DNA of 64,000 bases from Halorubrum lipolyticum DSM 21995 (GTDB taxonomy: Archaea; Halobacteriota; Halobacteria; Halobacteriales; Haloferacaceae): NCBI RefSeq assembly GCF_000337375.1, contig NZ_AOJG01000028.1, forward strand, positions 53,046 to 117,045. Reading direction: 5' to 3'. The notes under the pieces were generated by a model, which was not told the DNA's origin, made no database searches, and saw nothing but the letters and a program-made list of their open reading frames with translations. This document shows positions 1-64,000 of this stretch, in pieces. Position numbers and translations under genes: made by a program. Positions within the stretch are counted from its first letter, which is position 1. Each line of letters opens with the position of its first letter.

Positions 1-12
1 ACCACTGACGAC

Positions 13-1410
13 ATGACCACCAGCGGAGGAACCGTCGGAGGACTCGACGACCTGACCCGCGAGATCCTCTATGAAAACACAAAATCGGACCTCGACAGCC
101 ACATCGAGACGGCCAACCGGAAAGTCAACGCGTACGAGCCTGCTGCGGCAGCCGAAGCGTTTCGCAAGGCCGCCTCGGCTGCGAGTGAGCTCGCGGAGAT
201 GGCGCAGTTGCCGGCGCGTGTTGAGGGGTTCGAATCGGCCGCAGAGGAGTACCGGTCGTATGCGGCCACGTTGGAGGACCGGGGGATGGACGCGATCACC
301 GATTCGGGAGCCGATCCCAACACGCCTGCCGAAACGGCCGATTCCGGACAGGCATCGGAGGCGTCCCCACCGACGGGAGGCGCCCCGGCGTCCGGTGGCC
401 GAGACGGCCGGGAAGCCTCCGAGCGGGGCGGCTCCGCAGGTGAAGACACGGACGGCCTCCGCCAGGACGCGCTATCCGTCTCGCTCGAATCGCCCGACAT
501 CGACATGGACGACGTCGGGGGGATGTACGATCTCAAACAGCGGCTCATGGACGACGTCGCCGAGCCCATCCAACGAAAGGACCTCCACCAGTACTACGGC
601 GTCGAAACCGTCGGAGGGGTCGTGCTGCAAGGGCCGCCCGGAACTGGCAAGACCCACGTTACGCGTGCGTTCGCAGGTGAACTCGGGTGGAACTTCATCG
701 AGCTGTCCCCCGCGGAGGTGGTGAGTGCGCTCGTGGGCGAGGGGGCACGGAACATCCGGGAGGTGTTCGAGATCGCGAAGGACAACCAGCCGTGTCTGAT
801 CTTCTTCGACGAGATCGACAACATCGCGAAAGACCGCAGCAGTACGACTCAGCGGTCGCAAAACGAGGAGGCAATGCTGACGCAGCTACTGACCGAGATG
901 ACGGCGCTCGACGATCACGACGTCGTCGTGTTCGCAGCGACGAACCAGCCGGCAGAGGTCGACGAGGCGGTGTTCAACGCCGAACGGTTCTCGGAAGTCA
1001 TCGAGGTCCCGCGCCCCGACGCCCAGGCCCGTCCGGACATCCTCCGTGTCCACCTGCGGAAGCGGCGCGTGCCCGTCGAGACGATCGACTTCGACGAGGT
1101 CGCCGAGCGCACTGCCGGGTTTTCCGCGGCCGATATGAAGCAGATCGCCCGCGGTGCCGCACAGGCGGCGCTCCGGAAGGCCAAATCGAGCGGTGACCTG
1201 GTCCCGATCCGCCACGAGCACGTCCTCGAAGGGATCGAGAAGCGGCGCGAAAGCGTCGCTGACCGTGACGGGAAGGACTACCTCGAACGGCCCAACGGTG
1301 GCGGCGGGGGTGGCGTGGGGAACCGCTCCGGGCGAGCCGACGCCGGCACGAGCACGGGCGGGGACGCGGACAGCCTGCTAAACGACGACTTCGACATGGA
1401 GGGGATGTAA
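13..1410 (+). CDS. AAA+ ATPase with N-terminal helical (MIT-like?) domain
   Basis: This is a single-AAA-domain ATPase of 465 aa. Seen: an N-terminal helical region of about 90 residues; a Gly/Ser/Asp-rich linker (90-160); an AAA entry motif (DVGGMYDLK); Walker A GPPGTGKT at 207-214; Walker B LIFFDEID at 262-269; sensor-1 FAATNQ at 307-312; one likely arginine-finger residue, R325, in ERF; and a C-lid (FSAADMKQIAR). The tail is Gly-rich and acidic. The order helical domain, linker, single AAA domain is that of Vps4/katanin-type enzymes. The MIT-like assignment is inferred from helix content only; a Cdc48/proteasome-type AAA is the alternative. The next gene starts in a TAATG overlap, so the two are translationally coupled. 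It probably remodels a protein partner encoded nearby. Confidence 0.9.
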   Translation: MTTSGGTVGGLDDLTREILYENTKSDLDSHIETANRKVNAYEPAAAAEAFRKAASAASELAEMAQLPARVEGFESAAEEYRSYAATLEDRGMDAITDSGADPNTPAETADSGQASEASPPTGGAPASGGRDGREASERGGSAGEDTDGLRQDALSVSLESPDIDMDDVGGMYDLKQRLMDDVAEPIQRKDLHQYYGVETVGGVVLQGPPGTGKTHVTRAFAGELGWNFIELSPAEVVSALVGEGARNIREVFEIAKDNQPCLIFFDEIDNIAKDRSSTTQRSQNEEAMLTQLLTEMTALDDHDVVVFAATNQPAEVDEAVFNAERFSEVIEVPRPDAQARPDILRVHLRKRRVPVETIDFDEVAERTAGFSAADMKQIARGAAQAALRKAKSSGDLVPIRHEHVLEGIEKRRESVADRDGKDYLERPNGGGGGGVGNRSGRADAGTSTGGDADSLLNDDFDMEGM

Positions 1411-2975
1411 TGGGACTCAACATCAACAAGGAGGCCGTTGAGGTGGCCGGCAAGACGATCGCGATGCTCGTGTTCGGGATCCTCGCCGGGTGGATGGTCG
1501 TTCGAGCGTGGGCGGTGGACGACACGCTCCTGCGTGAACTGGTCGGGATCGCGATCGAGGCCGTCGAACCGTTCCCCGCGGGTGCCCCGCTCGAGTTGCT
1601 CCTGTGTTTCTTCCTCGGCGCGCTGGGAGCGACATGGCTGTTCTTCACCCTCGACTGGCGCAAGCACGTGTCGGGGATCATCCTCGGCGTGTTCACCGCC
1701 GTCATGCTGTGGGCGGTGTGGTACCTGGGATGGGGCCTCGCGAACGTCCCGCTGTCGCCATGGAATGTCCTCGCGGGCGTGGTGGGGTTCATCGTGGGAG
1801 CGTACCCTCACAAGCGGGCGCTGTTCGACCAGATCGGGCGTGACGCCTCCGAGGACGGCTTCGAGTTCCCGCTCGCGATCGTGTTGCTTCCGATGGTGCT
1901 TGGAGGGATCGTCCTCATCTCGTTCGGACAGTCGCTGCTGGCGGGCACCAGCATCATCGCCGCCGACGCATTCGTCACCGTCGGATTCCTCTACAGCATG
2001 CTCGGGTTGGTGACGTACAGTCAGACGGTCCGTGTGATGCCCTGGGGGATCAAGCAGACCGGGAAGTCGGTGGGCTGGTACGGGATCTACCGCGCCAATG
2101 CCGTCCTCCACGATATCGGACTACGCCCCTCGGAGAAACTGCAGACGTTCGACCGAAACATGCAGAACCTCCCGGCCGGTGCTCACCTCAAAGAGGCGAT
2201 CCCGTCGACGACGTTCACCGACGACCTGAAGTTCTCCGTCCCGATCGGGAACCTGTTGCCGCTACGGGCGGAACTCGCATTGCCCGACCTGGAGGGGGAG
2301 ATCGCCCGCGACGTCGCTAAGAAACTCCAAGACTGGGGGATCCCCAAGGAGGTTCTCTCGCGGCTGCTCGTCATCCCGTACCTGCTCGGTGACACGCGGC
2401 TCCCGGTCATCGGAGAGTGGGAACTCACTGAGAGCCAGGAGGCGCTGCTTTTGGCGCGGTGGCTGCGCGACTCCGAGATCGTCCCGTTGTTCATCGACGT
2501 GTCGCGCTTCTACGACTCGAACGACGACACGGGGCTCGACGCGATGCGAGCGGTCGCTGAGGTCCTCTCCGATGAGGGCGTCCACCTGATCCCGGTCGCC
2601 GCGAAGGCCGACACCGCTCTGGATCGGGCGACCATCCGGGAGGAGTGGCTCTTCGGTAACGAAGTCGACGACGAGATCCTCAGAGCAGATGGTGGGGCGG
2701 TGATGGGTGGAGAGATCACCAGCGGAAACGAGCAAGACGGCATCAACTCGCTCGGAGAGATGATCACCAGGGATCTCGCCGCCCACAAGATCGGGAGCCA
2801 GGTGCTCAACCTGTGTGACGAAGACCAGGTCTTCCCGACCGGGATGAAGATGCGGGAGAACGACAAGGGCGAGATGGTCCCGGTGTGGGACGAGCACGGA
2901 AACGAGCAGACGTTCGGGTTCGAGCTGCTCGCCGAGCACGTCACCGAGGTGGTGGAGGACCGTGTCTACCTGTAG
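1410..2975 (+). CDS. Polytopic membrane protein with large soluble C-terminal domain
   Basis: I do not recognise a family. The protein is 521 aa with about six hydrophobic segments near residues 13-34, 61-80, 87-110, 116-132, 152-173 and 180-202. A soluble C-terminal domain of about 300 residues follows. That half contains an alpha/beta-like stretch (VPLFIDVSRFYD, then HLIPVAAKAD) but no P-loop. The start overlaps the stop of the AAA ATPase gene (TAATG), and the 3' end overlaps the next gene by 14 nt. The three are almost certainly one operon. By context it could be the membrane platform or receptor for the AAA ATPase (inference). Confidence 0.8.
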   Translation: MGLNINKEAVEVAGKTIAMLVFGILAGWMVVRAWAVDDTLLRELVGIAIEAVEPFPAGAPLELLLCFFLGALGATWLFFTLDWRKHVSGIILGVFTAVMLWAVWYLGWGLANVPLSPWNVLAGVVGFIVGAYPHKRALFDQIGRDASEDGFEFPLAIVLLPMVLGGIVLISFGQSLLAGTSIIAADAFVTVGFLYSMLGLVTYSQTVRVMPWGIKQTGKSVGWYGIYRANAVLHDIGLRPSEKLQTFDRNMQNLPAGAHLKEAIPSTTFTDDLKFSVPIGNLLPLRAELALPDLEGEIARDVAKKLQDWGIPKEVLSRLLVIPYLLGDTRLPVIGEWELTESQEALLLARWLRDSEIVPLFIDVSRFYDSNDDTGLDAMRAVAEVLSDEGVHLIPVAAKADTALDRATIREEWLFGNEVDDEILRADGGAVMGGEITSGNEQDGINSLGEMITRDLAAHKIGSQVLNLCDEDQVFPTGMKMRENDKGEMVPVWDEHGNEQTFGFELLAEHVTEVVEDRVYL

Positions 2976-4698
2976 ACTCTACGACCTCAACCGGGTCGTC
3001 AAGGCACCGCAGGGCGAGAGCGCGCCAGCGGATGAAAAAGACCTGATCGACCGACTCAGGCAGGCCGGTCACGCCGACCTGTACGTCGACGTGGCAACGG
3101 GGGTGATCGCCGCACGGGTGACCGCACTGCAGACGGTCGGCGCGGGGGCGCGGATCGACGAGAAGTACGTCGTCTTCACCGACGAGGACGCGGCCGATTC
3201 GGAGAGTCTCTTCGCGGCGTTCGGAACCGCCGTGAGCGACCTGTTCGATGACGATGACCTCGTCGTGCCGGGAGACGAGGACTGGGAAACCGTAGAGGGC
3301 CTTCGAGAGTGCCTCGACATCGATCCCGGCGCACAGGCCGACGCGACGATCCATCCCGCCATCCCCGCTGGCGTGTTGGATCCCGAGACGCTCGAATGGC
3401 CTTCGGCTGACAGCGGTGCAGCTGAGGCGAAGAACTCGTCACAAGAACCTACGACCGCCGACACCGGCAGAGGTTCGGCCGAGCATGACGGGACAACTCC
3501 GTCTCGACGAGATGACCCCCAAGTCGGGGACGGGAGAAATTCCCGGGTTGGACAGCCCAGATCCGGGGCGTCTCCCGCTGAGGAGCCGAACGGACGGCGT
3601 GGTACCCAGTGGACGACGACCGGCGAACGGCGGGGCCGGACGAGTGATGATTCGGCGAATGAACACCCAGCCACCTCAGCCGGAGGTGAGCCGGGTCAGG
3701 AAACGACTCCGGTAAAGGATGTCGACTGGTCGGCGCTTGCAACCGCTGACACCGAGTTCGTATCGCACCTGCGAACTGCGCTGCAGGCGCACGGGTCCGG
3801 TGTCGATTTCGATCGGCGTCGCGCCCGAGTCAAACACGTGGCCGGCGACGTTCAGAGCACGATACTGCGCGAGCCAGACTGCCTTCGCGTCGCGGTGGCC
3901 GACTACCTGACAGCCATGGACGTGGCACGCCAGTGTGCCGATGTCGGATCCCCCCTGCTGGTCGGTGCGAGTACCGATCCGTCAGTGTTCGAAGACCTCC
4001 GGCTGACCATCGACTACGCGGGCTTGGAGACGAACGATGCTGTGACGACCCGGACGGAGCGATACCTCGGGTACGCCGAGCGGATCGCCGAGTGCAGCGC
4101 AGTCTCGAATGCCGCTGCTCCCGTTACAGACGCCGTCGAGGCGGTCGTCTCGGCCGACACCAACGTCTATCAGACTGCCCGCGACCTCAAGGAGATCAAG
4201 GAAGCGACTATCGACAGTCCGCATCGCAGGGGGCTCTACGACGAGGACGCTGCCAGCTCCGCCGCTGCCCGAGCTGTGGACACGTACTGGGACCAGTGGG
4301 ACTCGTTGGACCGGTCGGAGCGCGACGCCTTCGAGACTCAAGTTGGGACTGCACTCGCCGAGCGGAAGGACGCCGTCGACGAACGCGCACACCACGACGC
4401 CAAATCGATGGTCGATGAGGCTATCCAGACGGCTGGGGACCGCGTCGCGTTCGCACAAACGGGGGTCGATGACGTCCGGGGCGAGTTGATCGACCCGCCG
4501 TGGGCGGACACCTCGTGGTACAAGCGTCCACGGGTGATCGGCGCGGCGCTTGGCCTCGGTGGCGCCTTCGTCGTCGGACTGCTCGCCTTCGTTGGACTGT
4601 CCGTCGCCTCGGCGTTCGGTCCGCTTCCCTGTCGAACCGACGTCACCGTCTTCGGGTGGCGGGTCACGGCTGACCTCTGCCTGCTCACAGTTGGCTGA
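2962..4698 (+). CDS. Hypothetical protein with C-terminal membrane anchor
   Basis: The protein is 578 aa and its family is not recognised. It starts at a GTG inside the end of the preceding gene. Residues 1-140 look like a compact folded domain. Residues 145-250 are a low-complexity, disordered Thr/Ser/Gly/Glu linker. Residues 255-520 are largely helical. One strong membrane helix (about 524-550) lies close to the C-terminus, followed by a short tail with two Cys. This is the layout of a tail-anchored protein with a long cytoplasmic arm. Gene overlap places it in the operon of the AAA ATPase. No catalytic motif is visible. Confidence 0.75.
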   Translation: MSTCRLYDLNRVVKAPQGESAPADEKDLIDRLRQAGHADLYVDVATGVIAARVTALQTVGAGARIDEKYVVFTDEDAADSESLFAAFGTAVSDLFDDDDLVVPGDEDWETVEGLRECLDIDPGAQADATIHPAIPAGVLDPETLEWPSADSGAAEAKNSSQEPTTADTGRGSAEHDGTTPSRRDDPQVGDGRNSRVGQPRSGASPAEEPNGRRGTQWTTTGERRGRTSDDSANEHPATSAGGEPGQETTPVKDVDWSALATADTEFVSHLRTALQAHGSGVDFDRRRARVKHVAGDVQSTILREPDCLRVAVADYLTAMDVARQCADVGSPLLVGASTDPSVFEDLRLTIDYAGLETNDAVTTRTERYLGYAERIAECSAVSNAAAPVTDAVEAVVSADTNVYQTARDLKEIKEATIDSPHRRGLYDEDAASSAAARAVDTYWDQWDSLDRSERDAFETQVGTALAERKDAVDERAHHDAKSMVDEAIQTAGDRVAFAQTGVDDVRGELIDPPWADTSWYKRPRVIGAALGLGGAFVVGLLAFVGLSVASAFGPLPCRTDVTVFGWRVTADLCLLTVG

Positions 4699-4758
4699 AC
4701 ACACGGTCAACCAACACCACGCAGCAATGCTCGTCGAACTCTTCCCCCGTTTGCACGT

Positions 4759-5061
4759 ATGCCACTCCAGACACGCTGGTACACGTTCCGGCCCCATCGG
4801 CCACCGGAGGTGGTCGGTGTGTACGAACTCGGGCGCGGTGCTCCGACCGAGTCGGGAACCGCGATCCTCTATATCGGACAAGGAAAGATACGCGACCGGC
4901 TGCTCGCGCACGCACGGGACGATGAAAAACCCGCGTGGCAGCGTTACCGTGCGGTCCGAGTCTGTGACCGCCGGCGAGCGCGGCAGATCGAGCGCCGGGA
5001 GCTCAGACGGTTCCGGGAGCGCCACAGTCGCCTCCCTCTGTATAACCACCAACTCGGGTGA
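4759..5061 (+). CDS. Small GIY-YIG-like protein
   Basis: This is a 100-aa basic protein. It carries VGVYELG followed about 20 residues later by ILYIGQG, the spacing and character of the two strands of a GIY-YIG nuclease core. Downstream are a conserved-type Arg (IRDRL), an Arg/Glu-rich helix and a terminal YNHQLG, which may supply the Asn seen near the end of such domains. Stand-alone GIY-YIG proteins of this size are often of unknown role rather than proven nucleases. It lies 60 nt after the anchored protein and in the same direction, so it may belong to the same operon. Confidence 0.65.
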   Translation: MPLQTRWYTFRPHRPPEVVGVYELGRGAPTESGTAILYIGQGKIRDRLLAHARDDEKPAWQRYRAVRVCDRRRARQIERRELRRFRERHSRLPLYNHQLG

Positions 5062-5231
5062 GGTTGCTCCCGATCTCGCACCGTCGTGGAGTGGCGACGC
5101 GCGACTGATCTCTCAACTAAACTGTTTCCCCCGCATTGCCGCCGGCAATCGCGGCACCATATGAAAGGGCAAATTGGCAATTACAGGGGATATAAGGCTT
5201 GTTTCTGGGTTGTGCGCCACAAGACAGCGAG

Positions 5232-5243
5232 ACGGCATATACA
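5232..5243 (+). promoter_or_regulatory. TATA-like element for the coiled-coil gene
   Basis: The AT-rich string catatac lies 25-30 nt upstream of the GTG/ATG start at 5264/5267. This is the distance expected for a leaderless haloarchaeal transcript. Inferred from position only. Confidence 0.35.
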
Positions 5244-5266
5244 AGAGCGGGCCGTTACTGTGAGTG

Positions 5267-6082
5267 ATGCCTGGCATTGAGATGCTGTTGGCAGGAGTCG
5301 GGGTTGGAATGACTGCACCCGTGGCCGGATACGCTGCGGGCGTGTGGCCGTTCAACCGCGGCACGGAACAGGAGCAGACAACCACTGAGGAGGCGACCGA
5401 GGACGAGACGGCGGAAGCGACGAGCGAGCGCGACGAGGAACTGAACGTCCGGATCCAGAGCCGGCAGGCCGCTCGGTCACTCGATCAGGCCGAGGCGCAG
5501 CTTCAGAGCTTCCGTGAGGCGTACAAGAAGCTCATGCAGCAGGGCGCCGCCACCACCTCCGAGAGCGCTCGGAAGGTGTTCGCCATCAAGGCTCGCGCGG
5601 TCAAGTTCAAGGCTCAGGTCCAGAACCTCCAGCGGATGAAGGCGCTCAAGGAACTGTGCGCGTGGACCGTCGCCGGTGCCCAAAGCGAGATCGAGGGCAT
5701 GATCGAGGAGATGGACCTCGAGTCCAACGCACTGGAGATGATCGACTCCGACCCGCAGGAGATCCAGTCGGAGATCGACCGCCTCCAGGCCAGCATCGAG
5801 CGCGACATGGAGGAACTGGACGACGTGTTCGCCGCGGGCAACGGCGTGGACGTCGGGCAGAGCAGCATGCCCACCGTGGAGGAGCAGCAGCTGATGAACG
5901 AGATCGCGGACGGCGACATGGACATCGAGGATGTCGACCTGGATGTCGATGAGGACCACTCTGAGGTGTCCCAGGCGGCGCTGGCCGCCACCGAGGCCGC
6001 GACCGTCGAAACGCCGGAGCTGGACATCGACCTCGATATGGGGTCCGACGACTTTGCCGCCGGCGCCGTTCAGTCGGACTGA
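5267..6082 (+). CDS. Membrane-tethered coiled-coil protein, ESCRT-III/PspA-like candidate
   Basis: The protein is about 271 aa. It has a short hydrophobic N-terminus (residues 3-27), an acidic linker, and a long helical hairpin region (about 65-185) in which a basic stretch rich in Lys/Arg (KVFAIKARAVKFK) is followed by acidic helices. A very acidic Asp/Glu tail ends in alternating Leu/Asp (LDIDLDM). A basic first hairpin, acidic later helices and a short C-terminal motif are the general plan of Snf7/ESCRT-III and PspA/IM30 proteins. No family signature can be proven by eye; a plain coiled-coil is the alternative. It lies near an AAA ATPase with a possible MIT-like domain. A GTG three bases upstream (5264) could also start it. 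Confidence 0.6.
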   Translation: MPGIEMLLAGVGVGMTAPVAGYAAGVWPFNRGTEQEQTTTEEATEDETAEATSERDEELNVRIQSRQAARSLDQAEAQLQSFREAYKKLMQQGAATTSESARKVFAIKARAVKFKAQVQNLQRMKALKELCAWTVAGAQSEIEGMIEEMDLESNALEMIDSDPQEIQSEIDRLQASIERDMEELDDVFAAGNGVDVGQSSMPTVEEQQLMNEIADGDMDIEDVDLDVDEDHSEVSQAALAATEAATVETPELDIDLDMGSDDFAAGAVQSD

Positions 6083-6200
6083 CTTCCGACTCGTCCCGGC
6101 TGCGGCCCTCCAGCATCTGCGGCCTTTTGATGACTGTGACCTGCCGGTCCCCGCTGCTCATATGGAGGTACTGCTTGTGCAGTGTATTCAGACAATGTGA

Positions 6201-6532
6201 CTATACAGTGTAAGCACGGTGGCGTTCGAGCGACCCAGTTCCCTTGATGCGGAAGAACGCGGCCGCCGTGTAGGGCTTGCTCTGTGTTTCGACCTGCGGC
6301 TCGACGGATGCGGGGAGCGCAATCTGGGCGTTTCCGTGTCGATACTCGCAGCGAACTCCTTTGCCTCCTCGACTGTCGCTCGCGCATGCGCTGGTGTCCC
6401 GCCGGTGAGTACGTTCACCGCGGTTTCGGTGGCGTCGGTGAACAGGGCGTTCTCGCACGTGTGCATCCCGAGAATCTTCTCGGGAGCCAACTCGCAATCG
6501 TGGAATGGATCGTCGTCTGGTTTCTCGGGCAT
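6201..6532 (-). pseudogene. Possible frameshifted small gene
   Basis: On the minus strand, reading from 6532, the first 65-70 codons (MPEKPDDDPFHDCELAPEK onward) have acidic, haloarchaeal-type composition. After about 6330 that frame turns into Arg/Ser/Pro-rich noise, while another frame becomes protein-like (PYTAAAFFRIKGTG, ending HRAYTV). This pattern suggests one gene broken by an indel. The family is not recognised. The rest of 6083-6661 holds nothing else I can support. Confidence 0.3.
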
Positions 6533-6661
6533 CCAATCACGAGCCGACGGTGGGGCTCACCGATTGTGCCCCGGAAAAGCAGACTCGTCAGTAGTCGCTA
6601 GATGTAGACGTAGCAGATTGAATGCTCGTCCCAGAGATACTGATCTTCCTACCGGGCAGGC

Positions 6662-7489
6662 TCAGAACAATCCGGTGATGAATCCGAGGCCCATAATAAT
6701 GAGCACGGCCGCAGAGAACGCCGGCAGATACGGGGAGTACCGTTCGACCTTCTCTTCGTAGTGCTGATAGCCGGCGATCAGCAGCATCGTCAGCCCGACG
6801 ATGCCGATGACGACGGTGATAGCGTAGGCGCTCATCAGTTCGAGACAGTAGTTCGATCCGGCACACAGCGCGATGATCTCGAACTCTTCCTCGTGGGCGA
6901 ACCCAAGTACGAACGCGAACCATGCGATGCCGAAGAGGCCACGTTCTGCAGCCGGATCAACGTCGTCGTGTGAATGGGAGTGACCGCCCACGAACGGAAC
7001 CACGCTCTTCACCCGCGCGAGAGATCCATCTGCTCCGTGGTTGTGTGAACGATCGTGGTCGTGCCCGTGCGAGTGGTCGTGACCGTGGTCGTCGTCGTGG
7101 TTATGTCCGTGATCCTCATCGTGGGTGCCGTGTGAGTGGCCGTGGACGTATTCGCGGATTCCGAGCGCGATCAGCAACGCGCCAGCGACGAGGCTAACCG
7201 GCCCGCCGATGAAGATCGTCGTCGAGAACAGATCGACTGGGACCGGTTCGTTGACCTGTGTGAGATTGAAGTATCCCTTCGCGTAGAAGAACACCGCAAC
7301 CATCGCGAGACTACTGATGAGATGACCCAGGCCGAGTATGAAACTCGCAGCAAACCCGTAGACCCATTTGTTCGTCTGATCGAGGGCGTACGATGCGGCC
7401 ACGGGCCAGCCATGGCCCGGCTCGATCCCGTGGACCGCACCGAGGAGAACGGCCCCGACCAGGAGCCCGAGCGCTTCACCGTGTAACAT
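6662..7489 (-). CDS. NicO/RcnA-type nickel-cobalt permease
   Basis: This is a polytopic membrane protein of 275 aa. It has a signature HGIEPGHGW in the first membrane segment and a second His/Glu motif (GFAHEEEFEI) in the C-terminal half. A central loop of about 50 residues, almost entirely His, Asp and Gly, typifies metal-binding loops of Ni/Co transporters (NicO/RcnA/UreH-like). About six to seven membrane helices are visible. It faces away from the nikR gene, with a shared 108-nt intergenic region that carries a palindrome. Regulation by NikR and a role in nickel or cobalt homeostasis are therefore likely. The direction of transport cannot be told from the sequence. Confidence 0.88.
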   Translation of the reverse strand: MLHGEALGLLVGAVLLGAVHGIEPGHGWPVAASYALDQTNKWVYGFAASFILGLGHLISSLAMVAVFFYAKGYFNLTQVNEPVPVDLFSTTIFIGGPVSLVAGALLIALGIREYVHGHSHGTHDEDHGHNHDDDHGHDHSHGHDHDRSHNHGADGSLARVKSVVPFVGGHSHSHDDVDPAAERGLFGIAWFAFVLGFAHEEEFEIIALCAGSNYCLELMSAYAITVVIGIVGLTMLLIAGYQHYEEKVERYSPYLPAFSAAVLIIMGLGFITGLF

Positions 7490-7534
7490 CGTAGGAGAGA
7501 CTCGGCTAACGAGGTGAATAACGGTTGTTAATAC

Positions 7535-7550
7535 CGAACCGGGGGGTTCG
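7535..7550. promoter_or_regulatory. Palindrome between nicO and nikR
   Basis: Perfect inverted repeat CGAACC-GGGG-GGTTCG, 48 nt upstream of the nikR start and 45 nt upstream of the divergent permease start. It could be the operator for either or both genes, with NikR as the obvious candidate binder (inference). Confidence 0.5.
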
Positions 7551-7597
7551 TCATACGGGACGGGGGACTATTGTGGACTGGCAGCGAGGGAGAACAT

Positions 7598-7993
7598 ATG
7601 CGAACGAGTTTCAACATCCCGGACGAGGTCGTCGCAGAGTTCGATCGCGTCTGGCAGGACGAGGGTCTCGAGAATCGCTCCCGAGCCGTTCGGGAGGCGA
7701 TGCTCGAATATATCGAAGCCCACTCTCGGCTTGAGGACACGTCCGGCGAGATCGTCGCACTCGTCGGATTCGATTATCGACACCACGACGTTATCCAGGA
7801 ACTCCACGCCGTCCAACACGACTACCAGGACGTGATTCTCAACACGAGTCACACGCACCAAGGGGAGTGGTGCCTCGAGTCGCTCTTCTGTCGCGGGTCA
7901 GCTGAGCGGGTTCGTGACCTCACTTACCGACTCCGGGATTTCGACGGCGTTCGGCGTGTGAAGGTGATGGTCATTCGAGACGAAACGGCGTAG
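7598..7993 (+). CDS. nikR: NikR nickel-responsive ribbon-helix-helix regulator
   Basis: The protein is 131 aa from the chosen ATG; an in-frame GTG-like extension upstream lacks conserved character. The N-terminus (MRTSFNIPDEVVAEFD, then SRAVREAMLEYI) is a ribbon-helix-helix DNA-binding domain. The C-terminal ACT-like domain contains the His/Cys pattern expected for high-affinity Ni sites: DYRHHD, SHTHQGEWCLE. It should repress nickel-transport or homeostasis genes when nickel is bound. The divergent NicO-type permease and the palindrome between the two genes fit this. Confidence 0.93.
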   Translation: MRTSFNIPDEVVAEFDRVWQDEGLENRSRAVREAMLEYIEAHSRLEDTSGEIVALVGFDYRHHDVIQELHAVQHDYQDVILNTSHTHQGEWCLESLFCRGSAERVRDLTYRLRDFDGVRRVKVMVIRDETA

Positions 7994-8307
7994 CAGTCGG
8001 CACACGCTTCTCACGACCGTATCGCTACGTCCGCTTGCCGAGCAGTACCGCCGACACGCCGCTCGGGATGCGCAACTCTTGGCGCTTCCCGACCCACTCG
8101 CCGAGCTTCCGTTTCGGGTACTGTCTCGCCGTCGACGGCGTGAAGACGCCCTCAGATTATCGGTCGTCCATCGGTTGGCTCACAGCTGCTGTGGGTATCG
8201 AATTTCAACGTCCGGACGCCTTCGCTCGCAACGTACTCTCGATTATGCGAGAGAGTACAAACAGATATGCGAGTAACGCGCCAACATTATCGCAAGAGGC
8301 GCCAAGC
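7994..8307. other. Intergenic region with coding relic and inverted repeat
   Basis: No intact gene is seen. One forward frame around 8030-8120 reads like a protein fragment (LAEQYRRHAARDAQ, then LPDPLAELPFR) without a start, possibly a relic of a C-terminus. At 8236-8253 there is an inverted repeat CTCTCG-N6-CGAGAG, about 55 nt before the HTH gene. The octamer TATGCGAG recurs just downstream. This is a plausible operator region for the HTH gene. Confidence 0.35.
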
Positions 8308-9042
8308 ATGTCCGAATCGTCGCGAGATGGAGTCCAGTCGTGGACCGAGTCGATGAGTGCCCGCGACCGCATTCGGGCGGTCGCCGAGACGCTTCGCGAA
8401 CCGCGGTCGGTAAACTGGATCAGCGAGCAGGCCGACGCCGCCTGGAGCACGACCAGCGAGGAACTCCAGGATCTCGTCGACCAGGGCCAGCTGCGTCGCG
8501 TCGAGACCGGCGAGACCACGCGCTATCAGCCGGACTACACGCGCTCGCTCTTCGAGGAAATCCGGACGCTCATCGAGGAGAACACCCGCGAGGAGCTTCG
8601 CAACGAATTGGCCGCGATCACCGAGGAGATCGAGGAATGGCAGGCGACCTACGACGTCGAGACGTGGGAGGAGCTCGAACAGTCGCTCGCCGACGGCGAC
8701 CTCGCAAGTGACGAACTCCGCGAGCGCCGCGACGTCATCGCGTTCTGGCGTGAGAACGAGGCGGATCGCCGCCTCATCAAGCACGCACTGGAGCTCTACT
8801 CCGACGTCGAAGCCGCCCGCGAACAGCTGACCGACGTGGCCGACCGCGCCACGAGCGAATTTTCTTTCACACAGAATGATCTTTCTCGCCGGGCGCGACC
8901 GCTATACACAGCGGACCCTTCTCCAAGACGTTCACGACCGATTGACGAATCAAGCTGGCTGTGTGGATGTACGCTATCACCCGTCTCGACGCCGCCCACG
9001 GTACGTCATCGCGGATGTCGAACCGGCAATCTTCCTGAGTGA
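8308..9042 (+). CDS. Winged-helix protein (DUF7342-like), 3' end probably frameshifted
   Basis: The start ATG at 8308 (MSESSRDGVQSW) is chosen because upstream codons look non-coding. The protein has an N-terminal winged-helix (RIRAVAETLREPRSVNWIS, then SEELQDLVDQGQLRR) and a long acidic helical stalk to about residue 190. This is the pattern of a haloarchaeal HTH family I associate with DUF7342. After the codons for ATSEFSFTQND the frame turns Arg/Pro-rich, while another frame becomes protein-like. The true end is therefore likely near 8880, and the rest reads through the next gene out of frame. A related pair is intact at 39235-40325. Confidence 0.7.
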   Translation: MSESSRDGVQSWTESMSARDRIRAVAETLREPRSVNWISEQADAAWSTTSEELQDLVDQGQLRRVETGETTRYQPDYTRSLFEEIRTLIEENTREELRNELAAITEEIEEWQATYDVETWEELEQSLADGDLASDELRERRDVIAFWRENEADRRLIKHALELYSDVEAAREQLTDVADRATSEFSFTQNDLSRRARPLYTADPSPRRSRPIDESSWLCGCTLSPVSTPPTVRHRGCRTGNLPE

Positions 9043-9280
9043 CGCCTCCGACGCGGCGACCGCACGACTGGAGATTCGCTTCTGGTACCCAGCCGGCGTC
9101 GACCACGAATACTACCGCATCAACTGGGTCGAGCCGGACCGGAACCTGATGCTCGGCGTTCATCAGGACGCCGAGCATCCGGACCTTGGGCCCTGCCACG
9201 TCCAACTCAATCACGAAGAAACGCCGGTTGATCGGTACGAGGCGGCGTTTCTCGATGCGCACCGTTCAGCGAGTGGTTAT
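8876..9280 (+). pseudogene. Truncated partner of the HTH protein
   Basis: The frame beginning MIFLAGRDRYTQRTLL is protein-like, acidic and compact up to about 9267 (YEAAFLDAHRS). It then continues only as the antisense of the metal ATPase gene; the open frame runs to 9913 without protein character. The C-terminus seems to have been cut off where the ATPase segment begins. Its central motif (R-strand, then GVHQDAEHPDLGPCHVQ and a VDR) resembles the second protein of the 39235-40325 pair (CHPKPDAPRRHFHSPP, then VDPS). It is therefore probably the same two-gene module. Function unknown. Confidence 0.55.
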
Positions 9281-11454
9281 TCTCGGAATCCGAGTAACCG
9301 AAGACCGTTCAGGGAAACGAGTACTGTCGATCCCTCGTGGCCGATCACAGCCAGCGGCAAGGGAATGCCTCGCAGCAGAATCGTTCCGACCATCAGCGCG
9401 ATCGCGCCAAACGCGATCGCGAGGTTGACTTTCAGCGTCCGACGCGTCCGGCGACCGAGGCCAAGCACGTACGGTATCTTTCCGAGATCGTCGCCCATCA
9501 ACACGACGTCAGCCGAATCCAGGGCAACGTCGGTCCCAGCACCACCCATCGCGATACCGAGCGTCGCGGTCGCCAGCGCCGGAGCGTCGTTGACGCCGTC
9601 GCCGACCATCGCCACGTTCTCGTGCTCGTCGACCAGGTCTTCGATGGTCGCCACTTTCTCCTCCGGCAGCAGTTCCGCCTGTACCTCGTCGATGCCGACT
9701 TCGTCGGCGATCCGTTGTGCAACTCGCTCGTTATCACCCGTCAGCATCACGATGTGCTCCACGCCGAGCGAGCGGAGGTCCGTAATCATCTCGGCAGCAC
9801 CGGGTCGGAGCGTGTCGGTGAACGCGAGCCACCCCAGTACGGAGACACCGTCGCCGTCCTCACGAGCGACGACGACGCTCGTTTTCCCCTCCGCTTCCAG
9901 CGACTGGAGCTGATCGAGGCCCGGTTCGAGCCCCTCGATTGCCGCGTCTCCGAGGACCGTCTCGAAGTAGCTCCGGTTCCCGATGTGGATGGTCCCGTCT
10001 TCGACATCGGCGCGGACTCCCTTCCCGGCGACTGACTGAAACCGCCGTGCATCGGGAACGTTGAGTGACCGGTCTTCGGCTGCCGTCACCGTCGCACGAG
10101 CGAGATGGTGCTCCGATCGGGCCTGTACGGCGGCCACCAGCGCGAGCAGTCCGTCGTCGGTCAGCGATTCGTCTGCCGCCTCACTGACGAGGACATCGGT
10201 CAACTGCGTATCGCCCTGGGTGAGCGTGCCCGTCTTGTCGAACGCGACCGCGTCGATAGTCGCTGCCGCCTCGACGTGTTCGCCGCCCTTGAAGAGGACA
10301 CCCTGCCTGCCGCCGGAGGCGATCGCCGACAGCACCGCCGCGGGCGTCGAGATGATGACCGCACACGGCGAGGCCGCGACCATGAGCGTCATCGCTCGGT
10401 AGAACGTACCGGTGAACGCGCTTCCGAGCGCGAGCGGAATCGCGATAGCTGCGATCGTGAGGCCGAACACGCCGAGGACGTACGGCTGTTCGAGGCGGTC
10501 GATGAGCCGCTGTGTCGGCGCCTTCTCGCTTTGCGCGTTTTCGACCATATCGATGAGACGGCTGATCGCCGATTCGTGGGCCTGCCGCGTGACCTCGATC
10601 TCGAGGCTCCCGCTCTCGTTGATCGTCCCGCCGAACACCTCGTCACCGGACTCTTTCGGCACCGGGACGGACTCGCCGGTGAGCGAGGCCTGATCGACCG
10701 TTCCCTCACCCGACGTGACGATGCCATCGAGCGGGACGCGGTCGCCGGGGCGGACGACGAACACGTCGCCGACGTCGACGTCGTCGATGGGAACGGTGAT
10801 TTCCTCTCCGTTGCGGAGCACCTGCGCTTCGTCCGGCCGCATCTCGATGAGGGACTTGATCGCCCGGCGCGAGCGCCCGATCGCGTAGTGTTGGAGCGTG
10901 TTCGACAGCGAGAACAGGAAGAGAAGCATCGCGCCCTCGAACGGCGCACCGATCGAGAGCGCGCCGACCGCGGCGACGATCATCAGGAGATCGATATCGA
11001 CCGCGCGGTGACGAAGCGTCTCGATCGCACCTTTGAGCCCGTACCAACCGCCGAAGACGTACGCGACGCCGTAGCCGGTCCACGCGAGGAGCGACGGGCC
11101 GTCGAGCCATCCCGTCACCAGACCGGTCGTCATCCCGAGCAGCGTCAGCCCGACGAACATCGCTTCCCGTCTGAGTTCCGAACGCGTGCTCACGCCGTCC
11201 GTGTCCGTCTCAGAGCGGTCTCGGATCGAGACGTTCCGGTCGCGGACTGCGTCTCGAATCGCTTCCTCGGACGTGACTGCTCCGTCGTAGGTGATCGTGG
11301 CACTCCCCGTTCGGAAGGAGACAGCGACGTCGCGGACGCCGGAGACGCCCCGGAGGTGTCGTTCGAGTGCCCGAGCTCCCGCTTCGCCACGGCCACCTCG
11401 TCGTTCGATGCGGACAGTACACGTCGAAAGCGGGGGAGGTTCAGTAACGGCCAC
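9277..11454 (-). CDS. P1B-4-type heavy-metal translocating ATPase
   Basis: The protein is about 725 aa from the GTG at 11454; the longer open frame upstream is Arg/Pro-rich and unconvincing. Seen: a degenerate N-terminal ferredoxin-like domain with one Cys and no CxxC; TGES; an SPC metal motif in MVAASPCAVI; the phosphorylation site DKTGTLT; GDGVNDAPAL; and HEGST in the last membrane segment. The SPC plus HEG(S/G)T pair marks the P1B-4 subgroup, which exports cobalt, iron or zinc-like divalent metals. Its nearness to nikR and the NicO permease fits cobalt/nickel stress. The promoter carries a palindrome directly before the start. Confidence 0.92.
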   Translation of the reverse strand: MAVTEPPPLSTCTVRIERRGGRGEAGARALERHLRGVSGVRDVAVSFRTGSATITYDGAVTSEEAIRDAVRDRNVSIRDRSETDTDGVSTRSELRREAMFVGLTLLGMTTGLVTGWLDGPSLLAWTGYGVAYVFGGWYGLKGAIETLRHRAVDIDLLMIVAAVGALSIGAPFEGAMLLFLFSLSNTLQHYAIGRSRRAIKSLIEMRPDEAQVLRNGEEITVPIDDVDVGDVFVVRPGDRVPLDGIVTSGEGTVDQASLTGESVPVPKESGDEVFGGTINESGSLEIEVTRQAHESAISRLIDMVENAQSEKAPTQRLIDRLEQPYVLGVFGLTIAAIAIPLALGSAFTGTFYRAMTLMVAASPCAVIISTPAAVLSAIASGGRQGVLFKGGEHVEAAATIDAVAFDKTGTLTQGDTQLTDVLVSEAADESLTDDGLLALVAAVQARSEHHLARATVTAAEDRSLNVPDARRFQSVAGKGVRADVEDGTIHIGNRSYFETVLGDAAIEGLEPGLDQLQSLEAEGKTSVVVAREDGDGVSVLGWLAFTDTLRPGAAEMITDLRSLGVEHIVMLTGDNERVAQRIADEVGIDEVQAELLPEEKVATIEDLVDEHENVAMVGDGVNDAPALATATLGIAMGGAGTDVALDSADVVLMGDDLGKIPYVLGLGRRTRRTLKVNLAIAFGAIALMVGTILLRGIPLPLAVIGHEGSTVLVSLNGLRLLGFRE

Positions 11455-11460
11455 GTGTTC

Positions 11461-11475
11461 TACACTAATGGTGTA
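11461..11475 (-). promoter_or_regulatory. Palindrome at the metal ATPase promoter
   Basis: Perfect inverted repeat TACAC-N5-GTGTA, ending 6 nt upstream of the likely GTG start of the ATPase. This is where an operator would block a leaderless transcript. No regulator gene is adjacent. Confidence 0.45.
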
Positions 11476-11519
11476 CCGGGATATGACGTTTGAGGTGCGC
11501 CAGTCAGTGACCGACGGCT

Positions 11520-12482
11520 GTGGTGCGGCCAGTCCGTTGGTTACCGCGACTCCGGCGGTCGAGTATCGAACTCGGAGACGACCCCGGAACGCAGGGGAGC
11601 AGGGGCCATCGCCTCGGGGTCGGGTCCCGGGGCGTTCGCGCGGGCTCCCGCTCCCCGTCAGCCCGACTGGAACTCGCTCAGGTCGACGACGGGAGCTTCC
11701 CCGAGACGCTCGAGGAACTCTCCCGGATCGAGCTCCGCCGGGTGGCCTCACAGCTCCGGTTCGCGGGCTCCCGAACGGTTCACTACTACCGCGTCGACGG
11801 CCTCCGACAGGTGTCTCCCGACGGCGCGACCGGGCGAGCCGGAACCGTCAGTTCCGCGGGCGCGTACGGCCCCGAGATCCGGACGGCCGTCAGGGACCAC
11901 GACCGCGTCTACGTCGTCTGCGACGTGCCCGACACCGGGTCGCAGACGCAGCTGACGCTCTCCGACGGGGACCGCACGACGACCGTGGCGACCTTCGAGC
12001 CGCGAACGCCGGTCCTCGCGGTTCGCGCGCCCGACACCGAAACCGCGGACGCGACCGCGCGGGCCGCGGTGGACTTCCTCGGACTGGACGACGCGAGCCG
12101 GATCTCGTTTCTCGACGGCGGCTTCCGCGGGCGGTTCGAGGAGGCCTGCGTCGCCGGGTACTCGTCGCTCCGACTGCGGACCGCGGGGGATCGCGGCGCG
12201 TCGACGGAGATCGTGATCCGCCCGGCTGAGTCCGGATCCGGCCGGCACGCCGATGTCCGGACCGACGCGGTCGTGAGCGACTTGCTCCGACGGAACGACA
12301 CGGAACTCGAGGAGGCGACGGGGGTCGCGGCGATCGCCGGCGACGTGCGGCCGCCCTCCTCGGGCGAGCGGTTCCGCCCGCGAGTCGCGATCGGATTCCC
12401 GGACGGTCGCGTGCGATTCGAGCAGTTCGTTCCCGAACAGGTGCTGCTCGAGCTCGACGACATCGTGCGCGACTCGCTCTGA
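11520..12482 (+). CDS. Hypothetical haloarchaeal protein, 5' end uncertain
   Basis: The first 45-50 codons of this frame are Arg/Ser/Gly-rich and look non-coding. From about 11667 (LELAQVDDGSFPETLEEL) the protein becomes convincingly haloarchaeal and runs to the C-terminus (ELDDIVRDSL). It is rich in short beta-strand-like stretches separated by charged turns. No ATG, GTG or TTG lies just before the convincing part, so the gene may be 5'-truncated or start far upstream in poor sequence. Family not recognised. It is transcribed away from the ATPase gene. Confidence 0.55.
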   Translation: MVRPVRWLPRLRRSSIELGDDPGTQGSRGHRLGVGSRGVRAGSRSPSARLELAQVDDGSFPETLEELSRIELRRVASQLRFAGSRTVHYYRVDGLRQVSPDGATGRAGTVSSAGAYGPEIRTAVRDHDRVYVVCDVPDTGSQTQLTLSDGDRTTTVATFEPRTPVLAVRAPDTETADATARAAVDFLGLDDASRISFLDGGFRGRFEEACVAGYSSLRLRTAGDRGASTEIVIRPAESGSGRHADVRTDAVVSDLLRRNDTELEEATGVAAIAGDVRPPSSGERFRPRVAIGFPDGRVRFEQFVPEQVLLELDDIVRDSL

Positions 12483-12559
12483 ACGACCGCGCCTCGGACC
12501 GGGCGTCCCACGCCTCGTTGACGGGCGCCGCGAGCCCCTCGATCCGTGACCGCGCGCCG

Positions 12560-13450
12560 CTATGGCCGACGCAGCGCTCGCCACTTCGCGGCGACGAACC
12601 CGGCGAGGATGAACGCGAACCCGGCGACGGTCGCGGTCGTCACGTCCTGCCCGAGCACGAGCCAGCCCGCCAGCGCCGCGAACACGGGAATGACGTACTC
12701 GATGAAGCTCATCTCGATGGGGCCGAGGTCCTCCAGCAACGTGAAGTACAGCAGGAAGCCGCCGGCGCCGGCGACCACGGAGAGGTACGCGATGGCCCCG
12801 AGCGCGGACGGCGTCCACGTGGCGGCCGCGAACGACTGACCGGGGAGCGCGAGCACGGCGGCGTGGAGGACGACGGCGCCGACGCCCATCATCCACGCCT
12901 GCGTGGAGAGGAACGGCATCGACGGCGATCGGCTGTGGGTGACGACCGCGGCGACGGCGAACGCGAGCGCGGACGCGAGCACGAGCGCGACCCCGAGGAC
13001 GCTGTCCGCGAGGTTCGCGGGGTCGGGGTCGGCGATGACGACGACGCCAACGAACCCGAGCGCGACGCCGAGCGCGGTGGCGGCGGTGAACTCCTCGTCT
13101 GTGGAGACGAGCCGCGTGAGCGCGGGGGTCACCACCGGGACGAGTCCCAACAGAACGGCGGCGACGCCGCCCGTGACGTACCGCTGGCCGGCGAAGAGGA
13201 ACGCGTGATGGGCGCCGATGATGAGGGCGCCGCCGACGAGCACGTAGACGTAGTCGTCCCGAGTCCGGGGGCGGATATCCGCGCCGGAGGCGAGAACGGC
13301 GGCGAACAGCAGCGCGGCGGCGACGTCGAAGCGAACGGCCGCGAACGGCACCGCGGGGAGGTCCGCGAGGCCGACGTCCGTCGCCATGAACGCCGTCCCC
13401 CAGATCGCACACAGCAGCAGGAAGCGGCCGGCCGTCCGGTAGCGACTCAT
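12560..13450 (-). CDS. EamA/DMT-superfamily transporter
   Basis: The protein is 296 aa with ten hydrophobic segments in two repeated halves. Each half begins with a small-residue-rich EamA-type motif (AIWGTAFMATDVGL near the N-terminus; ALAFAVAAVVTHSR in the second half), and ALLFA and GEx-like turns follow. The ending FAFILAGFVAAKWRALRRP is typical. The family exports metabolites or amino acids; the substrate cannot be predicted. It is divergent from the nos-cluster HTH gene (205-nt gap) and probably not part of denitrification. Confidence 0.88.
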   Translation of the reverse strand: MSRYRTAGRFLLLCAIWGTAFMATDVGLADLPAVPFAAVRFDVAAALLFAAVLASGADIRPRTRDDYVYVLVGGALIIGAHHAFLFAGQRYVTGGVAAVLLGLVPVVTPALTRLVSTDEEFTAATALGVALGFVGVVVIADPDPANLADSVLGVALVLASALAFAVAAVVTHSRSPSMPFLSTQAWMMGVGAVVLHAAVLALPGQSFAAATWTPSALGAIAYLSVVAGAGGFLLYFTLLEDLGPIEMSFIEYVIPVFAALAGWLVLGQDVTTATVAGFAFILAGFVAAKWRALRRP

Positions 13451-13556
13451 TCACGAGGAGGTCGCCGCCAACGGCGAAATAGGCGTCGAACCGTCCCCGC
13501 TGTCCGCGCGTCCGGACCGTGACGACGGCGCTCTTCTCGGAGACGTTCGGAGGTAG

Positions 13557-13580
13557 TATTTAAACCCCCGAACAGTTCGC
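13557..13580 (+). promoter_or_regulatory. TATA-like box and CGAA-N3-TTCG element before the nos operon
   Basis: The AT-rich TATTTAAA (13557-13564) is followed by CGAACAGTTCG (13570-13580). The latter is a CGAA/TTCG inverted repeat with 3 bp between arms and lies 74 nt before the HTH gene start. It resembles the island's CGAA-N4-TTCG elements but differs in arm spacing and distance. Confidence 0.4.
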
Positions 13581-13654
13581 CGGCAGGTATCCGGGGAGTT
13601 CGACCGTAGTGATCAGTAGCGGGGTCGAACACGGCAGTTCGGCGCCGACCAACC

Positions 13655-14017
13655 ATGACCCAGTGGACACAGCTCGGACCGCGGGAACGTGAGCTCCTCA
13701 CCGTCCTCCGACGCGCGGACGGCTCGCTCACGACGCGCGATCTGCTCGATGCGATCCGCGACCGCGGCGACGATGTCGCCTACACGACGGTCAAGCGGAC
13801 GGTCGACCGCCTCGTCGAGAAGGAACTCGTCGAGCAGGAGTGCGAACCCCACCGCGGCGGGACGCGTCACCGCTACCGGTTCGACGTCGAGGCCGCGCGG
13901 CGGCGGCTGATTCCGGAGTTCGTCGCCGAACTCCGGGTCGTTCTCGGCGATCAAGCGGTCGAGCGGCTCGCGGTCCGAACAGCGTGTGACACCGACGAAA
14001 TCGACGAACGCCAATGA
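13655..14017 (+). CDS. BlaI/PadR-like winged-helix regulator of the nos operon
   Basis: The protein is 120 aa. Seen: LGPRERELLTVLRRADGSLTTRDLLDAI, then YTTVKRTVDRLVEKELVEQE and a wing with RGGTRHRYRF. This is the arrangement of BlaI/MecI/CopY-type winged helices, where the recognition helix begins with YTTV. Its stop overlaps the start of nosZ by 4 nt (ATGA), so it is co-translated with nosZ. An autoregulator or copper/redox-responsive regulator of the nos operon is likely (inference). No Cys cluster for metal binding is present apart from one Cys mid-protein and one near the C-terminus. Confidence 0.82.
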   Translation: MTQWTQLGPRERELLTVLRRADGSLTTRDLLDAIRDRGDDVAYTTVKRTVDRLVEKELVEQECEPHRGGTRHRYRFDVEAARRRLIPEFVAELRVVLGDQAVERLAVRTACDTDEIDERQ

Positions 14018-15927
14018 CACGACACACTCAGCGGCCGGCGAATGACGGCGAGTCAGACGAACAGCAGAGCGGGGCCGAAGACGGGTTCGATTCGCTACTC
14101 CCCGGGCTCCGTCGGCGGGACTTCATGAAGGCCGGAGCCGCAGTCGGCGGCCTCAGCGGGCTCGCCGGCTGTACCAGCCTGCTCAGCGACGAGGGCGACG
14201 GAACCGTCTCGGCGGCCCCCAGCCACTCCGTCCCGCCGGGAGAGGTGGACGAGTACTACGCGTTCCTCGGCGGGGGACAGTCGGGTGACGTCCGCGTCGT
14301 GGGCCTCCCGTCCATGCGGGAGCTCATCCGTATTCCGGTGTTCCAGCGGGACAGCGGGCGCGGCTACGGGCACGACGACGAGAGCCGAGAGATGTTGGAG
14401 GAAGCCGGCGGCTACACGTGGGGGGACACACACCACCCGCGGATCAGCCAGACCGACGGCGACTACGACGGCCGGTTCGCCTACGTCAACGACAAGGCGA
14501 ACGGCCGGATGGCCCGGATCGACCTGACGTACTTCGAGACCGACGCGATCGTCGACATCCCGAACCAGCAGGGGACGCACGGGTCCTGCGCGCAGCTACC
14601 CGACACGGACCTCATCTTCGGCGTCGGCGAGTTCCGCACGCCGATCCCCAACGACGGGACGGGCGACTTGCACGACCCCGACAAGTACGGCGCCGTCCTC
14701 GCCGCGATCGACCCCGAGTCGATGAACGTCGAGTGGGAGGTCCTCGTCGACGGCAACATGGACAACGGAGACGGGAGCAAGGAGGGGCGGTACTTCTTCA
14801 CCACCGGCTACAACAGCGAGGGCGCCGTCACCGAGAAGGGGATGACCCGGTCGGACCGCGACAACGTCAAAGCGTTCGACATCCCGCGGATCGAGGCGGC
14901 CGTGGAGGCGGGCGACTACGAGCGGATAAACGAGGTACCGGTCGTGGACGGCCGGAAGGACAGCCCGCTCAACCAGGGCGACGACCCCGTCGTCCGCTAC
15001 ATCCCGACGCCGAAGAGTCCGCACGGGATCAGCGTCACGCCGGACAACGAGTACGCGATCGCCAGCGGGAAGCTCGACCCGACCGCATCGGTCATCCAGA
15101 TCGACAAGATCGACGAGGTCGACGACCCGGCGGACGCCATCGTCGGCCAGCCGAAGCTCGGGCTCGGCCCGCTTCACACCGCCTACGACGGCCGCGGACA
15201 CGCGTACACGTCGCTGTTCATCGACTCGCAGGTCGTCAAGTGGGACATCGAAGAGGCGGTCGAGGCCGACGCGGGGTCCGAGAGCCCGGTCATCGAGAAG
15301 ATCGACGTCCACTACAACCCCGGTCACCTGATCGCCTCGGAGTCCTACACCGAAGACCCGGCCGGCGACTGGCTCATCTCGCTCAACAAGCTGTCGAAAG
15401 ACCGGTTCCTGCCGGTCGGCCCGCAGCACCCGGAGAACGACCAGCTGATCTACATCGGCGACGACGAGGCCGGCATGGAACACGTGAAGGACTCGCCCGC
15501 GCACGCGGAGCCCCACGACGCGTCGATCTGCCACCGCTCGAAGCTCGATCCCGCGAAGACGTACGACCCCGACGACCTCGACCTCGACTACACCGACGAG
15601 GGCGAGGAGACGATGGAGCGGGTCGACGACGACCGCGTCGAGATCGAGATGTACTCGACGCGGAACAAGTACGGGTTCCAGGAGATGACCGTCACAGAGG
15701 GCGACACGATCGAGATGCAGGTGACGAACATCGAGACCACGAGCGACATGCTCCACTCGGTGGCGATCCCCGACCACGACGTCCACATGCGCGTCGCCCC
15801 GCAGGAGACCCGAAAGGTGACGTTCACCGCGGACGAGCCGGGCGTCTACTGGATCTACTGCGCGCACTTCTGTAGCGCGCTGCACCTGGAGATGCGCTCG
15901 CGGCTCATCGTCGAGCCGGAGGAGTAA
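14014..15927 (+). CDS. nosZ: Nitrous oxide reductase NosZ
   Basis: The protein is 637 aa and reduces N2O to N2, the last step of denitrification, outside the membrane. Seen: a twin-arginine motif (RRRDFMK, about residues 33-39), a lipobox-like LAGC with Cys53, and a seven-bladed propeller region with the His ligands of the CuZ centre (for example DTHHPR, SPHGIS, HAEPHD). A C-terminal cupredoxin carries the CuA ligands in YCAHFCSALHLEM. Lipobox plus Tat is common for haloarchaeal secreted copper enzymes. The gene is coupled to the preceding HTH gene and followed by the other nos genes. Confidence 0.97.
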   Translation: MTRHTQRPANDGESDEQQSGAEDGFDSLLPGLRRRDFMKAGAAVGGLSGLAGCTSLLSDEGDGTVSAAPSHSVPPGEVDEYYAFLGGGQSGDVRVVGLPSMRELIRIPVFQRDSGRGYGHDDESREMLEEAGGYTWGDTHHPRISQTDGDYDGRFAYVNDKANGRMARIDLTYFETDAIVDIPNQQGTHGSCAQLPDTDLIFGVGEFRTPIPNDGTGDLHDPDKYGAVLAAIDPESMNVEWEVLVDGNMDNGDGSKEGRYFFTTGYNSEGAVTEKGMTRSDRDNVKAFDIPRIEAAVEAGDYERINEVPVVDGRKDSPLNQGDDPVVRYIPTPKSPHGISVTPDNEYAIASGKLDPTASVIQIDKIDEVDDPADAIVGQPKLGLGPLHTAYDGRGHAYTSLFIDSQVVKWDIEEAVEADAGSESPVIEKIDVHYNPGHLIASESYTEDPAGDWLISLNKLSKDRFLPVGPQHPENDQLIYIGDDEAGMEHVKDSPAHAEPHDASICHRSKLDPAKTYDPDDLDLDYTDEGEETMERVDDDRVEIEMYSTRNKYGFQEMTVTEGDTIEMQVTNIETTSDMLHSVAIPDHDVHMRVAPQETRKVTFTADEPGVYWIYCAHFCSALHLEMRSRLIVEPEE

Positions 15928-15931
15928 GCCC

Positions 15932-16738
15932 ATGCGATCGTCGCTCGCGTGGTTGACCGAGATCCGCCGCGCGCTCCCGCTGGCGGCCGCGGTGCTGCTC
16001 GTCGGCGCGCTGCTGGTCCCGATGTGGCGGATCACGCTCACGGCGCCGCAGTACCCCGGTCAGGAGCTGCTGATCGAGCTGTACGCGTACCCGCGGCTGG
16101 GCGGCGACTTCGCCGAGGTACAGGGGCTCAACAAGTACGCCGGGTTCTACTACCCCGACCCGGTGTACGTCGACCCGAACTACGAGATCAGCGAGGCGGC
16201 GATAGACGTCCCCGAGTGGCTGCTCGGCCCGGTGGTGTTCGCGGGACTCGCGCTCACCGGCGCGTTCGTCGCGTTCGCGCCGACGGTCCGCAAGCTCAAG
16301 ACCGGGCTCACCGCCCAGTTCGTCGGGACGATCGCCGTCTTCGTGGGCATGTTCGCGTTCATCCAGTACCGGCTCCACCAGGCCGGCCACTCGCTGGACC
16401 CGGACGCGCCGCTCCGCGGCATCGACTCGTTCACGCCGCCCCTCCTCGGCCCCTACGAGGTGGCCAACATCAGCGGCTTCGCGTGGTTCGGGCCGGGCGG
16501 CTACATGACCCTCGTCGCGGTCGCGCTGCTCGCCGTCGCGTACCTCGCGCGGGACGTCGACGCGACCGTCGGCGAGCTCCCGGAGCTGGCGCGCGCGCTC
16601 CCCGGAGCGGTCCGCGAGCGCACCTCGAACGGCGGCCGCCGCTCGAACCGCGGCGACCAGGCCGCGACCGACGAGTCCGAGCGGGACCGAGACGCCGACC
16701 GGAACCCGGAGATCGGTGGTGGCGACCGTGTCGGGTGA
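15932..16738 (+). CDS. Nos-cluster membrane protein (NosB-like position)
   Basis: The protein is 268 aa. It has a hydrophobic N-terminal segment (about 14-30), then an extracellular region with aromatic and Gly motifs (ELYAYPRLGGDF, NKYAGFYYPDP). Three further membrane helices follow (about 95-115, 127-145 and 185-205), then a disordered charged tail. It starts 4 nt after nosZ and overlaps nosD. The position between nosZ and nosD matches the conserved membrane protein of clade II/archaeal nos clusters, sometimes called NosB. Its role is unproven; electron delivery or assembly has been suggested for such proteins. Confidence 0.8.
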   Translation: MRSSLAWLTEIRRALPLAAAVLLVGALLVPMWRITLTAPQYPGQELLIELYAYPRLGGDFAEVQGLNKYAGFYYPDPVYVDPNYEISEAAIDVPEWLLGPVVFAGLALTGAFVAFAPTVRKLKTGLTAQFVGTIAVFVGMFAFIQYRLHQAGHSLDPDAPLRGIDSFTPPLLGPYEVANISGFAWFGPGGYMTLVAVALLAVAYLARDVDATVGELPELARALPGAVRERTSNGGRRSNRGDQAATDESERDRDADRNPEIGGGDRVG

Positions 16739-18242
16739 CCGGTTCGACCCGTCGGGCGGGCGCCTCGAAGTCGGCTTCCTCGCGGCCGCCTGCGTCGTCG
16801 CCGTGTTCGCGCTCGCGCTGCCGCTCGCCGCCGGTGCGGGCGGGGCGACCGACAGCCCGGCGACTGCCGCCGCCGGCCCTGCGAACGCGAGCGGAGCCGG
16901 ACTCCCGACGAATGACTCCGGCGCGCCCGGCCTCGACGTCGAGACCGACGTCGCGGCGACCGGGGTGACCGCGCCCGAGCGCGAGGGGACCGCCGCCGTC
17001 GACGGCGAGTCGTTCGCGTCGGCGCAGGCGGCGGTCGACGCCGCCGACCCCGGTGACACGGTCGTGCTCGACGGCCGGTTCGAGGAGCGCGTGAACGCGA
17101 GCGTCGACGGCCTCGAGCTCGTCGCGAGCGACGACGGCGCCGTGCTCGACGGCGGCGGCGAGGGGCGCGTGCTCACCGTGACCGGCGAGAACGTCACCGT
17201 CTCCGGCGTCTGGGTCCGCGGCTCGGGCAGCGACCTCGACACCGAGGACGCCGGCGTGTTCGTCGCCGGCGCGGGCGCCCGGATCGAGACGGTCCGGATC
17301 ACCGACACGGCCTACGGGATCTGGGTCGACGGCGTCGACGACGCCGTGATCGAGGACGTGCGCGTCGACGGTCGCGAGGACGTGTACCCGGTGACCGACC
17401 GCGGGAACGGGATCCACCTGTTCGAGACGACCGGGACCGTCGTCCGCGACAGCGAGGTCACGAACACCCGGGACGGGATCTACTTCTCGTGGGCGACCGA
17501 CGTCCTCGCCGAGAACAACACGATCCGACACGCGCGGTACGGCGTCCACTACATGTACTCGGACGACAACCGCCTCGTCGACAACGTCGCCGCCGACAAC
17601 GGCGTCGGCTACGCGCTCATGGTGAGCGAGGGGCTCACGGTCCGGAACAACACCGCCCTGCGGAGCGACGACACCAGCGGTCACGGCGTCCTCGCGAAGG
17701 ACATCGAGAAGTCGACGATCGCCGGGAACCACCTCGTGGCGAACCGCGACGGGCTCTACCTCTACAATGCGCAGGACAACCGGGTCCTCGACAACCTGTT
17801 GTACCGCAACGCGGTCGGGATTCACAGCGCCGCTAGCAGCGAGAACGAGGTCGTCGCGGGCAACAGCCTCGTCCGCAACGACCGCGCGGTCCAGACGCCG
17901 CGGAACACGCTCGTCGAGTGGAACGGCACCGACCGCGGCAACTACTGGTCCGGCGCCCGGGTCGCCGACCGCGACGGCGACGGGGTGAGCGAGATCCGAC
18001 ACCGTCCCGTCGGACTCGTCGAGAACGTCGTCGCCGAGCGGCCGCAGGCGGCGGTGTTCGCGAACAGCCCGGCGTTCGAGGCGGTGCGGCTCGCCGAGAG
18101 CTCGTTCCCCGTCATCGAGGCGCCCGGCGTCGTCGACCGCCGTCCGCTCACCGAGCCGAACCACGACTGGCGCGCGTACGAACCGACAGAGGCGGCGGGG
18201 ACCGATTCGGACCGCGAGACCGACACGGAGGCCACATCATGA
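16728..18242 (+). CDS. nosD: NosD copper-assembly beta-helix protein
   Basis: The protein is about 504 aa and has several candidate GTG starts (16716, 16719, 16728), all overlapping the upstream gene. It has an N-terminal signal-type hydrophobic segment, a Ser/Ala-rich linker, and a long run of right-handed beta-helix repeats with NosD/CASH character (for example GNGIHLFETTGTVVRDSEVT, DGIYFSWATDVLAENN, YGVHYMYSDDNRLVDN). It works with NosF and NosY to mature the copper centre of NosZ outside the cell. The stop overlaps the nosF start (ATGA). Confidence 0.93.
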   Translation: MSGDRFDPSGGRLEVGFLAAACVVAVFALALPLAAGAGGATDSPATAAAGPANASGAGLPTNDSGAPGLDVETDVAATGVTAPEREGTAAVDGESFASAQAAVDAADPGDTVVLDGRFEERVNASVDGLELVASDDGAVLDGGGEGRVLTVTGENVTVSGVWVRGSGSDLDTEDAGVFVAGAGARIETVRITDTAYGIWVDGVDDAVIEDVRVDGREDVYPVTDRGNGIHLFETTGTVVRDSEVTNTRDGIYFSWATDVLAENNTIRHARYGVHYMYSDDNRLVDNVAADNGVGYALMVSEGLTVRNNTALRSDDTSGHGVLAKDIEKSTIAGNHLVANRDGLYLYNAQDNRVLDNLLYRNAVGIHSAASSENEVVAGNSLVRNDRAVQTPRNTLVEWNGTDRGNYWSGARVADRDGDGVSEIRHRPVGLVENVVAERPQAAVFANSPAFEAVRLAESSFPVIEAPGVVDRRPLTEPNHDWRAYEPTEAAGTDSDRETDTEATS

Positions 18243-19036
18243 GAATCGACGCGAGCGACGTTCGGAAGACGTACGGAGACGTGACCGCCCTCGACGGGCT
18301 TTCGCTCTCGATCCCGAGCGGGTCGACGTTCGGGATCCTGGGCACGAACGGGGCCGGGAAATCGACCCTGTTCCGCCTGCTCGTGGGCCACGACCGCCCG
18401 GACGCGGGGACGGTCGCCGTCGGCGGGTCCGACGTGACCGAGGACGGGCGGCGGATCCGCGAACGGGTCGGCTACCTCCCCGAACACGTCGGGTTTCCCG
18501 ACGGGCTCAGCGGCCGGGAGGTGCTCGCCGTCCACTCGGCGATCCGCGGCCTCCCGAGGGACGGACGGACCGCTCGCGCGGTCGAGCGCGTGGGGCTGAC
18601 CCCGGACGAGGCCGACCGCCGCGTCTCGGGCTACTCGAACGGGATGCAACGCCGGCTCGGCCTGGCGACGGTCCTGCTGCCGGACCCGGACGTCCTGATC
18701 CTGGACGAGCCGACCGCGGGGCTCGACCCGCGCGGCGTCGACGAGTTCCACGCCATCGTCGAGGAGATCACCGCCGAGACGGACGCGACGGTGGTCTTCT
18801 GCTCGCACGTCCTCCCCGAGGTCGAACGGCTCTGTGACCGTGCGGCGGTGCTCCACGACGGTCGGGTGCGTGCGTCCGGCTCCATCGAGGAGCTCGCGGC
18901 CGCCGCCCCGGAGCCGGGTGACGAGACGAGGGGGGATCGCCGCGGTCGGCGCGGGCTCCGAGCGGTCTTCCGAGCGGCGGTCGCCGACGAGCCGGCGGGA
19001 GACTCACGGGTCGACGGCGTGGAGGTGACGTCATGA
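18239..19036 (+). CDS. nosF: NosF ABC-transporter ATPase
   Basis: The protein is 265 aa from the ATG that overlaps the nosD stop. Seen: Walker A GTNGAGKST, Q-loop region YLPEHVGFPD, ABC signature YSNGMQRRLGL, Walker B VLILDEPTAGLDP, and the switch His in CSHVLPE. It energises the NosDFY complex for copper-site assembly of nitrous oxide reductase. The C-terminal extension (about 220-265) is charged and likely disordered. It overlaps nosY by 4 nt. Confidence 0.95.
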   Translation: MRIDASDVRKTYGDVTALDGLSLSIPSGSTFGILGTNGAGKSTLFRLLVGHDRPDAGTVAVGGSDVTEDGRRIRERVGYLPEHVGFPDGLSGREVLAVHSAIRGLPRDGRTARAVERVGLTPDEADRRVSGYSNGMQRRLGLATVLLPDPDVLILDEPTAGLDPRGVDEFHAIVEEITAETDATVVFCSHVLPEVERLCDRAAVLHDGRVRASGSIEELAAAAPEPGDETRGDRRGRRGLRAVFRAAVADEPAGDSRVDGVEVTS

Positions 19037-19995
19037 CGGAGACGGAGTCCGCCGAGACCCGTTCGGACGCTCTCCACCCGGACGCGGCGGTGTTCAGCGC
19101 CGGAGACGAGGACCGGGCCGACGGCGGTGAGACGCCTCCGGCGGCGGCCTCCGAGGCGACCGAAAGCGCGACTCCCGAGGGGTTTCGAGGCACGCTCCGT
19201 CACGTCTTCGTCGTCGCCGTGACCGAGTACCGGCTCGCGGTCCGGAGCCACTGGGCGCTCGCGCTCACCGGTCTGTTCGTCGTCTTCGGCGCGACGATGA
19301 TGACGTTCAGCGGCTCCGCGGTCGGGCCGGAGGGCGCGGAACGCGTGGTGGCGTCGCTGACGAGCCTCGCCGCGTACCTCATTCCGCTCTCGGCGCTCGC
19401 GCTCGGGTACGACGCCATCGTCGGCCGCGAGGACGAGGGGTGGCTCGCGATCGTGTTCTCGCTGCCCGTCCGCCGCAGCGAGGTCGTCGCCGGGACGTAC
19501 CTCGGTCGGTTGACGGTGCTCGCGGGGGCGACGGTACTCGGGTTCGGGTTCAGCGGGGCACTGCTCGTCCGCGAGTTCGGGATCGGCGAGTGGACGTCCT
19601 TCCTCGGGTTCCTCGTCGGCGCCGTCGGCGCCGGGGGCGCGTTCCTCGCGATCGCGGTACTGTTGTCGACCGTCGCTCGCGAAAAGACGCACGCGCTCGG
19701 GGCGGCGCTGCTCGTGTGGGTCTGGTTCGTCTTAGTCCACGACCTGATCGCGCTCGGCGTCGTCGCCGCGTTCGAACTTCCCGACGCCGTGCTCTCGGCG
19801 TTCGTGTTCTCGAATCCGGTGAGCGCGTTCCGCGTACTCGTGTTGAGCGGGCTCGGAACCACGGCCGGTGGGGGATTCACGGCCGTGCTCGCCGGCAGCG
19901 ACCTCTCGACGGCGTCCCTCGCGGTCGCGCTGGCCGCGTGGTGTCTCGTCCCGATCGCCGTCGCGGCGCGACTCGTCCGCCGTCGCCGGCTCTGA
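19033..19995 (+). CDS. nosY: NosY ABC-transporter permease
   Basis: The protein is 320 aa with an acidic cytoplasmic N-terminus of about 60 residues and six membrane helices. It carries the ABC-2/NosY motif region (AYLIPLSALALGYDAIVGREDEG, FSLPVRRSEV). It is the membrane partner of NosF. It is the last gene of the coupled HTH-nosZ-nosB-nosD-nosF-nosY series. No nosL (the usual copper chaperone) follows within the window. Confidence 0.94.
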   Translation: MTETESAETRSDALHPDAAVFSAGDEDRADGGETPPAAASEATESATPEGFRGTLRHVFVVAVTEYRLAVRSHWALALTGLFVVFGATMMTFSGSAVGPEGAERVVASLTSLAAYLIPLSALALGYDAIVGREDEGWLAIVFSLPVRRSEVVAGTYLGRLTVLAGATVLGFGFSGALLVREFGIGEWTSFLGFLVGAVGAGGAFLAIAVLLSTVAREKTHALGAALLVWVWFVLVHDLIALGVVAAFELPDAVLSAFVFSNPVSAFRVLVLSGLGTTAGGGFTAVLAGSDLSTASLAVALAAWCLVPIAVAARLVRRRRL

Positions 19996-20067
19996 CCGGC
20001 CCCGCAGTTCGACCTCTCGTCGATCGCCTACCGCACTCTGTCGCAGCCGACCCGTACTCTACCACCC

Positions 20068-20172
20068 ATGTGTACTCACAGCCATCACCGTCACGAAGCG
20101 ACCGCCCGAACCGACACCGAGCGAGCCGTCGAGCCGGATACGGTGACGGTCGACCCGGTCTCGTCGCTGTAG
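20068..20172 (+). CDS. Possible 34-aa His-rich metal-binding peptide
   Basis: A short open frame MCTHSHHRHEATARTDTE and on, 34 aa, ending in VDPVSSL. Its first nine residues hold one Cys and four His, a plausible Cu or Zn binding head. The rest is acidic, as in real haloarchaeal proteins. It lies between nosY and a DUF2249 gene, in the same direction. The frame is short and unproven, so this is only a candidate. Confidence 0.4.
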   Translation: MCTHSHHRHEATARTDTERAVEPDTVTVDPVSSL

Positions 20173-20233
20173 CGCGCTCCGCGCCCCCGATCGGCAGGTG
20201 CCGCGACGGACGGGAGGCACGCGACGACGGAAA

Positions 20234-20245
20234 CGAACACGTTCG
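20234..20245 (+). promoter_or_regulatory. CGAA-N4-TTCG palindrome, denitrification-type operator
   Basis: CGAACACGTTCG, a perfect 12-bp palindrome, 38 nt before the start codon of the DUF2249 gene. It belongs to the series of sites at 21690, 23434, 25584, 26140, 26343 and 27831. Confidence 0.75.
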
Positions 20246-20283
20246 GCACAACTGACGCGCCTGTCGGACGCAGATACCCGACT

Positions 20284-20556
20284 ATGACACGGAAGACGTC
20301 GGTCCTCGAAGAGACGGCCGCGCCAACTGACCGTCCGGTCGAAACGCTCGACGTCGCCGATCTCGGCCCGCCGGAGCCGCTTCGCCAGACGCTCGAACTG
20401 CTCGCGGACCTGCCGGATGAGACCGTCCTCGTTCAATACAACGACCGAGCTCCGCAGTTCCTGTTCCCGAAGCTCGCGGACCGCGGCTACGTGCACGACA
20501 CCGTCGAGACCGACGACGGCGTGGTTACGGCGATTTGGACAGACCCGGACGACTGA
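20284..20556 (+). CDS. DUF2249-domain protein
   Basis: The protein is 90 aa. The core LDVADLGPPEPLRQTLELLADLPDETVLVQYNDRAPQFLFPKLADRGY is the compact alpha/beta fold of DUF2249, a TusA-like family often found beside denitrification and heme-copper oxidase genes. Function is unproven; redox, sulfur or metal-centre handling has been guessed. A perfect CGAACACGTTCG palindrome lies 38 nt before its start, the arrangement shared by other genes of the island, so it is likely induced with nirK/nos. Confidence 0.88.
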   Translation: MTRKTSVLEETAAPTDRPVETLDVADLGPPEPLRQTLELLADLPDETVLVQYNDRAPQFLFPKLADRGYVHDTVETDDGVVTAIWTDPDD

Positions 20557-20612
20557 TGCACTCCCCGGGCGACGAGCATCGCCGCTCCCGCTGTTCCCTT
20601 TTATATATCGCA

Positions 20613-20654
20613 CCGAATAATTCGGATATCTCCCCCGTAGTTCGGGAATGCCCG
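20613..20654 (+). promoter_or_regulatory. Palindromes before halocyanin
   Basis: Two inverted repeats precede the halocyanin gene. One is CCGAA-TAA-TTCGG at 20613-20625, next to a TATATAT-like box at 20602-20608. The other is CGGG-AATG-CCCG at 20643-20654, which sits 37 nt before the start codon, matching the spacing of the CGAA-N4-TTCG sites though not their sequence. Confidence 0.4.
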
Positions 20655-20691
20655 TCGAAGGTATTCCCCCACCTCCCCTTCTTCAAACCGT

Positions 20692-21228
20692 ATGACTCGA
20701 CGCACTCTCGACCGGCGATCGTTCGTTCGAACGACTGCGGCGCTCGGCGTGACCACCGCGCTCGCCGGCTGTGGCGGCAGCAGCGGCGGCGACGGGAGCG
20801 ACGGTTCCGACGGGAGCAGCGGGGGTGACGGCTCCGATGGGGGGGACGGCTCCGACGGCGACAGCGGCGGCCAGGAGTTCCTCTCCGAGGAGCCGGACTA
20901 CGGTGGCTTCCTCGACGACGCCAACAACTACGAGCAGACCGCCGACATGACCGACTCCGACTCGGTGACCGTCGAGGTCGGCGCCGGCGATGGGCTGGCG
21001 TTCGGCCCCGCAGCGGTCGCGGTGTCGTCCGGAACGACCGTCACCTGGGAGTGGACGGGCGAGGGCGGCGACCACAACGTGTCGGGCTCCGACGGTAACT
21101 TCGAGAGCGAGACCGTCGGCGAGGAGGGCCACACCTTCGAGCACACGTTCGAGGAATCCGGCACCCATACGTACGCCTGTACGCCGCATGAGGCGGTCGG
21201 CATGAAGGGCGCCATTCACGTGGAGTGA
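20692..21228 (+). CDS. Halocyanin-type blue copper lipoprotein
   Basis: The protein is 178 aa. N-terminal twin arginine (RRSFVRTT) and lipobox (ALAGC) are followed by a Gly/Ser/Asp-rich spacer of about 40 residues. A plastocyanin-like domain carries type 1 copper ligands H (GGDHNVSG) and C-x2-H-x4-M (YACTPHEAVGM). It is a membrane-anchored extracellular electron carrier. Its place between nos genes and nirK makes it the likely electron donor to the copper nitrite and/or nitrous oxide reductases (inference). Confidence 0.95.
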   Translation: MTRRTLDRRSFVRTTAALGVTTALAGCGGSSGGDGSDGSDGSSGGDGSDGGDGSDGDSGGQEFLSEEPDYGGFLDDANNYEQTADMTDSDSVTVEVGAGDGLAFGPAAVAVSSGTTVTWEWTGEGGDHNVSGSDGNFESETVGEEGHTFEHTFEESGTHTYACTPHEAVGMKGAIHVE

Positions 21229-21293
21229 TACGCTCTCCGCCCTGAACGGACGGGACCGAGATGCGGGCCGCTCACGAGGGAATCGGAATCACC

Positions 21294-21308
21294 GGGGGGC
21301 CTTTTTAT
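21294..21308 (+). terminator. GC-to-T-tract terminator between convergent genes
   Basis: A run of G/C (GGGGGGCC) followed by TTTTTATT lies 65-80 nt after the halocyanin stop and just before the end of the convergent CGCGG gene. Archaeal termination often uses T-tracts. No hairpin is evident. Confidence 0.35.
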
Positions 21309-21312
21309 TAAC

Positions 21313-21651
21313 TCACTGCTGGACGCGATACACGTAGCCGCCGCAACCGCACTGATCGACGACGCTGGCCTCTGCGTCCGGGTAGTGGTCGTGGATCGGC
21401 GCCTCGAGATACTCCTCGGGAGTGCCGTGGTTCGGATGCGTGACGAGGTTGACGTGGTAGTCGGCGTCCGTCCGACCGATGGCCGCAAGTGCGTGCTCGA
21501 TCAGCGTCTCGCGATCGTCAGCGTACCGTTCCCGTTCGAGGTTCGCGGACCACGACGCATCGTGATCCCCGTCGAGAAACGAGGGTAACGACTCGTCGGT
21601 TTCGGAGGCAGCGGTACGTTCGGTATCAGATTGCTGGTCCCGTGTAGACAT
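21313..21651 (-). CDS. CGCGG-family putative radical-SAM-modified RiPP precursor
   Basis: The protein is 112 aa from the ATG at 21651. An upstream in-frame ATG at 21696 exists but lies inside a promoter palindrome. The C-terminal part reads VVDQCGCGGYVYRVQQ. This CGCGG core near the end, behind a conserved leader-like body (YHVNLVTHPNHGTPEEYLE, HDHYPDAEASV), is the signature of the haloarchaeal CGCGG family annotated as a target of a radical SAM enzyme. No radical SAM gene is in the window. The CGAACATGTTCG palindrome 38 nt before the start links it to the denitrification regulon. Confidence 0.82.
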   Translation of the reverse strand: MSTRDQQSDTERTAASETDESLPSFLDGDHDASWSANLERERYADDRETLIEHALAAIGRTDADYHVNLVTHPNHGTPEEYLEAPIHDHYPDAEASVVDQCGCGGYVYRVQQ

Positions 21652-21689
21652 GAATATACGTATGAGACGTACACACCTCCGTATCAGTG

Positions 21690-21701
21690 CGAACATGTTC
21701 G
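21690..21701 (-). promoter_or_regulatory. CGAA-N4-TTCG palindrome before the CGCGG gene
   Basis: CGAACATGTTCG, a perfect 12-bp palindrome, 38 nt upstream of the CGCGG precursor start on the minus strand. It has the same core and distance as at the DUF2249, DtxR-like and membrane-protein genes. Confidence 0.75.
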
Positions 21702-21800
21702 CTATGTCTCGCATTCTGGAGAGCCGGAAAGTCAGGTCGGCGGTCACGGGTGCGGTCCCAACCGATCCTCGGTTTGTCACGAATCGGCGATGCCGACGCT

Positions 21801-22472
21801 CTACGTGTCGGTGTCCGCACCGGAGTCGGATTCGATCGGATTTCGAGGGAGATCGTCGACGAACTCCCGAACGATCGTTCGTTCGACGCGTTGGAGGGTC
21901 TCGCTGCACGTGGATTTCGCGATCCCGACGTGTTCGGCGACCTCGGTCAGCGTACAGGTGCGTGGCACGTCGTAGTAACCGCGTTCGACCGCCTCGAACA
22001 ACACCTCTCGCTGCCGCTCGGTAAGCGACTCACCGGGGTTCAACCGCTGTTGAACGTACTCGACGTCGAACTCCGCACCGACGCCTCGGAGCGTCTTCCC
22101 GAAGTCGGCGACGCGCTCGTGGGCGCCGGTGATATCGATTCGAGCCACTCCGTTCTCTATCTCGACGGGCATCTCGATCGGGACGCCGGCCTGGCGTGCG
22201 GCCGTCATCAACAGGGGTGCGTGCGCCTCCACTTGGACGGTGGCGACCCCGTCACCCAGCGCCATGACCGAGACCTCCTCGATCGTGTCGTGGGCCTCTA
22301 TCGCGTCCAGCATTCCGTCGATGTCGTCAGCGGTGATCTTCACGAGCGCGAACCCCGCGCCGTCCCCGGGGGTCGCACTGAGTACCTGGATCCGCGCCTC
22401 CGGGAACGCCCGAGAGACCTCGCCGACCCAGGGTCCGTCTGGAAGGTCAACGTTGAGTCGGGCCTGTGCCAT
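21801..22472 (-). CDS. HTH-10 (bat-type) transcriptional regulator
   Basis: The protein is 223 aa. The C-terminal region LTERQREVLFEAVERGYYDVPRTCTLTEVAEHVGIAKSTCSETLQRVE is the HTH-10 domain typical of haloarchaeal Bat, DmsR and NarO proteins. The N-terminal 150 residues form a beta-rich sensor domain without the Cys cluster described for NarO. It is therefore more DmsR-like and may respond to something other than oxygen through Fe-S. Its position between the RiPP precursor and the cupins, nirK side, makes it a candidate regulator of the island and of the CGAA-N4-TTCG sites (inference). Confidence 0.88.
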   Translation of the reverse strand: MAQARLNVDLPDGPWVGEVSRAFPEARIQVLSATPGDGAGFALVKITADDIDGMLDAIEAHDTIEEVSVMALGDGVATVQVEAHAPLLMTAARQAGVPIEMPVEIENGVARIDITGAHERVADFGKTLRGVGAEFDVEYVQQRLNPGESLTERQREVLFEAVERGYYDVPRTCTLTEVAEHVGIAKSTCSETLQRVERTIVREFVDDLPRNPIESDSGADTDT

Positions 22473-22600
22473 ACCGCCTCTTAGCGGTCACGCCGGAAAT
22501 CGGTTCGTCTTCGTGTCCCGATCACAAACAAAATCTGCAGTAAGTGGACTCTCAGTGCTAATCGACGTGAGCTTCGCCCGTATCGCCCGCCGGCCTCCGG

Positions 22601-22906
22601 CTACTCGTCGGACCGAGACGCCAAGACGATCAGTGCAGTGGCGTCCTCGACGGCGCGGGGAGCGATCTCCCGATCACCGTCGAAGCGGGCCACGTCGCCC
22701 GCCGACAGCTCGTGTGTCTCGTCGACGAGCTCCAACTCGACCGTTCCCTCGATGAGATAAAACACGATCTCCCGGTCGGGATGCGAGTGGGGTGCGACTT
22801 CACCGCCCGCATCGAGGGTGAGTCTGATCGTCTTCGGTTCCGCGTCGGGGAAGACGTTGGCGTGGGGCCGTCCGTCCAGTTCGTTGAGATTGTGTATCGT
22901 CGTCAT
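22601..22906 (-). CDS. Small cupin protein
   Basis: The protein is 101 aa. It is a single cupin barrel with motif 1 HSHPDREIVFYLIEG (His, His, Glu pattern) and motif 2 LSAGDVARFDGDREIAPRA, where the usual last His is not obvious. It overlaps the upstream cupin by 4 nt (ATGA), so the two are coupled. Cupins of this kind occur beside denitrification genes in haloarchaea. The substrate is unknown. Confidence 0.85.
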   Translation of the reverse strand: MTTIHNLNELDGRPHANVFPDAEPKTIRLTLDAGGEVAPHSHPDREIVFYLIEGTVELELVDETHELSAGDVARFDGDREIAPRAVEDATALIVLASRSDE

Positions 22907-23283
22907 GCGTTGGTCGGATCGAACTCGTCAGTTCGGAGTCCCCGGCGGACCGGTTCGTGTTCGGCGTCGGTCGGCGGTGGTGCGGTAACGAGCAGCGCTT
23001 CGAGCCGCGAATCGTCGTCGGCTTTGACGCCGCGATCGGTCTCCGCCTCGACGGTCACGACGTCTCCCGGTTCGACGCGGCGTTCCTCATCGCCGTCGCG
23101 GACGAGCCCGGCGCCGGAACGGACGTCGATCACCACGTCACTGGACGGGGCGTGAACCGGGATGAACTGTCCCGGTTCGAAGTAGCCGCAGACGACTTTC
23201 ACCCGTTCGCTTCGGAACACATCGACCGTCGAGAACGTCTCGTCGTCGTACGTCCGTTCTGCATCGAAATCGATTGCCGTCAT
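22903..23283 (-). CDS. Second cupin-like protein
   Basis: The protein is 126 aa. It has a cupin-type barrel (VVCGYFEPGQFIPVHAPSSDVVIDVRSGAGLV, then VEPGDVVTVEAE), with a metal site reduced to one His in the first motif. It is translated with the following 101-aa cupin. It may pair with it as a bicupin-like dimer (inference). A 37-aa open frame ends over its start codon, and a CGAACATGTTCT site lies upstream of that. Confidence 0.8.
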   Translation of the reverse strand: MTAIDFDAERTYDDETFSTVDVFRSERVKVVCGYFEPGQFIPVHAPSSDVVIDVRSGAGLVRDGDEERRVEPGDVVTVEAETDRGVKADDDSRLEALLVTAPPPTDAEHEPVRRGLRTDEFDPTNA

Positions 23284-23393
23284 ACTGAATCACCCAGTCG
23301 ACGGGTTCCGCAATCGTTCGGCCGGACGGCGAGTCGCACCGTGATAGGCGATAACTCGATCGTCCGGACTATTTTAGGCTGGCCAAAAATCAT
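23280..23393 (-). CDS. Possible 37-aa leader peptide before the cupins
   Basis: The open frame MIFGQPKIVRTIELSPITVR and on, 37 aa, has its TGA overlapping the cupin ATG in a GTATGA arrangement. Its own ATG lies 40 nt from a CGAACATGTTCT site, which fits the spacing seen for the other genes of the regulon. It may be the true first cistron, or simply transcribed leader. No homology is recognised. Confidence 0.4.
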   Translation of the reverse strand: MIFGQPKIVRTIELSPITVRLAVRPNDCGTRRLGDSV

Positions 23394-23433
23394 CCGTTTC
23401 AGTGTATACCAGAGAGACACAATAGCGTTGGGA

Positions 23434-23445
23434 CGAACATGTTCT
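23434..23445 (-). promoter_or_regulatory. CGAA-N4-TTC(T) palindrome upstream of the cupin operon
   Basis: CGAACATGTTCT, 11 of 12 positions palindromic. It lies 40 nt upstream of the 37-aa frame and about 150 nt upstream of the first cupin. This is the same core GAACATGTTC as at 21691 and 26141. Confidence 0.65.
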
Positions 23446-23616
23446 CGTCAGATCGACCCTGTCGGTCAACTACTCGCTCTCACCTTCGTCGTCGGGAGGT
23501 CGCGGTGGAGGTCCTGTTCGACCTCGGCCATCTCCGCCTCGTAGTGAGGCCGGCCGTGTTTCGTTCCGCACGGTTCGATGACGCCCGGACGAGGTACCCC
23601 GTCGACCCATCGGACG

Positions 23617-24714
23617 CTACTCGTCGGATCCGGGGTCGTACACGTCCGAGTTCGGCTCGCCCTCGACGTCGACGACCGCGAGCGCGCCGCGCCGTCCGGC
23701 CCGCGAGAGCGCGTGGTCGACGATCTTGATCGGTCCCGGAATCGGTAGCTCCATCTCGCCGACCGTCGCCGTGCCGGGTGCGACCGCCGTGGTCTCGACG
23801 TACCTGCCGGGCGGGGAGACGAGGTCGCCGTCGCGGTAGAGCCGCGACCAGACGTTCCCGATCGGGTGCCACGAACTGGACTGGTTCGGGCCGCCGTTCA
23901 CGAAGAACACGCGGACGCTCTCGCCGACCGCGGCGCCGATTCCGCCGCGCCGGTCCTCCGTGAAGCCGTGGTGTTCGCCGTTGAACACGACGTACGTCGG
24001 GTCCTCGTCGAGCATCGCCCCGTGGTCGAAGGCGTGGTGGCCCTTCTCGCCGAGGTCGCCCTTGGTGTAGAGTTCGTGTTGTCCGAGGTAGAGTTCACGG
24101 TCCACCGCGGGCAGTCCCGCCTCGGGCTCGACGAGGATCGCGCCGAACATCCCGGAGCTGACGTGGTGGTCCATCGCCGGCACCGCGCAGTGGTAGGTGA
24201 ACAGCCCGGGGAACTCGGCGCGGAAGCTCAGTTCCGCCGCCTCGTCGCCGGGCACGAGCGTCGTGTCGACGGCCCCGCCACCGGGCCCGTACACGGCGTG
24301 GAAGTCCACGTTGTGGATGTCGCTGTTGTCGTCGGCCGGCACCTCGAACCGGAGGTTCACGGTGTCGCCCCGCCGCACTCGGATCATCGGTCCGGGGACC
24401 TGCCCCTCGAAGGTCATGTATTTGAACGTCACGCCGGGCTCGATCTCCGCGACGAGCTCCTTCGTGCGAAGGGCGATGTCGTGATCGCGAGGCTCGTCCC
24501 AGTCCACCGGCGCCGGCACGTCGGTCGGATCGGCCGCAATCCGGTCAGCGTCGACCTCGCGTGCGGGGTCCAACTCAGGGGTTACGGCCGGAGTCGTTTC
24601 GGCGGCAGGCGTCGGCTCCGCGTTCACGGGCGCGCCGATACAACCGGCGACGGCACCGACCGCTCCGATCCCGAGTGCTGCAACCATCTTCCGCCTGCTG
24701 AGGTCTTGTGACAT
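23617..24714 (-). CDS. nirK: Copper-containing nitrite reductase NirK
   Basis: The protein is 365 aa and reduces nitrite to NO outside the membrane. Seen: a twin-arginine-like start (SRRKMVAALG), a lipobox AGC with Cys25, and two cupredoxin domains. Copper ligands are visible in DFHAVYGPGG (type 1/2 His), FTYHCAVPAMDHHVSSGM (His, Cys, His, Met) and the second-domain SWHPIGNVWS (type 2 His). The promoter has a 14-bp palindrome over a TATA-like core. It is the hallmark gene of the island. Confidence 0.96.
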   Translation of the reverse strand: MSQDLSRRKMVAALGIGAVGAVAGCIGAPVNAEPTPAAETTPAVTPELDPAREVDADRIAADPTDVPAPVDWDEPRDHDIALRTKELVAEIEPGVTFKYMTFEGQVPGPMIRVRRGDTVNLRFEVPADDNSDIHNVDFHAVYGPGGGAVDTTLVPGDEAAELSFRAEFPGLFTYHCAVPAMDHHVSSGMFGAILVEPEAGLPAVDRELYLGQHELYTKGDLGEKGHHAFDHGAMLDEDPTYVVFNGEHHGFTEDRRGGIGAAVGESVRVFFVNGGPNQSSSWHPIGNVWSRLYRDGDLVSPPGRYVETTAVAPGTATVGEMELPIPGPIKIVDHALSRAGRRGALAVVDVEGEPNSDVYDPGSDE

Positions 24715-24754
24715 GATTCTTCCCTACTTCATCCGAGATGCCTTACTGATATAT

Positions 24755-24768
24755 ACAGTATATACTGT
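24755..24768 (-). promoter_or_regulatory. nirK promoter palindrome
   Basis: ACAGTATATACTGT, a perfect 14-bp palindrome with a TATA-like centre, 40 nt before the nirK start. It is at the same distance as the CGAA-N4-TTCG sites of neighbouring genes but unrelated in sequence. It may be the TATA box itself plus an operator. Confidence 0.45.
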
Positions 24769-24960
24769 TCCCTAATAGCGAGACGAAAGCGCTGCTTCCC
24801 CCAGTATGGGGGATCTTAAATACCCTACAAAATATGATATGAACAGCGGCGCATCACGACTGCTCGCGGTCGCCGTCAGATCGACTCTCCGGAGAGAGGT
24901 CGAACGATCGGTCGAACGACGGTACGGACGGTCGATCCCCGCTCGGAGACCAACGATTTG

Positions 24961-25071
24961 CTAGAGCCACTGCCATCCGAGACCGTGTATCACGATAACC
25001 GCCAGTACTCCGAAAACCCCCAGAGCCCCCATATAGAGAACCATGATAAGTCCCATCTGTTTTGTTGTCAT
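24961..25071 (-). CDS. 36-aa single-pass membrane peptide
   Basis: The open frame MTTKQMGLIMVLYMGALGVF and on, ending HGLGWQWL, is almost wholly one membrane helix. An in-frame ATG at 25101 would add 10 residues. A TATA-like TTATATAA at about 25106-25113 favours the shorter start with a leader of roughly ten bases. The gene is too short for routine gene calling. Small helices of this kind often associate with terminal oxidases or reductases. It is isolated in a 600-bp gap between nirK and a DUF2249 gene; apart from it and its promoter the gap shows nothing. Confidence 0.6.
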   Translation of the reverse strand: MTTKQMGLIMVLYMGALGVFGVLAVIVIHGLGWQWL

Positions 25072-25303
25072 CTCACCTTCAAGGATACTTGCGATTCTCA
25101 TGACATTATATAACATCCGACGCGCATAAATCCTTACAATCGTGTGTCACTCTATCGACTGATTAGAAAATTGAAACGAATTGTCCGGTGACGGACGCGG
25201 CTCCCACGAGACGGGCCGAGAGTATATCCGGTCGGTCGTCCGTCATTTCGTAGTCCCCGCTGATCGGCTCTTTCAGACCGGAATCTATGTAGATGATAGG
25301 AGT

Positions 25304-25546
25304 TCAGCAGAGCCGTTCGTGTCGAATCTCGATATACCACACGTCGGACCCGTCAGACGTCGTTTCGTACTGGAATCCGCGCTCTTCGAGGACCTGATAC
25401 AACGGCTCCGGCTCGAAGCTGTTGATCAACAGTAGCGTCTCGTCGTCGGGGAGCGCCTCGAGCTCGGCCATGATGTCTCCGAACGGTTCGCCGTCGATCT
25501 CTCGGACGTCCAGGCGTCGATCGGTCTCGTTTCGCTCAGTGGCCAT
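25304..25546 (-). CDS. DUF2249-domain protein, second copy
   Basis: The protein is 80 aa. The core LDVREIDGEPFGDIMAELEALPDDETLLLINSFEPEPLYQVLEERGF matches the DUF2249 pattern seen at 20284 (DVADL, DETVLVQY, PQFLFPKLADRGY). It has an EPEPLY motif typical of the oxidase-linked subgroup. A 16-bp palindrome CCCGAACGTATTCGGG lies 35 nt upstream; its CGAA-N4-TTCG core is 37 nt from the start. The gene is therefore likely co-induced with the other island genes. Confidence 0.85.
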   Translation of the reverse strand: MATERNETDRRLDVREIDGEPFGDIMAELEALPDDETLLLINSFEPEPLYQVLEERGFQYETTSDGSDVWYIEIRHERLC

Positions 25547-25581
25547 ATCTGTTCAAGCGTCGACGAGGAGGTGCGTGTTCC

Positions 25582-25597
25582 CCCGAACGTATTCGGG
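25582..25597 (-). promoter_or_regulatory. CGAA-N4-TTCG palindrome before the second DUF2249 gene
   Basis: CCCGAA-CGTA-TTCGGG, a 6-4-6 perfect inverted repeat. Its inner CGAACGTATTCG is 37 nt upstream of the start codon. Confidence 0.72.
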
Positions 25598-25617
25598 AAC
25601 GGTCCGGCCGGTGGTTT

Positions 25618-26100
25618 TCAACACTCCGTCCCCGCGAACGGACACCGCTCGACTCCGGTTGGTGCAGTCGCCGCACACGCGTTCGACGCTCCGTCGACGA
25701 GCGCTCGCAGGCGTTCGATCGCTTCGTCCGGGAGGACGTATCCGATTCGGTACCCCGCTTCGAGGGGCATGTCGAACCCCGTTCGACGGCGGAAGAACGT
25801 TCGGACGGCACACTGGCGCGCTTCGAGTTCCAGCGCGACTTCTCGCCCCCGATCGGTGAGCGCGACCCCGGCTCGCTTCTCGTATCGGAGAAGCCCAGTG
25901 TCGGCGAGCCGATCAAACAGCTCCGTCACGCTCGACGGCGTGACGTCGAGGCGATCGCTCACCTCGCCGGTCCGAACCCGACCGTCGCGGTCGGTGCCGA
26001 TCCGTCTGATCGCGATCAGGTACAGCCCGCCGTTCCGATCGACGCAGGCGGTGGGCCGCGCGCAGCCGCAGACGTCCGTCTGTGAGTGGTCGGTAGCCAT
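25618..26100 (-). CDS. DtxR-like winged-helix regulator with Cys clusters
   Basis: The protein is 160 aa. The body (LYLIAIRRIGTDRDGRVRTGEVSDRLDVTPSSVTELFDRLADTGLL, then GVALTDRGREVALELEARQ) is the N-terminal winged helix and dimer-helix region of DtxR/MntR-type regulators. The usual metal-site residues are not clearly preserved. Instead there is a Cys cluster at each end: CGCARPTAC at the N-terminus, and three Cys including CPFAGTEC at the C-terminus. These could bind an Fe-S cluster or metal and sense NO or oxygen (inference). Its promoter has CGAACATGTTCC 39 nt before the start, so it is itself in the regulon. Confidence 0.82.
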   Translation of the reverse strand: MATDHSQTDVCGCARPTACVDRNGGLYLIAIRRIGTDRDGRVRTGEVSDRLDVTPSSVTELFDRLADTGLLRYEKRAGVALTDRGREVALELEARQCAVRTFFRRRTGFDMPLEAGYRIGYVLPDEAIERLRALVDGASNACAATAPTGVERCPFAGTEC

Positions 26101-26139
26101 TATCGTACGGTCGACAGGCTCTGGATATGAGGGTACCTC

Positions 26140-26151
26140 CGAACATGTTCC
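26140..26151 (-). promoter_or_regulatory. CGAA-N4-TTC(C) palindrome before the DtxR-like gene
   Basis: CGAACATGTTCC, core GAACATGTTC, 39 nt upstream of the start codon on the minus strand. Confidence 0.7.
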
Positions 26152-26342
26152 CGTCTATCGTCGATTGCAAGATGGCCCTCTCTGACCGCAGTCAGCGGAG
26201 ACCGACGCGGTCGTGCAACCGGCTCGAGAGCCGCTATCCGTGACGGGTTCGCTGAGGGGTCGGGTCCCGTCAGAAGCGACCCACGCTCGTCGACGTATTG
26301 CTCCGCTCCGTCCCGGCAGGAAGGTCCGCGACCGACGGAAGG

Positions 26343-26354
26343 GGAACATCTTCG
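26343..26354 (+). promoter_or_regulatory. GGAA-N4-TTCG element before the orphan oxidase-like gene
   Basis: GGAACATCTTCG, a two-mismatch relative of CGAACATGTTCG, 38 nt upstream of the ATG at 26393. The matching distance supports both the site and the start choice. Confidence 0.6.
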
Positions 26355-26392
26355 GTGGTACCGTCAGGTGTACGGAGACCGTACCCGACCTC

Positions 26393-27751
26393 ATGGGCGC
26401 GATTCCGGGAAACATCGAGACGGACCAACAGCCCCCGATGACGGTCCCGTTACGACACTTCGTCGTCGGGCTCGTCTTTCTCGTCGCGGGAGTCGGAGTC
26501 GGGGTCGGCTTACATCTGAACGTCGTTCCGGGACTGGGGCGGCTCGCTCACGTCCATCTCCTGTTAGCCGGGTGGATCTGTATCACGATCATGGGTGCGA
26601 TGACGCAGTTCGTCCCCGTCTGGTCGGGGGCGACCCTCCACTCGAGGCGTCTCGCGAACGTGCAGTTGGGGCTGGTCGTCGCCGGTCTCTCCGGGTTCGT
26701 CGCCGCGTTTCTCCTGGTCGAGACGGCGTGGCTCATCCCGTTCGCGACGCTCATGCTCGTCGGCTTCTGGGTCTTCGCGTACAACATCGTCCGAACGCTC
26801 GGCACGGTCGAGGAGTACGACGTCACCGAACGCCACTTCCTCGGTGCGCTCGGCTTCGTACTCCTGTTGACCGCTCTCGGCGTCCTCCTCGCGGTCGATT
26901 TCACGGTTCCGACGTTCTCGCGGGTCGGCCTCAGCCGGTCCGGGGTGGTGGGAGCCCACGCGACCCTCGCGGTGTTCGGTGCCGTGCTCACGACGGTGTA
27001 CGGCGCGCTGTACCAGCTCGGGACGATGTTCACACAGACGGAACTACACGGGATCGACCACCGGCTCCGATCCGTCGAGGAGATCGCGCATCCCACCGGC
27101 GTGGTCGTGCTCGCGGTCGGTCGGCTCGCGGCTCACGCTCCCGTCGCGCGGGTCGGCGGTCTGTTGATCCTGTTCGCCGCGTCGGCGTTCTGTCTCGTTC
27201 TGGCACGCAAACTGTACGAGATGCGGGTCGAACGGACCCCGATGCACACGCGGTACATCGTGGCGGTCGGCGCACTCGCACTGTGGATCGCCGTCTCAGT
27301 ACCGGCTTGGATATCCGACCCGTTGACGCGTGAGCATCTGCTCGGCGCGGCGAACGCCGGCCACCTGCTGTTGTTGGGAGCGATCGGGTTCGTCGTCGTT
27401 GGGACGCTGTATCACATCGTTCCCTTCGTCATCTGGGTCAACCGGTACAGCGACCTGCTGGGGTTAGCGGACGTGCCGATGATCGACGACCTCTACGACG
27501 ACCGAATTGCCGCGCTCGACGGGGCACTCCTCGGGGGCGGAAGCGCGCTGATCGTGGGCGCGAACCAACTGGGAGTCGCCGGAACGCCGGCGCTCCTCGG
27601 CGGGCTGCTGGCGGGCGCCGGCGTCGCGGCGTTCGTGTCCAACATGGTGCTCGTGTTGGTCCGTCACAGCCCTCACTCGATCGATCGCATCGTCTTGGGC
27701 TCGTTCTCGCCGCGTCCCGCCCGCGCTCCCGGCGAGGCGAACGAGGAGTGA
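26393..27751 (+). CDS. Orphan heme-copper-oxidase-like / NnrS-like membrane protein
   Basis: The protein is about 452 aa with about 12 membrane helices. The ATG at 26393 is chosen because upstream codons are Arg-rich and because a regulon palindrome sits 38 nt before it. Conserved-looking His residues lie in membrane segments: LAHVHLLLAGW, GAHATLAVFG, NAGHLLLLG and GTLYHIVPFVIWVNRYSDLLG. This resembles oxidase subunit I or NnrS scaffolds but lacks the full set of CuB His. The lineup with nirK and nos genes suggests a role in NO handling or quinol electron transfer (inference). No norB gene is present in the window. Confidence 0.8.
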   Translation: MGAIPGNIETDQQPPMTVPLRHFVVGLVFLVAGVGVGVGLHLNVVPGLGRLAHVHLLLAGWICITIMGAMTQFVPVWSGATLHSRRLANVQLGLVVAGLSGFVAAFLLVETAWLIPFATLMLVGFWVFAYNIVRTLGTVEEYDVTERHFLGALGFVLLLTALGVLLAVDFTVPTFSRVGLSRSGVVGAHATLAVFGAVLTTVYGALYQLGTMFTQTELHGIDHRLRSVEEIAHPTGVVVLAVGRLAAHAPVARVGGLLILFAASAFCLVLARKLYEMRVERTPMHTRYIVAVGALALWIAVSVPAWISDPLTREHLLGAANAGHLLLLGAIGFVVVGTLYHIVPFVIWVNRYSDLLGLADVPMIDDLYDDRIAALDGALLGGGSALIVGANQLGVAGTPALLGGLLAGAGVAAFVSNMVLVLVRHSPHSIDRIVLGSFSPRPARAPGEANEE

Positions 27752-27830
27752 CGACTGGCCCGAACGCACGAGGTCGACGGCTCTGCCGTCCGAGAGGGCG
27801 GTCAGTTCCCGCGCGACGAGCCACCAAACA

Positions 27831-27842
27831 CGAACATGTACG
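27831..27842 (+). promoter_or_regulatory. CGAA-N4-T(A)CG element before an unknown gene
   Basis: CGAACATGTACG, one mismatch from the perfect palindrome, exactly 38 nt before the ATG at 27881. The spacing argues for that start rather than the upstream ATG at 27836. Confidence 0.6.
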
Positions 27843-27880
27843 GGACTAGGGGTACCCCTCTCGATCTCGAACGAACGCGT

Positions 27881-28459
27881 ATGCCCAGCTTTCCGTCGCC
27901 GTTCGGGTCCGATGAGAGCGATTTGTTCGACGGGTACGACGAGTTCGTTTCGGACCACGTCCCGAGACCGGGCGAGTTCCTCGAGCCGCACGACCTGCTC
28001 ACCGGTGGCGACCACGTCGCGTTTCACCGCCTCACTCGCGACTGTTTCGAGGAGCGAAAGGTGTACGATATGACGTTCAACTACAACCTCGCCCGGCTGA
28101 ACCTCGACACGCGTCACACGGGTGCCGGCTACCGCTACGCCGTCGAACGCGGCGACGTCGACGACGCCGTCGACTCGGAAGACGTCGACCGCGTGCTCCG
28201 CGCGGAGTTCACGCCGACGACGCCGTTCTGTCCACAGACGCACACGCTGACGATCGGGTCGTTCCGCGCGTGGAACGGGCTCGCGGATCGGCACGAGTAC
28301 GATCTCGTCCGCGTCCGTGCGGCGCCAATGCATCACCAGAGCGAGACGATTAACGAGCGGCTCGCCGACCTCGAGGAGACGTACCTCGAGACGGGAGACG
28401 TGACCGCCGACCCCGAGAGCGGTACCGAGATCGGGTCGACACGAGGTCTAGGTCTGTGA
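27881..28459 (+). CDS. Unknown protein of the denitrification regulon
   Basis: The protein is about 192 aa from MPSFPSPFG. Family not recognised. Seen: an acidic soluble protein with DLLTGGDHVAFHRLTRDCFEERKVYDMTFNYN and a central PFCPQTHTLTIGSF, with HH in APMHHQSE. These Cys/His residues could form a metal site. The extreme C-terminus (GSTRGLGL) abuts a convergent truncated gene and may be altered. The CGAACATGTACG site at the regulon distance is the main clue that it acts with denitrification. Confidence 0.65.
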   Translation: MPSFPSPFGSDESDLFDGYDEFVSDHVPRPGEFLEPHDLLTGGDHVAFHRLTRDCFEERKVYDMTFNYNLARLNLDTRHTGAGYRYAVERGDVDDAVDSEDVDRVLRAEFTPTTPFCPQTHTLTIGSFRAWNGLADRHEYDLVRVRAAPMHHQSETINERLADLEETYLETGDVTADPESGTEIGSTRGLGL

Positions 28460-28757
28460 CCGGGGTGGCCGTCTCTCGTGCGCTGTCTAGCTTTCTGGCC
28501 GCGAGCTCTACTCGTGTCTCGGCGGTTGTCACCACCATCGAGGCGTTCGCGACTGCGTCGTCAACGGCCGCCCGGCGGATTGTTCTGTCCTGCGCAACGA
28601 TCGCGAGCGTTTCGCACACCTCGTCGGAATCTCTCTCCGTATCGACGACGATATCCGCCGCTTTTTCGACGGACAGTCCGTCGAAATCCGGCGAGTCGCC
28701 GTCGGACTCCGGTTCAATCGGCCGATCGTCGGCTGATTCCTTGGACATCCGTGTCAC
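28350..28757 (-). pseudogene. 3'-truncated acidic helical protein
   Basis: From MTRMSKESADDRPIEPESDG to about ARETATPVTDLD (near 28450) this frame is acidic, helical and haloarchaeal (VEKAADIVVDTERDSDEVCETLAIVAQD). After that it becomes Arg/Ser-rich and antisense to the preceding gene. The C-terminus has probably been lost at a junction near 28450. The start overlaps the stop of the ArsC-like gene (ATGA), so it was once its partner. Function not recognised. Confidence 0.5.
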
Positions 28758-29233
28758 TCCGTGGATCCCGTTTCCGACAGTAACTCGTCGAACAGCGCGA
28801 CGACACGACGCTCGATTTCGTCGCGAATCTCGCGAACCTCCTTGAGCGGACGTTCGTGTGGATCGTCAAGCCCCCAATCCCGGTTCTCACCGTTCCACGT
28901 TGCCGGGCACACGTCTGCTGCCGAACAGCCCATTGTCACGACCAGATCTACCGCCTGTAACTCCTCGGGTGTCACCTCTCGCGGCGTTCGGTCGCTGAGA
29001 TCGATGTCTCGTTCACGCATTGCCTCAACGACGACATCGTGAACGTGGTCTGCGGGTCGTGTCCCGCCGGTAATTATCTCGATCTGATCACTCGCTTCAC
29101 GACGGTCGCGCTCGCGCTGGGCGAACGCCGTCGCCATCTGGCTCCGCCCTGCGTTTTGGACACAGACGAACGCGATTCGGTGGTCCGGTTGACCGCTGTG
29201 GTGGCTCACGACTCGGTATGTGGGAGGAATCAC
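28754..29233 (-). CDS. ArsC-type arsenate reductase / low-molecular-weight phosphatase
   Basis: The protein is 159 aa. Seen: the catalytic loop CVQNAGRSQMA (C-x5-R) after IAFV, ITGGTRPADHVHDVV, DLVVTMGCSAADVCPA, and a C-terminal acid DWGLDDP. This matches thioredoxin-type arsenate reductases of the LMW tyrosine-phosphatase fold, with the second Cys pair (C in MGCS, C in VCPA). It is likely an arsenate reductase; a protein phosphatase is the alternative. The true start may be a few codons later than the first ATG. Confidence 0.88.
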   Translation of the reverse strand: MIPPTYRVVSHHSGQPDHRIAFVCVQNAGRSQMATAFAQRERDRREASDQIEIITGGTRPADHVHDVVVEAMRERDIDLSDRTPREVTPEELQAVDLVVTMGCSAADVCPATWNGENRDWGLDDPHERPLKEVREIRDEIERRVVALFDELLSETGSTE

Positions 29234-29373
29234 TAAAATCGTTACTTGGGACTAATAGTGAGTGCTATAGAGGGGTACGTTGAAGTAGTGACTGAATTGG
29301 GGATGTATTCGTCTGACTGAGCTTCGGAGGGTAACACCTGCCGAGACGTAGGCGCCGCCGCTTCTCGACGAAC

Positions 29374-30432
29374 TCAGTCGGTCGTCGTCGAATCCGGGAG
29401 CTGCTTCGGCGGCAACAGTAAGCAGACGGCGTTTCCTCCGGAATCCCGCGATTCGAACAACACCTCTCCACCGAGTGATTCAACGCACCACTTCATCACA
29501 AAAAGGCCGATCCCGGAGCCGTGGGACGTGCTCGTGGTGACGGTCGGCGAAGACAGCGCGGCGATCTCCTCGGGCGGGATCGGCGAATTCGCGTCTTCGA
29601 TGCGGATCTCCGCGCGACCGGTGTTGGGCGATGGACCGACCGTTATCTCGACGACCGGCGCCTCGTCGTCGCTGTGGACGATCGCGTTCTCGACGGCGTG
29701 TGCGAGCGCGTACTCGAACGCGTCGTTGACGTCGATCCACATCGGTTTCCGTTCGCTGACCCGGATGTCCGCGTCGGGGTGTTCGGCACCCATTCGATTT
29801 GCGACGTCCCGCACGGCGCTCGCGGTGGAAACCCGGACAACGTTCGTCTGTGAGTCGGTCACCGCGTGTTCGATCTGCTTCACAGACGTCGCGATGTTAC
29901 CGAGCTTCTCGCCTCTGGACCGAATGGTCGAGATGATCTCCTCGGATGGTTCGCTCTCGGTCCCTTCCATTGCCTGCTCCGCGCATCCGATGATGATCGC
30001 GGCCTCGTTCCGGAGGTTGTGCCGGAGGACGCGCCAGAACAGCTCCGCCCGATGATGGGCGTCGTAGTGACGCGTGATGTCTCGTACCTCGACGTGGACA
30101 CAGCGGTCCGCCGTCGGGCGCTGTCGCGAAATGAACATCTGGATCCAGATGAGTTCGCCGTCCGCTCGCTTGGCCCGCCACATGAACTGTTGCGGGCTTC
30201 CGTTTGCGGCCGTGGAAAGTCGATCGTGGAACTCGGACTCGGTGTGTGGGTACGTGTTCGCCGTGTATTCGGCCACGGAGAGCTCACGCAGTTGGTCCGA
30301 AGTGTAACCGAGGATTTCCTCCAGTCGCGTGTTCGCGTCGAGAACGGCCCCTGAGACTGCGTCGTAGATCGCCACACCGGTGTGGAGCGTATCGAGTATC
30401 GGTGACAGCGTCCCGCATTCCGGCGAGGACAT
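29374..30432 (-). CDS. PAS-domain sensor histidine kinase
   Basis: The protein is 352 aa. PAS domain at about 10-120 (VLDANTRLEEILGYTSDQLRELS, RRADGELIWIQMF-like strands). The dimerisation helix carries the phospho-acceptor His in FWRVLRHNLRNEA. The ATPase domain has an N-box (HAVENAIVHSDDEAP), EDANSPIPPEE and GSGIGLFVMKW. No membrane segment is visible, so it is a cytoplasmic sensor. No response regulator is adjacent. A palindromic AT-rich element lies 40 nt before the start. Confidence 0.93.
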   Translation of the reverse strand: MSSPECGTLSPILDTLHTGVAIYDAVSGAVLDANTRLEEILGYTSDQLRELSVAEYTANTYPHTESEFHDRLSTAANGSPQQFMWRAKRADGELIWIQMFISRQRPTADRCVHVEVRDITRHYDAHHRAELFWRVLRHNLRNEAAIIIGCAEQAMEGTESEPSEEIISTIRSRGEKLGNIATSVKQIEHAVTDSQTNVVRVSTASAVRDVANRMGAEHPDADIRVSERKPMWIDVNDAFEYALAHAVENAIVHSDDEAPVVEITVGPSPNTGRAEIRIEDANSPIPPEEIAALSSPTVTTSTSHGSGIGLFVMKWCVESLGGEVLFESRDSGGNAVCLLLPPKQLPDSTTTD

Positions 30433-30790
30433 ACGGCCGGGGATTTCACCGAGACACGGTCTTCGTTGCTATGAGTGATATATATCGCTCCGTACGAGAT
30501 CAGCGGCCGAACGGGCGTTCTCTAATCAGGAGAGAATGGAATTTGTGCCAAACAGATTATGTCACGCTCGCCCACTTCCGAAGTCTCGTCCGGGGCCGCG
30601 CCATAGCCAGATTATGTTAATCTAAAATCTGCGATTTAAATGTCGGAGAGGACTCGTCTTCGCCGGGCGAGAACGGGTACAACGGACCGGTCACGACGAG
30701 TATATATCCCATCGGTCGACTTCTGACGCGTCCGTTCACCTATTATAAGCGTTCAAGCGCAGGCCGCCGAATGGCCCGATCGAGTAACAG
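30433..30790. other. AT-rich intergenic region with palindromic promoter element
   Basis: No gene is seen. At 30473-30490 there is a near-perfect palindrome, GAGTGATATATATCGCTC, with a TATA centre, 40 nt before the histidine kinase start on the minus strand. The rest is AT-rich and holds probable promoters for both sides. Confidence 0.4.
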
Positions 30791-31009
30791 ATGACAACGG
30801 ACACCAACCGGAGGCCGAGGAGCGACGAGGCGACCGGACGGAAATCGACGACTCCCGCGTGCACCGGTCTGGTACATCAGGTCGACAGGCGGTCGTCGGG
30901 TCCCGACCGGGTCACGGTGTTCCCGGGCGACGCGACCGACGACGAGCGGCTGTCGGCGTGGGTAACGGTGGACGTCGACTCCGTCGTCAAGCCCGAATGC
31001 TTCCGATAA
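30791..31009 (+). CDS. DUF7511-like small protein
   Basis: The protein is 72 aa with a Ser/Arg-rich N-terminus and then DRVTVFPGDATDDERLSAWVTVDVDSVV, the pattern of the haloarchaeal DUF7511 family (short beta-rich proteins of unknown function). After the stop codon the same frame continues with protein-like codons (ECTAIAAGETAEE). A shifted frame then encodes a Pro/Asp/Ala repeat tail, suggesting the original protein was longer. Confidence 0.65.
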   Translation: MTTDTNRRPRSDEATGRKSTTPACTGLVHQVDRRSSGPDRVTVFPGDATDDERLSAWVTVDVDSVVKPECFR

Positions 31010-31088
31010 CCGCCCGAATGCACCGCGATCGCGGCGGGCGAGACGGCCGAGGAGACGGGCGCTGCCGGCCCGGGTCGAATCCGATTCC

Positions 31089-31184
31089 CCGGCCGACCCC
31101 GACCCGGACGCTCCGGCCGACCCCGACCCGGACGCTCCGGCCGACCCCGACTCGGACGCTCCGGCCGACCCCGACTCGGGCGGC
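31089..31184 (+). repeat. Four 24-bp tandem repeats
   Basis: Four consecutive 24-bp units starting ccggccgaccccgac at 31089, 31113, 31137 and 31161; the later units carry CTC for CCC changes. In one forward frame they encode PADPDPDA repeats ending in a stop at 31197-31199. They lie downstream of the DUF7511 gene but out of its frame. Confidence 0.85.
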
Positions 31185-31226
31185 TCCGCCGGTAACTGAC
31201 GAATCCGAGGTGGTCCGTCGGTGGGT

Positions 31227-32099
31227 ATGAAACGACGGGAGCTCCTCGACACCGCGCTGGACCGAGTCGCGCTTGGGGCCGTCGTTTCCTCGGTCGTCGA
31301 ACTGTCCGATCTGCGGTCTGCGGCGCTGTCTCTTTCTGCGGGCGAGCCGGCCCGGCCGACACCAATCGACGCCGAAAGTGCGGTCTCTCGCGAACGGACC
31401 GCGGGCGGCTACGCGATGACGTACGAGTGGACGGACCGGTCCGGGAGGGAGTGGCGTCTGGAGTTCCCGCTCGAGCGGTCCGCGTACAGAGAGGCGGCCG
31501 ACGAGCCGCACGGATACCTGAGCGGCTTCGAAGCGGCGAAGGCGAGCGCTCACGTCGAGCGGCTCACGGAGGCGCTCGCCGACGCGAGCACGACGGGCGA
31601 GCGTGCCCGGCGATCGCTTCCCGAGTCGGTCCGTCTCGAAGGGGCGATCGGACTCGTCCACTCGCTCGAATACACGACGGACGTGGAATCGACGGGAGCG
31701 CCGGACTACATTCGAACCGTCGAGGAGACGCTCGTCGACGGCTGCGGTGACTGCGAGGACCTCACGTATCTGCTGGTCGGGATGCTTTCGCAGTCGACGT
31801 TCGGCTACCGGACCGCGATGGTGATTCTCCCCGGTCACATGCTCGCCGGCATTCACAGGGACGACCTCCCGGCGGCGTACGCCGACGCGCCGACGCTCCC
31901 GGGGGGGACGTACGTCGGGATCGAGTGCACCACGCCCCGGCCAGTCGGCGACTTCAAAGACGAGCCCGTGTTAGCAGTGTACGGGGACGGTCTCGAGTAC
32001 ATCGACCAGTCGGCGATCGCCGACACGGGCGAGGATCTCCTCCGAGACCCGGCGCAGTTTCAGACGATCGCCGCCGCGTCGGCGAGCCACCCGCACTGA
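31227..32099 (+). CDS. Transglutaminase-like cysteine protease-fold protein
   Basis: The protein is about 290 aa. The ATG at 31227 (MKRRELLD) follows another ATG two codons before. It has a weak hydrophobic N-terminal segment. The catalytic-type Cys lies in VDGCGDCEDLTYLLVGML, and His in LPGHMLAGIHRD, followed by an Asp/Glu-rich strand (VGIECTTPRPVG). This Cys-His layout is that of transglutaminase-like proteins. The substrate is unknown; cell-envelope processing is possible. Confidence 0.8.
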   Translation: MKRRELLDTALDRVALGAVVSSVVELSDLRSAALSLSAGEPARPTPIDAESAVSRERTAGGYAMTYEWTDRSGREWRLEFPLERSAYREAADEPHGYLSGFEAAKASAHVERLTEALADASTTGERARRSLPESVRLEGAIGLVHSLEYTTDVESTGAPDYIRTVEETLVDGCGDCEDLTYLLVGMLSQSTFGYRTAMVILPGHMLAGIHRDDLPAAYADAPTLPGGTYVGIECTTPRPVGDFKDEPVLAVYGDGLEYIDQSAIADTGEDLLRDPAQFQTIAAASASHPH

Positions 32100-32195
32100 C
32101 CGGGGTAACTACGTTGAGCATGGCTAATTTGTGCTGTTCAGGGACCAGCTATTTCTGATGATGATACGTTTAAAGAACCGAATTTCGACAAAACC

Positions 32196-32215
32196 GGCTC
32201 TGTTGAAGTCCTTAG
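32196..32215. repeat. IS-like terminal sequence remnant, left
   Basis: GGCTCTGTTGAAGTCCTTAG matches, with two differences, a 20-mer at 40352-40371 (same orientation). This resembles the ends of haloarchaeal IS5-type elements; no transposase is present between or beside them. The surrounding gap 32100-32307 holds nothing else. Confidence 0.5.
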
Positions 32216-32307
32216 AACCTGATACAAATTTCGTGCGAGATACAGAGAGTATAGCGGTCATTAATCGGTAGTACTCAGTTATGTTCTCACGCACCTTCTG
32301 ATGTAGT

Positions 32308-32835
32308 ATGGTAGCGTGGCATCAGAACACGCTGAAGGGTTGGTGGCGAGATATGAGCGCAGGGTTCGTCCTAGCGGCTGCGGCACTCGCTGTCTCCCTC
32401 CTCTACCTGCTTGTGTTGCCGAACGTCCCGTTACCGCTTTCACCAGATGCGAAGTACTGGGCCGGGTACGCGCCGCAATTCGCATTTGTCGCCGGGCTCA
32501 TAATTGGTACTCTCGTGTGGCGACCGGTGTTGTCTCGGGCGTCTACCCCAAAACAGGGGGCGGTCACGGGCAGCGCGATGGCGCTCGGGGTCGTGGTACT
32601 TGTACCGATACTGGCAGCAGCGTACGTGTTACTGTTTCCACTCTTCCTGAGCGTCGTTACTGGGCAGGGGTTGGATTACGCACTTCAACTCTACCCGGCA
32701 CCGCTATGGGCTGCCGTCGGTGTCTTTCAAACAGTCGCTACAGTGTGGAGCCCGATCGTCGGTGTTCTGCTCATCCCTATTGGAGCGGTAGCGGGGTGGG
32801 CGCACCAGCGTCACCGTCGCCTCAGTAGCCAGTGA
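32308..32835 (+). CDS. Four-to-five-helix membrane protein
   Basis: The protein is 175 aa and its family is not recognised. Hydrophobic segments lie at about 16-38, 50-68, 84-108, 110-128 and 138-160. The C-terminal end is basic (HQRHRRLSSQ). It has fewer acidic residues than neighbouring proteins because it is nearly all membrane. No motif is visible and no partner is adjacent. Confidence 0.65.
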   Translation: MVAWHQNTLKGWWRDMSAGFVLAAAALAVSLLYLLVLPNVPLPLSPDAKYWAGYAPQFAFVAGLIIGTLVWRPVLSRASTPKQGAVTGSAMALGVVVLVPILAAAYVLLFPLFLSVVTGQGLDYALQLYPAPLWAAVGVFQTVATVWSPIVGVLLIPIGAVAGWAHQRHRRLSSQ

Positions 32836-33040
32836 GCCGTCTTGACCACTCGTAAGCGGGCAAGTACCGGTAGTCACGTCTCCTCACCTGTCTCACGATA
32901 CGCGGAATGTATTCCACACGGCGATCATATCGGGACGTTGAGCCTGAGATGCGACAGCTATATTGCCGTTCTAACATCTATATATTGAAATATATCACTA
33001 ATAATTGGTCTTCTTGTAGTTAGCGTATCACCGGTTACTC

Positions 33041-33370
33041 ATGGAATCGGCTGTGCTCCTCAGGTGCCCGATCTGTAACGCCGTTCACACGCTCGAAGGC
33101 GGACGGAACGAGTACTCGAAACGGGACCTGTACTCCAGTGCGAAGACCCATCTGCGTGGTCACGACCTCAACGAACCCAAAATGGCGATTCGGAAGTACG
33201 GGATCGTTTCCGACGCCACAGAGATCGTGGTTCCCTCGGGAAAGTATCGGCAACTCCCGATCGAAGAGTGGAGGGAACGCGACGACACGTGGCTCCCGGG
33301 CGGTTCCCTGTTCGGTGGCGAGGGCTCTCTGTCAGCACCCGAATCGTCAGTTGAACTCTCGTCTCTGTAA
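33041..33370 (+). CDS. Small zinc-finger-like protein
   Basis: The protein is 109 aa. Seen: LRCPICNAVHTLEGGRNEYSKR, then AKTHLRGHDL, a C-x2-C...H-x3-H arrangement (CPIC, then THLRGH) for one zinc site. The rest is acidic. Proteins of this kind are common haloarchaeal putative DNA- or RNA-binding factors. It is isolated upstream of ppk, in the same direction. Confidence 0.7.
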   Translation: MESAVLLRCPICNAVHTLEGGRNEYSKRDLYSSAKTHLRGHDLNEPKMAIRKYGIVSDATEIVVPSGKYRQLPIEEWRERDDTWLPGGSLFGGEGSLSAPESSVELSSL

Positions 33371-33538
33371 CTCGATGTCGAGGAGTAACCGACCACCATC
33401 AGGAGAATCCGAAACATGAGTGATGCTCTCTCATCTGCAGGGAGTCTTTTCCACTGACCCAGAGATGATCGGACGCTTCCAATTTCGCGGATTCAGGGGT
33501 CGACCCACGAGACCGATTCGCTCCATGCGGGTGATTCC

Positions 33539-35920
33539 GTGACCGAGAGAGACCTCACCGACCCGGAGTACTACCTCAACAGGGAACTCTCCGAGTTGGC
33601 GTTTCAGGAGCGAGTTCTCCGAGAGGGAATGGACGACCGGAATCCGCCGCTCGAACGGCTTCGATTTCTCGCGTTCTTTACGAAGAACACCGACGAGTTC
33701 TTCATGAAGCGCGTCGGCGGGCTCAAACAGCAGATCGACGCCGGCGTGACGAATACGACGCCGGACGGGCGGACACCGAAGGAGCAGTGGGTCGAGGTAC
33801 TCGACGCTGCACGCCCGCTCTTCGGGCAGCAGTCGGCGTACTGGCAGTCCGTTCTCAAGCCGACGCTTGCCGACGAAGGGATCGAGATACGTACTCCCGA
33901 CGAGCTGTCCGAAGAGAACCAAGAACAGCTGCGGACGCACTTCGAGGAGTCGATACTGCCGACACTGACGCCGCTCGCCTTTGATCCCGCTCACCCGTTC
34001 CCGTTCATCTCCAACCTCTCGCTTTCGCTCGCCGTTCTCTCATCGAACGAGGGTGACGAGCCGACGTTCACCCGGATCAAGATTCCTCCGAACCAACCCC
34101 GCTTCATCAGCGTTTCCGGAGAGACAGACAGGTACGTTCTCATCGAAGACCTCATCGAACGTAATCTCGACCTGTTGCTCCCCGATCTCGACATCCGGGA
34201 CGTATCGAAATTCAAGGTGACTCGGAACGCCGAGGTACGGCGCAACGAGGAAGTCGCCGAAGACCTCGTCGATATGGTTGAGGAGGTTATCGAACAGCGA
34301 CGCTTCGCGACGGTGGTTCGGCTGGAGGTCGACGCCGATATGCCCGACGGGTCGCTGGCGATTCTCAAAGATCAACTCGGGGTAGACGACCGAGAGGTGT
34401 TCCACCGCGAGGGACCGATCGACTTCGAGGACTTCTTCGAACTTATCGATCTCGATCGGCCCGACCTCAAGCCTCCGGCGTGGTCACCCAAGCCCCATCC
34501 GCGACTGGGCCCACTGACGAGCGATACCAGGGACGAGACGAGGGGTATCTTCGACGAGATCAAAAACGGAGACATCCTCGCGCATCATCCGTATCACTCG
34601 TTCGAGGGGACGGTTCAGCGGTTCCTCAACGCGGCGGCAACCGATCCCGACGTACTCGCTGTGAAAGCGGCCATCTACCGAACGGCGAGCGACTCGAAGG
34701 TCATTCAGAGCCTCATCAACGCCGCCGACAACGGTAAGCAGGTCGCGGTGATGGTCGAACTCAAGGCTCGGTTCGACGAGAAGAACAACCTCGAATGGGT
34801 CCGACAGCTCGAAGAAGAGGGAATTCACGTCGCATACGGGACTGTGGGGCTGAAGACTCACACGAAGACGGCGCTCGTCGTGCGCCAAGAGGACGACGGC
34901 GTTCAGCTCTACTCGCACGTCGGCACCGGAAACTACCACTCCGGGACCGCGAAAGGGTATTCCGACTTAGGGTTGTTGACGGCCGATCGAGACATCGGGT
35001 TCGATCTCACGAAAGTATTCAACTTCTTTACCGGACCGACGCTCGACGATCGCTTTCGAAAGCTCTTGATCGCGCCCGTAACGATGCGTGAGCGGTTCAC
35101 GGAGATGGTCAGACGAGAGGCCGATCACGCTCGCGCCGGTCGACGGGCACGGATCGTGGTCAAGATAAACGGGCTCGAAGACCCGTCGATGGTCGAGGAA
35201 CTCTATCGCGCTTCGACGGCCGGCGTCGAAATCGATCTGATCGTTCGGGATATCTGCCGACTCCGTCCCGGTATCGAAGGACTGAGCGAGAATATCACCG
35301 TCAACTCGATCGTCGGACGATTCCTCGAACACGCTCGGATATTCTATTTCGAGAACGGAGGCAGTCCCGAGTGGTACATCGGGTCCGCCGATTGGATGAC
35401 CCGGAATCTCGACTATCGAGTAGAAGCGGTCACGCCGGTCGAAAACACGCAACTGCGCGAACAGCTCCGGTTCATTTTGGAAGCGTCGCTCACGGATAAC
35501 CGCCGTCGATGGGTGATGCAGAGCGACGGAACCTACGAGCCGGTCTCCTCCGGCGACGACCCGGTTCGAGACATCCAAGAGATACTGATGACGGCTACGG
35601 AAACAGCACTCGACCGCGGCTACGGCCCGGGAATGGTCATCGATACGGATCTGATCGAGGAAACGCTTCTCGTTGAGGATGCCCCGGGGACCGAGACGGG
35701 TGCTATATCCGAGTCGTCAGACGGAGCCGCTCCCGAAACCGACGATAAACGGCCCCACTCGGACGGTGGAGACGCGTCTGTGTTCGACGTGCACTCCGAT
35801 CGTTGGTACCGTCCCGATAGCGAGACGTACGACTGGGCTGTCCGAACGACGGCGGGCGAACGACGATACTTCAAAACGCGTGACGGAGCACGGAATCGTC
35901 TTCAGACCGAGTACGAGTGA
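33539..35920 (+). CDS. ppk1: Polyphosphate kinase Ppk1
   Basis: The protein is 793 aa from GTG. It makes or degrades polyphosphate from ATP. Domains in order: N-terminal (PEYYLNRELSELAFQERVL), head (FVRFISVS-like NQPRFISVSGE), and two PLD-like catalytic domains. Seen: AIYRTASDSKVIQSL, VELKARFDEKNN, the phosphohistidine motif GLKTHTKTALVV, SHVGTGNYHSGTAKGYSDLGLLT and the second domain SADWMTRNLDYRVEAV. The last roughly 80 residues are an acidic, Trp/Tyr-containing extension (VFDVHSDRWYRPDSETYDW) beyond the usual end. It is convergent with a metallophosphatase. Confidence 0.96.
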   Translation: MTERDLTDPEYYLNRELSELAFQERVLREGMDDRNPPLERLRFLAFFTKNTDEFFMKRVGGLKQQIDAGVTNTTPDGRTPKEQWVEVLDAARPLFGQQSAYWQSVLKPTLADEGIEIRTPDELSEENQEQLRTHFEESILPTLTPLAFDPAHPFPFISNLSLSLAVLSSNEGDEPTFTRIKIPPNQPRFISVSGETDRYVLIEDLIERNLDLLLPDLDIRDVSKFKVTRNAEVRRNEEVAEDLVDMVEEVIEQRRFATVVRLEVDADMPDGSLAILKDQLGVDDREVFHREGPIDFEDFFELIDLDRPDLKPPAWSPKPHPRLGPLTSDTRDETRGIFDEIKNGDILAHHPYHSFEGTVQRFLNAAATDPDVLAVKAAIYRTASDSKVIQSLINAADNGKQVAVMVELKARFDEKNNLEWVRQLEEEGIHVAYGTVGLKTHTKTALVVRQEDDGVQLYSHVGTGNYHSGTAKGYSDLGLLTADRDIGFDLTKVFNFFTGPTLDDRFRKLLIAPVTMRERFTEMVRREADHARAGRRARIVVKINGLEDPSMVEELYRASTAGVEIDLIVRDICRLRPGIEGLSENITVNSIVGRFLEHARIFYFENGGSPEWYIGSADWMTRNLDYRVEAVTPVENTQLREQLRFILEASLTDNRRRWVMQSDGTYEPVSSGDDPVRDIQEILMTATETALDRGYGPGMVIDTDLIEETLLVEDAPGTETGAISESSDGAAPETDDKRPHSDGGDASVFDVHSDRWYRPDSETYDWAVRTTAGERRYFKTRDGARNRLQTEYE

Positions 35921-36009
35921 TCCCGGCCAGAATACCGTGTTAGCACCCCATTGATTATTCACCGCTAACAGGCCGCCGAATATCGCGAAGAAATGATAAA
36001 GTGAGTCAC

Positions 36010-36693
36010 TCAGGCCGGATCGACGATTTTCGAGTTGGCGCGTTCTTGGTGAGTCTTCGCTTCCACGGTGAGGAATTCGTCGTTCCGGTAGTCGTACGCG
36101 GTGAGCGTTCCGCCGTAGACGCAGCCGGTATCGAGACCGACGGCGTGTTCCCGCTCTACCGGATGTTCATGAACGGTGTGGCCGAAGAAGACGCGGTACG
36201 GCCCGTCGTAGTCGTCGTACCAAAACGGTCCGTCGTACCCGTCACCGTGCGGGGAGCGCATCGTCAACAGCTCTTCGACGGTGTGGTCTGTCAGCGCCCG
36301 TCGCGGATCGACACCGCCGTGGACGACGAGCACGTCGTCGAACGAAATCGCGACCGGAAGCGATTCGAAGTACTCGCGGTCGCCGTCGCGGAGCCAGCCG
36401 GGATCCTTATCCCCGCGCACGATCTTCTGCTCGTTGTTTCCGCGGACGCTGACGAGGCGTGAGTCCTCGCGGACAATATCGATAACGCCGGGACTGTCCG
36501 GTCCTTTTCGCACGAGGTCACCGACGAAAACGACAAGATCGTCGTCCGCTAATTCGAGCTCCGTAAGGAGCCGTTCGAGAATGTTTCGGCTTCCGTGGAC
36601 GTCTCCGACAATATATACCTCCCCGTAGCTGTCGGTTTCGAACCGTTCGTGTCGCGTCTCGACGTCGTTACCGAACTGAGGTTTCGTGTTCAT
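36010..36693 (-). CDS. Calcineurin-like metallophosphatase (PrpA/ApaH type)
   Basis: The protein is 227 aa. All five motifs are present: GDVHG, FVGDLVRKGPDS, RGNNEQK, VHGGVDP and GHTVHEHP, followed by a GLDTGCVYGG motif. This is the bacterial-type PrpA/ApaH-like subgroup, acting on phosphoproteins or dinucleoside polyphosphates. It is convergent with ppk1, so it may share phosphate metabolism with it (inference). Confidence 0.92.
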   Translation of the reverse strand: MNTKPQFGNDVETRHERFETDSYGEVYIVGDVHGSRNILERLLTELELADDDLVVFVGDLVRKGPDSPGVIDIVREDSRLVSVRGNNEQKIVRGDKDPGWLRDGDREYFESLPVAISFDDVLVVHGGVDPRRALTDHTVEELLTMRSPHGDGYDGPFWYDDYDGPYRVFFGHTVHEHPVEREHAVGLDTGCVYGGTLTAYDYRNDEFLTVEAKTHQERANSKIVDPA

Positions 36694-36849
36694 GTGGATA
36701 GGTCCAGAGCCGAAGCAGTTTGTCCGAGAGTCGGGTTCGAACGGAGGTAGTATGCTCCCGAATTAATCAGTTTGTAATAGTGGACTATACTGCTATGTAG
36801 TTCTCGGTGGCTGAGTGTGCCCCCCGTGCTGTTTAGTATCGATTTAGGG

Positions 36850-37747
36850 CCGGTATGCCTTGTGAAGCGATACGAGTTCACGATATTGATGAGTGGACGA
36901 ACACCGTATTGACGCTCGAGGGACAGTCGAACGCGACTGTATATTCCATCGCGTCACAATCGTCTGGATCACGATCGTGTGGACACTCCCTAGTGGAAAC
37001 GCAGGGCCTTGTGTATCCGTAACAGTCCCCCGAAGCGTCGATCGATGCGCGCGTCCGTTCGATGTCGACACAAGTGGTCGCCTGCCGAACTCGTCGTCAC
37101 CATCGTGCCGCCGATTTGCTATCCAGTCGTCGATAAGCCAGCATACCTCGTTCGATAACGCGATCAGTCGCTCTCCATGGGTTCCGTTCTTGATCGTCGT
37201 GCCGGTCTCAGGCCGATGGACGACAGCGATGTACTGCCCGTCTGAATCGTAGCCGTCGACGTCGAGCGAGTGGACCACATCAGTCCCGTATCATCGTGTG
37301 CCACATCAGCGTGAGCACAACGTGGGGACGTAACGCGTATTCGTACTTTGAGAGATAGCCGAGAACCTCTTCAGCACGATTGGACTCAAGCATCACGTCG
37401 CGGACGTTCTGCCCGTCTCGTAACACGGGCGACCGCATCTTCGTGTGGAGGTCGTCGACGACGGCATCGATACTTTCGAGCCACTTGATGAAGACCCGAA
37501 TCCTGTCCATCTGGGTCTACTCCGTGGCGGGTGCGAGCTCTCCCTCGCGACGCCGCCACAGACGGTACTCGTGTAGCGTCCGTCCGCACAGCTCGTTCAG
37601 ATTCTCCAGTTTTTCCTCGTCACACCAGCGAACGAAGTGACCGAGACAGGAGCTGTGCGAGTACAGCGTTACCTTGGCCACCTCAGCTTCGCGGTCGGCG
37701 AGGTACAGTTCTACGGCTGTTTCCGGGTTGATTGGTTCGAGGTTCAC
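36850..37747 (-). pseudogene. Broken XerC/phage-type tyrosine integrase
   Basis: Three consecutive fragments read in different frames on the minus strand. 37747-37517 is the SAM-like core-binding domain (MNLEPINPETAVELYLADRE, YRLWRRREGELAP). 37510-37280 continues with MDRIRVFIKWLESIDAV and RPHVVLTLMWHTMIRD, the start of the catalytic domain. 37278-36850 has RPETGTTIKNGTHGERLIAL and FGRRPLVSTSNGRAH, then a shifted frame with RPCVSTRECPHDRDPDDCDA. The Cys-rich ECPHDRDPDDC patch is a hallmark of haloarchaeal integrases. The final catalytic Tyr region is not found. It is a dead integrase and marks an old insertion. Confidence 0.8.
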
Positions 37748-37965
37748 CGCGTTTACTAGCGCGAATCACGATTTGACCCCGATCTGAGTGGCCCGAAATC
37801 AGGTCATTCAGGCCTGAAAGTTCGATTCGTTACGAGCGGGAGCGCGCACCCGTCGAGTTCGTTCTGGACAAATAACGACCGTCTCGGTACCAGTCTATAG
37901 CGCTCTATCGCCGTATACCGGGCTCATAGTTCGTTTTATGCTCGTACCGTGTGTGTCCTGAGCCG

Positions 37966-38274
37966 ATGGGAGCGACTGACAGCGTTCGGCAGCGATGTAG
38001 AGTCGCGGCGGAACCGAACCGCGATAGGGCCGTGACGCTGTGCGGTTCCGACGGACGGACGTATCAAGTTATCGACGCGAGCGAAGCGGTCCGCGAGCGG
38101 TTAACACAACTGGGTCCTGGCGACACCGTCAGGGTCGTCCTCGAACCGGTCCGGTGTCGAGGCGAGGGCTGGCGGATCACCCGACTAGACGAAATGACTC
38201 CACGCGGGTCCCTACTTAATCGACCGGTCTCCGACTCGGAAGGCCAATTCGCCACGGAACCGACCCCTCGGTAG
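37966..38274 (+). CDS. Small haloarchaeal protein (DUF7999-like)
   Basis: The protein is 102 aa from MGATDSVRQRC; an ATG-like start 5 codons upstream is also open. A core of short strands (AVTLCGSDGRTYQVIDASEAVRERLTQLGPGDTVRVVLEP, RGEGWRITRL) is typical of a haloarchaeal beta-barrel-like family of unknown function. No motif for catalysis. Weak assignment. Confidence 0.6.
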   Translation: MGATDSVRQRCRVAAEPNRDRAVTLCGSDGRTYQVIDASEAVRERLTQLGPGDTVRVVLEPVRCRGEGWRITRLDEMTPRGSLLNRPVSDSEGQFATEPTPR

Positions 38275-38401
38275 ACGCTTCGATTCCCGCGGTGCACCGA
38301 AATTCGTGAATAACGTGGTCTTCTACAACTCCTCTGTTCAGCACGGAGTTGCTATCGGCCACGAAGGAGTCAACGGCGCGTCCGTCTTCGAAACCGGCTC
38401 G

Positions 38402-38917
38402 TCAGAAGGGTGCGTTCGGATCCTCCGACACAGTCGGGTCATCGTCGTCCGTTTCGGCCTTCCCGATCAGCACCCTGAACTCGCCGGGGTCACGCTTGCG
38501 GTACTCCCAGCGGAACTCGGGCCCGCCCTCGGCGTCGAACTGATGGTACAGCGGCTTCGGGTCGTGGTCGTTCACGAGGGTGAATCCCTCTCCGTCGTCG
38601 AGGTCCGCGTACGCCTCGAAGATCTTCTCGTGACGCTGCGCGGGCAGAAGGTCGCGGACGGCGACGTCGACAGCGAGAGCAGACTCGTCGTCACGACGAA
38701 ATTCTGGCCGCCGAGATACGCTCTCGGTCGCGACGACGTCCGGATGTCGTTCATATCGTGCGCGAAGTGGTGTGAGATCGATGTCGGTGTCAGGGTCACG
38801 TGCTGTGAGATAAAACCGGGGCGTGCAGTCGTCGCGTTCGGTCGCGGTCGCGCCGTCGTTGGTCGCCTCCCATTCGAGGACGCGACCATCGTCAAGGAAG
38901 TCGATTGTGAACGGCAT
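38402..38917 (-). CDS. Chimera: DNA polymerase B N-terminus fused to DUF2249
   Basis: The protein is 171 aa. Residues 1 to about 86 (MPFTIDFLDDGRVLEWEATN, TPRFYLTARDPDTDIDL, HPDVVATESVSRRPEFRRDD, ALAVDVA) match my memory of the N-terminus of the haloarchaeal family-B DNA polymerase. They join in frame to VRDLLPAQRHEKIFEAYADL, HDPKPLYHQFDAEGGPEFRWEY and RVLIGK, a DUF2249 domain. Real polymerases continue for another roughly 600 residues. The fusion probably arose by recombination and may place the DUF2249 domain under the polymerase promoter. It lies in the mobile-element graveyard. Confidence 0.75.
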   Translation of the reverse strand: MPFTIDFLDDGRVLEWEATNDGATATERDDCTPRFYLTARDPDTDIDLTPLRARYERHPDVVATESVSRRPEFRRDDESALAVDVAVRDLLPAQRHEKIFEAYADLDDGEGFTLVNDHDPKPLYHQFDAEGGPEFRWEYRKRDPGEFRVLIGKAETDDDDPTVSEDPNAPF

Positions 38918-39100
38918 TTTTGTAAGTCATCCACTTACGTGTCTCTACACCGGGGTCTCGCATAATCGCCGGCGTGCCTGTTCCGGATTTCAGGCAATGG
39001 AGATCGTCTTGACAGAAACAGCGTACTCTCGCGAATTGTCTCTGTGAACCCAGCTTCCGGAATTGTTTCGGAGTTTGAGATCCGAACCCTCGAAAACGCG

Positions 39101-39142
39101 TTAACCAACAGAACGACCGTCTCACAGAGATCTGTTGGTTAA
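39101..39142. repeat. Inverted repeat TTAACCAACA-N22-TGTTGGTTAA, copy 1
   Basis: Left arm TTAACCAACAGA (39101-39112) and right arm TCTGTTGGTTAA (39131-39142), 12-bp perfect arms. A second copy with 10-bp arms and N21 is at 47830-47870, just before another gene's start. The 317-nt gap 38918-39234 around it contains no other gene; TATA-like AT-rich sequence at about 39183-39211 probably serves the HTH gene. Confidence 0.75.
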
Positions 39143-39234
39143 GACTGCTGTGGACAGTCCTCCATCTCTTGGATTTAGCGAACAATATACTACCCCACAC
39201 ATTATTATACTGTTCTCTCGTTGGTTGGCACATA

Positions 39235-39846
39235 ATGTCCGAAGAGCCGTCCCCGCCCCACCGAATGAGCCAGGATGGCGGCACCGAACACCGTGACGTG
39301 AACGACGTCGTCGAAGAGGAATGGATCGAGGAGACGACGCCCTTTGAACGAGTGTACGAAGTCATCTCTCGTGTGTACGATCCGCTGTCTGCAGCACAGA
39401 TCGCCGAGCGTGCCCGCGTCTCATCGACCACGGCGCGAAAGCACCTGCGAACGCTCGAGAGCGCCGGTGAGGTAACGACGTCACAGGACGGTCAGACGAC
39501 GCACTACCGACGGTCGGAAACGGCGATCGTCACCGAACACGCCGAGTCGCTCCTCGCGGAACGGACGCCCGAAGAAATTGCGTCTGGCATCGCTGATATG
39601 AAGGCACAGATACAGGCGTGGCGCGAGGAATACGGGGTTGATTCACCCGAGGAATTCGCCCGGGAACTGGATATCGACGACGCCGACAGCGACCACGGCG
39701 CGCTCCTCACAGAGTGGCAAACGACGCGACGCAACCTCGCGCTCGCACAGGCAACACTCGCGATCGGTGAAGTAAGTCAGACCGGTCACCTTACTGGCAC
39801 GGACACAGACGACGATGGTAACGGCGATACATCCATCGTCGTATGA
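39235..39846 (+). CDS. Winged-helix protein (DUF7342-like), intact copy
   Basis: The protein is 203 aa from the ATG at 39235; a TTG 66 nt upstream is less likely. Seen: a helix-turn-helix (SAAQIAERARVSSTTARKHLRTLESAGEV), then a wing and an acidic helical stalk (EIASGIADMKAQIQAWREEYGVDSPEEFAREL). The layout is similar to the protein at 8308. Its last codons overlap the next gene's start by 4 nt (ATGA). It is probably the DNA-binding half of a two-gene module. Confidence 0.85.
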   Translation: MSEEPSPPHRMSQDGGTEHRDVNDVVEEEWIEETTPFERVYEVISRVYDPLSAAQIAERARVSSTTARKHLRTLESAGEVTTSQDGQTTHYRRSETAIVTEHAESLLAERTPEEIASGIADMKAQIQAWREEYGVDSPEEFARELDIDDADSDHGALLTEWQTTRRNLALAQATLAIGEVSQTGHLTGTDTDDDGNGDTSIVV

Positions 39847-40325
39847 CCGACGACGGAGACCCCGCTCACCAGATCCAGCCGGACGAGCAGTCTGAGGTGT
39901 TTGGTCCTATCGACGCCGGGGCACTACGGGAAATTCGAGACCTGTTCATAGACCTCGAACCGCTGGTCCAGACCGCGTCATTAGACGTCCCGCTGAATCC
40001 ACAGACACTTTCGGTTGAACTATCCGACGGCGTCGGAGCGGCGTCAACCGCCCGGATAGACGTCCGGTGGAGTCTCACCGGGAACTACGCCGCACACTAC
40101 ACAGATGCCCGAGACCGAAACTTTCGGTTCGACTGTCATCCGAAACCCGACGCGCCGCGACGACACTTCCATTCACCTCCCGATGCTCCGAGCCGTCCCG
40201 TCGACCCATCCTGTATTGCTGTGTCTGAGACGAGCCTTGTGACGCGAGCGATTCTCCAACGGTGGCGATACGCCTACACGAATGGAACATTTGAGGGAGT
40301 CAACGACGCAGAAAATCCGCCGTAA
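39843..40325 (+). CDS. Partner of the HTH protein, unknown function
   Basis: The protein is 160 aa. Seen: a small helical N-terminus, then a beta-rich domain (ARIDVRWSLTGNYAAHYTD, NFRFDCHPKPDAPRRHFHSPP). It has one Cys and several His (CHP, RRHFHSPP) that might bind metal. It pairs translationally with the HTH protein. A similar but truncated partner lies at 8876. A toxin/antitoxin-like or nuclease module is possible, but no catalytic motif is clear. A stem-loop follows its stop. Confidence 0.7.
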   Translation: MTDDGDPAHQIQPDEQSEVFGPIDAGALREIRDLFIDLEPLVQTASLDVPLNPQTLSVELSDGVGAASTARIDVRWSLTGNYAAHYTDARDRNFRFDCHPKPDAPRRHFHSPPDAPSRPVDPSCIAVSETSLVTRAILQRWRYAYTNGTFEGVNDAENPP

Positions 40326-40328
40326 CAT

Positions 40329-40350
40329 CCTCCTCACTGTTTAGAGGAGG
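40329..40350 (+). terminator. Stem-loop after the HTH module
   Basis: CCTCCTC-N8-GAGGAGG, a perfect 7-bp stem with an 8-nt loop, directly after the stop of the partner gene. It is not followed by a T-run, so terminator function is tentative. Confidence 0.45.
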
Positions 40351-40351
40351 G

Positions 40352-40371
40352 GGCTCTGTTGAAATCCTCAG
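40352..40371. repeat. IS-like terminal sequence remnant, right
   Basis: GGCTCTGTTGAAATCCTCAG, 18 of 20 identical to 32196-32215 and in the same orientation. Between here and 40775 (450 nt) there is no gene I can support; it is moderately AT-rich and may be IS residue. Confidence 0.5.
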
Positions 40372-40775
40372 CCGCTGAAAGTTTGGAGAGGCTATGCTGA
40401 CTACAGGCGTGAATGTTGTACGAACCGAGGCCAATCTTCGGGGGAAGCCGATCGCTCAGTACAAGTTATAAGAATATATTCGACTGGACAGTTGACCGGA
40501 AAATCATTTCTTGGAACGTACCCAGTTCTTGGAACGTACATAGGTGGATAATGATAGATTGGCTCGGGAGAGAACAGAACATCCCGCATTTTTATTCCAC
40601 TGGTTGGTATTTGTATTCTTTTGATTGCTCCAAAAATAACCGATACTAACAGTGGTCGGAGGGTACAATTCGACGATAACGTGGCTGAGGCGACGAGAAC
40701 CGTTCCGGGTATCGAGCGCATCCACTGACCGGTACTTGTTCCTGCGAAGAAGTAGTACCGAGTTACGACACTCCC

Positions 40776-43691
40776 CTACTCGTCCTGACCAAGCGGTTCG
40801 CGGTGGAGTACCTCACCCTCGTTGAAGACGACGGCGGCCATCCTCGGTTCCGTGTCGACCGTGACGCTCGTCTCGTCGCCGGCGGTCACCTCGTCGGCGT
40901 CGGAATCCCAGGGGAGCAACCCGTCGGTCGCGGGTTCCACGACCACGTCAACGCGGTCAGCGTCAAGTGCGTCACCGGCGGTGTGTGAGAACGTCACGAC
41001 GCCGCCCTCGCCGTCGTCGGCTGGTTCGTATTCGACCTCGAACCTCGCCTGCGGGGGGATAACGTGCTCCGTTACGGTTCGGGTCTCATCGCCGGCGGTC
41101 CACTCGACGGCGACCGTGGTACCGGCGGACAGATCACCGAGCGACAGCGTTTCCCCACCGGTCAGTCGGTCCGTCTCATCGGCGGGTTGGTCTGGCGCGG
41201 GCTCGCCGTCGATCAGCACCAGGAAGGCGTCGGCGTTTCGGCGCACCTCGCCGACGTAGCGGAGCGTCGTCCCCGCCCCTTCGTTGTCGCCCCCGTTACC
41301 GTCATCAACGACGAATCCACGGCGGGGTGCCGCCGAGAAGTGGGCGACGGAGCTGGTCGCCGACCCGTTCTCGAACTCGGTGTGGACGCTGACGACCACG
41401 GTGCCGTCGAGCCCGACGTCGTCGACCGTGATCGTGTCCCCTTGCGTTAGTTCGTCATGCTCGGCCGCGAAGGCCGGCTCCTGGTCGCGTTCTCGTCCCC
41501 GCGATCTGTCAGCACTGTTCACCGACACGCGCAGCCGCTCGGGATCGGCGGGCTGTTCGCCGACGTACTCGATCGTCATGGCCTCGGCGTCGACATCGTA
41601 GGTCGCCGCGACTGCGTCGCGTGCCGTGGTCGTTCCGCCGAGATGGTGTTCGCGGTCGCCGCCGGTCCACACGAGTCGGACCCGCGAGAGCGGCGGAACT
41701 GGCGCTGTGAACGAGTCGTCGGGACCGAACTCGTCGAGTTCGTCCGCGGGCTGGACATCGGTCGGGGTTCGACCGGCCTGTAGCTCCAACTCGGAAGCGG
41801 GAAGCGCCCGACCGCCTCGGTGCTGGACCGTGATCTCGCCGGCGTCCGGATCGTACTCGATCGACGCGCGCGTGTTTGGCACGACCTCTTCTTCGGCGAT
41901 GACGATCGGCTCGTCCGGCTCGCGCCACTCGACTGCGACCGTACTCCCCAGTGGAAGCTCACCAAGAACCAGCTCTTCGCCGTCCGAGAGAGTGTCGTGC
42001 TCGTCGGCGAACTGCACGTCGGTGGGCTCTCCGTCGACCAGCGTCACGAACGCGTCGGCTGGACGGGACTCCTCTCCACCGTACCTGACCGTGGTCCCTT
42101 CCTCGGCTCGCGAGCGGATCCAAACGCGCGGGGGGCGGGCGCGGTAATGCATGAGGGAGCCGCCGCCCATCGGTTGCTCAACGTCGAACTCCAGTCGCAC
42201 GCTGTCGCCGATCGACACGTCCTCGACGGTGACCGCGTCGTCGGGTTCGAGCGTTCCGTCGGTGAATTCCTCGCCGACCGTTTGGACGCCCCCCTCACCG
42301 CGGTGGACCAGCCGAAGGTTACTCGCGTCGGCGGAGCGCTCGGCCTCGTAGGCGAGCTCCAACGTCTCGGCCGTCATGTCGTAGTCGAAGGCGAACGCCT
42401 CGCGGTCGACCCGTTCGCGGCCGTACGTGTCGTAGGCGTTCGCGTCCGAGTCGAACCACCGCAGCGTGACGGTCGCGATCAGTCCGGTCTCGACAGTGAC
42501 CTCATCGCCCGCCGCGAACTCCTCGCCGTCAAGGACCGCGTCGCTCACCTCCTCGCCGTCGTGCCACACCTCCAGCTCGTCGGCCGGCACCGCCTCGCCT
42601 TCGACGTGCTCGAACGTCACCGTTCCGGCGGCGCGGTCGAACCGCGACCGGACCTGGGCGTCCGGCGACGCCTCGCGGTCGAGTTCCGGTGGGGCCTCGA
42701 CGACGGCGTCGACGAGCACGAGTCCGTCGGTTCGGGTGGTTTCCATCTCGACCGGGACGGCGGGATCGACGGTACGCACGAGTCGCTCGACGGTCTCGTC
42801 GTCGAGTTCGTCGGCGTCAGCGGCCGGGCGGATCACGTATGCATTCTCCGCGGTTCCGTCGAGGTCTCTGAGGTCTTCAGGGTCGGTCTCGAAGCCGGCG
42901 GCGAACGCGGCCACGTCGTCGGGGACCTCGGGCGGAAACGGACCGCCGGCGGCGTCCGGAACCAAAATGACCGTTTCGAATCCGCCAAGCCGAGGGAGGG
43001 CAGCCGTACCCAGCGGGGATTCCGCGAAGCGGTCGACCTCGTCGGCTGCCGCACGGCCGGCGGCGCGAGCGGCTTCGATCCGCCGGTCGCTCACGTCGGC
43101 TTCCGACGAGTCGGACCGACCGCGAGGACTCGGCGAATACCCACTCCCGGTCGCGGCGGCCGCCACGCCGTCGCCGACGACGAACGCGGTCTCACCGTCA
43201 TCGGTGAGTCGCCAGTCGGCAGGGAGTTCGTCCGTCGTGTCGGCCTCCGTGGGGGCGTCGTCGTTCGACTCGTCGCCAGTATCATCGGCTCCCTCCCCCA
43301 CCGCGATCGTCTCGCCGCGGTCGAGTCGGTCGAAATCGCCGGCCGCCGTCACCAGCCGGATCCCACGGTCGGCCGGAGTGACCGCGACCGTGGCAGACAA
43401 CTCGTCGGCGTCGACGTCGAGTTGCTCGGTTGCGGAACGAGCGCGGTAGCTTAGTTCCGCTTCCGTATCGGCGTCGATTCGCTCCGCGATAACCGTCGTG
43501 TACGTCGTCGACAGCACGTCACCCGCCGGAACTGGGAGGAATGCGTCGGCGAACGGGGTCGAAATATCGAGGTCGAGGTCTCTCAGCCGGGCGGAAACGT
43601 GCGCGTCGGTCTCAGGCTTGAGAACACCTGTCAGCGCTGCGAGCGTCAGGGCGCTGCCTCCGAGGAAGCGCCGACGGGAGGGTCGTACCAT
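40776..43691 (-). CDS. Tat-exported giant protein with seven pilin-like repeats
   Basis: The protein is about 971 aa from the ATG at 43691, chosen because MVRPSRRRFLGGSALTLAAL is a clean twin-arginine signal; the longer frame upstream lacks it. The N-terminal domain (about 60-350) is acidic and unfamiliar. About seven repeats of 55-60 residues follow. Each has a strand like TVTFEHVEGEAVPADELEV or TTVRYGGEESRPADAFVTL and a loop with DE(F/H)D...GDE. It then ends in V(R/A)xxW/F. The repeat resembles the C-terminal part of archaeal type IV pilin-like domains (inference). It is probably a surface adhesin or matrix protein. Confidence 0.8.
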   Translation of the reverse strand: MVRPSRRRFLGGSALTLAALTGVLKPETDAHVSARLRDLDLDISTPFADAFLPVPAGDVLSTTYTTVIAERIDADTEAELSYRARSATEQLDVDADELSATVAVTPADRGIRLVTAAGDFDRLDRGETIAVGEGADDTGDESNDDAPTEADTTDELPADWRLTDDGETAFVVGDGVAAAATGSGYSPSPRGRSDSSEADVSDRRIEAARAAGRAAADEVDRFAESPLGTAALPRLGGFETVILVPDAAGGPFPPEVPDDVAAFAAGFETDPEDLRDLDGTAENAYVIRPAADADELDDETVERLVRTVDPAVPVEMETTRTDGLVLVDAVVEAPPELDREASPDAQVRSRFDRAAGTVTFEHVEGEAVPADELEVWHDGEEVSDAVLDGEEFAAGDEVTVETGLIATVTLRWFDSDANAYDTYGRERVDREAFAFDYDMTAETLELAYEAERSADASNLRLVHRGEGGVQTVGEEFTDGTLEPDDAVTVEDVSIGDSVRLEFDVEQPMGGGSLMHYRARPPRVWIRSRAEEGTTVRYGGEESRPADAFVTLVDGEPTDVQFADEHDTLSDGEELVLGELPLGSTVAVEWREPDEPIVIAEEEVVPNTRASIEYDPDAGEITVQHRGGRALPASELELQAGRTPTDVQPADELDEFGPDDSFTAPVPPLSRVRLVWTGGDREHHLGGTTTARDAVAATYDVDAEAMTIEYVGEQPADPERLRVSVNSADRSRGRERDQEPAFAAEHDELTQGDTITVDDVGLDGTVVVSVHTEFENGSATSSVAHFSAAPRRGFVVDDGNGGDNEGAGTTLRYVGEVRRNADAFLVLIDGEPAPDQPADETDRLTGGETLSLGDLSAGTTVAVEWTAGDETRTVTEHVIPPQARFEVEYEPADDGEGGVVTFSHTAGDALDADRVDVVVEPATDGLLPWDSDADEVTAGDETSVTVDTEPRMAAVVFNEGEVLHREPLGQDE

Positions 43692-43863
43692 ACGCAGAGA
43701 TATCGAGGCCACATATAGAAAGTCCCGATAATACAAATCATCGTTGTAGTCTCCAGGTGTCGGCCGCTCCCGTTCAATCTCCGTGTACGCGAACCCCATC
43801 CCGGAGAAATGTGTGTCTCCCGGTACGCTTTATTTAACCCAAAGTGCAAACGCGCAGTAACCC

Positions 43864-43941
43864 TGTCGTAATCCGTTACCGATTGTTGTGAGCCGGTTGT
43901 CGTAATCCGTTACCGATTGTCATGATCCGGTACCGGTCGAC
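43864..43941 (+). repeat. 34-bp-spaced direct repeats before the NAD(P)-binding gene
   Basis: The 23-mer beginning TGTCGTAATCCGTTACCGAT occurs at 43864-43886 and 43898-43920, 34 bp apart. A decayed third copy follows (CATGATCCGGTACCGGT, about 43921-43937). They lie 40-110 nt before the start of the next gene, as expected for a multi-site operator. The rest of 43692-43976 holds nothing. Confidence 0.7.
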
Positions 43942-43976
43942 ACTACCTTCTTTACGATACCGGCCATTTCTAGTGT

Positions 43977-44612
43977 ATGAACGTACTCGTTGCCGGTTCA
44001 CACGGACAGGTCGGCCAACACGCGACTCGCATCCTCGCCGAGAGTGACTACGACGTTCGGGGCATGGTTCGTGCGGAGTCGCAAGCGTCGGATATCACGG
44101 ATCTAGGCGCGAAGCCGATCGTCGCGGATCTGACCGCTGACCTCTCGCACGCTGTTACAGGAATCGACGCGATCATCTTCGCCGCCGGGTCGGGTGGCAA
44201 CGACGTGTGGGACGTCGACCGTGACGGCGCGATCAACCTCATTGACGAGGCCGAGGCCGAGGGTGTCGATCGGTTCGTGATGCTCAGCTCGATCAACGCC
44301 GATCAACCCGAAAACAGCCCGGAGGCGCTCCGAGAGTACCTCCGGGCGAAGGCTGAGGCCGACGAATATCTCCGAGAGAGCAGCCTGACGTACACAATCG
44401 TTCGACCTGGGCCGCTAACGAACGAGAGTGGCACCGGACGAATCAAAACCGGCGCTGATCTCGACAGAGACGATGTCGAGATTCCGCGCGAGGATGTCGC
44501 CCGGACGCTGATCGCGGCGCTTAGCTCCGAGAGCACGTACAACAAAACGTTCGAACTCGCGGCCGGTAACGAGCCGATCGAAGAAGCACTACAGGAGCCG
44601 CTCGACAACTGA
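43977..44612 (+). CDS. NAD(P)-binding SDR-like protein (YwnB/NmrA type)
   Basis: The protein is 211 aa. Rossmann motif GSHGQVGQHATRIL at the N-terminus, then DIITDL-type second strand, GIDAIIFAAGSGG, SSINADQPEN, and the YTIVRPGPLTNESG motif typical of atypical SDRs of the YwnB/HSCARG class. These act as redox sensors or quinone/flavin-type reductases and are often controlled by HxlR regulators. No such regulator is next to it, but direct repeats precede it. Confidence 0.9.
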   Translation: MNVLVAGSHGQVGQHATRILAESDYDVRGMVRAESQASDITDLGAKPIVADLTADLSHAVTGIDAIIFAAGSGGNDVWDVDRDGAINLIDEAEAEGVDRFVMLSSINADQPENSPEALREYLRAKAEADEYLRESSLTYTIVRPGPLTNESGTGRIKTGADLDRDDVEIPREDVARTLIAALSSESTYNKTFELAAGNEPIEEALQEPLDN

Positions 44613-44785
44613 ACGAATGGTGCAATCTTGTGCTAACAGTACTCACCCTCGCGGAGACGCGATCGCTTTCGCGGAGACGCGATCGCTCTCAGAGCCTGAG
44701 TCTGGCGGGGGCAACGCTCGCTCGCCGTCCGGGCGAAGGTCACCTCGAGAATGACGGAGTCGATACAAAACGGTCGTCCCCCCAG

Positions 44786-45486
44786 ACACCCCTCTATCGA
44801 TGTGTTCACCCTTTATCGATGTGTTCAGCAGTAGGTGCTACGTCGAATTGTGAACGCTCGTCAGTAGCCGGTGGCATACCCCACCGATGGCGCTCGTTCA
44901 TGAGCGGAGACACACACCCCTCTATCGATGTGTTTCGCTTTTCCGCAGCGGGGGAGTATGGTTGCGGAATGGTCGTAGAGTAGTCGTGAAAAAGAGATGT
45001 AGTGTCATTGTTACAGAAAAACGGTAGAAGAAGACGTAACTCGTCTGTTTAGCGGAAATATACTTACGGTGGAATAACAGATACTCACGAGCTATATGTT
45101 GTCTTGAGAGCCACAAAATTCGGCGTGGCTCAACACATCGAACACATCGATAGAGGGGTGTGTGTGTGTTGTGTGTTAGTAGAAAGAAAGAAGAGAAGAG
45201 AAGAAGAGTTCCAAATTATCACCAGAGAACTGTGGAGAATAGATTTCGCGTGATTATAGCGGTTCACGTCTGCTACACTGTTATTGACAGACTCGAGATC
45301 CCCAATTGACCCCCCACCCTCAGAAACTACCGAACACATCGATAGAGGGGTGTGTGTGTTCGACCTCGTGGAAGCAAACACATCGTCAGCCGCTGAGGGA
45401 TTCGTTCTCTCCATAGCCGGCGATATCGGCATAATCAAACGCTAAAGCCGTCTAAAACCGGTAATCACACTTCGATAGAGGTGGGG
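44786..45486. other. Replication origin: inverted ORB-like repeats around an AT-rich core
   Basis: Six copies of a 21-bp repeat (consensus ACACCCCTCTATCGATGTGT plus T). Three are on the plus strand at 44786-44806, 44805-44825 (decayed) and 44914-44934. Three are inverted at 45141-45161, 45333-45353 and about 45466-45486 (decayed). Between the two sets is an AT-rich core (about 44960-45120). The orc1/cdc6 gene starts 35 nt after the last copy. This is the standard layout of a haloarchaeal origin: opposed origin-recognition boxes flanking an unwinding element, beside the cognate orc gene. The sequence differs from the common chromosomal ORB. Confidence 0.88.
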
Positions 45487-45520
45487 AAGCTTTTTATTAT
45501 CAGCCGGTATCATTCGGGCT

Positions 45521-47074
45521 ATGGGTACTGATGACTCCGATGATCCTACCGAGGACCCGGGATCACTGGAGGATGAAACGACGGCTCAAACCGATCTCTC
45601 GGATGCGGCACGACCGGAGATGTCGGACGATTCCTCGTCGTCTCAGGGAACCCCGTCGTCTCAGGGAACCCCGTCGTCTCAGGGAACTGAAACCGAGTAC
45701 CATCAATCAGTTGATGGGAACGCGGAACGCTCTTCGCAATCGATCAGTGAAAGCTCTTCGCAGTCGATCACGGAAAGCTCTCCGCAGTCGATAGAGGAGA
45801 TGCTGCTCGAGTTCGACGAGCAGCAGGGACTCATTCGCGACCGGTCGCTTCTCGATCCAAACTACGTGGTCGAAGAAGACCGCATCGTGGGTCGTGACGC
45901 GCAACTCCAGGAAGTTACGAAGATGCTCCGAGTTGCGCTCGGGGACAACCGGCCGCCGAATCTGTTCCTGTATGGACCGTCTGGAACGGGAAAGTCGCTC
46001 ATCACGAAGGCGGTCTGTAACAACATCAGTCGGATCTGTGACTCCCGAGATATCCGATTCGGCACGATCGAAGTCAACTGCCAAGACCTCGACACGCTCG
46101 GCGTCGCGGTGTACGAACTCGCTCAACAGGCGGCCGACGCGGCCGGCGTCGCCGTCGAGGTCCCGAAACACGGGGTTGCGACGAAAGAGAAGTGGGACGA
46201 ACTCTATCGCATCGTCAACGAACACTTCGATTCGGTCGCGTTCGTCCTCGACGAACTGGACATGCTCGTCGGGCGGCGAGATAAACAGGAACCCGCGTTT
46301 TCCCGACTCCTCTATCAGCTCTCGCGGGCCGGTGCGAACGACGAACTCAACGCGTACATCTCGGTCGTCGCCATCTCGAACGACACGAAGATGATGGAGG
46401 CGGTCGGCAGTCGCGCCGTCAGTTCGTTTACGCCGGAAGACGTCCATTTCGACGATTACGACGCGGATCAGCTCAAAGCGATCCTCCGGCGACGCCAGGA
46501 TGCGTTCCACGACGACGTCGTCGACGACGACGTGATCCCACTTGCGGCGGCCTTCGCAGCACAGACGCACGGCGACGCGCGGAAGGCGATCGATCTTATG
46601 CGTGTCGCCGGCGAGCTTGCCGAACGCGAGGGCGACGCTCGCGTCCGCGAGGAACACGTCCGCGCCGCACAGGCGAAGGTCGAAAAGAACCGGGTGTTAG
46701 AGGTCGTTCGGGGGATTAGTACCCAAAAGAAGCTCTGTCTCTACGCGACAGCGGCAGTCGCGTCGCAGTCGACTCACGGAACCGCGCGGAGCACAACGGG
46801 GTACCGGGTGTACCAATACCTGACCGACGCGATCGATGCCGAGCAGTACCATCAAGAAACGTACGTCAACAAAATGAAAGAGCTCACGACGTACTCGCTC
46901 GTCGACTTCGAACGGCGGAGTCACGGCCCCAGTTCGGGGATGTTTCTCGAGTTCCAGTTCGGTGAACGGCCGGAAACGATCCTCGAAACCCTCCGCGAGG
47001 ACTCGCGGATCGAAATGGTCTCGGAAGACGAGGTCCACTCCGTCGTGAAAGCACAGCTCCGGAACCAGACGTAG
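45521..47074 (+). CDS. orc1/cdc6: Orc1/Cdc6 replication initiator
   Basis: The protein is 517 aa. A disordered N-terminus of about 90 residues contains SSQGTP and SSQSI tandem repeats. The AAA+ domain has Walker A GPSGTGKS, Walker B FVLDELDMLVG and a sensor region YISVVAISND. The C-terminal winged helix (KLCLYATAAVASQS, GYRVYQYL, YVNKMKELTTYSLVDFERR) recognises origin boxes. The 21-bp repeats on both sides are its likely targets. The repeat DNA inside the gene (45638-45689 and 45728-45797) encodes the low-complexity head. Confidence 0.96.
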   Translation: MGTDDSDDPTEDPGSLEDETTAQTDLSDAARPEMSDDSSSSQGTPSSQGTPSSQGTETEYHQSVDGNAERSSQSISESSSQSITESSPQSIEEMLLEFDEQQGLIRDRSLLDPNYVVEEDRIVGRDAQLQEVTKMLRVALGDNRPPNLFLYGPSGTGKSLITKAVCNNISRICDSRDIRFGTIEVNCQDLDTLGVAVYELAQQAADAAGVAVEVPKHGVATKEKWDELYRIVNEHFDSVAFVLDELDMLVGRRDKQEPAFSRLLYQLSRAGANDELNAYISVVAISNDTKMMEAVGSRAVSSFTPEDVHFDDYDADQLKAILRRRQDAFHDDVVDDDVIPLAAAFAAQTHGDARKAIDLMRVAGELAEREGDARVREEHVRAAQAKVEKNRVLEVVRGISTQKKLCLYATAAVASQSTHGTARSTTGYRVYQYLTDAIDAEQYHQETYVNKMKELTTYSLVDFERRSHGPSSGMFLEFQFGERPETILETLREDSRIEMVSEDEVHSVVKAQLRNQT

Positions 47075-47112
47075 TTCGGTCTGACACCCGGACGGAATTT
47101 GGCTTCCGGGGG

Positions 47113-47447
47113 ACACCCCTCTATCGATGTGTACAGTCCGTCTGTTATCAGTCCGCATTTGATGAATGTTTCACCTTTTTCACCTGATATACGCCAGCCG
47201 GATCACTCGTCTGGACACCCCTCTATCGATGTGATAATCGTTCTTTGAGCGCTTGAAACGCATGATTTTGACGCATCAACGTCGCTAGTAAGGGCTGTCT
47301 TCCTCGAGGTGCGGTTCCGACAGTGGTCGATCGGATCCCTCCCAGAGACCCCTCTATCGATGTGTTGAAGGACCACTGCTCGGACACACCCCTCTATCGA
47401 TGTGTTTGGAATTGACCGACCCGGACACACCCCTCTATCGAAGTGTA
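47113..47447 (+). repeat. Five ORB-like repeats downstream of orc1/cdc6
   Basis: Plus-orientation copies of the same 21-mer at 47113-47133, 47215-47235, 47346-47366, 47386-47406 and 47427-47447 (the last with an A for T change). Together with the six upstream copies they bracket the initiator gene. The 420-nt gap contains no gene. They may be extra Orc-binding sites for regulation or a second unwinding region. Confidence 0.85.
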
Positions 47448-47494
47448 GCAACAGTCGTTCTCCCGAACAGTCACTCGTGTCGACTGCTCGGTCA

Positions 47495-47815
47495 CTACCC
47501 GTCGGAATCGACCGGACCCTTATATTTGGATCTGACCCTGTCGCCATCCCTCCACTGCCAGTAGTAGTAGCGGTTGTCGTTGATCTCCTTGATCGTGATC
47601 GCCGCTTTCGCGGGAACGTCGTTCGGGAGACCGTCCAGTCGTTCCTCGATCCCGTCGCTGTCTGTCTCCTCGAGACGCGCCTCGCGTTCCTGCCGGTCGG
47701 CTAACGCTTTGGCGTACCTGGCAACGTCACGGAGGCGCTCTGGAGAGGATTCGTTCAGGGCGTCGACCAGCTCCGTCGAGAGATTCGCCGGTGGGGTTGG
47801 TGGTTCGGAAGACAT
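47495..47815 (-). CDS. DUF6788-like small acidic protein
   Basis: The protein is 106 aa. Seen: a helical N-terminus (ANLSTELVDALNESSPERLRDVARYAKALADRQE) and a C-terminal Tyr/Trp-rich strand pair (NRYYYWQWRDGDRVRSKYKGPV). This combination is one I associate with DUF6788, common next to haloarchaeal plasmid and virus genes. The inverted repeat TTAACCAACA-N21-TGTTGGTTAA is centred about 35 nt upstream of its start, suggesting autoregulation. Confidence 0.7.
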   Translation of the reverse strand: MSSEPPTPPANLSTELVDALNESSPERLRDVARYAKALADRQEREARLEETDSDGIEERLDGLPNDVPAKAAITIKEINDNRYYYWQWRDGDRVRSKYKGPVDSDG

Positions 47816-47829
47816 CGCGTGGTATCGTG

Positions 47830-47870
47830 TTAACCAACATAGAACGCAAATGCATAGATTTGTTGGTTAA
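47830..47870 (-). promoter_or_regulatory. Inverted repeat TTAACCAACA-N21-TGTTGGTTAA, copy 2
   Basis: Arms at 47830-47839 and 47861-47870, 14 nt before the DUF6788-like start on the minus strand. The same motif occurs at 39101-39142. Probably an operator or part of the promoter. Confidence 0.65.
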
Positions 47871-48285
47871 GACGGTCGATATCCTCGTAACGGCCGAACC
47901 CAGGGACACTCTCTCGGAGCCCACGACGAGGCTTGATCACAGCCAGTGTTATCCTTACATATATGAATAATTTATAATACTGGCATCTGATAGTATTGGT
48001 AAAAATAACTATTTTTGACACTGATGAAAATAAGGGCCGCTTTGTAATTAACAAATGAATATCAAACATTTCTAGCTACTAGGTAGTTTCTTTATTTATA
48101 TACGGGCCTATTAATTTCATACTTGGAAGTTTACTGTCGATCTCGAAATTTCTGAACGGTGAACAGAATGACGGCGACTGCTGGAAAACGTAGTTACAAT
48201 TATCCCTAACTATCTGTCTTCTACCAGATTTTTTATTTTTCATGTCGAACGCGCCGGAACTCCATTCGCCTCTGGGAACGACACC
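47871..48285. other. AT-rich intergenic region
   Basis: Strongly AT-rich (runs such as ATTTATATAC and TTTTTTATTTTTC) with no gene of convincing protein character. It may be the edge of the replicon core or an old insertion site. Confidence 0.4.
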
Positions 48286-49161
48286 TCACACGACGACCGT
48301 CTCGTTAACTAGCCGGCCGATTTCCTCGATATCGATGACGATGCGGTCCCCTTCGGTGAGCGTGAACGACTCCGGAGGAACGAGAGCGGTACCGGTCAGG
48401 AGGACGGTGGTTTCCGGGAGGGGGTTGTGTCTTCGGAGATAGGTGACGAGGGTCTCACAGCTGGTCGCCATCTCGGCCGTCGACGTCGAATCCGTGTACA
48501 CGGTTTCGCCGTCGCGCTCGATGGTGAGCGTCATTTCGAGGTCGTGGGGGTCGTCGACGGCCTCCGGGGTCGCCACGCACGGGCCGATCGCACAACACTT
48601 GTCGTACACCTTCGCCTGCGGCAGGTACAGCGGATTCTCTCCCTCGATGGACCGACTCGATACGTCGTTTCCGGCGGTGTATCCGACCACCTCTCCGCGA
48701 TGCAGAACGACGCCGAGCTCCGGTTCCGGGACGTTCCACTCGGAATCGCCGCGGATCCCGACGGCGTCGGTGTGACCGACCGTCCGCGATGGCGTCGCTT
48801 TCAGGAACAGCTCGGGGCGGTCGCTCTCGTACACGTCGATGTACACCTCCGGTTTGCCGCTCTCGGCCTCGCGGGCCTGCTCGCTGATCCGATACGTCAC
48901 GCCCGCCGCCCACACCTCGTCGGGAGTCACCGGCAGGAGCACGTCGTCGGCGTCGAACTCCGCCGGCTCCGCGTCGGGGATCCGATTGCGAGCGATGGCG
49001 TCGACGGACTCTCCGGACGCGTTCGCGGCACGAGCGAGGTCGGTGAACGAGCCGAGGTCGTCCGACGCCGTCGACAGGTCGTAGGCCCCGTTCTCCGACA
49101 CGACGACGAGGGAGTCGGAGCGACCCCCGCGTTTCGTACCGGTCAGCTGGTAATATCGCAT
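48286..49161 (-). CDS. Fumarylacetoacetate-hydrolase-family dehydratase/hydrolase
   Basis: The protein is 291 aa from MRYYQLTGTKRGG (49161); the upstream frame is Arg-rich and not coding. Seen: DEVWAAGVTYRISE, the EPELGVVL metal-site motif (Glu), GYTAGNDVSSRSIEGENPLYLPQAKVYDKCCAIGP and the strand ALVPPESFTL. These are FAH-family signatures; haloarchaeal members include 2-keto-3-deoxy-sugar-acid dehydratases of pentose or sugar-acid breakdown. The nearby isomerase and transporter genes support a carbohydrate role, though the exact substrate is unknown. Confidence 0.88.
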   Translation of the reverse strand: MRYYQLTGTKRGGRSDSLVVVSENGAYDLSTASDDLGSFTDLARAANASGESVDAIARNRIPDAEPAEFDADDVLLPVTPDEVWAAGVTYRISEQAREAESGKPEVYIDVYESDRPELFLKATPSRTVGHTDAVGIRGDSEWNVPEPELGVVLHRGEVVGYTAGNDVSSRSIEGENPLYLPQAKVYDKCCAIGPCVATPEAVDDPHDLEMTLTIERDGETVYTDSTSTAEMATSCETLVTYLRRHNPLPETTVLLTGTALVPPESFTLTEGDRIVIDIEEIGRLVNETVVV

Positions 49162-49183
49162 ACTCGAGGATGAGCGAAGGGGA

Positions 49184-49280
49184 CTAAAAGTGTACCGCCG
49201 CCATCCGCTCGGCGTCCTCGAGCGTCGCCGCGAGCGGTGTCTCACAGAGAACGGGGACGCACGCCTCGAGCGCCTCCTCG
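49184..49280 (-). pseudogene. Fragment of a Gfo/Idh/MocA oxidoreductase
   Basis: On the minus strand a short frame reads EEALEACVPVLCETPLAATL followed by EDAERMAAVHF and a stop. This is the characteristic motif of Gfo/Idh/MocA dehydrogenases (normally ALEAG-VLCEKP). Nothing upstream matches, so it is a leftover of about 30 codons, a sign of gene loss between the FAH gene and the isomerase. Confidence 0.6.
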
Positions 49281-49392
49281 TCGCGACCGGAAGGAACAGA
49301 CCGCAGCCGAAACGGATCGACCGGTCGGCAGGGCGGAACGAGCCGATCATCAGGGATAATTATTAGCGTTACCCCCTCGAACTGTTCGACGT

Positions 49393-50364
49393 ATGCAACT
49401 CGGCGTACTCACCGCGCAGCCGTTGGGACACATGGACAGATCGGACGCGTTCGCGTTCCTCGAATCGCTCGGCGTCGACGCCGTGGAGCTCGGCGCGGGC
49501 GGGCTGATCGGGGCCGACCACATCGATCGGCGCGAACTGCTCGACAGCGACGAGGCCCGGGCCGCGCTCGAGGCGGATCTCGCGGACCACGACCTCGACA
49601 TCTGCGGCCTCGCGGTCCACGACAACCCGCTGCATCCGGACGACGAGCGACGGGCGCGCGTCGACACCGAGACGCGCGAGACGATTCGGTTGGCGGCCGA
49701 ACTGGACGTGGACCGGATCATCACCTTCTCCGGGCTCCCCGCCGGGGGGCCGGAGGACAGCGTCCCCAACTGGGTCACGTTCCCGTGGCCGCAGGAGCAC
49801 TCGGACGCGCTGGAGTACCAGTGGGAGATCGCGGTCGACTACTGGAGCGAACTCGGCGCCTACGCCGACGACCACGGCGTCGACATCGCCATCGAGATGC
49901 ACCCGAACATGCTCGTCTACGATCCGGTCGCCATGGTGGAACTCCGGGAGGCGACCCACGAGCGCGTGGGAGCGAACCTGGACCCGTCGCACCTCTGGTG
50001 GCAGGGAATCGACATCCCGAAGGCGATCCGCTACCTGGGCGACCACGACGCGATCAAGTACGTCCACGCGAAGGACGTTCGCGTCTACGACGCCAACGCC
50101 GAGATCGAGGGCGTGCTCGACAACAAGGGCTTCGACCGCGAGGCGGAGCGCGCGTGGCTGTTCCGCTCGGTCGGCTACGGTCACGACGAGGACGCGTGGC
50201 GAGACATCGTCAGCACGCTCCGGCTCGTCGGATACGACGACGTGCTCAGCATCGAGTGGGAGGACGGCCTCGCCGAGCCGACGGAGGGGTTGGAAAAAGC
50301 CGTGACCATGCTTCAGGAGGGTCTCCTGCGCAAGGACGCGGACGTCGACTGGGTTCCGGAGTAG
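49393..50364 (+). CDS. Sugar-phosphate isomerase/epimerase (AP-endonuclease-2 fold)
   Basis: The protein is 323 aa. TIM-barrel features: LGVDAVELGAGG, DICGLAVHDNPLHPD, ADELDVDRIITFSG-type strands, DIAIEMHPNMLVYD, VGANLDPSHLWWQG, IKYVHAKDVRVYD and LSIEWEDGL. Metal ligands Glu, His, Asp, His, Glu are typical for this xylose-isomerase-like/IolE-type family. The substrate is likely a sugar or inositol derivative. It starts a forward series after the FAH gene. Confidence 0.9.
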   Translation: MQLGVLTAQPLGHMDRSDAFAFLESLGVDAVELGAGGLIGADHIDRRELLDSDEARAALEADLADHDLDICGLAVHDNPLHPDDERRARVDTETRETIRLAAELDVDRIITFSGLPAGGPEDSVPNWVTFPWPQEHSDALEYQWEIAVDYWSELGAYADDHGVDIAIEMHPNMLVYDPVAMVELREATHERVGANLDPSHLWWQGIDIPKAIRYLGDHDAIKYVHAKDVRVYDANAEIEGVLDNKGFDREAERAWLFRSVGYGHDEDAWRDIVSTLRLVGYDDVLSIEWEDGLAEPTEGLEKAVTMLQEGLLRKDADVDWVPE

Positions 50365-50417
50365 CGCCGAACACGTCGTAGATAGGTTATATATGGATCG
50401 AACGTGATGTACTGCGC

Positions 50418-51320
50418 ATGACTGCCCCCGAGTCACGGACAGACGCTGAACACGGGACCCCGGCGGCGTCCCGCCCGGCGGAGCTACTGGAGAGCGTCCA
50501 GCGGCTCACGGGGGTCGGCGTGTGGCGGTACGACGGCGACTCCGACGAAACGTGGTGGAGCGATCAGGCGAGGGACATCCTCGGCATCGACGCCGACACC
50601 CCGCCGACGTTCGAGGCGGTTGCCGAGCAGTTCGTCGACGACGACCGACGGCGCTCCCGGGAGCTGTTCGAGCGAGCGCGCGAGCGGGGCGAGGCGTTCG
50701 CGGTGGAGGTCGGCTTCATGAACGGCGGAACGACCGAGCGATACCTCCGCATCCGCGGCGCGCCGCGACCGGGTGATCCCGGAGAAAACACGCTTCACGG
50801 AACGGTTCGGAACGTCACGGACGCGAAACGGCAGGAGCAGCGCATCGAGGTGCTCCGCAAGACGAGCCAGGAGCTCCGGGAGGCGAACTCGAGACAGGCC
50901 GTCGCCGAGATTATGGCCGACACGGCCAAGAACATCCTCGGGTTGGACAACACGACGATCCGCCTCGTCGACGAGACCGAGGGGACGTTACAGGTCGTGG
51001 TCGTCACCGAGGAGTGCGTTACGAAGGCCGGAACCCGACCGGATTACCCGGCCGATAAGGACACGCCCGCCGCTCGCACGTTCAGGACCGGAGAGCCCGA
51101 ACTACACACCGACCACAGTTCGACGGAGGACGACCAAGAGCGCGGGGAGCTCCGGTCGGGGCTGTACGTCCCCATCGGCGATCACGGCGTGTTGAGCGCG
51201 GGCGACATCACCATCGAAGCGTTCGACGAACGGGACGTCGAAGCGGCGAGCCTCCTCGGCCAACTCGGCGCGAAGGCGATCACCCGGATCGGATGGACGA
51301 GGCGCTCCCGGGCCATCTGA
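50418..51320 (+). CDS. PAS-GAF sensor protein, possibly truncated kinase
   Basis: The protein is 300 aa. PAS domain (about 20-140: GVWRYDGDSDETWWSDQARDIL, YLRIRGAPR) and GAF-like domain (about 150-295: AEIMADTAKNILGLDNTTIRLV, YVPIGDHGVLSAGDITIEAF). Family members usually go on with a histidine kinase, but here the protein ends in a basic tail (WTRRSRAI) just after the GAF helix LLGQLGAKAI. It could therefore be truncated by a frameshift or simply lack the kinase. Confidence 0.8.
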   Translation: MTAPESRTDAEHGTPAASRPAELLESVQRLTGVGVWRYDGDSDETWWSDQARDILGIDADTPPTFEAVAEQFVDDDRRRSRELFERARERGEAFAVEVGFMNGGTTERYLRIRGAPRPGDPGENTLHGTVRNVTDAKRQEQRIEVLRKTSQELREANSRQAVAEIMADTAKNILGLDNTTIRLVDETEGTLQVVVVTEECVTKAGTRPDYPADKDTPAARTFRTGEPELHTDHSSTEDDQERGELRSGLYVPIGDHGVLSAGDITIEAFDERDVEAASLLGQLGAKAITRIGWTRRSRAI

Positions 51321-51444
51321 TCGGGACGCTACGCGGCGACACCGGAGCGGTCGTTCCGCCGGGTTCGTTCGCACTATGTTAATCTCACTTCTTTTAGGGC
51401 GTATTATATAAACTAATTTACTACTGCGACCGAATCACACGCGT

Positions 51445-52203
51445 ATGCTCGAAACGACAAACGGCCGCACGCTGAAAACGACGAGGACGTCGTTGCGGAT
51501 ACTCGAGCTCATCTTGGAACACGACGGACTCACGCTCGCCGAGATCGATCGGATCGTGGACAAGCCGAAAAGCTCCCTTCACAGCCACCTCAACACGCTG
51601 TTGGACTGCCGCTACGTCGTGAAGAACGGGCGGACGTACTCGGCCAGCTTTCGCCTCGCGGTGCTCGGCGATCGGGCGCGGCGCGGCGACCTCGAAGTCG
51701 TCGCGACCGACACGGTCGAACGGCTCGCGGAGGAAACCGGCGAGGAGGCCAACTTCACGGTGTTCGAACACGGGCGGCTCCTGCTGCTCCACGGCTCCAC
51801 GAACCAGGCGGAACACGAGGGAGAGGGGGGGTTCCGAACGGAGTACTACCTCCACAACACCGCCGCCGGGAAGGCCATCCTCGCCGAGCTGGGGCGGGAC
51901 CACGTCGACCGGATTCTCGACGAGTGGGGTATGCCCCGCGAGATCGAGGCCACGGTGACCGACCGCGACCGACTGTACGACCAGTTGGAGGAGATCGCCG
52001 GCAAGGGGTACGCGATCATCGACGAGGAGTTCGCTCCGGGGCTCGTCGCGGTCGGCGCGCCCGTCCACGCCGACGGAGAGATCGTCGGCGGACTGAGCAT
52101 CGGCGGACCGAAGTACCGGATCAACATGACGCGCCTCCACGAGGAGCTCGCGGAGCAACTGCTCGACGCCGTCGAAGGGATGGAAGACGCGCTTCGCGCG
52201 TAG
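51445..52203 (+). CDS. IclR-family transcriptional regulator
   Basis: The protein is 252 aa. The N-terminal winged helix (RTSLRILELILEHDGLTLAEIDRIVDKPKSSLHSHLNTLLDC) and C-terminal effector-binding domain (HNTAAGKAILAELG, RGYAIIDEEFAPGLVAVGAPV, GGLSIGGPKYRI) are textbook IclR. It probably controls the sugar-catabolism and transport genes around it. A GC-poor spacer with repeated ATTATGTGAA lies downstream before the next operon. Confidence 0.95.
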   Translation: MLETTNGRTLKTTRTSLRILELILEHDGLTLAEIDRIVDKPKSSLHSHLNTLLDCRYVVKNGRTYSASFRLAVLGDRARRGDLEVVATDTVERLAEETGEEANFTVFEHGRLLLLHGSTNQAEHEGEGGFRTEYYLHNTAAGKAILAELGRDHVDRILDEWGMPREIEATVTDRDRLYDQLEEIAGKGYAIIDEEFAPGLVAVGAPVHADGEIVGGLSIGGPKYRINMTRLHEELAEQLLDAVEGMEDALRA

Positions 52204-52802
52204 TTCATTCGCATTTCGCGAATTCTCGGTCTCAGACGGTCGAGACATCTCGGCACCCCTCCGTGATGAGGAACACCGGGATGGCGCATATAATTACACT
52301 CGTAATATTGTAATGTCGGTCTCGTCTCGTCGGATACCCCTTCGAACCCGAGATACGCGGTAACACGGCTCTAACGGCCTTTTCAATCGGATACGCCTCG
52401 CAGACGGCATCGCCGTCGAGTCGCTACCGGTTCGGCGTCCGCTCGATGGAACGGCGACCGATCCGGTCATCGACGCCGCGAGCGGAGTCCCGTCCAGTTC
52501 GTCGGGAGGAGGGGCCCCGATCGCTTTTCGTCCCGATTATGTGAATGGTTTTTCATTATAATTTCTGCGTGAGACGCGCGACTCGGGGACGGCGGAGTTC
52601 GTGATGTCATTCCATGACACACTATTCTCATTATGTGAACGCGTCGTAAAGTCCCGCGTTATGCCGTCGACACGTCGAACGGTCGCCGCACAGCAGTCGC
52701 CGCGCAACGGGTGACGGCCGCGGGCCGATCGGTGCTGTTCGAGGGGCGATTGCCCGATTCCCCCAAACACTTATAGAGAGTTGTCGCATGCGTTCCGGTG
52801 TC
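52204..52802. other. Intergenic control region upstream of the catabolic operon
   Basis: No gene. Possible operators: ATTACA...TGTAAT arms at 52293-52298 and 52310-52315, and the decamer ATTATGTGAA at 52537-52546 and 52630-52639. A TATA-like box (CTTATAG) is about 25 nt before the cupin start. These may be IclR sites (inference). Confidence 0.4.
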
Positions 52803-53210
52803 ATGCCGAACGATCAGCGGTTTATCGACCCGAGCGATATCGAGACGCTGGAGCTGGAGTGGGGGACGATCAAGTGGCTCAGCACGCCGGAGACGACCGG
52901 CGCCGAGGCGTTCAGCTCCGGCGTCGTCGTGTTGACGCCCGGTGAGGGCCACGAGCGTCACACCCATCCGGACAGCGAGGAAGTGCTGTACTTCCTGAAC
53001 GGCGAAGGCGTCCAGACCATCGGCGACGAGGAGCGGGAGGTCACCCCCGGCGACATGGTGTATATCCCGGCCGGCGTCGAACACAGCACGGAAAACACCG
53101 GGTGGGAGCCGATGCGGTTCCTCGCGATGTACGGTCCGCCGGGGCCGGAAGCCGAGATCCGCGACGCGCCCGGGTGCGAGGTTCGCCCTCCCGAGGGGCG
53201 CGACATCTGA
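52803..53210 (+). CDS. Cupin-domain protein
   Basis: The protein is 135 aa from MPNDQRFIDPSDI; an ATG five codons upstream also exists. The single cupin barrel has motif 1 GHERHTHPDSEEVLYFLNG (His, His, Glu) and motif 2 PGDMVYIPAGVEHSTEN (His), so a complete metal site. Likely a sugar-acid isomerase or dioxygenase-type small cupin. It begins the downstream operon. Confidence 0.88.
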   Translation: MPNDQRFIDPSDIETLELEWGTIKWLSTPETTGAEAFSSGVVVLTPGEGHERHTHPDSEEVLYFLNGEGVQTIGDEEREVTPGDMVYIPAGVEHSTENTGWEPMRFLAMYGPPGPEAEIRDAPGCEVRPPEGRDI

Positions 53211-53315
53211 ACGGTCTGGCCCTCCCGAGGGGCGCGACACCTGAACGGTCTTCCCGGGGCGGTACCCGGCTGACCAGAACATTAATTATCCGTCTGGGTA
53301 ATGTGTTGGTCGTCC

Positions 53316-54149
53316 ATGAAGTTCACACGGGACGAGTCCCTCGAGCGGTTAGAGTCGGTCGTACAGGGCGGAGAGCCGATCATCGGCGCCGGAGCGGGAA
53401 CCGGAATCTCGGCGAAGTTCGCCGAGCGGGGCGGCGTCGACCTCCTCATCATCTACAACTCGGGGCGGTACCGGATGAACGGTCGCGGCTCCCTGGCGGG
53501 CATCCTCCCCTACGGCGACGCCAACGAGATCGTCGTCGAAATGGGTCACGAGGTGATCCCGGTCGTGGAGGACACGCCCGTGCTCGCGGGCGTCAACGGA
53601 ACCGACCCCTTCCGAGAGATGGACGTGTTCATCGAGGACCTCCGCCGCCGCGGCTTCTCGGGAGTGCAGAACTTCCCGACGGTCGGCCTCATCGACGAGG
53701 ACAGTTCCTTCCGACAGAACCTGGAGGAGACCGGGATGGGATACGACAAGGAGGTCGAGATGATCCGCGAGGCCAGCGACCAGGGCATGTTGACGTGCCC
53801 CTACGTCTTCAACGACGAGCAGGCCCGGGCAATGGCCGAAGCGGGGGCCGACGTCGTCGTCTCGCACATGGGGCTGACGACGTCCGGCGATATCGGCGCC
53901 GAGACGGCGCTCGGTCTCGAGGAGGCGGCCGAACGGGTCCAGTCGCACCACGACGCCGCGAAGGCGGTCAACGACGACGTCATGGTCATCTGTCACGGCG
54001 GGCCGATCGCGTGGCCGGACGACGCCACGTACGTCCTCAACAACACCGAGGGCGTCGTCGGCTTCTTCGGCGCGTCCAGTATCGAACGGCTTCCGACGGA
54101 GGAGGCCATCCAGAACCAGGCCCGCGAGTTCAAGGAGATCGAGTTCTGA
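53316..54149 (+). CDS. PEP-hydrolase-like TIM-barrel protein
   Basis: The protein is 277 aa from MKFTRDESLERLE. TIM barrel with GAGAGTGISAKFAERGGVDLL, YNSGRYRMNGRGSLAG, GVQNFPTVGLIDE, ADVVVSHMGLTTSGDIGAETA and GVVGFFGASSIERLP. This matches the phosphoenolpyruvate hydrolase/Tm-1-associated TIM-barrel family, which is usually encoded beside a UPF0261 gene, as here. Its stop overlaps the next start (TGATG). Role in breakdown of an unknown compound. Confidence 0.9.
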   Translation: MKFTRDESLERLESVVQGGEPIIGAGAGTGISAKFAERGGVDLLIIYNSGRYRMNGRGSLAGILPYGDANEIVVEMGHEVIPVVEDTPVLAGVNGTDPFREMDVFIEDLRRRGFSGVQNFPTVGLIDEDSSFRQNLEETGMGYDKEVEMIREASDQGMLTCPYVFNDEQARAMAEAGADVVVSHMGLTTSGDIGAETALGLEEAAERVQSHHDAAKAVNDDVMVICHGGPIAWPDDATYVLNNTEGVVGFFGASSIERLPTEEAIQNQAREFKEIEF

Positions 54150-55387
54150 TGAGTTCGACGGACCGCTCCGAATCGGCGCGCGCGACCGTCGTCATCGTCG
54201 GGACGCTCGACACGAAGGGCGAGGAGATCGGCTTCGCGCGCGACGTGCTCGCGGCTCAGGGCGTCGACGTCACCCTCGTCGACGTGGGCGTCATGGGCGA
54301 CCCCGAAATCGACCCCGACATTTCGGCCGCGGACGTGGCCGACGCGGGCGGCGCCACCCTCGAGGGGCTCAGAGACGCCGGCGACAGGGGCAAGGCGGTC
54401 GAGGCGATGGGGGACGGCGCCGCCGCGGTCGCGACGCGTCTCCACGAGAGCGGCGAGCTCGACGGGATCCTCGGCCTCGGCGGGTCGGGGAACACCTCGA
54501 TCGCGACGGCGGCCATGCGAGCGCTTCCCGTCGGAGTCCCGAAGTTCATGGTGTCGACGGTCGCGTCCGGAGACACGGAACCGTACGTCGGCACGCGCGA
54601 CATCGCGATGCTGTACTCGGTCGCGGACATCGAGGGGCTCAACCAGCTCTCGCGCACGGTGATCGCGAACGCCGCCCTCGCGATGACCGGGATGGTGACC
54701 AACGACCCGGCCGTCGAGACGCCCGACAAGCCCACGATCGGTCTCACCATGTTCGGCGTCACCACGCCCTGCGTCCAGACCGCGCGCGAGTGGCTCGAGG
54801 AACGGGGCTACGAGACGATCGTCTTCCACGCGACGGGCACCGGCGGTCGCGCGATGGAGAACCTGATCGCGGAGGGCGTCATCGACGGCGTCCTCGACGC
54901 CACGACCACCGAGTGGGCGGACGAACACGTCGGCGGCGTCCTCGCCGCGGGACCGGACCGGCTCGACGCGGCGGCCGAGGCGGGCATCCCGCAGATCGTC
55001 TCGACCGGCGCGCTCGACATGGTCAATTTCGGTCCCGAAGAGACGGTGCCCGACGAGTTCGAGGGGCGAACGTTCCACGTCCATAATCCGCAGGTGACGC
55101 TGATGCGGACCACGCCGGCGGAGAACACCGAAATCGGGCGGATCATCGCGGAGAAGCTCAACGCCGCGACCGGCCCGGTGTCGCTCGCGCTTCCGCTCGC
55201 CGGCGTCTCGATGCTCGACGACGAAGGCGAGCCGTTTCACGACCCCGAGGCGGACGAGGCCCTCTTCGAATCGCTCCGGACGCACATCGACGAGGACGTA
55301 CAGCTGCTGGAACTGGACGCGAACATCAACGACGAGGCCTTCGCCGTCGCGATGGCCGAACGGCTCCACGAGTACATGCAACGGTGA
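54149..55387 (+). CDS. Tm-1-like ATP-binding protein (UPF0261)
   Basis: The protein is 412 aa. Seen: GTLDTKGEEIGFARDVL, VTLVDVGVMGDP, GLGGSGNTSIATAAMRALPVGVPK, TVASGDTEPYVG, TNDPAVETPDKPTIGLTMFGVTTPC, and FHATGTGGRAMENL. This is the two-domain UPF0261/Tm-1-like fold that binds ATP and acts with the PEP-hydrolase-like protein. The longer frame that opens upstream in another gene is a shadow; the start is the coupled ATG. Confidence 0.92.
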   Translation: MSSTDRSESARATVVIVGTLDTKGEEIGFARDVLAAQGVDVTLVDVGVMGDPEIDPDISAADVADAGGATLEGLRDAGDRGKAVEAMGDGAAAVATRLHESGELDGILGLGGSGNTSIATAAMRALPVGVPKFMVSTVASGDTEPYVGTRDIAMLYSVADIEGLNQLSRTVIANAALAMTGMVTNDPAVETPDKPTIGLTMFGVTTPCVQTAREWLEERGYETIVFHATGTGGRAMENLIAEGVIDGVLDATTTEWADEHVGGVLAAGPDRLDAAAEAGIPQIVSTGALDMVNFGPEETVPDEFEGRTFHVHNPQVTLMRTTPAENTEIGRIIAEKLNAATGPVSLALPLAGVSMLDDEGEPFHDPEADEALFESLRTHIDEDVQLLELDANINDEAFAVAMAERLHEYMQR

Positions 55388-55550
55388 GCCCCGCGAAGAC
55401 CAGTTATGGCGGCCGATCCCGGTCGATTTCGGCCGAGCCCGACACGAAGCGGGATCGACAGCGACGGTAGACCCGTTCCGATCACGGGAATGACCACCAA
55501 AGATTTAAATACTGTATCGTTCCATTTCTTCACGAGTTGCCTAAACAACC

Positions 55551-56915
55551 ATGACAAACAAGCGTGATCCAGGAGACGAGTCTCGGCGTCGATACCTCAA
55601 AGGGCTCGCGGCCGGCGGTCTCACCGCCGGATTCGCCGGGTGTACTGGAGGTAACGGCGGCGGGGACGGCGGAGACGGCAGCGACGAGTACGACCCGATC
55701 GGGAACTTCCCGCCGGAGGGAGACACGGTCGCTATCGGGTTCAACGGGCCGCTGTCAGGCGCGCTCGGCCCGGACGGACAGGACCAGGAGCTCGGCTTCG
55801 ACCTCGCGGTCCAACACCTGAACAACGGGGGCGGGCTGGTCGACACCTGGGACGCCCTGAGCGGGGACGGTATTCTCGGGTATCAGATCGAACCGACGAA
55901 GGCCGACACCGGCGGGGATCCCGACACGGCGAACTCCAACATCAGCGGGATGATCCAGCAGGACAACATCCAGTTCTGGACCGGCGGCATGTCCAGTACG
56001 GTGACTCTCGCGATGCAAGACGTCGCCCAGCGGGAGAAGGTCCCGTTCATGGGCGGCAACTCCACGTCGTCCGGGATCAGCGGGGAAAACTGCTCGCGGT
56101 ACTACTTCCACCCGACCTTCCACGCGGAGATCATCGGCATGGCCGCCGGGAACCTGCTTCCCGAGGTGCTCGGCGAGGACCGGGAGCTGTTCCACATCTA
56201 CATGGACTACTCCTACGGCCAGTCGAACCGCGACGCCATGCGCACGCACCTCACCGAGAACGGTCCGTGGGAGGACGCCGGCGGCTCGGCGATCGCCGAG
56301 GGGGAGAGCGACCACCAGACGCAGATACGGGACCTGCAGAACTCGGACGCCGACGTGGTCCACTTCGCCAGCTTCGGCGAGTTCGCGGCCAGCGGGCTCT
56401 CCCAGATGGTCGACGCCGGAGTCACCGACGAGGTCGACGTGTTCATCCCGCACGTCAGCGCGTTCACCCTCGATCCCATGGGGTCCGACGCGGAAGGGGT
56501 GTACGGCATGGAGCCGTGGAACCCGAACTACGACAACGAGGGGTCGAACACCTTCGTCGAGGCGTACCAGGACGAGTACGACGAGATCCCCAACCAGAGC
56601 TCGATCCACACCTACGAGTCGATGCTGGTGTACGCCGCCGCCGTCGAGGAGGCGGGCACGTTCCACCCGCCGACGGTCGTGCGGACCCTCGAGGAGTTCG
56701 AGTGGGAGCAGGCGTGGGGGCCGTCCCAGTTCCGAGGGTGCGACCACCAGGTCGAGCGACCGTGGCACCTCGTGCAGGGCGTCGACGACGCCACGGCCGA
56801 GGAGATCGGCATCCGGACCGAGGTGATGGAGACGACCGACCCGCTCGTGTACGAGTGCGACGCCTACCCGGCCAACGAGTGCGCGATGGACGAGAACGAG
56901 TACGGTGACGAGTAG
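55551..56915 (+). CDS. Branched-chain-type ABC substrate-binding lipoprotein
   Basis: The protein is 454 aa. Twin-arginine-like RRRYLKGLAAGG and lipobox AGC. The Leu/Ile/Val-binding-protein fold is seen in VAIGFNGPLSGALGPDGQDQELGFDLAVQHLNNGGG and in MIQQDNIQFWTGGMSSTVTL. The spacing and FAF-like lobes are typical. It captures substrate outside the cell for the permeases that follow. The substrate need not be an amino acid; the gene context suggests a catabolic compound. Confidence 0.93.
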   Translation: MTNKRDPGDESRRRYLKGLAAGGLTAGFAGCTGGNGGGDGGDGSDEYDPIGNFPPEGDTVAIGFNGPLSGALGPDGQDQELGFDLAVQHLNNGGGLVDTWDALSGDGILGYQIEPTKADTGGDPDTANSNISGMIQQDNIQFWTGGMSSTVTLAMQDVAQREKVPFMGGNSTSSGISGENCSRYYFHPTFHAEIIGMAAGNLLPEVLGEDRELFHIYMDYSYGQSNRDAMRTHLTENGPWEDAGGSAIAEGESDHQTQIRDLQNSDADVVHFASFGEFAASGLSQMVDAGVTDEVDVFIPHVSAFTLDPMGSDAEGVYGMEPWNPNYDNEGSNTFVEAYQDEYDEIPNQSSIHTYESMLVYAAAVEEAGTFHPPTVVRTLEEFEWEQAWGPSQFRGCDHQVERPWHLVQGVDDATAEEIGIRTEVMETTDPLVYECDAYPANECAMDENEYGDE

Positions 56916-56984
56916 CGTGTCTCCCGACCGGTCGGCTTCGGAGCCACGCGCGACACCCGACACGTTTCGCGACGGTATCCCTCG

Positions 56985-57036
56985 CGATGACGGCTCCCGC
57001 GATGACACCTTTCGCGATGACGGCTCCCGCGATGAC
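56985..57036 (+). repeat. Short tandem repeat before livH
   Basis: Repeats of the unit CGCGATGACGGCTCC and variants (CGCGATGACACCTTT) in a 300-nt gap after the substrate-binding gene. The gap 56916-57215 encodes no convincing protein. Confidence 0.6.
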
Positions 57037-57215
57037 GTCCCGGCCGCCACGAACGGAGCCGCCGACCGACACGAGACGACGCGTCCCGGCGTGTCACGCC
57101 GAGGGACCGCCGTCTACCAGCCTCGGGTGCGGTGACCGACCGGTGCGACGCAGCTTCAAACGCGATCGAGATACAGTCAAGCCATGGTACCAGTAGACAA
57201 GAGGTGGCCGCTCGG

Positions 57216-58148
57216 ATGAGTCTCGTCGAATCGTCCGTCCAGTTCCTGTTCGTCGCGCTGAGCGTGGCGTCGGTGTACCTCCTCGTGGCGTTGGGGTTGT
57301 CGATCGTCTTCGGCTCCCTGCAGTTCGTCAACATGGCGCATGGGGCGCTGTACCTGATCGGGGCGTACGTCGGACTGATCGTCGGGTTCGACGTCGGGTT
57401 CGGCGGGCTGATCGACCGGTACGGGCTCGCGCCGCTGGGGCTCGACCTCGGCTTCCTCGCCGCCCTCGTCGTGACGCCGATCGTCGTCTTCGTGGCCGGG
57501 ATCGCGATGGAACGACTCCTCGCGAACCCGCTGTACGACCGCCCGCTGCTCGATCAGCTGTTGGTGACGTTCGGCGTTTTGCTGATCTTCCAAGAGGGAT
57601 TCAACCTCGTCTTCGGCCGAACCGGATTCAACTACGCCCGGCCCGGCTGGGCGTCCGGGCCGGTGCTCATCCCCGGTATCGGGTCGGTGTCGCGGTGGCG
57701 GATCTACGTCGTGCTCCTCGCGCTCGTCTTCCTCGGGGTCCTCTTCGCCTTCTACAAGTACACGGATTACGGCCTCGCGGTCAGGGCCGGCACCGAGGAC
57801 ACCGAAATGACCGAGCTGCTCGGCATCCGCATCGGTCGCCCGTTCCTGTTGATCTTCGCCATCGGTGCGGCCTACGCCGGCCTCGCCGGCATGCTCGGCG
57901 GCTCGCTGTTCGGCGTGAACGCCGGCATGGGGTTCGGGAACATCATCCCCGCGCTGGTCATCGTGATCATGGGCGGAGTCGGCTCGATCAAGGGGACCAC
58001 GATCGGGGCGTTGCTCGCCGGTTTCGTCTTCGCTGCGGTGACGCAGGTCTGGCCGAGCATGGCGACGGCGAGCATCTACGCGCTGGCGATCGTGGTGTTG
58101 ACGATCCGACCGAGCGGCATCTACCCGACGGGGGAGATCGGCCAATGA
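57216..58148 (+). CDS. livH: LivH-type ABC permease
   Basis: The protein is 310 aa from MSLVESSVQFLFV. It has eight or so membrane helices and the GLSIVFGSLQFVNMAHGALYLIGAYVG motif of LivH. The cytoplasmic EAA-like loop is RAGTEDTEMTELLGIRIG. It overlaps livM by 4 nt. One half of the transporter channel. Confidence 0.95.
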   Translation: MSLVESSVQFLFVALSVASVYLLVALGLSIVFGSLQFVNMAHGALYLIGAYVGLIVGFDVGFGGLIDRYGLAPLGLDLGFLAALVVTPIVVFVAGIAMERLLANPLYDRPLLDQLLVTFGVLLIFQEGFNLVFGRTGFNYARPGWASGPVLIPGIGSVSRWRIYVVLLALVFLGVLFAFYKYTDYGLAVRAGTEDTEMTELLGIRIGRPFLLIFAIGAAYAGLAGMLGGSLFGVNAGMGFGNIIPALVIVIMGGVGSIKGTTIGALLAGFVFAAVTQVWPSMATASIYALAIVVLTIRPSGIYPTGEIGQ

Positions 58149-59236
58149 GCGCCGAGCCATCGGCGGAGGGCGACGACGACGAACCGGCGTCGGGTGCGCT
58201 CGAGACGTGGGACCGGATCAAGCACACGGAGCGGTTCGTGCTGGTCAGCGCCCTCGTCTTCGTCGCCGTGTTCCCGTGGGCGTTCACGAGCCTGCCGCTG
58301 GTCCCGAACAACCTGCTCGCGTACGACCAGCTCGCTCGCCTGGTGCTCATCTGGGGGATCTTCGCGCTGGGGTTCAACCACCTGCTGGGCCAGACCGGGC
58401 TGCTGTCGTTCGGCCACGCGATGTTCTTCGGCGGCTCGGCGTACGCGACGGCCCTGTTCGCGAACCACGTCGTCGCCGACCCGCTCCTCTCGGTCGTCGT
58501 CGGCGTGTGCTTCGCGCTCCTGTTGGCGGTCGTGACGCCGTTCGTCCTGCTCCGGCTCCACACGGTCTACTTCGCGATCGTGACGCTCGCGATCGCACAG
58601 ATGCTGTACTACATGGCCAGAGAGCCCTTCGAGGGGATCACCGGCGGTATCAACGGCCTCGGGGTCGATCGAAGCCCGCTCTTCGGCCTTCTCGAACTGG
58701 GGGCCGATATCCCGGGGATCTTCGGCGCGCTCTGGGGGACGTACATGTACCTCTTCATCGCCGCGTTCTTCGTCGGCGTCGTCGTGTTCATTACGCGCGT
58801 CCGGAAGTCTCCGTACGGGCTGATATTCAAGGCGGTCCGGGAAAACGAGACCCGGGCGTCGTTCGTCGGGCTCGACGTCTGGCGGTACAAGTTCGCGGCG
58901 TTCGTCATCTCGGGATTCGTCGCCGGGATCGCCGGGGGACTCCTGCCGATGGAGACATACTTCACCGGCGTCGAACGCCTCCACTGGACGCTCAGCGGCG
59001 ACGTGGTCATGATGACCGTGCTGGGCGGGTTGGGGACGGTCGCGGGCCCGATACTCGGCGTGATCGTCTTCCTCTACTTCGAGGGCGTCGTCAACGGGCT
59101 CGACGTGATCGGCGGCTACTGGCTACTGTCGCTCGCGCTCGCGTTCACGGCCGTCGTCTGGAAGTACCCCGACGGACTCTGGGGAATGATCACGAGTGTC
59201 AGCTCGCGGCTTCGGTCTCGGAGAGGTGATCAGTGA
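58145..59236 (+). CDS. livM: LivM-type ABC permease
   Basis: The protein is 363 aa, with a charged N-terminal tail and about ten membrane segments. LivM motif GQTGLLSFGHAMFFGGSAY; cytoplasmic loop FKAVRENETRASFVGLDVWRYKFAAFVIS. Paired with livH; its stop overlaps the livG start by one base. Confidence 0.95.
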   Translation: MSAEPSAEGDDDEPASGALETWDRIKHTERFVLVSALVFVAVFPWAFTSLPLVPNNLLAYDQLARLVLIWGIFALGFNHLLGQTGLLSFGHAMFFGGSAYATALFANHVVADPLLSVVVGVCFALLLAVVTPFVLLRLHTVYFAIVTLAIAQMLYYMAREPFEGITGGINGLGVDRSPLFGLLELGADIPGIFGALWGTYMYLFIAAFFVGVVVFITRVRKSPYGLIFKAVRENETRASFVGLDVWRYKFAAFVISGFVAGIAGGLLPMETYFTGVERLHWTLSGDVVMMTVLGGLGTVAGPILGVIVFLYFEGVVNGLDVIGGYWLLSLALAFTAVVWKYPDGLWGMITSVSSRLRSRRGDQ

Positions 59237-59994
59237 TGCCACTACTCGAAACGCGCAATCTCACGAAGACGTTCGGTGGTCTGAAAGCGCTCGACGACGT
59301 GACCGTCTCGGTCGACCAGGGCGAGCTCGTCTCGCTCATCGGACCGAACGGCGCCGGGAAATCGACGCTGATCAACACCATCACGGGGATGCTGGAGCCG
59401 ACCTCCGGCGAGATCACCTACGCGGGGACCGATCTCATCGGGCTCGACCCGTTCGAGATCGCCCAGCTCGGCGTCGGCCGGTCGTTCCAGACCGCGTCGA
59501 TCTTCCCCGAACTCACCGTCAGGGAGAACATCCAGGTGGCGGCGTTCGCGACCGAACACGGCTCGTTCACCGTCAACTTCCTCAGCCGGCGCGACAGCTA
59601 CGACGCGGTCCGGGACCGCACGGACCACATCCTCGAAACCATCGAACTGGAGGACAACGCCGGGGCGGTCGCGGAATCGCTCCCCTACGGCGACAAGCGA
59701 CGGCTGGAGGTCGCCATCGGGTTGGCCACGGATCCGGACCTGATGTTCATGGACGAGCCCACGGCGGGGATGTCGCCGGGCGAAACCGAGATGACGGTGT
59801 CGCTCATCCGCGAACTCCTCGCCGACTGGAACATGACGATCTTCCTCGTGGAGCACGATATGGACGTCATCTTCGACGTCTCCGACCGGATCTTCACGCT
59901 CAACGACGGCGCGATCATCGCGAAGGGGACGCCCGACGAGATCAAGAGCGACCCCGCGGTCCGCGAGGCGTACCTCGGAGGTGAGGCGGAATGA
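59236..59994 (+). CDS. livG: LivG-type ABC ATPase
   Basis: The protein is 252 aa. Walker A GPNGAGKSTL, Q-loop SFQTASIFPELTVRENI, a slightly divergent signature (SLPYGDKRRLEVAI), Walker B DLMFMDEPTAGMSP, and switch His in VEHDMDVIFD. The weak signature is normal for LivG. Coupled to livF (ATGA overlap). Confidence 0.95.
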   Translation: MPLLETRNLTKTFGGLKALDDVTVSVDQGELVSLIGPNGAGKSTLINTITGMLEPTSGEITYAGTDLIGLDPFEIAQLGVGRSFQTASIFPELTVRENIQVAAFATEHGSFTVNFLSRRDSYDAVRDRTDHILETIELEDNAGAVAESLPYGDKRRLEVAIGLATDPDLMFMDEPTAGMSPGETEMTVSLIRELLADWNMTIFLVEHDMDVIFDVSDRIFTLNDGAIIAKGTPDEIKSDPAVREAYLGGEAE

Positions 59995-60734
59995 CGCTGC
60001 TCGAACTCGACGACGTCCACGCCTACTACGGCGCGAGCCACATCCTGCGCGGCGTGTCGATGGCCGTCGACGAAGGAGAGGTCATCTCGCTGCTGGGTCG
60101 CAACGGCGCCGGCAAGACCACGACCGTCAGAAGCATCACCGGGACGGAGCCGCCCGAAGTCCGCTCCGGAACCGTTCGCTTCGACGGGGCCGACATCACC
60201 GACTGGCCGACCGACGACATCACGCGGGCCGGCATCGGCGTGGTCCCCGAGGGGCGGCGGCTGTTCACCGAGCTGACGGTCGAAGAGAACCTCAAGATGT
60301 CGGAGATCGCCAGCGCCTCGTGGAACACGGTCCGTCGGCGCGCGTCCGGAAGCGGACCGCCCACGATGGAGATCGACGAGCTGTACGAGCTGTTCCCGCG
60401 ACTCGAAGAGCGCCGCTCACAGCGGTCCGGGACGCTCTCCGGCGGCGAACAGCAGATGCTCTCGATCGCCAGAACCCTGCGGCTCCCCGACCTCGACCTC
60501 CTGCTGCTCGACGAGCCCACGGAGGGGCTCGCCCCGCAGATCATCCGATCCGTCTCGGAGTCGATCCGCGAGATCTCGGACCAGGGCCTGACCGTCCTCC
60601 TGATCGAACAGAACGTCCGCGAGGCGCTGAAGCTCGCCGATCGCGGGTACGTCTTGGATCAGGGCGAGATGGTCTACGAGGGGACGGTCGAGGAGCTCGA
60701 AAACGAGGACTTAGACGAGTACCTCGTGGTGTGA
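59991..60734 (+). CDS. livF: LivF-type ABC ATPase
   Basis: The protein is 247 aa. Walker A GRNGAGKTT, Q-loop VPEGRRLFTELTVEENL, signature LSGGEQQMLSIAR, Walker B LLLLDEPTEGLAP, switch region LLIEQNVREAL. Second ATPase of the Liv-type complex. Confidence 0.95.
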   Translation: MTLLELDDVHAYYGASHILRGVSMAVDEGEVISLLGRNGAGKTTTVRSITGTEPPEVRSGTVRFDGADITDWPTDDITRAGIGVVPEGRRLFTELTVEENLKMSEIASASWNTVRRRASGSGPPTMEIDELYELFPRLEERRSQRSGTLSGGEQQMLSIARTLRLPDLDLLLLDEPTEGLAPQIIRSVSESIREISDQGLTVLLIEQNVREALKLADRGYVLDQGEMVYEGTVEELENEDLDEYLVV

Positions 60735-60834
60735 GGCGCCCGTCTCCGCAGCCGGACCGGGCGTCTCCCCGCACGGTCGACCGGTCCGCGAAGCCCAAAG
60801 CGTTATTACGTGACGACAGGAGAGTCGAGACGTG

Positions 60835-62100
60835 ATGAATAGTGACAGACGGAGCTTCCTCGCCGCCGCGTCGACGGCCTCGTTCGGTCTTCTCGGCGGC
60901 TGCGTCGGTCCGCGGGGCGACGACTCGGGGTCGCACCCCGTCTCGGAGCCGGTGACCGAGTGGCCGTCGTTCCGGGGCGACCGCTACAACACCGGCTTCG
61001 CGAGGGGCGTCTCACCGACGAGCGCGGACCCGTCGGTCGAGTGGACCTACGACGCCGACGGGCCGTTCTGGGGGAGCCCGGTCGTCGCCGACGGCGCCGT
61101 GTTCGTCGGCAACGCGGACGGGACGGTGTACGCGTTCGACGCGGCGACGGGCGAGGAGCGGTGGACGTTCGCGACGGATAACCGGATCGAGGGGTCGCCC
61201 GCGTACGCCGACGGGACGGTGTACGTCGGATCCTACGACACGCGCGTGTACGCGATCGACGCCGACAGCGGCGAAGCGACGTGGCGACGCGACCTCGGGG
61301 GGCTGATCCGCGGGAGCCCGACGGTGGTCGGTGAGACGGCGTACATCGGCGTGGGCTGTCACAACCTCGCGTGTGCGGTGTACGCGGAAGAGTCGGATGC
61401 GCCCAGCGCGACCGACGACGGCTGGGTCTACGCGCTGGACACGGTCACGGGGGAGACCGACTGGCGGTACGGGGTCGGCGACGAGGTCGTGAGCACGCCG
61501 GCAGTGGACGACGACACGGTGTACGTCGGGGCCTCGGACGACACGTTCTACGCGCTCGACGCCGGATCGGGGGAGGAAGTCTGGACCTACGACGTGGGGG
61601 ACATGGTGTGGTCGAGCCCGACCCTCGCGTTCGACACCGTGTACTTCGGGGACTGGAACGGGATCGTCCACGCGGTCGACGCCGCCTCGGGCGAGGCCGA
61701 GTGGACTGCGGACCCGTTCGCCCGCTACATCTCCGGCTCCGTCGCCGTCGACGACTCGGGGGTCTACGTGGGGGATACGCCCTACAACACGCTGGACGAC
61801 CCCAACACGCACTACGGCGAGATGCACAAGTTCGACCGCCGCTCCGGCGAGGAGCTGTGGAGCTTCGAGACGGACGCGCTGGAGGTGGGCAGCAGCCCCG
61901 TCGTCACCGACGACCGCCTCTACTTCGGGACGCACGGGCAGACGGATCGGGACGGGCTCGGCGTCTACGGACTCACGACCGACGGCGACGAGGCGTGGTT
62001 CATCGAGGTGGGCGGCCGCGGCGTCGGGTCGAGTCCAGCGCTCGTCGACGGGACCCTGTACGTCAGCGGAACCGACGGCCGGATGTACGCCATCGAGTGA
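60835..62100 (+). CDS. PQQ-repeat beta-propeller lipoprotein
   Basis: The protein is 421 aa. Signal with RRSFLAAASTASFGLLGGC (twin Arg plus lipobox) and at least six blades of the PQQ/BamB type, each with VYVG-D-VYALDAxxGEExW (for example TVYVGASDDTFYALDAGSGE). It is exported and lipid-anchored. PQQ-like propellers of this type in haloarchaea are often structural rather than dehydrogenases; no catalytic Asp/Glu pair is obvious. It sits in the transport and catabolism region. Confidence 0.9.
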   Translation: MNSDRRSFLAAASTASFGLLGGCVGPRGDDSGSHPVSEPVTEWPSFRGDRYNTGFARGVSPTSADPSVEWTYDADGPFWGSPVVADGAVFVGNADGTVYAFDAATGEERWTFATDNRIEGSPAYADGTVYVGSYDTRVYAIDADSGEATWRRDLGGLIRGSPTVVGETAYIGVGCHNLACAVYAEESDAPSATDDGWVYALDTVTGETDWRYGVGDEVVSTPAVDDDTVYVGASDDTFYALDAGSGEEVWTYDVGDMVWSSPTLAFDTVYFGDWNGIVHAVDAASGEAEWTADPFARYISGSVAVDDSGVYVGDTPYNTLDDPNTHYGEMHKFDRRSGEELWSFETDALEVGSSPVVTDDRLYFGTHGQTDRDGLGVYGLTTDGDEAWFIEVGGRGVGSSPALVDGTLYVSGTDGRMYAIE

Positions 62101-62824
62101 GGGCGGCCGTCAGTACTTCCCGTCCCTTATTCTCACCCCGAAACCACTGAACGGATCCGCCCGACGACCGCGAACCCAGCGGGGACGCCCCGCGAGATTA
62201 TGAAAACCGAACTCGACGCCGTTCCGCAGATATGTCACTTTTAAACACAGTTAAAATACCTGTAAAGTCGGCAGCAAGGCGGAGCCGAGTAGCCGTTCGC
62301 AATCGGGTACAGAAGATCGGCTTTCGGCCGGTTCGCGGTGAACGCGCGGATCGCGTCGCCGTCGATCGAAAGCCGTCGCGGTTGCCACTGAAAGCGGACA
62401 GAAACGCTATTAACGGGCCTATTAGCCGCATCTGTTCACATCGAACGGGTTTTTCCTCCGAGTTCGCCGAGAAGCGCGGTGTCGAGGGCGTCGCGATATC
62501 GTCGATGCCGCGGCCGATCTCACTGCCGATCTCCGACGAGAACGCCTCGACGACCGCGTTCGACGACGCGGGTTCGGGACCTTCGTCGAACATATAAGTT
62601 ATAAAGAAGAAAAAATAATATTTTTGTTTTTAAATATTTTCGATCACGTCGACCTTTCGACCGCGGAACACACCGCACGGGAGACTCTCTCGGCGTGATA
62701 CCGTATTTATAATACGTGAATAGAAGCGTCTCTTTGCTCGCCTCGCGAGTGCTATTTGAGAGAAGGGGTTTATATAATTGACAAAACGCCAGCGTCTATA
62801 TATCACCCCTGAGAGGGTCCGGAT
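62101..62824. other. Long intergenic region, AT-rich 3' part
   Basis: 724 nt without a convincing gene. Two overlapping frames at 62198-62597 are open but lack haloarchaeal composition after their first codons. The segment 62588-62640 is very AT-rich, and TATATAT-like boxes at about 62800 probably drive the GH2 gene. Confidence 0.45.
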
Positions 62825-64000
62825 ATGCGAACGATTTCACTGTCGGGGCCCTGGCGACTCAGCCTCGATCCGGAGCGGGACGACGACGTCGACGAGTGGA
62901 CCGAGGGCGCGACTGACGGAACGATCCACCTCCCGGGGACGACCGACGAGTACGGCTACGGCGAGACGACCGACGACCGGTCGCGGGAGCACCTCGCGCG
63001 GACCCACCGCTACGAGGGCCCGGCGTGGTATCGGCGAACCGTCTCGGTGCCCGACTCCTGGAACGGCAAACGCGTGCTGGCCGTCTTCGAGCGCGCGCGA
63101 CCGACCGCGCTGTGGGTCGACGGGCAGCGTCTCGGCTCTCGGGAGTGTCTGAGCACGCCGCACGTCTACGACGTCACCGACGCGGTCACGCCCGGCGAGT
63201 GCGAACTCGTCCTTCGGGTCGACAACGACGACGAGTCGATGGACCGCCCCGGCGTGAACCGCTCGCACGCGAAGACCGAACACACCCAGACCAACTGGAA
63301 CGGCGCCGTCGGGGACCTCCGCCTCGAGGCGACGGACCCGGTCTGGATCGAGGACGTCCGGACGGTCCCCGACCCCGCCGCGGGTGCGGTCGACCTCGAG
63401 ATAACGCTCGGCAACGCGACGGGCGACGAGATCGAGGGGACGGTGAGGGCGGCCGCTCGGAGCGTGAACACCGACGAGGCGCACGTCGCCCCCGCGAGTG
63501 AACGGGCGGTCACCGTCGAACCGGACGACGGAACGACCGGCGAGCGAACGGTCGTCGAGTTCACGTACGACCTCGGTCCGGAGTCGCTCACCTGGGACGA
63601 GTTCTCGCCGGCGGTGTACGAGCTGACCGCCTCGCTCGAGACCGAAGCGCACGCCCACGAGTTCGAAACCGCCTTCGGGCTTCGGGAGTTCGCCGCCGAC
63701 GGCACGCAGTTTTCGATCAACGGAACGACGGTCTTCCTCCGGGGACGAACCGACTGCGCCGTCTTCCCCGACACCGGCTACCCGCCGACGACCGCCGCCG
63801 AGTGGATCGAGCACATGGAGGCCGCGAAAGCCCACGGCATCAACCACTACCGCTTCCACAGCTGGTGTCCGCCCCGGGCCGCGTTCGAGGCGGCGGACCG
63901 GGTCGGGATCTACCTCCAACCGGAGCTCTCCCAGTGGGACGCCCGCGAATCGCTCGTCGCGGACGACGACTACGAGTACTACCTGTCTCTTATACACATC
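62825..64000 (+). CDS. GH2-family glycoside hydrolase, 5' part
   Basis: An open-ended gene, about 390 codons present. The N-terminal jelly-roll sugar-binding domain (SLSGPWRLSLDPERD, IHLPGTTDEYGYGE, AWYRRTVSVPDSW) is followed by an Ig-like domain (about 180-290). The start of the TIM barrel is also present (INGTTVFLRGRTDCAVFPDTGYPPTT, AKAHGINHYRFHSWCPP, VGIYLQPELSQWD). This is the beta-galactosidase/glucuronidase-type GH2 layout, with the catalytic Glu residues expected beyond the window. The last codons LSLIHI come from adapter sequence, not the genome. Confidence 0.88.
   Translation, partial: MRTISLSGPWRLSLDPERDDDVDEWTEGATDGTIHLPGTTDEYGYGETTDDRSREHLARTHRYEGPAWYRRTVSVPDSWNGKRVLAVFERARPTALWVDGQRLGSRECLSTPHVYDVTDAVTPGECELVLRVDNDDESMDRPGVNRSHAKTEHTQTNWNGAVGDLRLEATDPVWIEDVRTVPDPAAGAVDLEITLGNATGDEIEGTVRAAARSVNTDEAHVAPASERAVTVEPDDGTTGERTVVEFTYDLGPESLTWDEFSPAVYELTASLETEAHAHEFETAFGLREFAADGTQFSINGTTVFLRGRTDCAVFPDTGYPPTTAAEWIEHMEAAKAHGINHYRFHSWCPPRAAFEAADRVGIYLQPELSQWDARESLVADDDYEYYLSLIHI
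63983..64000. other. Nextera/Tn5 mosaic-end adapter remnant
   Basis: The final 18 bases CTGTCTCTTATACACATC equal the transposase mosaic-end adapter used in Nextera library preparation. The translation LSLIHI (and MYKRQ on the other strand) is the known tell-tale. The contig end is therefore contaminated by adapter. Confidence 0.95.

Follow-up and report, generated by a model that had tools for sequence, protein, structure and literature searches.

Palindromes at a constant distance from start codons around nirK of Halorubrum lipolyticum and their possible role in a denitrification-linked regulon

Seven near-palindromes precede seven reading frames around nirK in the 64,000-nucleotide stretch of the Halorubrum lipolyticum genome analysed here (the window), and each ends 37-40 nt before an ATG. 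The sequences make it probable that these sites are operators of a Bat-type HTH_10 activator of a denitrification-linked regulon, which would be switched on at low oxygen with nitrogen oxides present. Related genomes show this spacing too, so that the palindrome likely marks the point at which an activator would turn on helper genes, some of them uncharacterised, for nitrogen-oxide respiration. The motif has been published as CGAAYATDKTYG for denitrification of Hfx. mediterranei, with a list of 82-83 promoters that, in the available portions of the papers (PMC10062603, PMC11218638), carries no positional rule.

Palindromes in the window

The initial annotation had described the seven palindromes and their fixed gap, and all coordinates and gaps were reproduced (Table 1). 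Read toward the gene, 7/7 sites matched the palindrome core CGAACATGTTCG in at least 10 of 12 positions; the site at 27831 has TAC, not TTC, in its distal half. The strict published consensus CGAAYATDKTYG exactly fitted one of the seven sites (21690) and a site in the NO-reductase (nor) locus. When the threshold was lowered to 9/12, five more pairs of motif and ATG appeared in the window. Four of these look like chance. The fifth, at 22946-22957 (9/12, gap 39), precedes the second cupin gene and is possibly a weak member of the set. The 37-aa frame, whose stop overlaps the cupin start, looks less like an independent gene than like a short leader of a cupin operon.

Table 1 Predicted operators and genes of the window. 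Matches out of 12 are to CGAACATGTTCG, read toward the gene; gaps are in nt from the motif end to the ATG.
Feature	Position	Strand	Remarks
Proximal operator (predicted) CGAACACGTTCG	20234..20245	+	11/12; gap 38 to DUF2249 gene
DUF2249 protein, 90 aa	20284..20556	+	PF10006 48.9 bits, cut-off 29.5
Candidate distal operator CGAA-N3-TTCG(G)	20614..20625	+	gap 66 to halocyanin gene
Halocyanin/azurin-like Tat protein, 178 aa	20692..21228	+	PF00127 56 bits
CGCGG-family putative rSAM-modified RiPP precursor, 112 aa	21313..21651	-	TIGR03995 110.5 bits, cut-off 70
Proximal operator (predicted) CGAACATGTTCG	21690..21701	-	12/12; gap 38 to CGCGG gene
HTH_10 (Bat-type) regulator, 223 aa, candidate activator	21801..22472	-	PF04967 68.6 bits, cut-off 23.1
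Cupin, 101 aa	22601..22906	-	PF07883; weak site 22946-22957, gap 39
Cupin, 126 aa, downstream of 37-aa frame	22903..23283	-	PF07883
37-aa frame	23283..23393	-	gap 40; stop overlaps cupin start
Proximal operator (predicted) AGAACATGTTCG, toward gene	23434..23445	-	11/12; gap 40 to 37-aa frame
nirK	23617..24714	-	TIGR02376 351 bits
Second DUF2249 protein, 80 aa	25304..25546	-	PF10006 68.9 bits
Proximal operator (predicted) CGAATACGTTCG, toward gene	25584..25595	-	10/12; gap 37 to second DUF2249 gene
DtxR-like regulator, 160 aa	25618..26100	-	PF01325 36.3 bits, cut-off 26
Proximal operator (predicted) GGAACATGTTCG, toward gene	26140..26151	-	11/12; gap 39 to DtxR-like gene
Proximal operator (predicted) GGAACATCTTCG	26343..26354	+	10/12; gap 38 to oxidase-like gene
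Heme-copper-oxidase-fold membrane protein, 452 aa	26393..27751	+	12 predicted membrane helices; AlphaFold2 pLDDT 85.4
Proximal operator (predicted) CGAACATGTACG	27831..27842	+	11/12; gap 38 to DUF7998 gene
DUF7998 (PF25979) protein, 192 aa	27881..28459	+	PF25979 in homologues

The best match was 7/12 in the 200 nt upstream of the window nirK, where no intact operator was found, and likewise 7/12 within 300 nt of nosZ, so that co-expression with this nirK is not implied. Among nirK homologues at 88-92% identity, 7/8 had no motif, the eighth (L092) being an N-terminally partial match. In contrast, sites have been published for nir, nor, and nos of Hfx. mediterranei, at 79, 66, and 69 nt from the ATG (PMC10062603, PMC11218638, partial texts), whereas the window sites lie at 37-40 nt.

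Spacing in the genome and in relatives

Bare CGAA-N4-TTCG was present at 160 places in the 3.43 Mb genome and was rejected as a marker because this number makes it uninformative; one-mismatch matches in the window were above chance generally (87 versus 57.6). The perfect sequence GAACATGTTC occurred at seven genome places, three of them within 4.5 kb of the window and a fourth between the NO reductase and a ThiS-like gene with a gap of 38, while the other three copies were inside long reading frames. When the distance was included as GAAYAYSTWCG-N37..40-ATG, the genome gave 10 matches versus 1 for the reversed pattern. These were the seven window sites, one in the qNor/ThiS-like intergenic region, and two elsewhere, one of them inside a frame. 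The tenth match (C1:138970), which lies inside a predicted frame, was set aside as likely chance. The same core with the 30 gaps of 41-70 gave 8 matches, one being the site at 27831 counted a second time with an ATG further on; thus, there were 2.5 matches per offset at gaps 37-40 versus 0.27 at gaps 41-70. The core had been derived from the sites of the window, so it is the relatives that provide independent tests.

In 80 named loci, an ATG was found at offset 38 after 11/12 sites in 144 of 618 strand-counted cases, compared with a mean of 6.7 per offset, and three rearranged palindromes produced no offset-38 peak. After removal of the oxidase-like promoters and of redundancy, 146 of 438 strand-oriented sites had an ATG at 37-41 nt versus 10-23 in shifted windows. 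The abundance of CGAA-N4-TTCG and the surplus of one-mismatch matches would suit an explanation by chance, or by an annotation artefact of picking ATGs near common CGAA/TTCG words. However, the ATG counts are free of annotation and peak at offset 38 with no peak in shifted windows, and the spacing is conserved across orthologues; this explanation was therefore rejected as extremely improbable. A search of 148 genomes with the pattern gave matches in 81, and the reversed control gave none among the matches listed; the other 67 genomes had no match, some of them having the oxidase-like gene.

Individual families were then counted for a site at 36-41 nt, with any in-frame ATG allowed as the start, which favours the expected gap. 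Under this rule, sites of 9/12 or better preceded the oxidase-like gene in 75/80 homologues and the DUF7998 gene in 60/61. The first DUF2249 gene had a site in 39/40 homologous genes (80 loci) and the second in 41/41; the corresponding values were 17/30 for the CGCGG gene, 12/19 for the DtxR-like gene, and 17/33 for the cupin at 22601..22906. The oxidase-like promoters had a gap of 38 in 28/30 loci and of 39 in 2/30, and the DUF7998 loci had a gap of 38 in 23 and of 37 in 2 (the 25 of 30 loci passing the filter). The expectation that the distance would help to define starts also held, because four database entries (P0001, P0002, P0003, and P0006) begin the 27881 protein at an ATG inside the operator. 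The labels P-type ATPase, CtaA-like, and peroxiredoxin-like in the survey of relatives are our own reading of the sequences.

Promoter geometry

Counted from the first base of the motif, A/T positions at +16/+17, +23, and +39/+40 kept their place in each of the five gap classes (n = 41, 138, 26, 21, and 16), whereas the start codon floated by 0-4 nt. These positions match the BRE, TATA, and -10 elements of a transcript starting at or a few nucleotides from the ATG. The predicted ruler is accordingly one from motif to core promoter, with the ATG floating as expected of leaderless transcripts. The element is real and fixed in position, and its distance appears to be governed by the core promoter rather than by the start codon. 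In Hfx. volcanii, 72% of protein-coding transcripts are leaderless, and TATA, BRE, and -10 WW elements have been proposed for haloarchaea (PMC4983044, partial text). Most messages of haloarchaea lack a leader, and operator, core promoter, and start site would form one rigid unit; together, these features would keep the distance to the start codon constant.

The TATA boxes of the proximal promoters are poor. With such a box and a leaderless transcript, the operator, at about -50 to -39, would abut the pre-initiation complex, and a bound activator dimer would recruit TBP/TFB. The upstream activator sequence of bop, too, directly precedes the core promoter (about -50 to -39). The bop system shares this placement and an HTH_10 activator with the window, but differs in the sequence of the site and in its control by light and oxygen; the activator is Bat (PMC1447603, partial text). 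The palindrome could instead be a repressor operator or an operator for NO or metal stress, for example of the local DtxR-like protein, whose gene is itself preceded by the element here and in the homologues counted above; several members would also fit NO or copper stress by annotation. We consider this quite improbable, because in Hfx. mediterranei the nos and nor promoters, the only ones with a published need of the motif for anoxic activity, become less active, not more, when it is mutated (PMC10062603, partial text), and a site upstream of the core promoter combined with a poor TATA is typical of activation.

In relatives, many qNor, halocyanin, and nirK genes have a second spacing, of 66-84 nt. 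The operator of these promoters would be displaced upstream by about 28 nt and accompanied by a TTC-N11-GAA element and a strong TATA, as judged from 27 non-redundant promoters chosen by family and a gap of 60-90. Over all 840 sites with no proximal ATG, the enrichment was modest (GAA at +32, 32 versus a mean of 15.2, about twofold; TTC at +19, 24 versus 14.7), so that this rule is weaker than the proximal one. The window candidate at 20614 has GAA at +32 to +34 and TATT near +48, like the distal promoters of relatives, but is suggestive only, since N3 variants of the palindrome occur eight times in the window.

Candidate regulator and members of the regulon

The activator would most likely be the HTH_10 protein encoded at 21801-22472, or a paralogue. 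Pfam comparison of this protein gave HTH_10, as for a Bat-type HTH_10 regulator, with HVO_0513_N below threshold and BAT at threshold, and gave no DmsR_N, the domain expected of NarO/DmsR regulators; for comparison, an authentic DmsR_N protein of locus L110 reached 126 bits. A strong match to it was found in 87/91 genomes with the oxidase-like gene versus 17/57 without (raw counts, kinship ignored), and lay within 20 kb of the oxidase-like gene in 50/91 genomes and of nirK in 52/73. Its homologues had a site of 10/12 or better at 36-41 nt in 12/36, and 16 more had one within 200 nt. The window gene itself has no motif upstream, nor do its nearest relatives (L086 at 89% and 56%, L094 at 61%), and the 16 HTH_10 matches in the genome count against settling the binder.

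NarO of Hfx. volcanii, reportedly described by Hattori in 2016, is an HTH_10-type regulator of denitrification genes. NarO has N-terminal cysteines; the local protein, although also of HTH_10 type, has neither these nor a DmsR_N match. It is conceivable, though somewhat unlikely, that a NarO/DmsR-type protein encoded elsewhere is the binder and the local protein a bystander or secondary regulator. NarO is the published regulator in Hfx. volcanii and the one to which the initial annotation linked the element, PMC10062603 (partial text) attributes a similar motif to the paper on NarO, and locus L110 holds a DmsR_N plus HTH_10 protein with a perfect site at gap 38. However, the best match to the L110 protein in this genome is only 37% identical (residues 27-207), and Hfx. 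mediterranei is reported to have the motif yet no NarO (PMC10062603, partial text). The presence of a NarO/DmsR-like protein was discarded as a discriminator, as all 148 genomes had some HTH_10 match with no clean cut.

The initial annotation had placed three unknown proteins and the RiPP candidate in anaerobic nitrogen metabolism. The unknown genes probably do belong to such a regulon, which in Hfx. mediterranei takes in promoters of nar, nirK, nor, and nos, DUF2249 genes, and an activator of bacterioopsin type (PMC10062603, PMC11218638, partial texts). Shared with the window are the palindrome, the denitrification cluster, DUF2249 genes, halocyanin, and a bacterioopsin-type activator nearby; during denitrification, the DUF2249 genes and the motif-bearing activator are up (PMC11218638, partial text). 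The CGCGG protein matched TIGR03995 above its cut-off as a RiPP precursor; a literature search on this family found nothing.

Foldseek and VIA matched the predicted structure of the 26393 protein to cbb3 and NOR, and its predicted fold has the 12 helices of heme-copper oxidase superfamily subunit I. As regards the six-histidine ligand set for heme and copper, His55, 189, 233, and 324 are invariant in A1, and comparison by eye suggests that the protein lacks the high-spin-heme His and the paired CuB His. No alignment to qNor was obtained at the profile level, and the profile against sequences of solved structures gave weak matches to mechanosensitive channels only; the predicted fold was the sole approach that helped. 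HFX_2180, a 440-aa COX-domain protein near nirK that was seen together with Nir in an enrichment (PMC7754194, partial text), is likely a homologue by size, location, and domain. The 27881 protein itself had no Pfam match, its AlphaFold2 model had no usable fold (pLDDT 33), and neither its profile against solved structures nor a literature search on DUF7998 returned anything. The oxidase-fold and DUF7998 genes occurred together in 90/148 genomes and apart in 4, both being absent in 54, and constitute a near-obligate pair.

A tentative joint reading, possible but short of even chances, is that one palindrome serves one activator in two rigid geometries, whose spacing would sort the regulon into two expression tiers. 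The proximal tier, with the operator centred near -44 relative to the start site and a poor TATA, would hold DUF2249, the oxidase-fold protein, DUF7998, the cupins, and the RiPP precursor; the distal tier, at about -72 with the added TTC-N11-GAA and a strong TATA, would hold the NO reductase, halocyanin, and nirK. Within the proximal tier, the oxidase-fold and DUF7998 pair would then represent a haloarchaeal module for nitrogen-oxide or redox functions that has so far escaped notice.

With the distance added to the motif, the 160 copies shrink to some ten candidates in each genome, and start codons are corrected. The rule would also link nitrogen-oxide respiration to two uncharacterised protein families and to a family of RiPP precursors, and it makes the question of the haloarchaeal denitrification regulator directly testable on a single neighbouring gene.

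Predicted operators around nirK and in the genome

Seven elements flanking nirK in this haloarchaeal window matched 10–12 of the 12 bases of CGAACATGTTCG, each being followed by an ATG after a gap of 37, 38, 39 or 40 nt, which bears out the seven palindromes placed 37–40 nt ahead of starts in the initial annotation. The frames behind them encode two DUF2249 proteins, a CGCGG-family RiPP precursor, a 37-aa peptide, a DtxR-like regulator, a 12-helix oxidase-like membrane protein (91% identity to the Halorubrum amylolyticum counterpart), and a DUF7998 protein. The 37-aa frame precedes a cupin pair, and its stop codon overlaps the start of a cupin. In relatives, its ATG is conserved while the peptide drifts, and a TTTAGGC-NNN-CCTAAA inverted repeat, which we take to resemble DtxR/Idr-type operators, often lies in its first codons at the inferred transcript start. 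Database protein entries P0001, P0002, P0003, and P0006 begin DUF7998 at an ATG inside the operator, giving a spurious N-terminus.

Coordinates of features at nirK and elsewhere in the genome
Feature	Position	Strand	Remark
HTH_10 regulator	21801-22472	-	
37-aa frame	23283-23393	-	gap 40 nt
nirK	23617-24714	-	
14-bp palindrome, nirK promoter	about 24750-24775	-	ACAGTATATACTGT
51-aa hydrophobic frame	24961-25116	-	adjoins nirK; no relative among 80 loci
Oxidase-like protein	26393-27751	+	
ATG inside operator	27836-27838		upstream of DUF7998
DUF7998 protein	27881-28459	+	
Perfect and weaker operator copies, NO-reductase locus	L018 ~5001 and ~5092		shared perfect copy: 131 nt (NO reductase), 38 nt (ThiS-like)
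CGAACGTATTCG, two copies	L165 775-786, 1541-1552		on C1
Core matches	C1:20463, C1:138970		latter within predicted frame

The genome holds 160 copies of CGAA-N4-TTCG and 7 of perfect GAACATGTTC; of the latter, three are in the window inside 4.5 kb, three within long frames, and one between a gene for quinol NO reductase and one for a ThiS-like protein. The core GAAYAYSTWCG followed by a gap of 37–40 nt and ATG gave 10 genome matches (reversed control, 1), namely the seven window sites, the NO-reductase locus, and two on C1; with gaps of 41–70 nt, the same core gave 8 genome-wide. At the NO-reductase locus, the divergent ThiS-like gene shares the perfect operator with the reductase gene, which also has a weaker motif copy 39 nt ahead of its ATG. 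By eye, one CGAACGTATTCG copy lies 40 nt ahead of a frame resembling a third DUF2249 protein, and the other 37 nt ahead of another frame.

Conservation of the spacing in relatives

At 30 oxidase-like loci, including that of the window, the best upstream match (at least 9–11 of the 12 bases) was located at a gap of 38 nt in 28 and 39 nt in 2; with the start placed at ATG, the 25 DUF7998 loci that passed the filter had gaps of 38 (23 loci) and 37 nt (2 loci). A gene-by-gene count in 80 named loci, kept from 132 candidates, used sites of at least 9/12 bases at 36–41 nt and allowed any in-frame ATG as the start. Such sites preceded 75/80 oxidase-like genes, 60/61 DUF7998 genes, and 39/40 and 41/41 DUF2249 genes, by type, as well as 17/30 CGCGG genes, 12/19 DtxR-like genes, 17/33 and 6/18 cupins, and 13/36 homologues of the HTH_10 regulator.

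Annotation-free counts agreed with this gene-by-gene count, where any in-frame ATG could be the start. In the 80 loci, 144 ATGs were present at offset 38 behind 618 strand-counted sites, the mean being 6.7 per offset. Three rearranged palindromes gave no comparable peak in the ATG count, and a fourth control altered in outer bases only retained the peak, as expected. When oxidase-like promoters and redundancy were removed, an ATG was found at 37–41 nt for 146 of 438 sites versus 10–23 in eight shifted windows, which argues against the fixed gap being a product of chance or of annotation. A stricter pattern matched in 81 of 148 genomes of the family (24/28 genera), with not all matches confirmed as intergenic, and had zero matches in 67; the reversed control was 0 in all rows listed.

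A candidate binding protein

The window HTH_10 protein (HTH_10 domain, 68.6 bits) is encoded next to the sites. A strong match to it (E 1e-40 or better) was present in 87/91 genomes having the oxidase-like gene and in 17/57 lacking it; the HTH_10 gene lay within 20 kb of the oxidase-like gene in 50/91 and of nirK in 52/73. DmsR_N was not matched among its Pfam domains, whereas the NarO/DmsR-type protein of a relative's locus (L110) has this domain; the best counterpart of the latter in the window's genome showed 37% identity across part of its length. The available text on Haloferax mediterranei reports the motif in an organism without NarO (PMC10062603) and, in its nirK-nor cluster, a bacterioopsin-type activator bearing the motif (PMC11218638). 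In the 80-locus comparison, the motif was not found upstream of the window HTH_10 gene and its nearest relatives; thus, autoregulation is not common to all. In one class of Halorubrum genomes, a proximal site adjoins the HTH_10 orthologue.

Two geometries and the core promoter

A longer distance was observed for sites of at least 10/12 bases before homologues of NirK (77–84 nt, 16/41), qNor (66–67 nt, 7/12), and halocyanin (65–78 nt, 9/25) in relatives; in 8/25 halocyanin homologues, the site lies at 36–41 nt. The 27 non-redundant distal promoters had A at +33 (0.89) and T at +18/+19 (0.56/0.70), with an A/T-rich TATA spanning +47 to +51; these base frequencies, together with the listed sequences, point to a putative TTC-N11-GAA element. 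Among all sites lacking a proximal ATG, the distal-promoter signal was only about twofold. The window halocyanin has CGAA-N3-TTCG at a gap of 66 nt, with GAA and TATT placed as in distal promoters, which is only suggestive. The palindrome was not found upstream of window nosZ; upstream of nirK, GGGAA and TATATA are kept and the CGAA palindrome was not found, its place being taken by ACAGTATATACTGT over the TATA region.

The motif, its link to denitrification, and its occurrence at DUF2249 and activator genes are already published, according to the portions of that literature available. The proximal fixed distance, the two-geometry rule, and leaderless starts were not found in the parts of the motif literature covered here.

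Across 263 non-redundant promoters, positions +16/+17, +23, and +39/+40 from the first motif base favoured A or T. When the promoters were split by gap from 37 to 41 nt (n = 41, 138, 26, 21, and 16), these positions were fixed to the motif and floated relative to the start codon. If transcription begins at the ATG, they would lie at about -34/-33, -27, and -11/-10, corresponding to BRE, TATA, and the -10 WW element, all proposed for haloarchaea in the available part of a report in which leaderless transcripts made up 72% of the protein-coding ones in Hfx. volcanii (PMC4983044). Since the A/T positions keep their distance to the motif and shift against the start codon, the operator appears to be locked to the core promoter, and its constant distance to the start codon would result from leaderless transcription at these putative start sites.
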